Below, piece after piece: positions 1 to 64,000 of a DNA stretch of 64,000 nucleotides. Positions within the stretch are counted from its first letter, which is position 1. Each line of letters begins with the position of its first letter. A model generated the notes under the pieces. It searched no databases and had not been told where the DNA came from. It worked only from the letters and a program-made list of their open reading frames with translations. The position numbers were made by a program, and so were the translations under genes. Origin of the DNA: Amia ocellicauda (taxonomy: Eukaryota; Chordata; Actinopteri; Amiiformes; Amiidae); contig NC_089868.1 in the NCBI RefSeq assembly GCF_036373705.1, forward strand, positions 15,296,520 through 15,360,519, read 5' to 3'.

Positions 1-116
1 TCTAGGTGAACGTGCACAAGGGGCAGACTCTGAAAACTGCACCTCAACCCCCCCAGCACAAGAGAGAACATATGCGCCTATTCCAATTAAAGTGCACTGA
101 CTTATTTTCTACTCAC

Positions 117-941
117 CACTAATGGGATGGAGCACACCAGGAATACGATGGTCATGAAGATGAGCAGCCAAAACATCTGGGTCTCCGTGGCCGAGGTGAC
201 GCTGTGCAGCCTAGGGAACCTGCGCCTGGACCCCCCCTGTCCCGACACCTCCGCTCGCACCAGCCGGGCTCTCTGGCGCATGCGCACCAGCGAGCCGCAC
301 ACCGCCAGGTTACACAGCACGGTGACGGCGATGAGGGCCAGCATGAACCCCCCGTACAGGAACGAGTACGAGGCGGCGACGGGGTCGGTAGCCCGCCAGT
401 CCAAAAAGCACCAAGTGCCAGGGAAGTGTCTCCTGTGCCTCCCGAACCCGAGGCTCGGCAAGAGGCACAGCACGATGTTGGCAAGGTAAGTGGCCACCAG
501 TGCCAGCCTGGCCATGGTCCGGTCCACGTACCGCGAGTAGAAGTAGGCGTGGTTTATGGCCAGGTACCTCTCGATGGCCATGGCACACAGTATGGACATC
601 CCAGCGGAGCCGAAGAAAAGCATGGAGAAGGAGAAGAAATGGCACAGCAGTTCTCCTCCGGGCCACCTGTTTGTAACGTAGGTGGCGATCACCACCGGGC
701 TGGTGAAGCACGTCCCCAGCAGGTCGGTGACGGCCATGCCGCACACCAGCGTGTAGAAGGTGGTCTCCTTCTGCTCCTTCTTGGAGGTGCACAGGACCAC
801 GATGGCGACGAGGTTGCTCAGGACTCCCACGGCGAACATGGTGGCAGAGGTGGCCACAGCCCCGGCCTGCAGCCGCAGTGGCACCGCCGGGGAGGCGTTG
901 GATGAGACGTGGAAAAGCGGACCCAGTTCTGTGAAATTCAT
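117..941 (-). CDS. ptger4: Prostaglandin E2 receptor EP4-type GPCR, first coding exon (partial)
   Basis: Gs-coupled prostanoid receptor of the plasma membrane. This exon encodes 275 residues from the extracellular N-terminus through TM6. Visible features are two N-glycosylation sites near the start (NFT, NAS), a TM1 stretch NLVAIVVLC followed by KEQKETTFYTLVCG as in EP4, the ERYLAINHAYFYS block after TM3, and the prostanoid-receptor TWCF motif in the second extracellular loop. The exon ends after SIPLV at a GTGAGT donor (116-111), phase 0, as EP4 genes do before TM7. The exon carrying TM7 and the C-tail lies beyond position 1. I chose the ATG at 941-939 because it sits in a GCCGCC Kozak context and gives a short glycosylated N-terminus. 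An in-frame ATG nine codons upstream (968-966) is possible. The exon is GC-rich, unlike its surroundings. Fish have several ptger4 paralogues and I cannot say which this is. Confidence 0.9.
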
Positions 942-1344
942 GGCGGCAGCTTTCGGGAGGGGGGACATGCCCCAGAGCCCCGGTGTCAGCGCGGAGTGAT
1001 CTACACTAGCTTCAGCCCAGACCCCATGCAGTCGCACCCGCGCCTCTCGCCGTGCACGGAGATTGACAGTTGTTTTGATCGTCCACGTCTTCCCTGGACT
1101 GGAAAAGCTGCAGAAACTCGGGAGGACGATCAAAACAGTGTCTTTCCAGAGGAAGTAATGTGGCTAAAAGTTTCCAACACAAAAAGTCCCTTGTTTTCGC
1201 ATCTTCGTTTTGGATGCTACCTTTTGCTGAAACCTGTTAGGCTTGAATCCAGTTGCAGTTCTTTCAGTACCCAGTTCTTACGTTATCCCTGTGGTTGTTG
1301 CTCTGCGGGGCGGTGCGGTGGAGTTGCGCGCTCGGCTGGCAGTG

Positions 1345-2252
1345 CTGGGTGGGTGCCCGGTGCTGGGTGCCCGGTGGTGTTGTATGCTGGGTGCCCGGTG
1401 CTGGGTGCCCGGTGGTGTTGTATGCTGGGTGCCCGGTGCTGGGTGCCCGGTGGTGTTGTATGCTGGGTGCCCGGTGCTGGGTGCACGGTGGTGTTGTATG
1501 CTGGGTGCCCGGTGCTGGGTGCACGGTGGTGTTGTATGCTGGGTGCCCGGTGGTGTTGTATGCTGGGTGCCCGGTGCTGGGTGCACGGTGGTGTTGTATG
1601 CTGGGTGCCCGGTGCTGGGTGCACGGTGGTGTTGTATGCTGGGTGCCCGGTGGTGTTGTATGCTGGGTGCCCGGTGCTGGGTGCACGGTGGTGTTGTATG
1701 CTGGGTGCCCGGTGCTGGGTGCACGGTGGTGTTGTATGCTGGGTGCCCGGTGGTGTTGTATGCTGGGTGCACGGTGCTGGGTGCACGGTGGTGTTGTATG
1801 CTGGGTGCCCGGTGCTGGGTGCACGGTGGTGTTGTATGCTGGGTGCCCGGTGGTGTTGTATGCTGGGTGCCCGGTGGTGTTGTATGCTGGGTGCCCGGTG
1901 CTGGGTGCACGGTGGTGTTGTATGCTGGGTGCCCGGTGCTGGGTGCACGGTGGTGTTGTATGCTGGGTGCCCGGTGCTGGGTGCACGGTGGTGTTGTATG
2001 CTGGGTGCCCGGTGCTGGGTGCACGGTGGTGTTGTATGCTGGGTGCCCGGTGCTGGGTGCACGGTGGTGTTGTATGCTGGGTGCCCGGTGCTGGGTGCAC
2101 GGTGGTGTTGTATGCTGGGTGCCCGGTGCTGGGTGCACGGTGGTGTTGTATGCTGGGTGCCCGGTGGTGTTGTATGCTGGGTGCCCGGTGGTGTTGTATG
2201 CTGGGTGCCCGGTGCTGGGTGCACGGTGGTGTTGTATGCTGGGTGCCCGGTG
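1345..2252. repeat. G-rich minisatellite with two unit lengths (38 and 24 bp)
   Basis: Twenty-six tandem units each end in GTTGTATG. Nineteen are about 38 bp, containing a doubled GCTGGGTGC(C/A)CGG core, and seven are about 24 bp with a single core. The first three long units carry CCCGG where nearly all later ones carry CACGG in the second core. The short units sit at positions 6, 9, 12, 15, 16, 24 and 25. The array lies directly 5' of the ptger4 exon on its strand. Long reading frames across it on both strands come from the absence of stop codons in the unit and are not evidence of coding. Confidence 0.95.
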
Positions 2253-2295
2253 TGGTGCGCTCAGCTCTCCGGTGTCCGGTGCCTCCGCCGGCACG

Positions 2296-2350
2296 CGCTG
2301 CTTTTAAAGCGGCGCTCGCGCTGATGTCAGTGCTGCTCGTGACGTCACGC
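2296..2350 (-). promoter_or_regulatory. Candidate ptger4 promoter: CRE palindrome and TATA-like box
   Basis: A CpG-rich block contains a perfect cAMP-response element TGACGTCA at 2340-2347. On the minus strand it also contains a CTTTAAAA TATA-like sequence at 2309-2302. If used, transcription would begin near 2275 and the minisatellite would fall in the 5' untranslated exon or a 5' intron. This is inference from motifs only. Confidence 0.4.
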
Positions 2351-2399
2351 ACCCGCAGCCGCGTGCCGCTCCGAGCGCTGACACACACTGTGCTTCATT

Positions 2400-3967
2400 G
2401 CACTTCTTCTCTTATTGGAATTGACTTTGAATCACTTTTTTCCGTGCATTTGCGCCTTTGTGAATAGTCCATACACAGTCCATACACAGATTATATATAT
2501 ATATACGAAATCGATTGAAACTTTCAATATTTGGCTGTGCAAATAACGTTTCGTGACAATCAAAGCATGAGCTTGTCAGTAACATGCAATAATATTCACT
2601 GTACCTTTTTAGAGTAAATATTGATTCAAGTAAGATTTTTTTGTTACTTACTGAAAATTTAGACTGCATTTTCTTTTCTAATATTATTAGTGATTTATTT
2701 TTTTCAATAATCATACAAAACTGCCTCTTTGGTATTTATGCCATGTATCAATGTGCAGCATCACAAGAAAGGTGTTGGTGTCAACTTTCTATTTAAATCT
2801 ATATAACTAAATGTACTGTAATGTTGTTTGTATATGACGTGTACCAGGTTTAAATACTGGTAGTGCAAAGTTTAATGTTTTTAATGCTTAAAAGTAGAAT
2901 GTACATATTGTTTATGAAGTGGAATTTTGAGGTTTTTCCAGTCCTATCAATTTTTAAGAACAGATATGGTTAAATACGCTTAAAGCAACCTTTAGTCTAT
3001 CTAGAGCGTACATATAGTAGTTCAGGATATTTAGAGTATTGCTTTTCTTTTTTGTAAGCGATTACAGCACCCTCAGGAAGAAGTGCCCTGTGTTTTCATG
3101 TAGTCTTGATGTCTACGTAATGTTTCGTCATCACAAGCACCTTGTTACAGTATTCATCAACAGGATTGTGCATAATGGTTTGTGGAGCAGGCCTTCAATT
3201 AATAGATCCATAAACACCTTTTATTTTGCTAGTATTGTAACAATGTTTTCGTTTCTTTTTGTTTTCAGCAGACAACGTGAGGAATCATGCAATTTGCTTA
3301 TCTGTAGTTTACTGTGAATTATGTGTTTAATACAATTGTAAGTATACCCATAAAATAAATACAAGAGACTGACACTGAAATATCCATAGCTGATCAATAG
3401 TGACCTATTAGTATTATACCCTCACCATTTTTGTTTCTCAACAAGTTTAACTATTCATTAGTCAGATTCCTTTGTCCAGAAATAGGATTTTCCAAGATTG
3501 GATTACAAGATACACTATGCAGTTCAAAATTATGTATATTACTTTTAAATTGATGGACGTGTTTAGTGTATTATGGATTCATAGTAAGATGTATATTTGT
3601 CTTATCTGCTAAAAATAAAGGTGATTTTAAACATTAAACAAGGGAACACTGCTAACTACAACCACTTCAGTGCTTGCTGCACAGGAGGTTACATTAACCT
3701 ATAGCCTCCATGGGTTTGTAAATGGTTTTGTGTGAAGGTGGTGTGGTCCCTTATTATGTATTTATTTATTTTATTTTCTTATTTTAGCATTTGCTGACTT
3801 GGCTTCTGTGGACTGACATCTTGAAATCTGAACCTGCAATATTAGTGCAGGCAAGCTGTAAAGACTGATCTACTCCATTTACGATGTGGGATTCACTGGT
3901 AATATTGTCTAAAAAAATAAAAACAATTCCAGCTTGTTTTTTGGGGGTTATTAGGACATGTTATTTA
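2400..3967. other. AT-rich spacer, nothing recognised
   Basis: Unique-looking AT-rich sequence upstream of ptger4. No credible exon, RNA gene or transposon boundary was seen. Confidence 0.5.
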
Positions 3968-4852
3968 CACCGATCAGCCATAACATTATGACCACTGACA
4001 GGTGAAGTGAATAACACTGATAATCGCGTTATCATGGCACCTGTCAGTGGGTGGGATATATTAGGCAGCAAGTGAACATTTTGTCCTCAAAGTTGATGTG
4101 TTAGAAGCAGGAAAAATGGGCAGCGTAAGGATCTGAGCGACTTTGACAAGGGCCACATTGTGATGGCTAGACGACTGGGTCAGAGTATCTCCAAAACTGC
4201 AGCTCTTGTGGGGTGTTCCCGGTCAGCAGTGCTCAGTACCTATCAAAAGTGGTCCACGGAAGGAAAAGCGGTGAACCGGCGACTGGGTCATGAGCGGCCA
4301 AGGCTCATTGATGCACGTGGGGAGCGAAGGCTGGCCCGTGTGGTCCGATCCAACAGACGAGCTACTGTAGCTCAAATTGCTGAAAAAGTGAATGCTGGCT
4401 CTGATAGAAAGGTGTCAGAACACACAGTGCATCGCAGTTTGTTGAGTATGGGGCTGCGTAGCTGCAGACCAGTCAGGGTGCCCATGCTGACCCCTGTCCA
4501 CTGCCGAAAGCGCCTACAATGGGCACGTGAGAATCAGAACTGGACCACGGAGCAATGGAAGAAGGTGGCCTGGTCTGATGAATCACGAGTTCAAGGTGTT
4601 GACTTGGCCTCCAAATTCCCCAGATCTCAATCCAATCGAGCATCTGTGGGATGTGCTGGACAAACAAGTCCGATCCATGGAGGCCCCACCTCGCAACTTA
4701 CAGGACTTAAAGGATCTGCTGCTAACGTCTTGGTGCCAGATACCACAGCACACCTTCAGAGGTCTAGTGTAATCCATGCCTTGACGGGTCAGGGCTGTTT
4801 TGGGAACTACACAATGTTAGGCAGGTGGTCATAATGTTATGGCTGATCGGTG
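3968..4852 (+). mobile_element. Tc1-like DNA transposon, internally deleted copy 1
   Basis: An 885-bp element is bounded by TA dinucleotides (3966-3967 and 4853-4854), the target duplication of the Tc1/mariner superfamily. Its terminal inverted repeats begin CACCGATCAGCC. It carries a plus-strand transposase relic. The closely related copy at 58618-59498 has the same internal deletion. Confidence 0.92.
4112..4834 (+). pseudogene. Tc1-like transposase relic
   Basis: The N-terminal part keeps a paired-type helix-turn-helix region ([18 protein letters not shown], then AVLSTYQKW) and reaches the first catalytic aspartate in WSDES. The sequence then jumps, out of frame, to the region around the last acidic residue ([16 protein letters not shown], frame starting near 4527). 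The stretch that normally holds the second catalytic aspartate is missing. A frame disruption also lies near the original ATG (about 4114). The protein cannot be active. Confidence 0.85.
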
Positions 4853-7800
4853 TATGTTAGGAAACTCCAATCACCAGATATGTTCAGAACACCAGCTGCC
4901 GAAAGCATCATCTTCAGGGAACTTTTGATGGTTAAGTATTTTTCCTATAAATATTTATCATCATTTATTTAGAAAACATGACATCATTTATATCCCCTTG
5001 CAGAAATAACATCCTGCTGCAAATGTTAATGCAAGAGTGCCAGCAGGTGATCGTGTTTGGTAAGTCTCTGACTGAGAGTAACATTCTCTGATTTCCAGAA
5101 ACTGATGCCTAAAATTAATGATTCTTGTAGAGCCGTTAGATGGGTTGACATCTTTCACCTCAGTACATGCTTGAGGAAGAGATAATTTACATGGATATAA
5201 TCCTCCTAAAATGCAGAGGAGACACCCTTATTTAAATGTATGGGTTGGTAAGTTTTAGAAAGGTGCCATTACCATTAGCATAGTAGGTATTTGGTATTGC
5301 TCTCAATGCTCCACTAATACGTCTCAAATAAAAATTGTATGGTCATCAATATTCTAACGGGGAACCTGGACAGATTGAATTAATATTTCAGATGCTTCTT
5401 TATTGATAATGGATAGTGAATACACAATATTTTTTTTCTCTCTAAGTTAAAACAAACAACAGCCTGCCCTTTGTCTTAATTAACAAGATAATTTATTAAG
5501 AAAATGGTTTGTGTCCAGCTCTTGCATCTGTTACAGATTTGAGATTGGACTTTGAATTGTTTTTATTTCTCAAAATTAGATATTCTTTATCACTTTGTTT
5601 TGTAACATCCAATCATTCTCAAGTTCCAAAAAATACTTTTAATTAATAATTTGGAATATATATTTGCCTCTGTCTGTCTTTTGTTGCCTGTTATATAATT
5701 GCCAGTTATATTTTGACTGATATTGTCCCTTCAACAGTTACTCAGTCACACAGATCACCTGCAGAAGTGCATTAGTAGAAAAGATGCATCAAGTAACAAT
5801 TAGCAACATTAACAGAGGCTGACAGGTGGCTGTCTCAGAAATTCACCAGTTTTCAGCTGTGGGGGAGGTGGGGTTAGAAACTTGTCTGCAGTGTCATTTA
5901 TTGATTTAAGATGTACACCGTTTTATGGTCTTTGTAGCAAACATGGACAGTGTTGAAAAAGGGTTTAATACAATTTTATGTGGTGAATGTAACAATACAT
6001 TTGAATATGCTTGTTTTATTATTTCCAAACCAAACTGAAATTCTTCAAAATCTTGTGAAAGGTATTTCTCTCTATAACCTTTCAGTCTCAGATGTATGTG
6101 GACTTGCTTGTGCTTGACGTCCATTTAGTCTCTCTTTTATAGTGCTAAACCACAATAACCTTTTTACAATAGCTGATGGCTGCAGCTAAAAGCCTTTAAT
6201 AGCTTGTTTAGAATGTACCGACAGCAAGATTTGTGCTGTGGATTCCCCCCCCCACCCCATCCTAAGTAGATGGAATAGGAAGAAGAGATCTCTATATAGA
6301 CACTTATATTGATCATTTTCTACTGCCATATACAAATATATGTTTATGTAACTACATTTTCACATTGGTTTTGTGTGTAGTCAATCAAGGATAGCTCAGT
6401 GCCACAGCCTAATATATAGACACATTTTTCTCTTTAATGGTGTAAAATATTGTCTATGAATGTTAGAAGGAACTGCTCAGTATTTTACAGTGCTTCAGTG
6501 GACAAAGAGAAGCTTTTCAACGCTAAAGGGAACAAGGGGTTAATTAAACATATGATTCATATAGTCAAGGTAGAATTCCTTGACCTTCGGCTGTGCTGTC
6601 AAAAAGGTCTTTAAAACAGCACAGAATGGTTCATTAAGATTCAGATTTGCATGTGCTCTGACCCCTCGCCTCATTTGTCCGAATACTTGAATTGATTTAT
6701 TGTGCTGTTAGCGTTGTGGCACTTGGTTGTCATCCTTTACTCAATGCAGCTTAAAGTCTTAAATGGGACTTCTGGCGTCACTGGTGGCATGAATTATACA
6801 TGGGACAACAATGTCCACACTTGGGATCTTGTAAAGGTATCCCTAAAATAAGCATGTCCTTAATTGTTTGTGTTCTTTATAGCTGCTGTTAAATAGGCTA
6901 GATACTGAACAGGAACAACAAAACAATAATTATTCTTTAGCATTGCTTTGTGGAGCATTGAGAAGGACAACACATATATGATTCTATGTTATAGTTTAAA
7001 ATGGTTTGAACCATGGTCATGCTGTTCACTAACAAATTCTCTTTGAGGAAACAGTGTTTGAGATGCAGTAGCTCAGATGAACTCAAGAGGGAGATTTTGA
7101 GCTTGTTTCATAGTGATGCTGCAAATTGTTCTTGTGGTTTTTGTTTTTTATAAACATATTACTGCATGTAGCTATTGGTATAGCTAATAATTATAAAATA
7201 TGTGATAGTTACCCAACCTATCAGAAGCCATTAACGCCAGTTGTTGAATTGCTGTCTTTTTATTAAACCAGTCAAACACTGGACACTGTGTGAGTCAGTA
7301 GTGAGGCCGCAGCGGGAGGTTATCCTCATATTCAGTTATCACACTAAAGATGTAACGATGACCTTAGACAACCTTGGAGGTGCAGACAAGCCTGGGTGCA
7401 CGGGTGCCCACTTGGCAGAGTCCTCATATAAACTGAACAGAAGATTTCGTACACAGACCTGCTGACACGGGCACTGTACTTTTTGATGAGATCTGTGACT
7501 CACCCTAATGATTCAGCCAACAACATTGTCTTTTCTTGGCATTTCATTAGCAGCTACCTGTTTCAGCTTTTGTTTAAATGGTTCCTCTATTACAAAGCTT
7601 ACTTGTCAGATGGCTTTCTTTGATGTATTAAAGCAAACAAGCAATACACTTTCAGGCTGAACAGATATTAATTGCCGGCCAAACAATAGTTTCCATGTAG
7701 GTCCTTCAGTAAACTCTTGTTGTCGGAGTTCCCAGCAGTGGGCGTGCAGTATTGAGTGCTGTTTCTGCAGTTTGTTGTATTAAACACTTGTTCTGGCTTA

Positions 7801-10800
7801 AGAGGCTCCTAGTTCATTTGTGGATCATCAATTATGTTTACAGAGATTGAAATGAAATATGGCTATTCAAATATACATGTACTTCTGCATCTAGGTCAAT
7901 TGGATGCCATTTCCTATGTCACATGTACTATTTTGCCTTGACTTTAAATCCCTACCATTATGTACAATGGGTCAACAATCCTTTTAAACTGGCCATTCAG
8001 TTCAGAATGCACTAACCAGGTCTATGCTCTGAGGTGTCTTATATGTGGTCAACTACCAATACTTCTGTTTTTAGGTTCATTAATGATAACAAAATCCAGC
8101 ACAATCATCTTTCAGAACAGCAATGTTTTTCCTTTTCTACCCCTTTCTCTTCATTCTTTAACACTACAGACTAATCTCTTTTACCGACACCATTGAATAG
8201 ATTTGTTTCTTTATTGGTGTTTGAGATGTGCTGTCAAAGACGAATATCAGTCATTATTGCAGCAATAGAAAAAGGGGAATTGTTCCTGCTTTACTTTGCT
8301 TTTTGTCTACAGTGTAAGATTATTTGTGCCTTATGACATATGTAAAATGACTTAAATGGAAATTGATTCTTCTTTTCAGATTATAAGCTCTTTAAACCAT
8401 ATGGAATGCAATTTATTTATATTTCTTAGATTTAACACGAATGCCCCAGGTAGCACAGGACAGATGACTTTTCTCTGAACCTGGCTTGACAACTATTGAT
8501 CCATTGTATCTGATGTGTGCTTGTGGAGCACCTGTGCCTTGTGGTCCATATTTTAATCAATAGTAACTTTATTTAGTTTTGCTTGGACCAATTGCAGTAA
8601 GCATCCTTCAGAGACTCATTAACATGGGGACAGATTATTGATTTATTTTTCACAGTATTTTCTTATTCCCCCATGTCCTTTATTTATTTATTCTTTTTAT
8701 ATAATGGGATTTAAGTTTATGCTGCCAAATGTAAACCCTTTTAATGTTTAGGCGGTCATGGCAATGACCAGATTTAATTTCATGATGTGAATTATGTTCT
8801 TGGTAATTTCCAATTTAGTGTAAAGTCTGCTTCTTGAAGTTGAAATGTTGTATTTTCTGTCAACAAAGAAATCGTAAATAACACATTTTAGGATAGGGTT
8901 GGGTATTCTTTACCATGTCTTAGAGATACCAAGCCACTACAGTGCTATACAAGTGCAATATTTACAGTTTAAACCTCTGCACTAGCAAATTAAAGAAAGG
9001 AAAATGCCCCTTGCAAATTTTGTAAATTTGGATTCCCAGGAAAAGGAAGCTTGCAAGTTATGGTTACATTATATAAACCAATATTAAAGGTTTATGTATT
9101 TTATAAATTAATCAAATGAATTAGCCTCCTGATCTTTGGAAGGTCAAGCAAATTAAAAGAGAGATCATTTATTTACCTGACAGTTTCCACAAGATCACAC
9201 ACACACAGAAGATAAAGGTTAGGAAACAAAGCAAACAATCCAAAGCACTAACAGTGTGGGGGTAGGGGATCTCTCCTGTATTAGTGATATTAGCGCTCAT
9301 ATATGCCTAATCTTGGCATTTTCAACACATACGTATGCAATGTTCAATCACCATCAAGAATGATTTAATAAAATGCTGAGATTTTTATTTTATTTTAATG
9401 CTTTGTGATTCAAAACCAGATTTTAGCTTTTTTGTCAGTGATTTCAGATTTAATAACCAAGTTTGTCATTGCACTTCATGAATACTAAAATTAAACCTTG
9501 CAAATTGTGCTGTTTAATATCCCAGATGTAAAAACTTAACTAATGGATAAAAGGCTTGTCATAAAAAATATTTTTGAAAGATTTTGAAAGGCTTGTACTT
9601 TACATTTTGTGACAGATTTTATATATTTGTTTTATTGTTAACTGTGTTATTTTTTATTAGAAAACATGTTGGTAACTGACATTACAAATTTTGAGGAATT
9701 ATAAGCAGTGTAGGAGGATAATATGAGAGAATGTTTAATGGTGTGGGGTGATTAAGTTTAAATACAATTGAAGGGATGCACATGATAAATGGCAGGCCAC
9801 AAATCACCTTCCCATTTTTATTAAGAAAAAAAATAGGATGTGGACAATGTTTAATGAAAAATACGTATTATACAAATTAGAGATATAGGAGCTGTGCGTG
9901 ATTGATAAAGTACATTGTGCTTTAACTATCATATAATGACAGCAATTGTACTTTTAGCAGAGGTATTATACCTGGATTGTGACATATTTCTAGTATTTCA
10001 AGCCAATTGAGGATAAATGATAATCCTCCATGGTTTTGGGTTTGCTGGCCTGTAATAAGAATCTGTAATAAACTGCCTCCCTCTTTGGCTACATTTTGAT
10101 TGGTACAAACTAGCTTACTAAGCAAATTGTAACTAATTAACAAGAGACATTTAAATTACTTACTACACAGACTTTATGAATGAATAACCGCTTGGTCAAG
10201 GATGCTAACACAGCAAGTTGTATTAAACAAGAAGATGCAGGGCAACAACAGAGAGCCTTAGAGATAAGATAACTGTATTTGAAACGATAGAAAGGATCTA
10301 TTCTGTTGAGAAGGGCTTCGTCAGCCCTTGCCAGGTCCAAAGATTGACAGAGAGACACTGTCAACTTTAAACTCTAGAAATATGAAAGAAGTATTCATCT
10401 CAACTGAAGCTTAATTGGGACTGTGATTGTAATTGGTTACAATAATATAAAATGATCAATTTAGACTTCAGGATTTTCCCATAATTCCCAACAAGAAAAG
10501 TCAATCTGCTGTAAACCATGACAGAAAACAATACCAAAAGCTAAATCTCCTGCCCACAAATGAATAATAACAATATCAGATCATCCCTAATTAAATAATT
10601 CTCTGCTTTATGTAATTGTGCTTAAAATAACTGACAAAAAGTTGACACTGGTTGAAAAGGGACATATGGTCCAATAGTCTGTATGAATGTGCGCAGTATA
10701 CAGTGGAATTTATTGAATTGATTAATTGACTAATGAATTAATTGAAACTTCACGTAAAAATCCTCTAAATTCAAAAATTATTAAGGATATGTCATAGAAA

Positions 10801-10873
10801 TGACAAATTGATGATATTACTAATATTTTGTTCTTAATATAGGTTGGTAATGGACTTCAGTAAGGTTAATTTG

Positions 10874-10895
10874 ATATTATTATATTATTATTATT

Positions 10896-10941
<46 letters not shown>
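10874..10941. repeat. (ATT)n to (AAT)n microsatellite with a switch of phase
   Basis: A run of ATT triplets turns into a longer run of AAT triplets at about 10899. The two halves are complementary, so the tract is an inverted repeat able to fold on itself. Confidence 0.9.
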
Positions 10942-10942
<1 letters not shown>

Positions 10943-11675
10943 ATTGAATTAAGTATTAAGACATTAGCAAAAGCTGAAGTAAAAAATAACTATAACTGAA
11001 TGAATGGCCATTTTCACAGAATTGCCATATTCAAAACCCCATTTTGCCTGGTGCAATCCAATCCATTGCCCTTCACTAAGTAATTGAATGCATGACTCAG
11101 TATGGAGCAGTGGTTGAAATTATGCCTGATCCCTGATATATTTGAAGGTAAGTGAGCTCTCTGATATCCAGTTAGAGTGGAAAAAAATGTTCAATTATGT
11201 TTCCATTAAATATGCATTTCTACCTGTAGCAGGTGATTAAACGTGATTAACTTGGTGAGCATGAGCATGACACAAATTAAGTGAAATTGTAGGATAAACG
11301 TAAGCGCATAAGTCCAACTAAACGGTCTGCAACTGCAGCTAAATATTTTTTATTTAGAAGTCAAAATAATTAAAATGGTTCCATAGATAATAAATACACA
11401 GCAACACAGAACTTAGTAACATAACATTTTGATTAGAAAATAAACATTATAAGATGGTGGCCTGCTATATCCATCAAGGGGTGAATTCGCCAATTACCAA
11501 TTCGCTATTTCCGATTATTTACACGAATAAAAGTACAAATATAATATAATGAATAATAAACTGTATCTGCGGCGACACAGCTCACATTCAGTATTTTTGG
11601 CATCTGCTGTTTAGGTGGTTTTCGCGACATTTGTTTTATGTTTCTAGTTATATTGCACAACGCTTTGCTTTAAAG

Positions 11676-11756
11676 ATGGCGGATAAAGAAAAAACAACGT
11701 CACGGAGTGGTCCACTTCGTGGGGGGCTTAGAGGTCTTTTTCAGAACAAAAAATAA
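11676..11756 (+). other. Small ATG open frame of 26 codons (uncertain)
   Basis: An AAGATGGCGG start, resembling YY1-type initiation contexts of housekeeping genes, opens a frame MADKEKTTSRSG... that stops at TAA (11754-11756). An AATAAA overlaps the stop. No splice donor that extends it was identified. It could be a microprotein, the remnant of a processed gene copy, or chance. Confidence 0.15.
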
Positions 11757-14700
11757 ATACATTAAATTACCAGTGTAAGCGTATATTTTGTGTTTCATAC
11801 TTATCGTACCATAGCATCTCTATTACAACATATTACACACTTGTACACTAAGCATTTACTGCATAGTTTGAATGTACCCCTATGGTTTAACCTAATGGTC
11901 TGGTCAAATGACCGCTGACACGTCTGTTGCAATTGGGAGTCTTTTTATGATGGTTTTGAACTGCGTTATATCCAACAATTTGTATGTAAGTAATGTGCAT
12001 TATACTAATCAAACGTTTTAATTTAGACAGGCTACGAGGGACATCTGAAGTGTGCTTTAGTATTAAAACATTGTCTGTTTCTGTTAAAAATAGAAAGGAA
12101 AAAATCGATGTGACGATCTTCGAACCTTCTAAGACAGACTAGATTGATACAATGTATTTTATTTCAGAAACAGAAATACAACTATGTTCTCATGGAGGTT
12201 GCATGCTCCCATGTGTTGATATCAGTATCGTGTAATCTGAAGAATGAAGCTTGTCTTCCAGGACTGATCAATAGAGAGTAACAGAATCTATTGGATTACT
12301 AATGGGCGCCATGATTCAGTGACCATTATTGTCATTACTCCATTTGCTACTGTGTCTTGCTGATAACATTACAAATATATTCACTGTATAGTTTGGGCTT
12401 TCTAGCATACAACATATCAGTATGTTTTGTTTAAATATCTGTAATCTAGAAGTGTTTAATCATAGTGTTAGTAAGATCTTATTGTAATGTCAGGAACAGT
12501 ATTAAAGTCGAGCCTAAACCATTATAAGTGGAATCAGTTATTTTCATATACACATTTTCACCAGAGCCTTAGATTATTCAGTTATTAAACAACTGTTAAG
12601 ACATCCTCTCTCCATTTCTCCACATTTTAAGAGATTGATCCATGTGGTATGTCTGTGTTGTTATGTTTTAAGTAATTCAATACACATGACTTGCAAATAT
12701 CATAGAACAGATTGAATTAATTTCAAACTTCAGTGTAAGCCTGCAGTACAGGGAGGTATTGGATAATTGTATTTTCCACCATTTCAATTTGACTAAATAC
12801 TCTAAATTCACAGTCTGGGGCTAGCTATATATAAAGATATATTTGTCTGAGAGAGAGCAATTATTATTATTATGTATTATTATTTGCTGTCGAAAGGGTC
12901 TGTGTCTTTGTGTGTGCGTGTACACATGTCCATGTATAGCACTATTTTGCTATTCTAGTTGATTACACATCTGGATTGATTAATTGAGATTAATTGAATA
13001 ATTTAACTAATTGTCTTGATTCACACCAGTTCAGAGTGTTATTCTAACCATATTAAAATTATACAAATTCATTTTCTTTACCTTGAGGGAAGTTTGCTTT
13101 GACTATAAATAATGTGATACTGAATACTCACTGATGAAGGTGTGACCCAAGTATACCCAAATACACATCACTGCAATACGAACCACAGATGATGAAAGTA
13201 GAAAATAACATAAATCATTTTTTTCCCCCAGATGGACTTGATCATCCATTTGCCTCTAAGGCTATATCCTTTAATATCACAGTCCATAGAAGAGCCCAGA
13301 CCTTAAGATCTGTCACTAGATTAGTCACAGGCCAAGACTGCTGTGTGTCCAGTTCATGTCCAGATAGTTTCCCCTCTGACAATGTAACTGTAATGTGCGT
13401 GATAATAATTCATGTTAATTTGTTTCAGATTCCTTGAATGCTCACTGTGTATCAAAAACCCTTCATTTATTGTACTGTATTTGTTTTGCTAAGGTGGATT
13501 TTATTCAGGGTGAGACCCTTTAAGGACTCTTTTCAGACTTTCTTAGCAGTGATGAAATTGAGTTGTCAGTGGAAAATGTATATTGTTATTGTCTGTCTTC
13601 CCCTTATCAACGAGGACTATAAACCCACTTTGCTAAAGCTGTCTTGTCTTGAGACACTATTAATATTGAGACAATCGGAACTAATGAAAAAATAACGGTT
13701 CCAAACTGGAACTGGAAAACCCAAGCTTGCATCACCAGAAGTTATGTATTAGCCAGTTAATTGACTTGTGTCAACTGATGTTACTCCTATGAAAAGAACA
13801 ATAGCATTACAGAATAATTTCTGGAAAAAATGAAGATAAAATGTTTTAAGTGGACGACCTCACGTAACTTTATAGATATCTTACACTTGGTAAACTTGAA
13901 ACGAATGTCGTGTTTCGGTGGATATTTTTGTACTATACACAAAGCCAAGAATCTACCATAATGACAGCAGGAGATTGTGTTTTAGAAATGCAGTTCAGCT
14001 TAAAAAATACCTATCCTCTTGAAATAAATTTGATCCTGCGTTTGCATGTGCAGTGTAGCTCACAATCTGCTCATACCGTACACATGGGGGTATAGACTGT
14101 TGCCAGATTGTTACCTAAGAACTCTTCAAGGTCAGAGACTTGGCTAATGTAACCTTACACTTCAAGAGAACCTGGTAACAGATACGTGTTGGTGAATACA
14201 AAAGACCTCAATCAGGACTAAGACTTAAATGCATCTTGCTTCAAATGAGGAATTCTCAAACCATCTTCTGTATTTTTAGGGAACAAGTACTCAGACACTC
14301 CCTATAGCTGCTCTTAAACTGGGCATGATCCAGACATTTTGAACAGATACTGACATTTTTGACTAGACTGGAGGAATACAAACAAAACATTTATTCATAG
14401 TATAAACTCAGCTGCTCTGAGTTCAAAAAATATTTGAAAGTTTGAAGGACCAAAAAAATGTTCTGAAAACATGATTTCATTTAAACTTAAAGATACAATA
14501 TGTGGAGTGCCACAAATTGGATTGCACATGAGCAGAATTTATGTTGAAAAGTCACAGTATATAACTAATGCATTAGATAAGCAGTTGTGTGTGTTTGGTA
14601 TGAAACAATTAGATGCCATGTTATTGTTTTAATTGTATAATTGCATACGTTTTTTAGATAGTCTGCATGGGAAACTATTTGAATACTTACATGACAGATT

Positions 14701-16689
14701 TGTATAGAAGTTACATTCCACAGAAGGACAGAATACTGCTCCTCTCCCTATGCAGGAAACTTTAAGATGAAGTACCCCAATGAGCCAGACATTTACTCCT
14801 GGACGATCTACAATCCCACATATTTTATAGATCTCCTGAAAATATAAACATCTTATCTTTGGTCCAGTGACGTGGATGATTAGTGTAACAATTTGGTTAA
14901 GAGCTCAGGTGCAGTAAATGTCTAAAGACACTACGTACCTTCGGTTACTGAGCTGTGCACCTCTGTTCGAACACGTAAAAACAGGAGCTCTTTAGAACTG
15001 CAGAATTCACAATGCCAGTTTTATAAAGGAAATCTTTCATCATCTCTGTGGTGTTTCTATAACATATGATTCCATAAGGCAGAAATCTAATTCCATGTAA
15101 TGAAAGTATTCATCATGTACGAGGGGAGGAGATTTCTTTTTAATTGACAGACCGAGTGGCAGATGTTTCATCATAAGCAGATTCCTCGCTGCCGCCCGAC
15201 AGCTGGGTGAGCATTCCTGGAGGCCTCCCCGTTTTAAAGTCCCCGTTTTAAACCCTCCGTGTTTCGTGTAACTCGCTACCCACAGACGTCAGCCTGTTCA
15301 TACCCAGTGACTCACAAACAAGAGGAATACAAACTTTTTTTTTCTCCCTCTTTCCATCTATCTATCCTCTCCTTCAGGGACTCTCGATGTTCCATTCTCC
15401 AATATTTTAGCATTACTGTTTTTATCTCCCCTACAGTTCGCAGCCTGTAGTGGCTGATAGGTGACGCCAACCTTAGGCTGCTTAACTATATTCTAAAGCC
15501 ACACAGTCTTTAATGTACAGATCTTTTTTATTGCTGTTGTCTCACATTTGCTTGTTTTGGGTGGCACGCACTCTTTTGCTTTGATTTGTGTTTGATACTG
15601 TATAGTCGGTGGAATGTATACTAGGTTATTTTCTTTCTGCACTTAATGTCTATGCTCTCAGGCTGTATGCTCTCAGGGATCGAGGATTTTCACAACCCAC
15701 CATTGCCAATACAGATTAGCCAGGACTTTCCATTATCTCGGAAAGCCCGGAAAAGCACCTATTTCCCGACAGTAGCCCCTGCTGACCAGCACTCACAGGG
15801 CCTGTATCTTCAGATGCTTGCGTCTGCCCTAATGATGGTGTAATTCAGAGCAGAGTGACTGTAATCGCAGATGAGCGATATAACCCCCATCCATTTCCCC
15901 AGCACTGGGCTGTGAAATGAGTTCTGCTTTTTTTGCAAACAAATAATAAACCAGCTGAGTGGACAGAAAATGTCTGGGGGAGAAGCCACTTTCCAGGGTG
16001 TTTCTCTCCTCCACAGTGAGTTATGAACACTGGGATTAAGCATATACTGAACACGCCATTGCTGGGAAAGGAGATGCAATCAGCATGGAACGCTGATGAG
16101 GGAAAGCAGACAAATCGTTTTCCGGCAGGCCAAGTGTATCCTATCATTTCTGTGTGGCTTACAATACCTGGCTGCTTTTCAGAGTTTGAGTTTTATACAT
16201 GCTATGTTTTTGTCAGCCCATTCACATCCTGAGGATTTGCATGCATTTTAAATACAGCACATATGTGTCTCTGCTGGAGGGCTTTAAATCTGCCTGTTGG
16301 AAAAGTGGCATTTAGTTGCTGATATCCAGCGCTGTGACTCCTGCAGGCCTCTGGGATTTCTGAAAATACTTAAAAAGAAGTCAGTAATATTCAGGTAGTG
16401 GATGCCAGTGACGGTTCAATAAATCTACAGCTTATACAAGATAATTTATCTGAAGCCCTGATAGAGATATGAAATACGTTATCTAATTATCTGAGGATGT
16501 TTCATTAATTTGTACAAATTGTACATAGGTGTACTTTGTGCATAGAGATATCTTAATATTTAATATTTTCACAGAGGTAGAGAGATGAAGGACAAAGAAA
16601 GTAGGGGGGAGAAAGAAGAAGAACAGGAGTGGAATGCAGGAGAAATAGAGAAGAAGAAGGAGATTAAGGTTGGTTCTGAAGCACTAGGC

Positions 16690-16881
16690 CAGGGCTGTAC
16701 CCAAAGTCTGGTCCTGAAGGACAGCAGTGCTTCTGGTTTTTCTTCCATCCTGAGTTCTTACCAGCTTTATTTAACTAGAAATGTATTGAATCACTTCATT
16801 ATCTTTACCAGGTGTATGGATTACAGAGGCCAGTAAAACTTGCAGGAACACAATTCCAGGACTGGATTTACAGCACCCCTG
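16690..16881. mobile_element. hAT-like miniature element (degraded)
   Basis: The ends CAGGGCTGTA and the reverse complement of TACAGCACCCCTG form imperfect terminal repeats. Inside are GTCCTGAAGGAC at one end and CCAGGACTGG at the other, the usual pattern of this fish element class. The flanking octamers (CACTAGGC, ATCTAGGT) match at 5 of 8 positions, consistent with a decayed 8-bp duplication. Confidence 0.5.
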
Positions 16882-18443
16882 ATCTAGGTAAAGTCAAACT
16901 TCAACTGAACTGAACTGGTGTGTGTTTTTGTTATTTATGGTTGGTTTGGTACTGACATAGTCTAATACTGCCTTTGTAATCCTCTGGGAAATAGTGAATA
17001 AAATGAACACCCTGATTGTATTCATAGTACCTGCAACAGCACACACCAGCAGAAAATAATGAGTAAAAAAGATGAATAAGTTAATACAAAGAGGACGAAA
17101 ATGTCAAAAGTAATTTGTGATACCATACTCTTTTACAGGGGAAACTGATTTAAATGTAGTTGATGATGATAAGCATGTTGTAACCAGCTGACAGACAGTT
17201 TCCCCACACAGAAACTAGCAGGCCACCAGGTTGTGTGACATTTGAAAATCTCCCAGTAACGCTCATAACATTAAAAACCTCATTCAAGCAGGCATTTCAA
17301 AAACAATTAGTTCCCCGGTAGCCTCCAAATCCTCTTCACAGTCTTGCTAAATAAGCCTCTTGCTTTTTGCATCTGGTAATTTCATTAGTGTGGGAAAATG
17401 AGCCTTCTTAAGCCTGTGTTCGTTTCTCAGAAGCTCCCGGGAGGCTGACACTAACTGAGATTCAAATTCTCCCTGCTGTCTGCAAGGCGAGCCGTCTCCG
17501 TGTGGTTGGTGCAGTACAGTCTGCTGTAAAAATCACATCTCTGTTTAGGCGAGCTCTAAAAAGACTATTTTATTAAGCTTAAATTTTGCCCTCGCCCCCA
17601 GGATTATGTGTACCCTTACAGGAGTTATTTTTCTTACCTTTCTTCCGTAGCCAGTGAAATTGTTTTAGCTTACATGTGTGATTAGCTTATATCTTATGAG
17701 AAAATCATTTAATTAAAACCTTTTGCATGAAAATCATTAGACAAGAGCTGAAAATCATAAATACACATTGTAGAAGTAGTAGAGATCAGGTTGCTGATAG
17801 GCTCTGCGCTGGGCTGAACTGCGTGGTCCAGCCGCCCACGGAGCAAAGCTGGCTATTGGCCAGAACGAGATTTCCACTCAGACCCTTCTCCACGTAACAA
17901 GAGACTAATGGATCGGCTTCTACTCTGTTCTACAGCTCTGCAGACCTCAGGGACTTGAGCAGGGCAAAGGTCTTTCGACTGAGTCATATATTCGGGGTAT
18001 ATGATTTGATACAGTATGCAAATATACACTGAAGGTATCTTAAAACCAGCCACATAATTAGGCAAACTTATTGTATCTGTAAAAGATTAAATTTGAGAAT
18101 AGGAAATGTGTACCTCTGTTTTCTGACTAGTATGGTCTTTGTGTCATTTCAGATAACGTAGAGTGCAATGACAGTCACCCTGTAGAAACACAGCAACAGT
18201 CTTTTGGAGTCCTACGTTATTTGAAGCAAAATCATTTTGTATGTGTGACTTTTCTTACTTTAAATTTAATAAGTTGACCCTCTTGCACTGCCCTTTACTT
18301 GTGCCTGTTTTACTCTGCTTCAGTGTCAGTTTCAAGAGATGAACGCAGTATAAATATCGTTTAAAGGGATTTTGGAGATACATACAGTATCAAGTCCAGT
18401 CTGGTGGGATTTTTCACTGTATAGTTCTTCAAAACTGGTAATT

Positions 18444-18609
18444 CAGGGGCTAGAGTGTCTGCAGGTTTTCATTACAGCTGAGCTATTTTTAATTGAATAC
18501 ATTATTCACTTTACAGCCTCTTCCCCATGTCAAGTGCAGCTGCTGATTTACGGAGACCTATAAAACCTTCTGGATTGCGGCCCCGGAGAACTGAATGTGA
18601 ACAACACTG
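18444..18609. mobile_element. hAT-like miniature element (5'-deleted)
   Basis: It begins CAGGGG and ends AACACTG. The interior has GTGTCTGCAGGTTTTCATT, TTAATTGAAT and GGATTGCGGCCC, a layout I recognise from abundant non-autonomous hAT elements in fish. The expected GTCCTGGAGGGCC near the left end is missing. Confidence 0.5.
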
Positions 18610-21600
18610 GTTTAATGTCTTCGGTTTCAAAACAGACACAGACACTTGTGTGATGTGAGTCAGAGCCAAGCGCCAGTGCTGTAATATAATCAGTGAAATA
18701 ACAATAGAGCGGCAGCAATATCAAGCGCCAGGAGCTGCGTTTCAGCTGTTGGAGAGTATCAGGGGATGCGGGTGTATTCACTCACAGAGGCATCAGCTTG
18801 TGCCGCTCTTTCAAAAAAGGCCAAATCTTACTCATTCACCACAGTTGGACAGCCCTTTTCCACACAGCACTCCCTGGTGTTTACTGAAACAAGTTGTTAA
18901 AACTCAATCGGTGGGTTCTAATGTCAAAGTGAAGGGGGCTGCGTCTGAAAATCATCATGAAGCGTCGTTGTTACCACTACTTTACCATACAACTGTGGGT
19001 GTGCTTTGATAGAGACATTTATCTCTGCTTGTGCCAATGGCTCTATGCTGCAGGTGTTTGTGTTTATTCAGCATCTATTAGGATCCTATACTTTGCTTCT
19101 CAGTTGGAGAAGCCTTTGCTAATTTCCAAATAATTAGCAGTTGCATTGTGTTACAAAACAAAATCATGAGCACATGTATTTGAAGGTTTGACTCATAACT
19201 GCAGAGATAATCTAATTATCCTGTAATTAAGATGTTGTGTTGGCGCATTGTGTTTTGCTGGTAAGACTTTCAGCTTGGGAGGGGGGAGGGGAGAGAGAGC
19301 TAGAAACAGAGCAGAGAGAGAGAGTCAGAGTCAGAGGGTCAAAGGGAGGGAGTTTTAACCCCTACACTGGGCCTAATTAAATGCAAAATCTGAATTTATT
19401 TTCCAAGTGTCATCTGTAAAAGTGTATTTTTTTTTTCTTTTTTGCATGATGTATTGTTTATAGATAATTATGCTAATTTGGTTTAAATTTGCTTTTTGGG
19501 GGTTGGCATATGTTCTAATTGTGAAGACGTAAGGACTTTTCATCAGATAGATCATTAGGGTGATGCTACAAGGTTTTTGGAGACTGTAATGAGGCTCTAT
19601 ATTACAACTGGCTGCTGAAAAGGTTAGTGTTGCTGGCTGCTGTTTAGACCAAGACAGACCCAGAAACAACACTGTGTCTGCTTGACAGCCCCAGGTCAGA
19701 GCCTCAGCTGAACTCATTATCACAGACCTGGAGAAACAATGGGAGCCAGACTCACATCATTAGCCATTAGTAACATATAGTTTGCATACAGAGACCTGCT
19801 AAATTAGGATTATAGTTTATTTTTGTTATTTTTGTTGAGTGTTTGTGATCTATATCACTCTGGATTAAAGGGATGGAATATTTCAGTGGTAGAGATCAAT
19901 ATTACTAAATTAGTTTGGCAGTTCACACTGATTAAACTGTTATGTAATATTGCAGTTGTTGTAGTATGCTGTTAGTTTTGATTAGACAGAAAAATACAAT
20001 CTAATTGCAGCTATAATTTCTCTTGTGTACACACAATGTCCCTGTTTTCACTCCTGTTTAAATTCTCAAATTACAGTATGGTCAAAGCAAGAAAACATTA
20101 ATAAACATACATTTTCAGTTTGATAATAACAATCACTAGCTCAGTAGTTTTATAGCTTTTTAGTTGTGTTGTTCTGTTAACTGTTTCTGCTTTATTTTGC
20201 TGTTTTTACATTAAAAAGGCAACAGTGCTGAAAATGAAGTCAGTTTAATTTATTATTTGAAGTTCCTCAAGACTGCTGGGTTGCCAGACAAAACATGTTC
20301 AATCATTCATCTCTGTCATTTCCAATGAGCTTTCTGCAATGTGAGGGGATACTCAACAGTGCTCTCCTGTGTAGGTATATCAAGTCAAAGCAATACGATT
20401 TCCACTCTTAAGTGTGTGATTTTCCATATATTCAAGGCTTTGATTTCGTTTTCTGGGGACTGAGAAATTGAGTTTGGCGTCTATTCTTGAAAATTTGAAA
20501 ACCTAAACCTACTACTATTTAGTCCTGTTTGATCAAATTTTAAGAGATATTAGCCTTCTCTTCGTCATATAGAAAATGACTGTGAACAGGGATTCATTTC
20601 AGATAGGAGAGTCAAGCTGTGTGACAGTCAATTAAAAAGAATAATAACTTGAAATTGACATTCTATTTCTGATGAGTGTAATGCAGTAAGAAGTGTGGGC
20701 GTGCCATTATGATATATCCAACAGTGTTCAGTTTCTGTGTAGTATTCCCTGCAGTGGACTTTATGAACCTTAGGTCTCTGCCATCTTGTAAACAGTCATA
20801 CATGTAAAATTACTCACAAGCACATTATACAACGCTACATTGTCAGCTCCAGTCCTTTTATCATACTACTGGGAGCTGGCTGTTATAGCTTTCATACTAA
20901 CCTCTACAAAACACATGATGGAGGCCTATCTTACTGATTTTGTTCATGTAATGTATACAGCTTCATATATCTGTCATGTCAATTGAGTTTGACGAGTCTG
21001 GATAGTAAAGAAGTGGTGGATATTAATCCTGCAGAGGATTGTATGTGTGTGTGTGTGAGAGAGAGAGAGAGACAGAGGAAAGATGTGAAAAAATTACATC
21101 AGAAGCAAAGAGGGCAGACTGAAAAATCCCTTCAGGCATAGGACAGAATTCAGAGTTTGGTTCCCAATATAGAAGAAGGTGAAAGAGCGCAAAATGGTGT
21201 CAGATGTGTTAACGGGCAGGAAGGCAATGTTTTAACTTTATTGTCCAGCGAAAATAAAAATGCAAGCGCACATCTAGTGGCAGTGAAGTTCTTCAGATCT
21301 AGTAGGTAAAACACAAGAATGCAAATAAATAACACATTCTGCCCTGTATCTCAGTGTGAGTACAGTGAGATTATATGTCTTTAATATTTCAGTACAACTG
21401 CTTTGGTCCTGTACCAGCACACTACAAAACAGCTACTCTGCAGCACCAAACCCCGCTGATAAGAGCCCTCAGGACTGACATATATCCCAAGTGACTTAAT
21501 TTACTGTCAACTTATTCTTTCCCATTACCAGTCCTTGGAACATAAACAGTATAATTAACCGTATGCTGATGCTGCCAAAATCACTCCTTTCTTATTGTGA

Positions 21601-24600
21601 CACACAGAGCCGCGAGCGCGGGGGATACAGGCTGCTGCCTCAGTGAAGAGATGCTGCCAGTAAATGCAGATATTGTTAATACATTCCCATCACTGTGGCT
21701 GCACAGGCGTAATATTTCAGTTCCACACCAGAAATTGAAGCAATAGTGGTTTTCTATTATTAATTGACTGATTTAATTTCCATACGTGTTTAGGGAAACC
21801 TGCTGAGGCACTGCAAACCCACTGATGAATTCTCCCTCCGCTTTGTACTCTGGGACTGGTTGTCATGTGTAATTTAGCCTGGATTGTGGAGTGTCAATGG
21901 GAAGACTTTGCACTTTCTGTCACTGAGTCACATCCCACTGTGGGGAACTCCGAAAAGGGCAAATATGAATGGATGTCAGTTTAAGGGAGAGGCAGGAGTC
22001 AATGTGAAATACATGCGTGGGAAATAAACAGCTGTATTGATGCCTGATCAGCCAGTGACTACTGAACTGAATCCTTGATGCAACTTTTCCTTGATCACAG
22101 AACGTTTGAAATCCGTAGCAAAGAATATGAACCATCAGAACTTAACCAAGTATGAACATTAAGTTGCCAGATTTGCTCTGCAGTCTGGCCATGCCAAAAT
22201 AACTCTAAAAAGGAGCACTGTAATTACTGTTGAAACAAATGCTAACCTTCAGACCTGAAGTTGTGTACGAGCAGAAGGGTCAGTGTGGGTCAGACAGTTT
22301 CTGATAGTTATAAAATAAGCCTAAATGTCAAACCACGTAGTCAGATTACATCATTGTGCTCTTATTCTCTTCTTTACTTTTTTTGAATATTGTTCTTACT
22401 TTCCACTGTGCAGAATAATAACTAGCTATATGAGTAAATAAGTAAATCTACTAACAGTACACTGTTCTCAGTTATTCCTATAAAAACTGCTCGGATCTGC
22501 CTGCATGCAGAGAAACATGCCTTTCTCTCCAGCAAGCTGAATAAAGCGTATTGACTACTTCAAACCCAAACCTGTGAAGTGAAAAACAAAAAGTGAAGCT
22601 TCATTTCAGTGTTAATTAAATAAATCAATTTCTTCAAGTACTAGTTATCAGTGTAATGCCATCTTTTCAAACTTGTTTGGTTACGGTCTCTGCAGATTTG
22701 TGACTGGTGTTAAGATATAGGCCACTGTTCATGTAATCGTGGTATAGCGTTGGGGTCTGTTCATTAGTTTAAAGGAAGGATTAGGAATTCAGTGAAACAG
22801 TAATCTTGTGTGAGTTTTTGTTTGTTTTAGGATGATATGGTTGGGAATGATGAGTTTCTGAGTGTTGACGCCCAGTCCATTTTGGGCTTAAAAGAAACCA
22901 AAACGTGAAACCAAGCCAACACCACAGTTTGAAGCTCAGCTCTATTTATCCATCTCAGGAAACCTTGCAAAACTTCAAAATTCACCTTAACTGCAGTTTA
23001 TTATTCTATCTATTTTAAACATTGCTCTCAATCAAATGTTACCTCTAAGTAATACATTTACACCAGTCTTTTCAGTTATTTCCAATATATTTTAAGTGCC
23101 AATCAATGGTTCTGACCTTCTAACCCTCTGAATTAGATCAATTGTCTTCTCATTTTCCATTAGGTAAATTATTAAGCTTATAGCTGGAGTTTAGTTTTTG
23201 ACAACAGCATAAGGTGATGCATGTGTTTGGTTAAGTGTTTATAAGAATATGATATTGTATATTGTATCTGATCAAATTAAATGGTCACTTGTTTACGTAA
23301 AACTGATCCATCACTACATACGGAATTACATACGGTTCTGCTGTGAGGAACAAAATCCTTTTGTTGCCTTTAGCAATCCGTACATGAGAAAAATCCTTTA
23401 ATATTGCCATTACATGTAAATGTAGGCAGTATAATGGTGTGTGACTCATGTTTGTCCATTATATTCAAGTAGATGTAAGGCAAACATAAGACTTTCACAT
23501 AAATAAAATATGTAGCTCTGCAAAGTGATAAAGTAACTTTATTTTTCTGTTAAAATACCACTTTCTCTTTCTGCCTTTTGTATTTCTGTTGGTTTATAAT
23601 AATTAGTTTGCTGGCCTGATCTGGATCTCTGTAACAAGGTTTATATATAAAATTACCAAACCAAAATACAGGATTAATTGTTGTAATATTGTGTAATAGT
23701 AGCTTGGAAACTTTGTGTTCCTGCTTGTGGGAATTGATCTGTTGTTTTATCCTGCAGCAGTACGTTTTCTTATATATAGTGTGTGGTTCTAGGGAATCAA
23801 GTTTTGAATCTCACATTTCCTCACTGCGAAATTATATATACAATTGCATTGCCAAATGCCTTTACCATTACAATTAGAAATGGTTATCGGTTAACATAAC
23901 ACAATAAAGGCATTTAGGTTAATTTGTACCAAAGCCAGCAGAATGCTACAGGGGGACCTTTAAGAAAGCAGGCGCATCTGTTCAACAGTGAGGAAATAAA
24001 AAAGTGCAGTGAAGGAAGCAAATATTCCTGAAATGAAGATGAACATTTTTTTCAATGTAAGTATCCATCAGGAATGGAAACAGAGCTTTGGTCAGGACTT
24101 CTCTATTCTGTATTATAGTCCATAAGAGGTGAAGACAGAGACGGACACTTCCTATTAAATACCAGCCCACTTTTTCCCTTCTTGGTAACTTGGAGTGAAA
24201 CTGTGATGCATTACCTTTGACTTTGTTTGATCTGTCTTGGCTAGATAAATAACTGAATTTGCTTGACTAAGATACAGTACAATATTTTAAATGGAAGATA
24301 AATGTGACTTACATTGCTTACATTCTTACAGTCTGTGGGTGACTCATGACTAAATTAAGGCAATGTCTTAGATAGGTTTCTCAGCTCCAAGACCTTTAGT
24401 GACAATCTAATGTATTAAGACACGCTATAGAACTTATTGTGTCATGAAACTCTGCTGACTGAAGAGGCTTGTATGCTCTACTGAAAATAAATGCTGGATT
24501 TAAAAAGGGCTACTGTCAACTGATCATTCCCATTGCTCTGCTTACAATTACTGCTGTAAGTGGAAGAAAGCTAAGGAGGGAAGTGCTGTATTGGTTAATA

Positions 24601-25764
24601 TAATCTGCATCATTAGAGGGTTATATATAACTTTGCCTCTATTTGACTGGCCCCTTGTCAGTGCCCCCGCAGACAAAAAACACAGAGGGACAAAATATAA
24701 TTACTTCTTTCTGTTGGGAATCAAACACATTTATGTATTCATAAACAGGCCACAAATATTGAATTCCTCCTTTCAGTAATTTGTTGTTCACATTGTATAT
24801 AAATAAAAACAATTTAAGATTTTTTAAGGAATACAATGAGGAATACTCCTACGCACTAGTAATTAAAGGATTGGTATAATAATATGCTGTAATTATGTTA
24901 TTATAGTCTTACTGACTTGTGAAGTGTGCTGAGAAATTAAATAACCAGGGTTATTTCTGATCCTGTATCCTCTAATCAAAAAAATCCTCTGTGTACAAAT
25001 GCAGTGCAACCTGCACCTGGTTTACAAAACTGTGTTCAGCACCATGGATAGTAACCATGGATCCTCTCATGAGTTACTCCAGTGACTCAGTCGTCAGATT
25101 GATGTTTACATGATTAAGAATACTATATGGCTTGTGAAAAACTGAATTTTAAACAGCTGTTTAAATTGTTTTCATGTTGCATACCTGCTAATAATTGTAT
25201 TCTAATACTTCCTGAATATGTACAGTCCACAATGTTTTTTAATATCATAGTGTCATATTGTTTTAGCTGGATGGCAATATTTGAATATCAAAACAGCTGT
25301 GTTCAGCAGAGAAATGCTGTTTATTGCATGCTATCTCACAGAAATACTCAGAAACAAACGCTTCAAAACTGTACTTCTTGGTAATTAAAAGTCTGATCTA
25401 TTCAGGTTTAGGCATAATAATGGAGATTGACGTCACAAGTTTATATCTTATGCTTTTACATAGAAGCTCTGAGAATATGGCTTTGTAAAATAAAGGGTTT
25501 AAATGTTTTTTTTTGCTTACTATTTTTGTTTTAATCTTTTCATACTATCCTGTTGTAAGAAGGCTGAATATTGCCTTCTGATCATCACAGAGCCTCTTAT
25601 TGTAGCTTTTACTGTTATTCCATGTGCTGTTCCCTCTGTAGCTTAAGTCATCTTCTGAGTTGCCATAAAAAAAAACATTACACTGTAAGCAATCACCTTC
25701 AAAATCACACACCAAGAGGTCTCCAAATGTGTTAAATTGTAGTGATTCACATTATGTGAGGTTC

Positions 25765-26600
25765 AATAAGCAGTTCCTGTAGGTTCCCTCTGCTGGGTAG
25801 TGCATTTCAAAGCAAAGACTCAACCATGAGCACCAAGAAGCTTTCAAAAAAACTCCATGGCAAAGATGTTGAAAGGCACCAATCAAGGGATGCGTACAAA
25901 AAAAATATATAAAGCCTCGAATATCCCTTGGAGAAAGGTCAAGATGATTATTAAGAGGTGGGAGGTGTAAGGCACCACCAAGACCCTGCCTAGATCAGGC
26001 TGTCCCTCCAAACTGGATGACCGAGCAAGTTGGAGACTGATTAGAGTGGCTAACATTTTGCAAAGTACAGAAAACTCCTTGAGGACAACCTGTTGTCCTC
26101 TGCAAGAAAGCTGAAACTGGGACAGAAGTTCACTTTTCAGTATGACAATGACCCGAAGCACACAGCCAAAACTACACTGGAATGGCTAAGGAACAAAAAT
26201 GTAAATGTCCTTTAGTGGCCCAGTCAGAGCCACAAAACACTAAAACAGGAGTTTGCATTCTCTGGTGATGGAGGGCCAATTTCCGGAGGTTGCATGGAAT
26301 GGGGCGCCGCAGTAGAAAATGAACCACCGATGAAAACTAAATATGTCCCAGTTCATACCTTTTTATGAACTTTAATTGTCGTTTCATTATTTTCCCCCAA
26401 ATTACATGTGCAATTTGTAACAGAAAATGTTCATTAACTTATCATTTATTAAAGGTTCAAAAAGGGGTGGTTGAAGTTTGGCTTTGGGGGGCCACACCAA
26501 ACATCGTTGAAGGCTGCATTTGGCCCCCCGGCTGCAATTTGGGAACCCCTGCTCTAAAGGCACAACAATTTATGAAAAAAGGCAGTATAAATGTTCTAGG
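25765..26600 (+). mobile_element. Second Tc1-like family, degraded relic
   Basis: The start of a transposase frame is seen at 25826 (MSTKKLSKKL...). It is followed by helix-turn-helix pieces (IIKRWEV region, TLPRSGCPSKLDDRAS in plus-strand codons). An internal deletion comes next, and then the second catalytic aspartate block [17 protein letters not shown] at about 26137-26187. Several stops and indels interrupt it. Right-end sequence resumes after a nested element at 26560-26600. Boundaries are approximate. Confidence 0.7.
26246..26551. mobile_element. hAT-like element nested in the Tc1 relic
   Basis: It runs from CAGGAGTTTGC to GGGAACCCCTG, giving partly complementary ends. The flanking octamers CACTAAAA (26238-26245) and CTCTAAAG (26552-26559) agree at 6 of 8 positions. 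Tc1-like sequence stops and resumes around it. Confidence 0.5.
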
Positions 26601-26609
26601 CACTGTATA

Positions 26610-29600
26610 TTGCTATCTCTAGCTAGTGGATTAATACGGATTTTTTTCTTGCTGCTGAAAACTTATTAATTTGACTTGATATGTTTCATATAACCAGGCT
26701 TATCAAGAGAAACTAGAAACATATAGGATTAATTTAATTAATTATTATTTCTCCCTATAACTACATCTTTGCTCTGTTTGAAGTTTGAACCATTTCTATG
26801 TCAGAGAAACTGGTGTTATGTCAGCAAATCATGAACTAATATCCTAGGTACAACTAACAGCTAAACAGTGTCATGGATTGATAGCCATGCTATGTGTGAG
26901 TTAAATTATTGTCTTTTACCTGTCTCAGGACAGCCTGAGGGTTTTGTTGGAAGCAACAAAGGCCAACTCGCACTTTATACAATATGATTTTTTTTTTTTT
27001 TTACAGCATTACAGGGTGCTTAAAATGAGTCATATTTTTTAAGTGTTTTGACTGTGGCTCATTATAGCAATATAGCAGAGTGTCAGAAAAACGATTTAAC
27101 TGAGGAAAGCTTCTGTGGAGAAACTAGTGAAAGATCATAAGAGCTGTGTTGTCAATGCCATGTCACTGCCTAACTGAAATTAACAGTACAAATTGAGCCA
27201 GAAGCCCATGTCCCTGGTTGAGATGAAAATAGAGAGTTAAGAGGTTTAACGCACTGAAATCCTCAAGAGACACACCCCCATACGAGTATATGCCAGGGTT
27301 TATTAAAATGAGTTGAATGACAATCACAGCTTTTCTTCTCATTCTCTGTGCTACACCAAGACTCAACTTTTACAGATACCAAAGAAAGAGGACAAGAAAT
27401 TACATGGTTGACCTGAGCCAGAGAGCCTTAGTAGGATCATATCAAATAAATACTGAATTAAATGGCATTGTTTCAGAAAAGACATTAGCACTTGTGGGTT
27501 TGGTGCCAATGCAATTAATTCAAGTTTTTTCAGTGTCTTTTAATGAATGTACACAGCTAAGATGAGGCTGTCAATAGTTGTCTTTGCAATGTGGAACAAG
27601 GTCTTAAAGCTGAGGTCTACAGCTGTTGTGTGCGTGTGTGAGCGTCATCTTGTTTGTTTGAAAGTGAGCTTTTTGTATATGGTGAAAAAGCAGATGTTAT
27701 TTCTTGCTGTGATGTAAATCGCTGTACTTTTGCTTTATTCAGTGATTCGTTTGGAATATTGTTACTGTTCTGTGAGGATGAGAAACAAAATTGTTTCCCT
27801 GGCAGCTGGCAGCTAAATTGATGGAAACTTTTTTTTAAATTCATAGTAGCTATTGTTGTTTTACACATTATTTTATATTGTGCCATTCATACTGTGGATA
27901 TCTTCAATAGCTCCAATCTAAGATCTCACCACCTCCAGCCTTATTCTACCATCCTAGGCAGTCTCTAACTAGGTAAGATTTTGTAGCCAGGTGTACAGAG
28001 TTAAAATGCACAGACTCCTGCAAAGATTTATTCTGCCCAGCTATCACATTTCACAGGGAGAGTATGCCCATATTGCCCTAATTGACCTTTTCTGCCTTTT
28101 AATAAGTTGCTTATGCAAATGAGGTGAATCATTCAACACTTAAAAAAAGACACTACTAGCCCTTTCTGCTGTGGCTTGTGTGAACTTCAAGGAACAGGGA
28201 TGGATGATTACGTGTCTTTTTTTTCTTTACAACTTCAATTTTCCTTAAATTTTCTTCCCTTCTTTGTTCTCTAACATTTCATGTGTGGCTTTTGATTAGT
28301 TGACAATCAGATCATTAATTTCTTCTCTATTGTTATTTGTATGTGTTATTTGAATATTTATATTATCTAACAATCTGAATATGATATTCACCTAAAACGA
28401 TATGATGCCAATATTGCCACTGAACTTTGATCACAGGGGAATGGTTCTGTAAGTACAACAATTCAGTATCAATCTACAAGATTGGATCCAAACTTGAATG
28501 TCCTGTAAATTGCTTTTCTTGTGTGTCCTGCTATTGAGGAGCATAAACTGATTTTGCCACTTTCCAGACATCTTCGATAATATGTTTATTACAGTATCAG
28601 AACACTGCTTTGTTTCATTGACACTATATTTGAATATGGTTTGGATTTCTTGAATCTCTCTGAGGGCTTATTTGATTGCTTACCATCTCCCCTGTCAATC
28701 CTGAGCCCACTCCTGGCCTTTTAAGCTATCTTCAGATAAATATGAAATGGAGAAAACTAATCATCTTATCCTATAGCAACAATAGGTCAGTTTTGTGGGG
28801 ATTCTGTGTGTAAGTATGAGAGACAAATTTTACAGAGCTTGAATTGACATATTTTGGCAGTATGCAACATACTATTAAATACTGAGGATCAGTTCTAATG
28901 TGGATCTCTCGGACAAAAAAAAAATACATCAATGAGCCAAACTGAACTACTAACAGGAAAACAGCGGTTGCATGGTAACTGCTGATACTCTTTTATTGGT
29001 TGTGACTGCTGGCTTGTTCAGTCAATGCATTCCCAGCAGTATTCAATAATACAACTGTCACTTAAGACTCTCCTACACAGTCCACTTGTCAAAGTGGATT
29101 AAGAATATATTGCCATTGTCAGCAAATAATTATGTGTGTTGTGGTCAATGACAGCTTGTCATTAACTCTTTGCCCCTGTTCCTGTAAGTGTGTGTCAACT
29201 ATTATCTTTGAAATTTTTGGAAAAACAAAAAAATTGTATTTTCTAGTCAATAACCTGGAAACCTCTCTAAAATGGAATGAGGGGATTTCTGGAAAAGATC
29301 AATATTATACTTTGAAGTTTTGATGAATTATTAGGATTTAATGGGCAGGCATTTCATTTCAGTTTCTGAATGCTAAAGTACACAGCTGCTTTAATAATCC
29401 TGAAAAGGCTTCAATGTGATTGTTTTAAATCAAGACAGATGGCAGATTAAAAGATCTGCTCTGTGTAGATCACATATAAGAATGAGTTTACTGAATTATG
29501 TATGGCCCATGGTAATGCCAGTAGATGAACATTCTGCTTGGACAGGGATCTCAGGTGAGGATGAATAATTGTGTTGAATTTCTCAGTAATCTGCTCTATC

Positions 29601-29680
29601 ATTTGTTCATTGATTTGAAGTGTGTTGTGCAGGTAATTCTCCTGTAATCACCGGAGTGTCCAGACAGTCCTGGAGAGTTG
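26610..29680. other. AT-rich spacer, nothing recognised
   Basis: No supported exon or RNA gene. A poly-T tract lies at 26989-27003. Confidence 0.5.
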
Positions 29681-29688
29681 ATCAGTCT

Positions 29689-29694
29689 TTTATT
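29689..29694 (-). terminator. Polyadenylation signal for the repeat-protein gene
   Basis: AATAAA on the minus strand, about 55 nt past the proposed stop codon at 29751-29749. Confidence 0.6.
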
Positions 29695-29748
29695 GATGAG
29701 ACAATAAGAACAATCAGGTTCTGGTGTAAAACTTTTTAATCTGTGCTT

Positions 29749-31543
29749 TCAGAGATCGGTTTCCTCCACCTCTGAGTCTTTTCCCCAAAATTTGGATTGC
29801 TGCAGGAGGACCTCCTCAAATGTCATCTCCCAGCAGACCTGGTTCTCTGTGGGGCTCTGAATAAACCTCCAGGTCACCTCCAGGTCATCCTCCTCATCGT
29901 ACTCTTTCATGTCCTCGTCATCCTCCTCCAGTATAGACGGGAGGAAGGGCTCGCACAGCCTCTGCCTATCCTGTTGGTGGCTGAGGGCAGCAGGGTGATA
30001 CTGGAGACCCTGGGGGGTAACGGGGTAAAGAGGTTGATTTAGATGATGTTAAATACTTTCATAAGCACGCCCTGCAATAAAGTGTTCGCAGATGATGCAG
30101 AGGAAGCTGTTGCTAGTCGTTGCTGTGCCCTCTCAGCGGCAGGTATCTTTTCTAGCAGCTTGATCTAAGAGAGATATGTGGCACATAAAATACACAAAAT
30201 ACACACTCCAATACCTGAAGCTACGTGTGCTCTCCATTTGTCTTCTTCATAATATTTCTAATAGAAAATATGAATAATGTAATCTATTTCAACATTAAAT
30301 AATACCTGGTTACATTGTACAGGAGGACTCTATGACTTTGTCCTGATAATGTAATGCGCTCAGTGACTCACAGTGCTGGTGTCGTCCCCATGCTTCTCCA
30401 GGGTGTCCCGGCACGTCACACTGTCAGCAGGAGGACAGGTTTCAGGCTCTTCCTCCTCATTCCCCTCCATTATTGTTGGGAGGTACGGCATGCCCAGCTT
30501 CCGCCAATCCTGCTTGTGTCTGCAGGTCACACTGTTCACCACGGTGTCATGGACAGGGGGACAGGTTTCAGGCTCTTCCTCCTCATTCCCCTCCATTATT
30601 GTTGGGAGGTACGGCATGCCCAGCTTCCGCCAATCCTGCTTGTGTCTACAGGTCACACTGTTCACCACGGTCTCATGGGCAGGGGGACAGGTTTCAGGCT
30701 CTTCCTCCTCATCCACCTCCATTATCGTTGGGAGGTATGGCATGCCCAGCTTCCGCCAGTCCCGCTTGTGTCTGCAGGTCACACTGTCAGCCATGGTGTC
30801 ATGGGCAGGTGGACAGGTTTCAGGCTCTTCCTCCTCATCCACCTCCATTATTGTTGGGAGGTACGGCATGCCCAGCTTCCGCCAATCCTGCTTGTGTCTG
30901 CAGGTCACACTGTTCACCACGGTCTCATGGGCAGGGGGACAGGTTTCAGGCTCTTCCTCCTCATTCCCCTCCATTATTGTTGGGAGGTACGGCATACCCA
31001 GCTTCCGCCAATCCTGCTTGTGTCTGCAGGTCACACTGTTCACCACGGTCTCATGGGCAGGGGGACAGGTTTCAGGCTCTTCCTCCTCATTCCCCTCCAT
31101 TATTGTTGGGAGGTACGGCATGCCCAGCTTCCGCCAATCCTGCTTGTGTCTGCAGGTCACACTGTTCACCACGGTCTCATGGGCAGGGGGACAGGTCTGA
31201 GACTGGAGGGGCTTCTGAATACTCTCCTCGACAGTGCTGGTTCTGCTTCCTGGCATTACAAATGCTTTCATTTAAAAGTCATTGTTATAGTTTGTGTCGT
31301 ACATTAAAATTAAAAAGAGAATATTATTGTGAAATTACAGGTTATTAAACCTCTTAAGAATATGAATATATGTATGGACACATTTGTAAGTAGACAGAAT
31401 CGCTCACCTGTGAAGGAAGGAACATTTTTCTTGACAATACAGCAAGGAAAGAGCTTTATGAAGCCCCGTAGGCCTGCTGCCACACTCTTCCTCTGCTTCT
31501 TTTCCTCCTTCATGACAGCACTGCGACTGGGTTTCTGACCCAT
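29749..31543 (-). CDS. Unrecognised gene: predicted acylated acidic tandem-repeat protein, 460 aa
   Basis: I do not recognise this gene. Four exons join in phase: 31543-31408 (ATG, phase 1 donor GTGAGC), 31249-30372 (donor GTGAGT), 30164-30057 (after a TCTCTCTTAG acceptor) and 30009-29749 (TGA), 1383 nt in all. The start MGQKPS fits the N-myristoylation rule (Gly2, Ser6). A basic stretch (KEEKKQRK) and FPCC follow at about residues 12-38, so membrane attachment by myristate and palmitate is plausible. Residues 64-315 are six 42-residue repeats (TCPPAHETVVNSVTC, then HKQDWRKLGMPYLPTIME, then EEEEPE), with a seventh partial copy to 338. Residues 375-460 contain a diverged copy of the core and a strongly acidic tail. 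The intron between the last two exons would be only 47 bp, so that junction is the weakest part. Function unknown. Confidence 0.7.
30400..31195 (-). repeat. 126-bp coding tandem repeat, six full units
   Basis: Units recur exactly every 126 bp (for example, ACAGGT at 30435, 30561 and 30687), so the frame is preserved. Units differ by a few substitutions, such as GN versus VD before the Glu run, and one unit has DTMAD instead of ETVVN. Length in whole codons and near identity suggest recent unequal exchange under coding constraint. Confidence 0.95.
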
Positions 31544-31589
31544 TGCAGAAGTCGATATACAGATGTCGTTCAAATTCAGTAAATAATCA

Positions 31590-32060
31590 ATTTATTCAAT
31601 AAATAATTGGTAAGTAATAATTCAGTAAATAATAAATGCAATTGTTAAATAATTAGGAACTAAATGATTAAGTAAATAGTAAGTGCAATCGGTAAATTAG
31701 GAACTAAATGATTAAGTAAATAGTAAATGCAATCGGTAAATAATTAGGAACTAAATTATTAAGTAAATAGTAAATGCAATCGGTGTATAATTAGGAACTA
31801 AATGATTAAGTAAATAGTAAATGCAATCGGTAAATAATTAGGAACTAAATGATTAAGTAAATAGTAAGTGCAATCAGTAAATAATTAGGAACTAAATGAT
31901 TAAGTAAATAGTAAATGTAATCAGTAAATAATTAGGAACTAAATGATTAAGTAAATAGTAAATGTAATCCGTAAATAATTAGGAACTAAATGATTAAGTA
32001 AATAGTAAATGTAATCAGTATATAGGAAGTGAATAATTCAGTTAATAGTAAATTCAATAG
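31590..32060. repeat. AT-rich 47-bp minisatellite
   Basis: Repeats of AGGAACTAAATGATTAAG begin at 31655, 31699, 31746, 31793, 31840, 31887, 31934 and 31981. The period is 47 bp except for one 44-bp step. Degenerate half-units extend on both sides. The array starts within about 50 bp upstream of the start codon of the unrecognised minus-strand gene, so it occupies its 5' flank. Confidence 0.93.
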
Positions 32061-32768
32061 TTAATTAGAAGTAAATATTTCGGTAAATAGTAAATTGTGT
32101 AGATAAATTGCTGTAAGTCTCAAGTAGGTCAGTATTGAATCAATTCCACTGCAACTCTGCTCCTTCTGACAGGCTGGACACAGTGACATCATAACACCTC
32201 AGCATTCTATAATGACATCACAGCACATCAGGAAATGTACATACACAAACAACTGTGTTCCATAGGAGAAGTCAATTTAGTTAATTTTATTTCCAATTAA
32301 TGGACCTTATTCTGCAGGAATAGCAACTATTTATGTGTAAAACTGCAGCAATAACTGCTATGTGTTGATTTCAGAAATTATCGACTTGGCTCCCATATTC
32401 TTCCAGTTCTTCTGTCTTTTTTATGACAAAACTGTTTCAGGCTTATTTTTTTTATAAAAAAAAGACTAATTGATCACCATTGAAGAAAAAGGTGTAGTCA
32501 TGGTTAGAAAAAAAAAATCTGAAACAATTCTAAATACTGACACTTTGATGAATCAAGCCCAATATCCCTAATCAGCTGAGCAAGTTTAAGTCTCTAACTG
32601 GCAAGAGATCTTTTCAGTATGCTTTTCATGTCAATGACAAACTAACTTCATGTTTACTAGCCTCCATTCTGCTAATCTGGTGTTTGGTTTTAAGTGGAAT
32701 AAATCTGCTAAAATCTTGTTACACAATCAAAACACAGTTATCATGCTTGTTTTTTTAATATTTTAATG

Positions 32769-33077
32769 CAGTGGTTCCCAAACCGGTCCTGGGGGACCCT
32801 CTACCCTGCTGGTTTTTGTTCCAACCGAGTTTTCGATTACTTAATTGAACCTTAATTGAATTAACAGTCTGCTTAGATTTTACTTTTTAAATTGTGTAAG
32901 AAAATAGTTGTTTCTTCAGTACGTTTTTTAATATAATTCTATACTTCACTTGTAACCCCTACTCCTGATTTAGGAAATTATTAGTACAATTAAGGGTTCA
33001 ATTAAGTAATTGAGAGCTCGGTTGGAACAGAAACCAGCAGGGTAGGGGGTCCCCCAGGACCGGTTTGGGAACCACTG
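32769..33077. mobile_element. hAT-superfamily miniature element with perfect 8-bp duplication
   Basis: A 309-bp element has long terminal inverted repeats starting CAGTGGTTCCCAAACCGGTC. The identical octamers TTTTAATG flank it at 32761-32768 and 33078-33085. The 8-bp duplication and CAG...CTG ends are hAT hallmarks. It has no coding capacity and must have been moved by a transposase encoded elsewhere. Confidence 0.93.
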
Positions 33078-35160
33078 TTTTAATGTATTTATTATTTTTT
33101 CTCCATACCAAGAACCTATTCTCTACCCAACTGAGATGTGCAACACGAAGCTGTAAGATATACAGAGAAATGTAATATATGAAAAACAGGTTACATTCCA
33201 ATAAAATGTGAGGTTGAAAAGTGTGAATGTGGAACTAAGAATTAAACTAATCACTGGGACCATACAGTCTCTTCCTGGAGGATTTGTGTGTCCCCAGTCA
33301 TTTTAAAATTGGTTTTCCATGCATGTCTGTAAATATGAGAGATTGTGGTGTTGGGGAATTTCATATTTAAATAGCATGCATTTTCTTGATAATTTGGTAG
33401 TGGAAGCAGGTGAATAAACTCCTAGGCTAATCCTAACCTGTCTATTCTGACAATTATCAAGCTGTCTACTTGGCTGTTTATTTAACAATCACTAGGTGTA
33501 AAGAATCCTCCAGCAATATGATTATATGACATGCAATTCATCGCGTTCAACAGAATCAAGTGATGTCCCCCAGGGGCATTCTGCCCTTCTGCCCTCAACG
33601 GGGTTTCATATAACTTTGAAACCTTGACAAAATGAGACAATAATAGCTTCGTTCTGAGTCAGTTGTTCTGGTAAAGCTCAATTTGTTCTACAAGTGGGAA
33701 TAATGACTGTATTTACAAATGTCAATTTGATGACGTTTTTGCAAAGATAATTTGTTTGGTTTTGTTTCTTGCAAGAGAATGGATTAAGAATCCCCTGTAA
33801 ATAAATTACTCTAACTTTGTGAAAGATGACATTTCATTTATATTTGCATGTCATCTTTGGAAAACAAAAATGTAGACACCAAGATGAATGCCGGCACAAA
33901 TGCTATGCAGGCTTGTAACATTTTAATGTAATATGCAGCTCTCGTAGCCACCCTAAGCACTGGCGATACGTGCCCAGATGCATATTTCAATCTGTGCTAA
34001 ATTAAATCCATTCAATTATGAGAGTGAATGTGGTGCAATATACTTTGGAGTATTTGAAATGTCACCTCAAAAGGAGGATAAACAAAACATGGAATTTCCC
34101 TTTATTGTTGTACAAACCTGTACAAATTTCTACTATATGTATACAGTGCCTGTTTCAACTAAAAGACCAGTTAGAACTGTTTTATTTAAGCTATTTTATA
34201 ATTACCAGTATACTAGTCTTTTTATCTTATTTTATTGATTGAGAAATCCACATTTTAGTTTGAGTATCCAAGCTACCAACTTTTCTGAACATCTTGCATT
34301 GCATGTACTGTATAATGTATTACTTTATTAATGTTGAACTGTACTGGATGTACAGTTGGTCTTCCCAGCAACTACACACTTCCCAGAAATCCCCCACCAC
34401 CAGTGTAAGTACAGGTACAAGAAGCTGTAAAATAAGCCCAGCCTGCATTGCATTGCATTATCAATACTAATTAAGGTGCAAATGTGTAACATGAGAAATT
34501 GGAGCTATAACAATGACTGGGGTCAGTAACTCATACAACATGATTCCACAGAGCGTTAGCTTTTCAGTAAGAAAATGAATTGGCAGCCTAGTGACACCGA
34601 TAATGCAGCAGAAAAGGGGAATTGCTTGTTTGAGTGCCGGGAAATATTTCTAGGCTGGTCAAACGGCAGCATTTTTTGTATTTATTTTGCACATGAAGAA
34701 ACAGGCTGTGATTAAGTCTTCAATGTCTGGCTGAGGTAACAGTAGCATAAAGTATCATCTCTGACTGCTACATGAAAGGACTCTGGATGTGTGTGCACTG
34801 CGTCAGCACCTGAAACAAGAGCTATGTTCAACCTTCAAACGGGCTGATATTTCGTTCCTACTTTACTCAACCACTTGATCAGTGTGTAAAACCTCAAACG
34901 TTTGTTGCTGAAAGGATTGGACCTGTGTCCTTTTAGACAGACCCACTAGATAAAGAGGTGGGTGAAACATGTAGAGAGAGACAGGGCTATTGGAGATTGG
35001 TGTCCTGATGTTGAGATTCAGCCTTCACCACCACAGTCCTGTAATTAACTTTCCTGTCCCAGGGAGCAGATAACAATAATGCTGTCCATTCCATCACTGG
35101 CTGTAGAGCTCCACTTAAATTAGAGTGCATCCCACCCCCCCGGTGGATAGGGGAAATATA

Positions 35161-35617
35161 CAGTGAGGGAAAAAAGTATTTGATCCCCTGCTGATTTTGT
35201 ACGTTTGCCCACAGACAAAGAAATGATCAGTCTATAATTGTAATGGTAAGTGTATTTTAACAGTGAGAGACAGAATGACAACAAAAAAATCCAGAAAAAC
35301 GCATTTCAAAAAAGTTATAATTTGATTTGCATGTTAATGAGGGAAATAAGTATTTGACCCCTTCGACTTAGTACTTGGTGGCAAAACCCTTGTTGGCAAT
35401 CACAGAGGTCAGACGTTTCTTGTAGTTGGCCACCAGGTTTGCACACATCTCAGGAGGGATTTTGTCCCACTCCTCTTTGCAGATCCTCTCCAAGTCATTA
35501 AGGTTTCGAGGCTGACGTTTGGCAACTCGAACCTTCAGCTCCCTCCACAGATTTTCTATGGGATTAAGGTCAAACGTACAAAATCAGCAGGGGATCAAAT
35601 ACTTTTTTCCCTCACTG
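35161..35617 (-). mobile_element. Tc1-like element, short, with near-identical terminal repeats
   Basis: A 457-bp element is flanked by TA (35159-35160, 35618-35619). Its terminal repeats start CAGTGAGGGAAAAAAGTATT and agree over roughly 47 bp. A related internal copy (GAGGGAAATAAGTATTTGAC near 35339) gives the inverted-repeat/direct-repeat arrangement of Tc1 elements. The minus strand of 35375-35580 still encodes a transposase C-terminus ([13 protein letters not shown]..., ending in GFATKY). The rest of the transposase is deleted, so it is non-autonomous. Confidence 0.92.
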
Positions 35618-36320
35618 TACATTGCTAGTGATCTTATTTAATTGGATGTCTGTTATTCAATATTGTTACAGAAAATGCTTCAATAAATGTATATATTAAC
35701 CGGTTTTCCCTTTTCTTTTTATATGAAAACATATTTCAGAAAAGCAATGCAGGGATATATTTTAGCGGTATACATGCAGATTAAATAGAATGTAACGAAA
35801 AAAAAATAAAAGGTTGTTCTCAAGGTGAACTGAACTTAGTTTGTTAAATGAAAAGTTTGCTTCAGGATGTAAATGTAAGATTGACAAGATTGACATGTTC
35901 ATTGGAAGAACCCATCCACAGAAATGCACTGAATCTCCTGCTCACCATGATAAATATATTAACTATTTAGCCGAAACTTGCAATACTGTTTGCACTTGTA
36001 TTATTTTAGTTATTGTCCAATGAAAAGGTTTTGCTTTACTCTGTTCATCTGTGCTGTCTGTAAAGCTTTAGAAGCCACATGACAGTTTGGCTGTATTTTC
36101 CTTTATTTTTATACTATTAAAGCAGTTGTGATTTGCCATTATATTCCCACTGTATTTTTAATGCAGATGTAGAAAGATGCTCTTAACAGGACTATCATAT
36201 TTTGCCCTTAGTTGATGTGTAAAATTAGATTTTCAAAGTGAAAGTGAAGCTGCTGTGATCCTACATTTTGCAGACAAACCCTGGGTCTCCTGTAGGAGGT
36301 GGACACGCCGTTATGATGAT

Positions 36321-36351
<31 letters not shown>

Positions 36352-36605
36352 TACACACAATATTAATTTGTTCAGATGGAGTACAGTGCATGTGAAGTGC
36401 TATCGTGTGTAGGACGTCATTATGCTTTTCTTTCGTAGGACAGACAAAATCATGATCAACTAGCCCGCACATATTGATGATCATGCCTTCGTATGATGTA
36501 AAGCTGTTTTCCAAAATTATCATTCTCTACAGATTTCTTGGGTTTATTCAAGTAGGGCTTGGGAAACACACTAGCTGTCAAGTCAGGCACTGTGGTCCCG
36601 TTCGT

Positions 36606-36900
36606 GTAGCGCAGATTGTCGCAGTTCTGCGCGACTTCTCCAATGGGACCCGTGGGATTGTGCAGTTTCGGGCGGGTCTGCGCTGTTCCGCCAATGGGAT
36701 CGCTGGACTTGTGCAGCTCTGTTCTGAACTGCGGACATCTGCGCCATCTCGACCAATGACTGATCATGATCACTTGAAACTCCTCCTCTTGTGTGACGCA
36801 ATGGGTCTTGTTCTCATTGGTTTCTTTTTTAAATGCCTCCACGTTTATTGGCCGATGGGACGCACCGGCAGATTTGAAACAACATTGTGTTTTAAAACGC
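36606..36900 (+). promoter_or_regulatory. PIF1 promoter with five CCAAT boxes and a CHR-like site
   Basis: CCAAT boxes (NF-Y type) lie at 36640, 36691 and 36753 on the plus strand and, inverted (ATTGG), at 36816 and 36847. A TTTGAA element, the form of the cell-cycle homology region bound by the DREAM/MuvB complex, is at 36873-36878. No clear TATA box is present. The three plus-strand boxes sit in degenerate repeat units of about 51-62 bp rich in TGCGC and CGCAG words. This layout is typical of genes peaking in late S/G2, which fits PIF1. Confidence 0.65.
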
Positions 36901-36954
36901 AGCTGGTCCTGCACTTCTAATTTAATTCGCTAATATCAGTACTGTATTGGGCAG
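36895..36954 (+). other. PIF1 5' untranslated exon (3' end defined, 5' end guessed)
   Basis: A GCAG|GTAAGA donor at 36955 precedes a 784-bp intron, which ends at the CAG (37736-37738) just before the coding exon. The transcription start is not visible. Support comes only from the donor and the promoter motifs immediately upstream. Confidence 0.4.
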
Positions 36955-37759
36955 GTAAGACAAAGCAATACATATATTTCGCTTGATTGTGTAAAACGAA
37001 TAGCGTGTTAGGCTGATATGCATTGGGTAGTGATTACGTATTCTGCTTTTACTTGCACTTTAAAGCAGTTTGTTATATATACATAGAAAGCCATTTAATT
37101 CTGTATTTCTAATGCCATATTAAACAGTAACTGCACGGTCAGTTAATTTCTGAAAGAAGTGGGGAAAGCGATTCGTTTTGAATAGGTATAGCCATATGAT
37201 TATACGTAAAACTACAATGTAACCTTAATTGAAACTTTTCTACACTGTGTTTCATGTAGGATTTTCTCTGTAAAATGTGATTGTAATTTGTAAGTATCTG
37301 ATATGATGCTGTGGATTGACGATACTTTATTATAATGGGTATCTATATGATAGATATAGCTTTCCTTATGATGAACACAATGTCCCCTGATAGTATTAAG
37401 GTATTACTCATTATTTGTTATGTTGCATTAATTTTAGTATATTTAGTACAATTGTATTGCAGCTTTCCCTGTTTCTACTTTGCCAGTCTCTGGGTACACT
37501 TTTTTTTTTATTTAAAACACTATATAAAACTACATTCCTATATGGAAATGTGCCAGCTTGCCTAGGATCTCTTCTAGATGTTTAAGCAGGCTAATTTATT
37601 TGTTTTATTTATTTATTTGGGGGGTTACATATACTTAACCCCAGGGCATCAATTACCTGCATTTTAATTAGGCACACACATGCATCTAATCAGTATATTG
37701 ATTTGTGATATAATGTAAACCTATGCATCCGCTTACAGGTCCCATTTTCCATTTTTGAG

Positions 37760-40700
37760 ATGCTGCCTGGAGTGGATAACGCAGAGCTGCAGTGCTGTGC
37801 CACAGTGGAGCGGATCAGCGCCACTGGCCAGACCACCAAGCGCCAGGTCATCCGGAAGGCGGTGGTGACGCTGGGGCGCAACGAGTTCCAGGAGATGGTC
37901 CTTCGTGTTGAGGACGGCAAAGTTCCTCAAAGCTTCATACTGCGGGAGATCCAGCTCTTCACTCGTTTCGCTCGGGATGGGAAGAGCACCATCAGACTAG
38001 TCCCTGACCACATTCAAGTCCTGATCTCCGACTGCCCCCCGGATAGACTGCGTGTTTTCCTGAAGACGTTGAGCATCAAGCACCAGGCCTGGCAACAAAC
38101 CGGCAAGCCCCTGGGGAATCGGGCCAAGCTGCTGTCCGGGCTGCCCCACAGCTTCGAGACCATCAGTCCTCTGCAGCAGAAGGACGTACAGAAAGCTAAT
38201 GCCCTGCGAGAGAAGGTCAACCTGCAGCCCCCCAGTAAAGGCCTGCAGGGAAGAGATGGCAATAAAGCTGGTGGCCTGCAGGTGAAAAGACAGAGACCAG
38301 ACTCCACAGAAAGCAGCCCCGTGAGTGACCAAGTTCTCCAAAAAAATTGATTTGATTGCCTAAATTTAAAAGTAGTGCTCCCCCCCTTCCCTAGATTATA
38401 CTTTTTTCGATCTGTGGTCTTTGTTTGACTTCTAAATTGGTGTGTAGAATTCCACCACCATTTGAGATCCTTAGTCTCGGTTAATCTGTGCCCCAGTGGT
38501 GTAAGAAGTTTGCCTGATTTCGGAGTCTCTGTTATGGAATTTAGATGTTAAAATTGGATAACCTGGATAAATTATTCTAATTCTGTTCGTCCCAGGTAAA
38601 AGCTTTGCACCCTGCTAAGAAGCCTGTCCTGACTCTGCCAGTGGCGAGGAAGCTGTCCAAAGAGCAGACCATGGTTCTGAGCGCCGTCCTCAGTGGGAAA
38701 AATGTGTTCTTCACAGGCAGTGCTGGTACTGACTCAGACACCACCTTTAATACAGCTCGCTGTCTTCTGAACCTCAGCTGTAATGTACTGCATGTACTCT
38801 ACCTTGGATTAATCTTTTTTGGGGCAGGATATCTCCCACTGATCAAATAGCTGAAAAAACGTGTTCTGTACATTATAGGATATTATAACCTAATTTCAGA
38901 AAACATAATGCATTGTAAAAACATGTGCACTCCTTACAGGTACGGGTAAATCTTTTTTACTGAAGAGGATTGTGGGATCCTTGCCCCCTAAAAGCACCTA
39001 TGCCACAGCGAGCACTGGCGTGGCTGCCTGCCATATCGGGGGAACCACTCTCCATGCCTTCGCAGGTACGGCTGCAGTCCATAGACTCATATGCGTAGTG
39101 TTTCACAGCCAGTTAGTGCAGCTGACGACGAAATCGGCCTACATTCACACGCTGCCTCGCAGGGCTAATGGTTCTGGTAATTGATGCTGAATGTGAAAAG
39201 CTATTGTCCTCATAATTAGCTAGTTGTCTCCTATGGCTTAGCCCACTTCTGCTGTGTGGATCCTGTTTTCAGTTGTTTTTTACTGGAGAGGTCCTCAGAC
39301 CTTATCCCAATCAAAGATCATTCAAGTCCAAACCAAAATATCACCTTTCTACAGGACATCTGGATGAATCCCTCTCAGTTTAAAATGTTTCCCTTCCAAT
39401 AGAGTGCATTTTTTTTGTGTGATACTGTGATTTGAAATGGGCTACTTCCTTTATTTCTGAAAGATGCTCCTTTCTAGACTGTTACAAATATTTCTTGTCA
39501 AGTACTTAATTGCTCTCATTTCTTTTTCCCATAGTCATTACATTTTAAATTAATTCAGAATCCATGAATACTATTTTTTAAATTGAACTTGGAATTGATT
39601 TAACAAACACTTGATTGAATTATGCCTTGAGAAACTCGTTTCTGCCTTTAAATATATTCTACCAATCATTAAAGGCATTTTTTTTTTTTTTATTAATAAT
39701 GCATATCCAGAATCATACTTTATTATGAGATGCTGATTTAGTCTTCAGAGCAAAACAAATGTAAAAGTAAATGCTGTCCTCTAGGTAGCCCGACTAATTG
39801 CTCTGTCTGCAGTGTCACAGCTCAATTCTCTGTGTGTGTCAGGTATTGGGTCGGGCTCAGCCCCTCTGGAGCAGTGTGTGGACCTGGCTCAGCGCCCGGG
39901 GGTATTGCAGCATTGGACCAGCTGTCGCCACCTCATCATCGATGAGATTTCCATGGTGGAGGGGGAGTACTTTGACAAGCTGGAGGCCATAGCCAGGTAA
40001 CACTTGTTTTTTGTGTAGTAGAACATTTTTCCCTTTTGATGAACAGAGACAAATATGCACCAATTACATTGTAGTATATTGCATGTTTTATTTTTATTTA
40101 TTTTTTAAAGACTTTTTATTAACTGCAACTCTATCTGGACATTTTTCGTATTCTTCTACCCAGCAATACATCCTCAAATCTGAAACGTATCATAGTGCAG
40201 TGGGAGTCTTATTGGCTTCCTCTTGATGTTCAGCAATGCTTAGCAAATAAACATTTGTCTGTGTTTCTTCCCTGCCTGGCACTCTGCTGGGGCTCTAGGT
40301 CCATCAAGAGGTCTACTGAACCCTTTGGAGGGATCCAACTCATTGTGTGTGGAGACTTCCTGCAGCTTCCTCCAGTCAGCAAGGGCAAAGCAAAGTTCTG
40401 CTTCCAGGTCAGAGGTCATGGGGTGTGGCGGGGGTGGGTGGGATTTATAATTTACACTAAATCACAAAAATGTAAATAATATAGTATGCCTATTTCTAGT
40501 GCTGAATCCCCCAAAATATACATAATCAATGTATTGAATTAAAAAGTCCATAATCAATTATAACTAAAGATTTGTGTAGTATTTAAATATTTATCAGTAA
40601 GATTGGGACAGTGTTTTACAATTTTTTCCAAGATTATTTGTGAAAGATATACAAACAAGGCAACAATTGGTGTCCTTCGGCTTTAATCTTGATTGATGTT

Positions 40701-43700
40701 ATGTGAAATTGGAAGTTGTGTAGACTCATTTTTATATATTTTTTTTAGCCTTCAATCTTGGGTCATTCCTTCAAAAATCACAATTTTTTGCATGACAGGT
40801 CTGCAGCGTATTAATTTGCCAGGCACCACTAACATTTTGTGTACTTCTAGGCAAAGAGCTGGCGGAAGTGTATTCATGTGAATATGGAGCTGACGGATGT
40901 GAGGAGACAGACGGACAAGTCCTTCATCTCCCTGCTGCAGGCGGTGAGGGTGGGCAGGTTGGTAGAGTTCCCCAGATACCTTTGTGCCACCTACTCGATT
41001 AGTGTGTGTGTGGGAGCAGCCCAAGGGCCGTGTTGTATAGGTCATTGTTTCTTGAGACATTACTGTAGAGATGGCTTCACTGAAATAAACCTTTTCTTTA
41101 CAAATTTGAATTATTTTTCGAATCTGGCCGGTAATGTGCCTTTCACTAAAGTGCGTAGTTTAGTTAGTTTTTTATGCTTAATTTATATTTAATTCCATCA
41201 GATTAGTTATTTTACTGGTTGTCTCGCATAGACTAATGGATACAAAAAAATGCAGCCCATTCAGATCCCCTAATATGTAGACCTCAATAAAATGACTTGA
41301 GACCTCCTCTAACTTCAAGCTGACAAATGGGATGCATTGCCTGACAGCAGATCATTGATTTGTGCAGGCCACTAGTGTCACTGCATCTCTTAATCCTTCA
41401 AGCACTGTAGATCTGCTTCTTATGAAGTGTATTCCATATTCATTTACTTGAATCTGAGGACTGATTCCTCTAGGGTTTTGAAGGTGATCTAGAAGCTTTG
41501 AGGTTTTGCCTGTTGTTTTTTTTCCCCATTGAAAAGTCTCAAGTCTATAAATTATACTGTCATTGACTGTATCTCATCACTTGTTGGTTAATCCCTACAG
41601 ACCTCTGGCCTGCACTTCTGTTCAATATCTCAGCCCAGGGTTCCTCAGATCTTGACTAATTAGCTTACATGTCTTTCCAAGGCTTCTTTTGACCAAACTT
41701 AATTTTGTACAAACCTACAACTGCTTATCCCTTCTAAGCTTCCCATTTTGGATCTATGGTTTGAAAATTAATTTGACCAAGATGGATCTTGCTCTTACCC
41801 AGAGATTTCCCCATCTCCCTCAGGGTCACAGAAGATGTCACAGCCCGGCTCATGGAAACTGCGTATCACACAATTGAGAGAGATGGTATCCTGGCAACCA
41901 GGCTGTGCACACACAAAGATGATGTGGAGCTGACCAATGAGAGGAAACTTGAGCAGTTACTGGGTAAGATTCAGTCTGCTTATCTACTGTATTAAGTTGT
42001 ATACTTGACAATCCTTCCTCTAGGCCTTTTGTGTGTGGCATGTTCTGGGAGCTATCCCTCTGTGCCCCATCCTAACTGGTTGGTGTGTTTGTCACAGGGG
42101 CAGTTCGGGTGTTTGAGGCCGTGGACAGTGACCCCCAGCTGGTGAAGCACATTGATGCCCAGAGCCCTGTGGGTCGGGTACTGCAGCTGAAAGTGGGAGC
42201 TCAGGTAAGCGGATGCTGTCCCACTCTGGACTGAACTCCTGCTTCTGGTACATGACCTAAAACACAAGAGGTGTAGAGGATGTCTTCAGCACATGAGAAT
42301 CTATAGAAGGACACAATATTGCAGGAGCGGTTAAACCATAGTGGTATCATAGTGCTCCTTCTTGCCAAACCAACGTGAAACTTGTACAAATGGCTCAAGT
42401 GCATCCCACAGTCTTTAAACATGTCTCTTGGTGGCAGGTGATGTTGACGAAGAACCTGGATGTCCAACGCGGCCTCGTGAACGGAGCGCGGGGTGTGGTC
42501 GTGGGATTCGAGCCTGGAAACAAAGGTAGGACTCGCTCACCAACATGTGATTGTGAATGTACACGTAAGGGAGAACTTGTGCTGAAAGATGGGGATTTAA
42601 TACTGATGCAGAAACGTGCTCATGTCCACACAATCTGATGAGCATCTCCGCTCTAGCTATGTGAGGCTCAGGGACCAAAGTGTTGTGATCACCCTGCTAG
42701 GTTATGTTGGCAGACCCTGCATACAAGGTGAAAGATGGGCTGAATGGGTTCCTTTCCTTTGAAACGTAGGATTACTTTTTGGCGAGAGCATTTCCATGTC
42801 TGTGCTGTAGTGTCTGTCTGATCCCTTGCTCCCCTCCTCCCTCAGGCCTGCCACGGGTGCGTTTCCTGTGTGGGCTGACGGAGGCCATGAAGCCGGAGCG
42901 CTGGATGTTCAAGGCGGGGGGTGGCCTGTATCTCAGCCGCCAGCAGCTCCCTCTGAAACTGGCTTGGGCCATCTCCATCCACAAGAGCCAGGTGAGAAAC
43001 TCCTGTACAACCTCGCAGACGGACCTGCTTCGATCGGGGTCAACACAGAAGGAAACCAGCTTTTTAACTCACTCCTCCTACACTCACACTGAAAATTTGA
43101 TCTCCTGTCCACTGACCCACTGAAGATCAAACTATTCCTAGCTGCCATTGCATTTGGGAAGATGGATGTTATTTGGCCTTGTGTGGAGTTGCTGATGTAT
43201 TTGAAAACAAGTCCATTGAGCCCTCCCTGTGTCGGGTGTTGAGCGAAGATTGTTCTGCGATCATATCGCCAATTTTACGCTGAGGTGGTCAAGCAGGAAG
43301 CGAAAGGATAAAAGTAGTGCATTTACGACAACGCAGATGAGAATCCCAGCCCCTTTCCTGTAAGGCAGGCAAGATTCTTGGCACTGTTTATTCAAGAGCT
43401 TTTGTCTGTGTGGCTGATTAGCCAAATTGTTCTGAGGGTGCTGTCGTTTCCATGTAGGTGTCTGCTGTCACTTCAAAGCCCTCCATAAGCTGAGCTATTA
43501 AGTTCCTAATTAAATCAAGAACACATAGACTGGGGTTTTAGCGGCACAGACAATGACAGGGTATTAGATGCTCTGAGCCCGAATGAAGCACACGGGAATA
43601 CAGCAGATTTGACTGCCACCCTAGTGTGCAATCTTATGACTCAAACCTGAATGAGCATTGCATGAGAATTGTGTAAATGCTATGTGGAAGTTGAATTTCA

Positions 43701-45205
43701 TACATTTAAATCTGTATCCTTTTATTTCATGTTTTAATCATATCTAATTTTCTCAATTTCCCTAAATATTACAACATATATTTCAAAAGTATTGCTATGA
43801 ATACTATTTTAAAATGAGGGGGGAGAAACTGGGTACTTCATTGGTACTGAGTGCAATGACTAGGCATGATTTAAAATGTACAGCTTTTCACAGATTTTTA
43901 AATAGATATATAATCAACAATATACTTGCCTCAATCACCATATAAGTACTCATAAATCTGAAAGTATAGGCCTACATAAATAACCTCTACATTTGTGTTT
44001 AAACTCAGAATGGCTTCCTGGAAAGACTGTCTAGTATTTTCCGTCACCGCACTAGTTAGTGCATGTGCTGCAAGAAGAGCTGAAGTGATTTCTTCCCTTC
44101 GGGTCACAGACCCAGACACTCCTATTAAATTGCCCTGTGTTGGATTGTCTGTGAAGAATAATGATGATGGAGCATCTCCTTTCGCTGTGAATGTTCATTG
44201 GTCATTGTGCACCAATGGGAAGCCAAGACAGTTACCCTTATTTATATGGCTGCCCTGTCTTATCACTAGTGCTGCCTATGGAAATGAAACTGATCAAATC
44301 TGGCCAATGTTTTGCAGACGCTTGTACAAATCTATGCATTTAATTTGGTTTGATAGCATCCATAAGCACAACCATGGACTTTTCTAAATCTGGTTTATAA
44401 AATATCTGTCCGATTCCTACACAGGTTCTTATGTGCCCCACAAACTCTGATTTACTATATAAACCATCCAAAAATTTGTTTAAGAAAGTAAAGGCAAACA
44501 GAAACTCACAATTTAACATCAAATTAGCTGCTGACTAATCTATACTAGATACTAATAGTTTCAACACTTCCTTAAGGGCAGGTTGCAAGGTTCTGACACA
44601 TATTTTTCTACAAAACTCCTGAACTGCTGTACTGATTGTCCGTGTGTACCGTGCCATGTGCAGGGGATGACTCTGGACTGTGTGGAGATCTCTCTGTCGC
44701 GGGTGTTCGAGAGCGGGCAGGCATACGTGGCCCTGTCGCGTGCCCGCAGTCTGGAGGGGCTCCGGGTCATGGACTTCGACCCCCGGGTGGTGAGGGCCGA
44801 CCCAGAAGTGCTGCAGTTTTATCGCCGGCTGAGGAAAGAGCGCCTCCTCATGCAGGTAGGAGACCATCCTGGATTTCGACAACAATACAGTGTTAAATTG
44901 AGATGTACCAAAAGTTTCTCACCCAAGTTCTGAGTTGTCGGTAATTGGCGATGAGTTGAGTGAGGAAGGTCTTTTGGCAGCTGATTTTTCTGATGCTTCA
45001 GACAGCACTTCAGAACTTATTTTATTTGAACAAATTGTTGATATCCTGAGTATCCAATACATGCAGACTTATACCATCTGGGTTTATTGCTCTTTTTATC
45101 TTTACAGTTTCATAAATCCATGCATTACAATGGCACCCATTTGTCTTGCAGGCCTCAATGGATGAGTACATAGAGAGAGCGAACCAGGAAAATGAATATC
45201 GATGA
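37760..45205 (+). CDS. pif1: PIF1 5'-to-3' DNA helicase
   Basis: Superfamily 1B helicase that unwinds G-quadruplexes and forked DNA in nucleus and mitochondria. Twelve coding exons: 37760-38320, 38596-38725, 38940-39065, 39843-39996, 40299-40407, 40851-40957, 41824-41963, 42098-42204, 42438-42525, 42846-42991, 44664-44855, 45152-45205. They total 1914 nt and 637 aa, against about 641 in human. Motifs: vertebrate N-terminal domain (1-180, including DCPPDRL), Walker A GSAGTGKS (228-235, split by an intron after GSAG), Walker B IDEIS (305-309), [26 protein letters not shown] and the final VALSRARS (578-585). All splice phases agree and no key residue is missing. The ATG follows the acceptor at 37738 by 21 nt. 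The largest intron (42992-44663) holds no recognised feature. Confidence 0.96.
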
Positions 45206-45602
45206 CCGAATCTGCTCCAAGAGCAAGGAGCAGTATCTCTGCACTGTATGCATTTACATGTACAGAAACTGATCCTTTTTTTTTTTTAATCCAGTCATGT
45301 TTACATCTGAAATGCACTTTTCCATCAAATGTTATACCAAAGTATGCATTTGAATCACTACATCATGGTAATGAATGTATTTACATCGGTAATGAGACTG
45401 AAGAGATCATATTCAGTGCAATCCATCTCATTCCCCATTGATGTTTTGAATACGAAGACTATTTAAATGTTTTAATGTATGTATGATTTTACATTAGGTT
45501 TTTCCACATTAGAAATGTGTAAAGGCAGTATATAGGTGTATATATTTGTACTTTTTTAAAAAGGCATCTTCTGACTGAACTGTTTTTTACTTTTTTTTTG
45601 TA

Positions 45603-45608
45603 AATAAA
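45603..45608 (+). terminator. PIF1 polyadenylation signal
   Basis: AATAAA about 400 nt after the stop codon, preceded by T-rich sequence. Confidence 0.6.
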
Positions 45609-45619
45609 GACCGTTTTCA

Positions 45620-47640
45620 AAAACATTCGTGGCATTTGCATGCAAGCTAAAACCTCTTGAGTTTCATCACCACACGTCTTTGTCATTTAGGACTTTTAAT
45701 TGTGTTGCGTGAAATGCGACACTGAATCCTTGGCTCATAGCACAAATGTCCAATTATTAGCAGTAATCTTTAAAAAGAAAACCATAAGCACTGGTTTGCT
45801 GTATGGATTTGAATGCTCCCAGTGAAGGCTACTTTCTACATGAAGTGTGACATTTAATGGACCAGTGACTCAATGTGTAGATCTGTCGCACAAGCAATTA
45901 TGCATTTTTATTGTGTGTCACATAAGGATAAACACTGTGCCCATTATGTGCATACAGATTAGCAACTGGAGTAATCCTACTTTGTTAGAGCACAATAAAA
46001 AGGAGTGTCAATTTGTTATACACTTACTACTACTAATATGAAAATGTAACTATAGCAGTAGTAATATTTTCTTGCATTAAATCAAGGTCTTAATTTAAAT
46101 TGTAAACCCTCTGCATATAGTAGTGTACGGATTGGGGGAAGTTTTAATGTTTATCCAGTGTAACCTGTTCTGCAAAGGTGTTCAAACAATGAACAATATT
46201 ATGGAATCGCACTAGAGTAGCTTCAGCAGGTTCCTTCTCATTTTAATAACCCGTTTAGGCGGTTTGCATCTGAAAGGGTAAAGTATCTCTAAAATAAGCC
46301 TGCACGTAAACGGGGTTGCTGAAATGTCATGGCCAAAAGAAGCATAAAAGATTGGTTATGTCACTTGCCACTTTTTTTCATGTGAACACAGCCATTGACC
46401 TTGCTTTTCCTTTTCCATTGTGCAGAATTGTGTCCCAGTGCCCTGAGTATCATCTATGAATGCATTTATACCAACGTGTGTGATTCCTCTACCAGAATAT
46501 GCTATAATAACAGACCTTCCAATCACTACAGAATAAATATAGTTGAAGAAACTTACCCCTTCAACTCCTACACTTAATAACGGTATACTTGTCATTGAAG
46601 AGGAACCATATAGTCATATCTTTCTAGTATGTAGCTTTACTTAAAATGTCCCTATAGGCTTGCATTATAAACCTCTATTAAGTGGCACTAAGTGCTGTTT
46701 CCCCAGGATGCTGCTTTAGATTGTATTTCTCCTTAGAAACTTAGTGTGGCATCATAGTTGTGAATACAGAACAGTAGACCACTAACTTGATGCGGATGTA
46801 ATTAGTTTTATATGTACGCATGCATTTCAATATTGTGAAAGCATTCAGAAATTAACTTCACCAGCTGAAAGTGTTTTCATGCTTTTAATTAAACCATTTT
46901 TAAACTATTCCCGGTTCTTGGTTCTGTGTTCTGGATTTTCTGGAATTTTTAATTGCTTTTTTTTTTAATGGATACTCTGTCTGGGCCTATTGTAATTAAG
47001 TGGAAGGCTTTTGACAGGTTATACTTGTATATTATGCATGTAAGATGGGGACCACTAATATATTGTACAGCTAGAAATAGTAGCTTCATTCTCATTTTCT
47101 ACCCAGGGCTCTGTCGCCACCTTTTGAAATCCTTCTGTCATTAACATTCAGATTAAATCTTCAGCAGGAACCTCGGAAGCCCAGTTTTAATGTAATGTAT
47201 CATTAATATTATTGTATAGACCTAGCGTGAGGCTCAGTTCACAGTTCAAAATCCAAACTTAATATGTTGATTTATTTTAACACACCCAGCACAAAACAAA
47301 GAAACAAATAGTTCAATGTCTGTATGCAAGGGGTAAAACAAATGACTAACACGTGGAAAAGTTATCGTTATGCAAATGCACAACACACGCTACACTCATC
47401 AAAGAAGAGAAGACGGAAATGACTAACAGCACAGTACTGACACATGTCCCACTCCAGCTCATCTTTACTGCAGCGCTTTTTTCGAAAACGCTCTATCACT
47501 TTTTTTTAACTCACGGGCTTGCCGTAGAGCCTACGTCAGAAGCGCGCGGTATTTTTGCATTCTGAACGCGAGAATAACAGCCTTATATATTCATAATTAA
47601 TGGCTTCAAAGTGTTTCCAGACCAACGAGTTTTATACAGC
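45620..47640. other. PIF1-RAD54L intergenic region
   Basis: AT-rich. No gene or element recognised. GC content and CpG rise from about 47450 towards the RAD54L start. Confidence 0.5.
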
Positions 47641-47643
47641 TTG

Positions 47644-47940
47644 CCAATCATAAAGGACAGAAAACTACAGATGGAACCGAAACGAATGTAATCCTTACAA
47701 CGGCTGATTGCGGAGACTGAATTTACAACAAACCCCGGCGTCGCTGCTGTGGCTGGGCTGTGATGGAGTTGCATGGAGAAGAAAGACTCATTAACTGAAT
47801 TCAAACTTTCGCATTTCACTGTCGTTGCTCATTGGTTTATCGCACTATCACCGAAACATGGTTTCTTAGTCGTCTTTACAATCGTTCACTTATTTTCCGC
47901 GTCGTTGGATTTTGTTTCCTGATTCCCAAAGACTTCAGAC
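47644..47940 (+). promoter_or_regulatory. RAD54L promoter region
   Basis: CCAAT at 47644-47648, an inverted CCAAT at 47831-47835 and a TTTTCCGCG E2F-like word at about 47893-47901, in CpG-containing DNA just upstream of the first ATG. Motif evidence only. Confidence 0.35.
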
Positions 47941-54652
<6,712 letters not shown>

Positions 54653-55031
54653 GCCGGCGCCTGTGGGACGGCTCAGTCACTACGCAGCACTGTATTTCCA
54701 AAATGAAGAGCTGCAACTCACGGTTTTATCTTTTTCAGTCTTTTTGGAAGAGAATGAGAGAAACTCAAGACATTAACCCTTTATCTCCAAGTATGAATAA
54801 TAAGAATATTTAATTTAGACTTCATGTCTTAGGGAGAAAGGAAGTACCCCCTCCCCATGTCTCTTATTAAAATGTCCTCGACATTATGTAAATATTTATT
54901 TGTAAGACTGTTTGCCCTGTTATAATACAAATGTCTGTAAACTGCTTCTATTTTTATCTATCAATTTAAAAATTATGCTGTGCTCGAGCCCTTCAAATCA
55001 CCTGGAAAAGTGATGTTTTTGCAAAGGAATC

Positions 55032-55037
55032 TTTATT
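55032..55037 (-). terminator. LRRC41 polyadenylation signal
   Basis: AATAAA on the minus strand about 220 nt past the LRRC41 stop. RAD54L and LRRC41 are convergent, with only 602 bp between their stop codons. A weaker ATTAAA on the plus strand at 54866-54871 may serve RAD54L. Confidence 0.55.
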
Positions 55038-55254
55038 TCACAAATGTATAAAAACATATATTAAAAACCTACAGAAATAATGAAAGTGGTTTGTTGCGTA
55101 ACTCTGTGAACTTCAGATAGTTTTGTTTGTTTTCTGAACTGAAATGCATACACTGATGAAAACTAATTTCAGTCGGTCATGGAAGTAAGCTGAGGATGCT
55201 CTTGTCTCCTCCTGCTTGGTTACCTGCTGTAACATCGGACCCCAGCCACCCTGG

Positions 55255-58200
55255 TCACATGACACTGATGTGGTCCGCGAAGGTGGTCCTGGAGTTCCAG
55301 CAGTCTTTGATCAGGTGGCACAGAGAGCCCAGCTGCTTCATGGCACGCGCTGTTGTCTGGGGGTCTCGGTCCAGAGGGTTCTCTCGCACGTCCAGCTTTA
55401 ACTCCCGAGGGGGCCGGTGGCTTTCCAGCAACGCCCCAAATTCCAGCAGCCCGTTTGGCAGGATGTAGTTTGCGCTGTGAAGCAGAACAGAAGGCATCGC
55501 AGAAGCTTGTTTCTTTGCTCCCTTACCCCCAAAATACTGTCACAAAATTGACAACTTTTAATAATTTCTATTAACATAAGTGATAGTAATGAGATTACAA
55601 TTACCTGACATTCAAATGTCGAATCCTGCTGGGAGACTCTCCAGAGAATAGATCTGCCAACACTATCAGTCCGTCGTTCCCTGATAACAAGAATGGTTAA
55701 CAAACCAGAATGTATGCAGTGTAAATGAGTGTCTGATTAATGGAAATGTTTTTAATGAATCTCACCAAGGCGATTTCTTGACAAAGTCAGAGATGTAAGA
55801 GATGGATGACACTTTACTGAGCTGATTAACTGGGCCAGGAACTCTTGTTTATTCTTCTCAAACAGTCGGCAGTCAGTAAGGCATAACCCTGGAATAAAAA
55901 CGAAATTATGACTTGTGTGAATCTCAGAAATGCACACTGTAAGACTTGCTTCCTAAGAAATCACTCAAGAAATGAAGGGAAATACCTGGGAGAAAAATGC
56001 TTTGTTGTGCTTATGAGACTGAATAATTTACAAATATAGATAATATAGCACATTTCCTTCATCGTGCTAAAGTTATTTACTTTAAAAACACCTACTATGT
56101 CCCTATTCCTAAAAACATCTTATTATTTAAATTAAATACTGGAAAAATTAAGAGCCTAAACTAATTTGCAAGTAACCAAGGCCAGTCTATTACCTTTTGA
56201 GTGGAAAAATTCAAGACAATTCTCTTACCTTTCAAAGTAAGACAACTCTTCAGCAGGTGAAGCACCTCCCTGTGACAGCCTGAGAGGTTAATGTCGTCCA
56301 GGGAAAGGTGCTGCAGGTTTAGACTGCACTCTGCAAGACACAAATATCACATTACAGCTGCCAACATAGTTTGTTATTTAATTTTAAGCCACCTGACATC
56401 AGATGAACACAAACTGCACTGTCAATTGGAAACACGAGGGACGGGACAACACTTTATTGGGCAGGTTTCCTACCTGTCCACAGTTGTCAAGGCTTACAGA
56501 CTTTAAACGCTGATGGAAATCTGGAGAGCTGTTCAGTGTAGATGTTTTGTATACAAGATATTTACATGCATAAACTGTAATAAACTTTCAGACATTTTCT
56601 AGTTAGTTTGATGTCCGTATGTTGTCGCAGAGCAGGTGTGTAACTGAACAATGAGAAGAGTCGGTTTTGTACCTGGCAGGGAGAATAGCAGTGGGCCGAG
56701 ATGGCCAGTTTTACACCGGATTCCTTTCAGGTAAAGACTGGTCAGACTCTGCGTGCCACGCAACACTGTCACCAAGGACTGGAGACACACCGATTCTGCA
56801 GGGAACTCCACTCGCAGTGTCTTTAAAGAGCTTTCTGGGGAACACAAGTTTAATCTTTGAATGATAGTGAATATATTTCACAATTTAGACAAATTTGTAG
56901 TTTACAAGGACAGGTGCTCAACAACAAATGTTTGCATTTCATTCTTCGGGTAACTTATTTGCTTTTCATTCTGTGGTAATTTCTGGTTCTCTGCAATGCT
57001 TACCAAATGCATCCTCTAATAATAGGAGCCACCAAATGTGTTCCATTTTAATTCTACAACCCATCCACTTTTGATTTAGGGTAGGTATATTCAGAAACTA
57101 ACATAACATAACTTGGGATGTCTGCTTTTTCCTGAGGATAATCAAATTATGTACACTTGAATTCATGGAATTTAGATATTTGATCTAAGAGATGCAGAAA
57201 AACTGTGCCCTTACTCCAAATGACCCTGAGAATGTAGAGTTCTACCTATGGGGGCAGGCAGATGAGAAGGATTGCTCTTTGGCTGGTTTACTTGAATGAA
57301 ACCAAGGGTGAGTTCCTCCAGGCGTGGGCAGGCAGACAGCAACCTGGCCAGCAAGGCCGCTATGGGCATCCTGCAGGACAAGCTGCTGATGGACAGCTCT
57401 GAGAGGGAGCAGTCAGGATTCTGGGACAGCAAGCTCAAGGCCTCCACCACCTTCAAAAGACATGGCTCCTCTATGATCCCTACAGAGAAAATGAATCATA
57501 CGGAGGACAAATGTAAAATGTATCCATTCATTTTGGTAAACCCTTTATTTTCTATGGTCAAAATTAAAACTGGTAAGGAATAAGCAAAATAACTAACAAG
57601 CGATTGATGGATGAGACACATTTTAGCCTAACTTTGTACATAAATTCTACTTACATTCACTGGACACTTGCAGGGAGTGAAGACAGATCCAAGAAGGGAG
57701 AAGGGGTGCAAGATTGTGAGCCAGGACATAGTTACTCGCTTCCAGCACCAGGGCACTGATTTTTCCCATAGGGGTGTCTTCCCCATCTGCCCCCGCGCAG
57801 AGAAAGGATGGAGCACTCTGGGCGCCTTCGAATGGTCCTTTAGAAACATGCATCTGCACTGATGAGGGGTTTTCAAAACATAAAATGCATTCTTGTACCT
57901 GAGCCCCATCCTCTGATTCAGCCCGTTCAAGCCGAGGCAGTTTAAAGCATTGTGCACTTGGTTCATCTTGCAATGTCCTTTTTCCATTGCTGACTGTCCT
58001 CTTGTCCTTCAGACTGCAGCCTTCCACGTCTGACACTTGGGAAGTCCTGACATTAGATGTGGAAGGAGGCGGATTTCCAGTAGCCAAAGTGGAAATTCTC
58101 TTCTTTTCCAGGGTCTGATCAGAAGGCCGTTGAATTCTTGGACTGGACAAGGAGCATTCATATCCAGCACTCATTTGAAGCATCCAAGTCCACAGTATGG

Positions 58201-60265
58201 GGCTGGACTCACCGCATTTACTCATGATTAGAGTCCTGACAGAGCCATGATGAAGAAGGCGGTGGAAGATTAACAACACGGACCTTAGGCTGTGATCGAG
58301 GAATGGAAGGCTTATGTCATAAACCTTCATGTGGGTGACGGTGCCCTCTAAAATCCTCATGACAGGCCTGAACGCAGCTGAGGTCATCTTAGTGGTCTCT
58401 ATCAGGGACCGTGACAGAATCAGGACCTTCACGTACTTGGCTGTCAGTGTCAGGACTGAAAAACGGGAGTCTTGTAGTCGTGGGTGCCCTGCTTTTCTGT
58501 AGTTACCAAACATAGTCATGTGGAAGAGGCGCTCAAGGAACTTCTGCCTCCAGTCTTTGATGGGCTGAAAAAGACATTAAATGAGTTTCTTATCAATTAT
58601 CAGAAAACAATACTGTACACCGACATAACATTATGACCACCTGCCTAATATTGTGTAGGTCCCCCTTTTGCCACCAAAACAGCCCTGACCCATCAAGGCA
58701 TGGACTCCACTAGACCTCTGAAGGTGTGCTGTGGTATCTGGCACCAAGACGTTAGCAGCAGATCCTTTAAGTCCTGTAAGTTGCGAGGTGGGGCCTCCAT
58801 GGATCGGACTTGTTTGGCCAGCACATCTCACACATGCTCGATTGGATTGAGATCTGGGGAATTTGGAGGCCAAGTCAACAGCTTGAACTTGTGATTCATC
58901 AGACCAGGCCACCTTCTTCCATTGCTCCGTGGTCCAGTTCTGATGCTCACGTGCCCATTGTAGGCGCTTTCGTCAGTGGACAGGGGTCAGCATGGGCAAC
59001 CTGACTGGTCTGCGGCTACGCAGCCCCATACGCAACAAACTGCGATGCACTGTGTGTTCTGACACCTTTCTATCAGAACCAGCATTCACTTTTTCAGCAA
59101 TTTGAGCTACAGTAGCTCGTCTGTTGGATCGGACCACACGAGCCAGCCACGTGCATCAATGAGCCTTTGCCACCCATGACCCTGTCGCTGGTTCACCGCT
59201 TTTCCTTCCTTGGACCACTTTTGATAGGTGCTGACCACTGCAGACCAGGAACACCCCACAAGAGCTGCAGTTTTGGAGATGCTCTGACCCAGTCGTCTAG
59301 CCGTCACAATTTGGCCCTTGTCAAAGTCCTCAGATCCTTACGCTGCCCATTTTTCCTGCTTCTAACACATCAACTTTGAGGACAAAATGTTCACTTGCTG
59401 CCTAAAATATCCCACCCACTGACAGGTGCCATGATAACGCGATTATCAGTGTTATTCACTTCACCTGTCAGTGCTCATAATGTTATGGCTGATCAGTGTA
59501 TGGAGTAAATTTACTTTGCATAACCCAATATTTACTAACTACAAGTAGAGCATTAAATCTCTTTTCAGATGGAAAACAGGTGCAGTCCATCTTCAATTTC
59601 CAAAAAAGTCAAAATCCATAGACTACTGAAAAAGCTGAATATCAGAACCTTAATCAACACACTTATAAAGAATGCGCATTGCAGTGATGACTTCCACTCA
59701 CTAACCTTGCGTCCAGGAGGCCTGTTTTTCACCACTTCCATCCATAGTCCAAACCAGGCAGAATCAGTGGACAAGCCTGAGGAAGGAGTCAAACTGTTAT
59801 GTTTGTTGCTAACTATACTCCAGCTTAATAATGTAGACACAATACTTATGCTAATATGGTCAGTCTTTATAAACTACTGTGTGATGCTAACTGCAGTATA
59901 GCGCCTTACCTTTCCGAACAGCAGAGTCCTCTATCCTCTCCAGGTAGAATATATTCAAGTGTGGTAGGAGCTCTTCCAACAGAGAAACTGGCAAATCTGC
60001 AGAACAGAATAAGAAACAATCAATTATGCAACAAATGGGCAAAATGACTGTTTAATGCATGCTATAGACGCCTTTGAGTTTACATCATGCATTGCCCACA
60101 TGCATGGACCACGTTTGTGTTTGTTATTTAATTTGGATATTAAACATGTGTGTTCTTACCCCAGACCTGCTTTTCCAGTACATGCATATGTTCGCTAACT
60201 ACTTTGGTACATATTTGCAATAAAGTTGCTACTCGCGGATTCAATTCTTCTTTTACGTGCTCCAT
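55255..60265 (-). CDS. lrrc41: Leucine-rich repeat protein 41, elongin BC-box substrate receptor
   Basis: Predicted adaptor of an elongin B/C-cullin ubiquitin ligase. Ten exons in coding order: 60265-60160, 59996-59910, 59776-59706, 58564-57655, 57479-57246, 56834-56673, 56330-56229, 55888-55766, 55680-55605, 55474-55255. They total 2091 nt and 696 aa, shorter than human (about 812). The N-terminus [10 protein letters not shown] (14-23) fits the BC-box pattern T-L-x3-C-x3-aliphatic. [15 protein letters not shown] and WRQKF segments match LRRC41. A Ser- and Lys-rich linker lies in the 910-bp exon, then leucine-rich repeats ([24 protein letters not shown]), ending HISVM. The human LPGP cullin-box word is LPVS here. 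The intron 58565-59705 contains a Tc1-like element. The gene is divergent with UQCRH. Confidence 0.94.
58618..59498 (-). mobile_element. Tc1-like DNA transposon, internally deleted copy 2
   Basis: An 881-bp element sits in an LRRC41 intron, flanked by TA (58616-58617, 59499-59500), in the same family as 3968-4852. The left end lacks about five bases of the terminal repeat (CACCGA then CATAAC). The minus strand carries the transposase relic: helix-turn-helix ([17 protein letters not shown]) near 59300, WSDES near 58905, then a direct jump to the region before NSPDLNPIE. Substitutions relative to copy 1 and extra frame breaks show that it is old. Confidence 0.92.
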
Positions 60266-60724
60266 CCTTGTATGCTGCGTAAAGCAAATTAATTCGTATT
60301 ATTTATTATATATGTTTTGTGCATCTTTATGATAACACTACGTACGGAAAGATATTCTATAACATGTTTCATGAAGGTAAAGTGGGTTGGAGGACTGAAT
60401 TGCCTACAACACGGGAAGTGACGCAAACATGCAGCCTAGGCAAGAGCCTCGCGTTCGTGTCGTGCGGGTTTCCGCAGTTCTGCGCAGAGCTGCAGGAATT
60501 GGCCAACCCCATTGGAGGAATTGCGCAGATCTGTCAACAACTGCGGGAATCTGCGCTACAGGGACGCAACGAGGCTCTGTACCGGATTGGTAGATCTGTC
60601 TTCCGGTAGGGTTTTTCGCAAATTTCCGGCTTGTGACCTGAAGGTCCTACAGAAGCGGAGACTGTAAGTGAGGGACGTTCTTGCAAGCGGCTTATTGCAT
60701 TAAACCACTAAACCAAGGCTAACA
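60266..60724. promoter_or_regulatory. Bidirectional LRRC41/UQCRH promoter
   Basis: The 459 bp between the two divergent start codons are CpG-rich. They contain inverted CCAAT boxes at 60498, 60511 and 60586, a plus-strand CCAA at 60503, and an ETS-type CTTCCGG at 60600-60606. TGACCTGAAGGTCC at 60634-60647 resembles nuclear-receptor/ERR half-sites, common at respiratory-chain genes. The stretch 60471-60559 is homologous to the PIF1 promoter. Confidence 0.7.
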
Positions 60725-62188
60725 ATGGTATTGAGGGAGGAGAAAATGCTCACAAACGGAGAGCCCGATGAGGTACGTTCATGGGATGCAAATCATTAAC
60801 AAAATGCAGAGAAGAAAATGAAATGCATCGTATTCGTCTCGCCGTTGCCAGTGTCTCAGCCCTCCTGAGCCATTGAGTGTAGGCCTCAGGTTGGATCGTG
60901 CAGCATGACTGATATTGTGAAATACAGCGCAACAGTACTGCCATTTGATGTAAAGATATGGGATGTATCCGTCCGCATTTGCATCTGGATGAAACTGACC
61001 TCTGAATTGTAGATGTGCATGCACAGATATGCGGACTGTCATCGTCATCAAGGAGAAGAGAAGGTTGCGCATATGAACCAGCCTGTCTCTACTTGTGAAA
61101 GTCCGTATTCTAAGCATACAGGTTGTTTGAATGACAAAACAGCCATTTCTAGAGGAAACTGATTCAATCACAATTGTTGTAGATCTTTAGATTGCTTTAT
61201 ATATGGTAGTTTACACCAGTGTTGGGCTCAGTCCATTCAATTTGTAATTCCGATTGTGTCAATGGCGAAATGTCTGTTTCTCTTCTGATCCCTATGTCAC
61301 TTTATACAAGAATTACTAAAAGACTGAGTACATTTCTTAATCAAGTGTCAGTTGCGTGGAGTATGTTGTGGCAGCCTGAACCTTTTTCTGTTCTGTAAAC
61401 GGTTTTATATAGTGCCACAGATTAACAAATTGCCATTCACCTTGACCCGACTTGTCTTTCTAGGAGGAGGAGGAAGAGGAGGAGGAAGATATGGTGGTGA
61501 GTATTTGAGTCTCAGACTTTTGAAGATTATGCAACTAAAGAGAAGAAAGCAATGGTCTAGTTTCTGACAGACCTCACTTACTATGAGCTGACACTAGGTT
61601 AAAGGATATGGTCTTTGAAGCCGGCCGTGTGTTAGCCTTCTCTGAGACTACCTTATCTAGATGTTCTGCATCTTCTGAGAAAACTGTGATGGGACAAGTG
61701 AATTCCTATATTGTGTGTTAGGAGAGTGTTGGCAGTGTAGCAGCTCTCTGTCGCCCCTGTTTGTGATGTGCAGGACCCCCTGACGACCATCCGGGAGCAG
61801 TGTGAGCAGACCGAGCACTGTGTCCACACGCGTGAGCGGCTGGAGGCCTGCGAGACCAGGGTGGGCTCCCGCTCACATACAGAGGAGGAGTGCACAGAGG
61901 AGCTCTTTGACTTCCTTCATGCCAGGGACCACTGTGTAAGTGCTTAGTCCTGCAGCACAAGACAATGGTCAAGAATGAATAGAGTCCCACTCCATTCAGC
62001 TCTTTGCAACAGGAAAACTAAAGAGCGAGCTCACTTTTATTGGGATTTTTCAAATGCAGCTATTCAAATATTGATGAGAAACTTATACCATGAAACATGT
62101 AATGCTTTCTATGTTCCTTGACACTAAGTACATGTTTTGCTCTCCTCCCCTCTAGGTGGCACACAAGGTCTTCAATTTGTTGAAATGA
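60725..62188 (+). CDS. uqcrh: Ubiquinol-cytochrome c reductase hinge protein (complex III subunit)
   Basis: Small acidic subunit of the cytochrome bc1 complex on the intermembrane-space side, helping the docking of cytochrome c1 with cytochrome c. Exons: 60725-60772, 61464-61496, 61774-61935, 62156-62188. They encode 91 aa, identical in length to the human protein. The 33-bp second exon encodes eight consecutive Glu followed by DMV. The third carries [12 protein letters not shown], a CX9C pair ([11 protein letters not shown]), the [23 protein letters not shown] block and a CX13C pair. The last exon ends [10 protein letters not shown]. All junctions are phase 0. The start ATG follows CTAACA and is preceded by the shared promoter. 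Confidence 0.97.
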
Positions 62189-62373
62189 AGTGTGGCAAGG
62201 GTGATCTATTCTAGCGGTGGTCGTTCCCACAGCTGTGAAATCTGTATTTAAAAAAGAAAAACATCTGTCAGAAGAAATCTTGATGTGGATTTTATTTTAT
62301 CCTCTTTTTGTTTTTTGGTACAGTTTCAGGAATGTTTTGAAACCACAGCTTACCGTCTTTGTACCTGTATGTG

Positions 62374-62379
62374 AATAAA
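62374..62379 (+). terminator. UQCRH polyadenylation signal
   Basis: AATAAA 186 nt after the stop codon, in T/G-rich surroundings. Confidence 0.75.
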
Positions 62380-62399
62380 ATGTAAGTTCTTATTGAAAC

Positions 62400-64000
62400 A
62401 GTGGTACCATTCATAACGTGCGAGTTTGTATTCATTACCTGTCTGTTTCCTTGCTTCTGTGTTGGTTGTGCACTTGCAGATTTGAATGATGTACAATGGA
62501 GTTCCTAACTAGACACCCCTTATGAAGAACAGAGCTTAGGTTCACACAACACATCTGACTCCCACTCAATTTGATTTCTCTACATTCCCTAAACCTAATT
62601 ATTTATAGGTTTGTTTGCCTAGCCAAGGCTTAGTATAAAAATTAAGGAAAATACGGCCCAAGTGTCGTATGGATCACGTGGCTTGTAAAGCTTTACAAAC
62701 TGCTCAAAGGAACGGAGCAAAGCAAAACTTTCATTGGACAAGAACAAAAATAATACAAACGAAAACATTATTGCAAGTTTCGGCTACAATATTTCATATA
62801 TTTACTATGGTGAGCAGGACAGACACTAGTCTTGAGTCAGTGCATTTCTGTGCATGGTTTTTTCAGATGAGCATGTTTTCTCAGAGCCTCAATCTTGTAC
62901 GATGCTTACATTTTCATTCAGAAGCAAACTGGATGTTTTCATTTATCAAACTGAGTTCAGCACTCCTTGAGAACAAGCTTTTATGTTTGATTTACAATGC
63001 ATTTATACTGCATGTATACAGGTGAAATATATTATTGAATTGGTATTCTGAATTCATTATTTTTTCATCTAAAAGAAATGGCAAAATTCAACAAATCACG
63101 TGCTCCCGGTTAACATATACATTTATTGTATTGAATAACGGACATGATTAAATAAGCAATCTAGCAATGTGCATGGCTCTGATTATATCATTTCTAGCAG
63201 ATCTAATAAAATGATTCATTGAGATGATTAAGGTGACTAACAGCATCTGCTTTTTGGTCCTGGAGGGATGAAATACAAGTTAGATCCCACTGCAGAAAAA
63301 CACAGTGCCCCAATAATAACATGCATCAAAAACAGTAGGCCTACCTCTCACCCCTATAACAGGTGACTAACAATGGGCTGCAATCCCGCATTTTATTGTC
63401 TCTAAATTACCAATTACTGGATACCTTGAACACATGGAAATTGTATAATTAAGATCGACAATTGGTCTTATTAAGCACTTAACACTAAATAAAAGAAAAG
63501 CCTGTGGGCACTGTGGCCCTCAAGGACCAGTGTTGGCAACCCTTGCCTAATAAAGTCATGCTTATCCTCAACCCCATCTCCTGCCATAGCAGGGGCCTTT
63601 TGCAACAGAAAACTTAAGACAGTCGTGACTGGAAAACCAGTCGTCCAGGCACACATTTTGCCCGCTACTCACTGTGTCCTGGTGAGGAGGGAGGTCGGTT
63701 AGTGTCTATTCACAAACCAGAATTTGGCACACACCTCAGACTGTCAAACACAGAGACAATACCAAACACCTACACACAGACCAGGTTAATAAATACTTCC
63801 AGGAATAATACTTAGTTAATATTAATATTTCAGTCTTAGAAGGGGAAAGACATGCCTTACAAGCTCTCATATACTGCAACATTTCAATCTTAGTGTAAAA
63901 TTGGAAATGCACAAATGCAATTTAAAATGGCATTGACCATCTCACTAACAACTATTTCATAATAAAATAACTTTTCTACCCAGAGAATATACTGAAATTA
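62400..64000. other. Downstream spacer with a probable hAT-like remnant
   Basis: No gene seen. TTTGGTCCTGGAGGGA at about 63254-63269 and GGCCCTCAAGGACCAGTGTT at about 63511-63530 face each other as imperfect inverted ends of the miniature-element type found elsewhere in the window. Their boundaries and duplication are unclear. Confidence 0.45.

Follow-up and report, generated by a model that had tools for sequence, protein, structure and literature searches.

A gene on the minus strand of the window (the whole stretch of DNA analysed here, 64,000 nucleotides long) encodes a tandem array of six near-identical units, and every unit, together with a divergent copy in the last exon, carries a match to the docking motif of the phosphatase PP2A-B56. 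We propose that its product is a rapidly evolving, mostly disordered, lipid-anchored protein whose repeats would serve as PP2A-B56 docking sites, gathering or sequestering the phosphatase at a membrane. We give this reading a probability of about 50%. The gene belongs to a family that recurs across the genome, and the array is absent from its members seen outside a single contig (C25).

Short linear motifs are usually studied singly. If B56 is bound, this family would be a case in nature where tandem duplication has increased the valency of docking, alongside older relatives that possess one site. The natural variants, carrying two, six, six and seven array units, could then be used to relate valency to phosphatase recruitment or sequestration, and a gene family devoid of Pfam domains would gain a predicted biochemical activity.

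Gene structure and recurrence in the genome

Four minus-strand exons sum to 1383 nt and encode 460 amino acids and a stop. Exon 1 (31408..31543) starts with MGQKPS and continues with a basic stretch, KEEKKQRKS, and the residues FPCC. Exon 2 (30372..31249) holds six 42-aa units plus a partial seventh. Putative exon 3 (30057..30164) contributes 36 codons and could be skipped without a change of frame, and exon 4 (29749..30009) supplies a divergent unit with LPSILE-EDDED, an acidic C-terminus and the stop. The splice donors read CAG/gtgagc, ACT/gtgagt and AAA/gtattt, and the acceptors end in gccag, cttag and ccccag. The polyadenylation signal AATAAA (29689..29694, minus strand) lies 55 nt beyond the stop, counted to its first base at 29694, and ATTAAA occurs at 29740-29735 on the same strand. 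An earlier, sequence-only reading of this DNA had described the in-frame splice chain, the polyadenylation signal and six 42-aa repeats, and each of these is present.

The gene model of that reading stands up, apart from a weakness at exon 3: the four-exon chain closes at the window locus, but exon 3 is not general across paralogs. Coding potential was scored with codon usage trained on 770 window codons (one of the six chosen training pieces was left out, having stops in the frame taken) and compared with 3000 stop-free null windows. Exons 2 and 4 clearly exceed the null, their scores being equalled or beaten by seven and 52 null windows respectively; exon 1, equalled by 195, does so less convincingly, and 632 scored as high as exon 3, which is thus not above the null. 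Exon 3 is open in all four C25 paralogs, and its region found no match in the C21 and C3 copies. In C9 the corresponding segments measure 118 and 123 nt and, in a third copy that contains stops, 124 nt, lengths that do not preserve the frame. Both flanking borders are in phase 0, and exon 2 could consequently be joined directly to exon 4 in frame. It is doubtful that exon 3 is a real exon.

The array itself says less about coding than had been supposed. Tandem Repeats Finder gives a period of 126, 6.1 copies and 95% matches, and 15 distinct single-base variants occur among the six units, so that the 126-bp units are not exact, as the sequence-only reading had described them. Nor do open units by themselves argue for coding selection, as it had claimed: the unit lacks stops in each of its three antisense frames as well, and open frames over the array therefore prove little. 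Conservation of unit length proves equally little, because a non-coding-looking array of 47-bp units keeps its length too. This second array is an AT-rich minisatellite (31600..32058, minus strand) lying directly upstream of the ATG.

Evidence for coding comes instead from outside the array, for example from a divergent seventh copy of the unit that lies in frame in exon 4 (HQQDRQRLCEPFLPSILEEDDED) and had been overlooked. Among 2818 six-frame window ORFs of at least 15 aa, the exon-4 ORF ranks second against the unit core, behind the array, with a score reached by none of 5000 shuffles. The array unit and the exon-4 copy are identical at 11 of 26 residues, including H, QD, L and P. Their DNA is identical at 54 of 78 positions (69%, exon-4 copy against unit 1) with a pN/pS near 0.76, for which reason this pair alone shows no constraint. 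Across the six window units, synonymous variants are in excess in the gene-strand frame (p 0.041) and in none of the other five frames. In the unit core the excess amounts to four of five variants in the window array (p 0.009), and weakens to four of nine over the 21 units of the four C25 paralogs (p 0.11).

Related loci were sought by protein and DNA searches of the 988-Mb genome assembly, and the counts of loci are lower bounds. They occur on at least seven contigs (C1, C3, C9, C21, C22, C25 and C27). The exon-4 core is present in 26 of the 29 distinct loci examined, the exceptions being two C27 loci and one C22 locus. Exon 1 recurs in the C9, C21, C3 and C25 paralogs with length differences between clades that are multiples of three. 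In nine modelled copies from three clades (C9, C21 and C25), chosen for matching splice sites, exons 1 and 2 join stop-free with phase kept, exon 1 being 136, 223, 241 or 244 nt long and exon 2 134, 137, 878 or 998 nt. The view that this is a real coding gene is thereby upheld.

Searches for known relatives returned little. Pfam showed no domain in a one-unit version of the protein or in three paralogs, besides a sub-threshold ESR1_C match. The whole protein scored against PF14669 (Asp_Glu_race_2) with an E value of 1.1e-10, but with no passing stretch, and neither single units nor the one-unit protein matched; since single units do not match this domain, the score is a sum of weak scores over the repeats. 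An automatic annotation could take this artefact (30427-31196, whole protein) at face value. Sequence searches of the PDB gave chance-level matches only (E 0.44 to 7.2). Two collections ill-suited to a vertebrate gene yielded no pattern match among viral contigs and 11 matches, none confirmed, among prokaryote genomes. Literature searches on the unit peptide strings LPTIME, YLPTIM, DWRKLG and FLPSILE returned titles unrelated to the protein, and the synteny passage retrieved from the literature concerns RAD54L2, not the window locus.

Candidate PP2A-B56 docking sites

According to the portions of the literature drawn on here, the B56 docking motif is [LMFI]xx[ILV]xE, in which L and I are the best residues and negative charge at positions 2, 7, 8 and 9 is favourable; a published rule counts D/E/S/T minus K/R at these four positions and needs at least one where L and I are perfect (papers cited, here and below, as a set: PMC11954910, PMC6715587, PMC7305164, PMC7108865, PMC5586252, PMC12102759, PMC6214654, PMC10970375, PMC7327492, PMC4570685).

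On the minus strand of the window, LPTIME occurs six times in the array: at 31095..31112 and 30969..30986, followed by GNEEEE; at 30843..30860 and 30717..30734, followed by VDEEEE; and at 30591..30608 and 30465..30482, again followed by GNEEEE. The exon-4 unit has LPSILE at 29926..29943, followed by EDDEDM. Judged by sequence, all seven sites match the PP2A-B56 docking motif; the sequence-only reading had not identified the repeat. The strict form L..I.E is found in seven of seven, each with at least two acidic residues in the next four. Applied by hand, the published rule gives a score of 1 for the four GN units, 2 for the two VD units and 3 for exon 4, and all of them qualify. The four GN sites possess one acidic residue only at the scored positions, which tells against B56 binding.

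The combination of features is rarer than the motif. There are 14 strict matches in the 270 window ORFs of at least 60 aa, and these seven are the only ones with two or more acidic residues in the four positions that follow. Of 200000 shuffles of one unit, 1600 contained the strict motif and 31 combined it with the acidic tail and the basic stretch. Shuffled exon 4 contained the strict motif in 6874 of 200000, again a point against B56. The basic stretch, RHKQDWRK or RHKRDWRK, lies five residues before LPTIME in all six array units, whereas the exon-4 site has only two Arg upstream. In the cited work, a basic stretch at most about 15 aa N-terminal to the motif strengthens binding in a subset of ligands (KIF4A, NHS, AIM1 and RepoMan).

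The motif also recurs among the paralogs. Of 26 loci, 20 match its strict form in exon 4 and 22 its relaxed form; in the arrays of the four C25 paralogs, the strict form fits 20 of 21 units and the relaxed form all 21. Over nine copies, the stretch LPSILEEDDED has seven invariant columns of 11 (L, I, E, E, D, D, D), the highest number among the 22 windows of this width that could be scored in exon 4 (hypergeometric p 0.0097), a test made on nine chosen copies without the C21 copies reading LPTIMA and with a window picked with the motif in mind. Four C21 loci (L031-L034, 21.70-21.80 Mb) read LPTIMA and have lost the key Glu; in at least one of them, L031, exons 1 and 4 are otherwise open. L034 also has an altered exon-1 donor.

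The N-terminus suggests where such a protein might reside. At a protein start, the PROSITE myristoylation pattern is MG-{EDRKHPFYW}-xx-[STAGCN]-{P}. The window protein, starting MGQKPSR, fits it, as the sequence-only reading had proposed for MGQKPS, and so do 19 of 24 loci; the others read MGQKNR (two), MGQKPR (one) and MDQNH(S) (two). L043 and L044 (C9) start with MDQNHS instead of MGQ and are therefore predicted to have lost myristoylation. The C9, C21 and C25 copies continue with a basic cluster, after which C9 and C25 have CC and C21 a single Cys, the lack of CC there being a point against the proposed reading. AlphaFold2 returned mean pLDDT values of 43.0 (exon-2 ORF) and 61.0 (exon 4), from single sequences without alignment, where low pLDDT is consistent with disorder and is not proof of it.

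Together, these features suggest the following mechanism. N-myristoylation of Gly2, with probable palmitoylation of the exon-1 CC, would place the protein on a membrane. Within a unit, LPTIME would sit in the LxxIxE groove of B56, flanked by two charge contacts: that of the basic stretch (RHKQDWRK) with the acidic patch of B56, and that of the acidic run with basic residues past the groove. Several PP2A-B56 holoenzymes could thus be gathered at the membrane by the six sites of the array and the one in exon 4. The outcome would be either locally raised dephosphorylation, or phosphatase held away from other partners, as by a tandem inhibitor; the present results favour neither recruiter nor sink. 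The sequence-only reading had already suggested a membrane-tethered multivalent scaffold, and PP2A-B56 is a specific candidate for its partner.

The closest parallel is artificial. In the cited extracts, the engineered ligand LPTIHEEEEE binds B56 with a Kd of 80 nM, and tandem LxxIxE copies inhibit PP2A-B56 with a potency that rises with copy number. The engineered inhibitor and the protein described here have in common tandem copies of L-P-T-I-x-E, each leading into an acidic run, and are predicted not to need phosphorylation of the motif. They differ in that the inhibitor has four copies on a soluble tag, whereas six plus one copies occur here in a natural gene; position 5 is M rather than H, GN or VD precedes the acidic run, and each unit has a basic stretch, in a protein with a lipidation-type N-terminus.

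Natural ligands, as described in the same sources, offer partial likenesses. KIF4A, NHS, AIM1 and RepoMan also possess a basic stretch N-terminal to LxxIxE, and the AXIN1 peptide YLPTLNEDEE is close to YLPTIMEVDEE here. However, these five peptides have one motif each, none is an array of near-identical units, and the likeness noted here is one of motif and flanking residues. GRA18 of Toxoplasma, a disordered protein said to carry two LxxIxE motifs, recruits PP2A-B56, but is secreted by a parasite, has only those two motifs and binds GSK3 and beta-catenin too. Liprin-alpha1 resembles the proposed role in bringing B56gamma to a membrane-associated platform via one LxxIxE-type motif, MPTISE; it is, however, a large scaffold with other domains, and the passages cited show one motif and no tandem array.

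We speculate, somewhat more tentatively than for docking as such, that the protein is a naturally occurring PP2A-B56 trap, multivalent and membrane-anchored: from a family with a single ancestral docking motif, one branch would have copied this motif into another exon and gained six or seven additional sites by amplification. In this joint reading, duplication would have reproduced the layout of the tandem inhibitor made in the laboratory, and copy number varies among paralogs.

The alternative that survives best, which we nonetheless hold to be rather unlikely, is that the protein is real, lineage-restricted and lipid-anchored, and that its repeat serves as a charged spacer or binds a partner other than B56, with a merely coincidental match to LxxIxE. 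The shuffles of unit and exon 4 yield the strict motif at the frequencies given above, and LxxIxE was picked out post hoc from the hundreds of short motifs that are known. Array and exon 4 also share residues other than those of the motif, as listed above, and the LPTIMA loci on C21 do without its Glu. Coincidence explains less well why the exon-4 positions kept over C9, C21 and C25 are L, I and E and then E, D, D and D, which are the B56 determinants of the cited work, when the C9 copies differ from C25 over most of the upstream core.

Constraint, decay and the origin of the array

The family contains broken copies. On C25, three loci are open over their full length and the fourth is frameshifted in exon 4 by an insertion of 10 nt; stops interrupt exon 1 of both C3 loci and also occur at three C1 loci. 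The sequence-only reading had named stops or frameshifts at related loci as grounds for rejecting a gene. They occur at these two C3, three C1 and one C25 loci and not at some others, and broken and unbroken paralogs together fit a family with intact and decayed members.

Rates of substitution were estimated over exons 1, 2 (with the array cut out) and 4. Between clades, dN/dS is 0.58 (95% interval 0.37-0.92) and 0.55 (0.35-0.86) for two C9-C25 pairs, 0.61 (0.37-1.00) for C25-C21 and 0.78 (0.53-1.14) for C9-C21; over this range of 0.55-0.78, the bootstrap interval lies below 1 in two of four pairs. Three within-clade pairs range from 0.71 to 0.97 with intervals that span 1, and exon 1 alone exceeds 1 (1.49 for C9-C21, 1.90 for C9-C9). 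On these estimates, the protein is fast-evolving under modest constraint; like the weakening of the synonymous excess in the unit core, this counts against the docking proposal.

Such numbers raise the question of a decaying duplicated gene fragment, in which the array would be a minisatellite open by chance and the protein would now have little or no function. The stops and the exon-4 frameshift fit this, as do the within-clade ratios of about 0.7-1.0 and a region prone to tandem duplication, as the adjoining 47-bp array indicates. Decay would not, however, leave an obvious reason for three C25 loci to be open throughout, for the between-clade length changes of both exon 1 and exon 2 to be multiples of three in the nine modelled copies, for C9-C25 ratios whose intervals stay below 1, or for a synonymous excess in the gene-strand frame alone. 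We consider this explanation improbable. That the family belongs to, or spreads with, a mobile element is very improbable indeed: copies do lie on at least seven contigs with similar introns and upstream minisatellite DNA, a Tc1-like element adjoins the copy in L011, and a window repeat at 32.47-32.75 kb adjoins some other copies on their other side, but retained introns speak against retroposition, the shared edges differ between copies, the C21 copies sit in a 20-kb tandem array with ZP-domain sequence that looks like segmental duplication, and inverted repeats were not found within window positions 29000-32500.

Under the docking reading, the ancestral protein would have had the one exon-4 site, which the C25 group multiplied in exon 2. 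In the six modelled C9 and C21 copies, exon 2 is 134-137 nt long and has no room for the array, which was also not seen in L013 (the only C1 locus in which exon 2 was seen) or in the C3 loci. All of these copies without the array carry the exon-4 unit. Because exon 2 outside C25 is too short to hold it, the array probably multiplied later. Its core shares 95% identity over 62 bp with exon 4 of the C1 locus L019, but only 69% with exon 4 of its own gene. The probable source is a segment of exon-4 type that was copied into exon 2 and then amplified, a direction that we infer from these comparisons. The four C25 loci now carry two, six, six and seven array units, plus one each in exon 4, the two-unit copy being frameshifted.

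Neighbouring DNA

DNA resembling the 47-bp minisatellite also lies upstream of the C3 and C21 copies, and may therefore be an old part of the promoter region. The window repeat at 32467-32754 is upstream of the gene here, and on the 3′ side of the gene in L011, L019, L025 and L030. At 23.01-23.11 Mb of C21, six ORF copies matching Pfam ZP-C (E 2.2e-5; L050:8384-8812), spaced about 20 kb apart, are interleaved with five near-identical copies of the gene, forming a co-amplified tandem array.

Elsewhere in the window, Tc1-like transposase remnants lie at 4097-4831 and 35371-35583 (HTH_Tnp_Tc3_2, E 1.3e-17; DDE_3, E 0.002, under its cutoff). A GC-rich 38-bp minisatellite at 1350-2252 adjoins a rhodopsin-family GPCR exon at 105-1163, which we take to be PTGER4-like.
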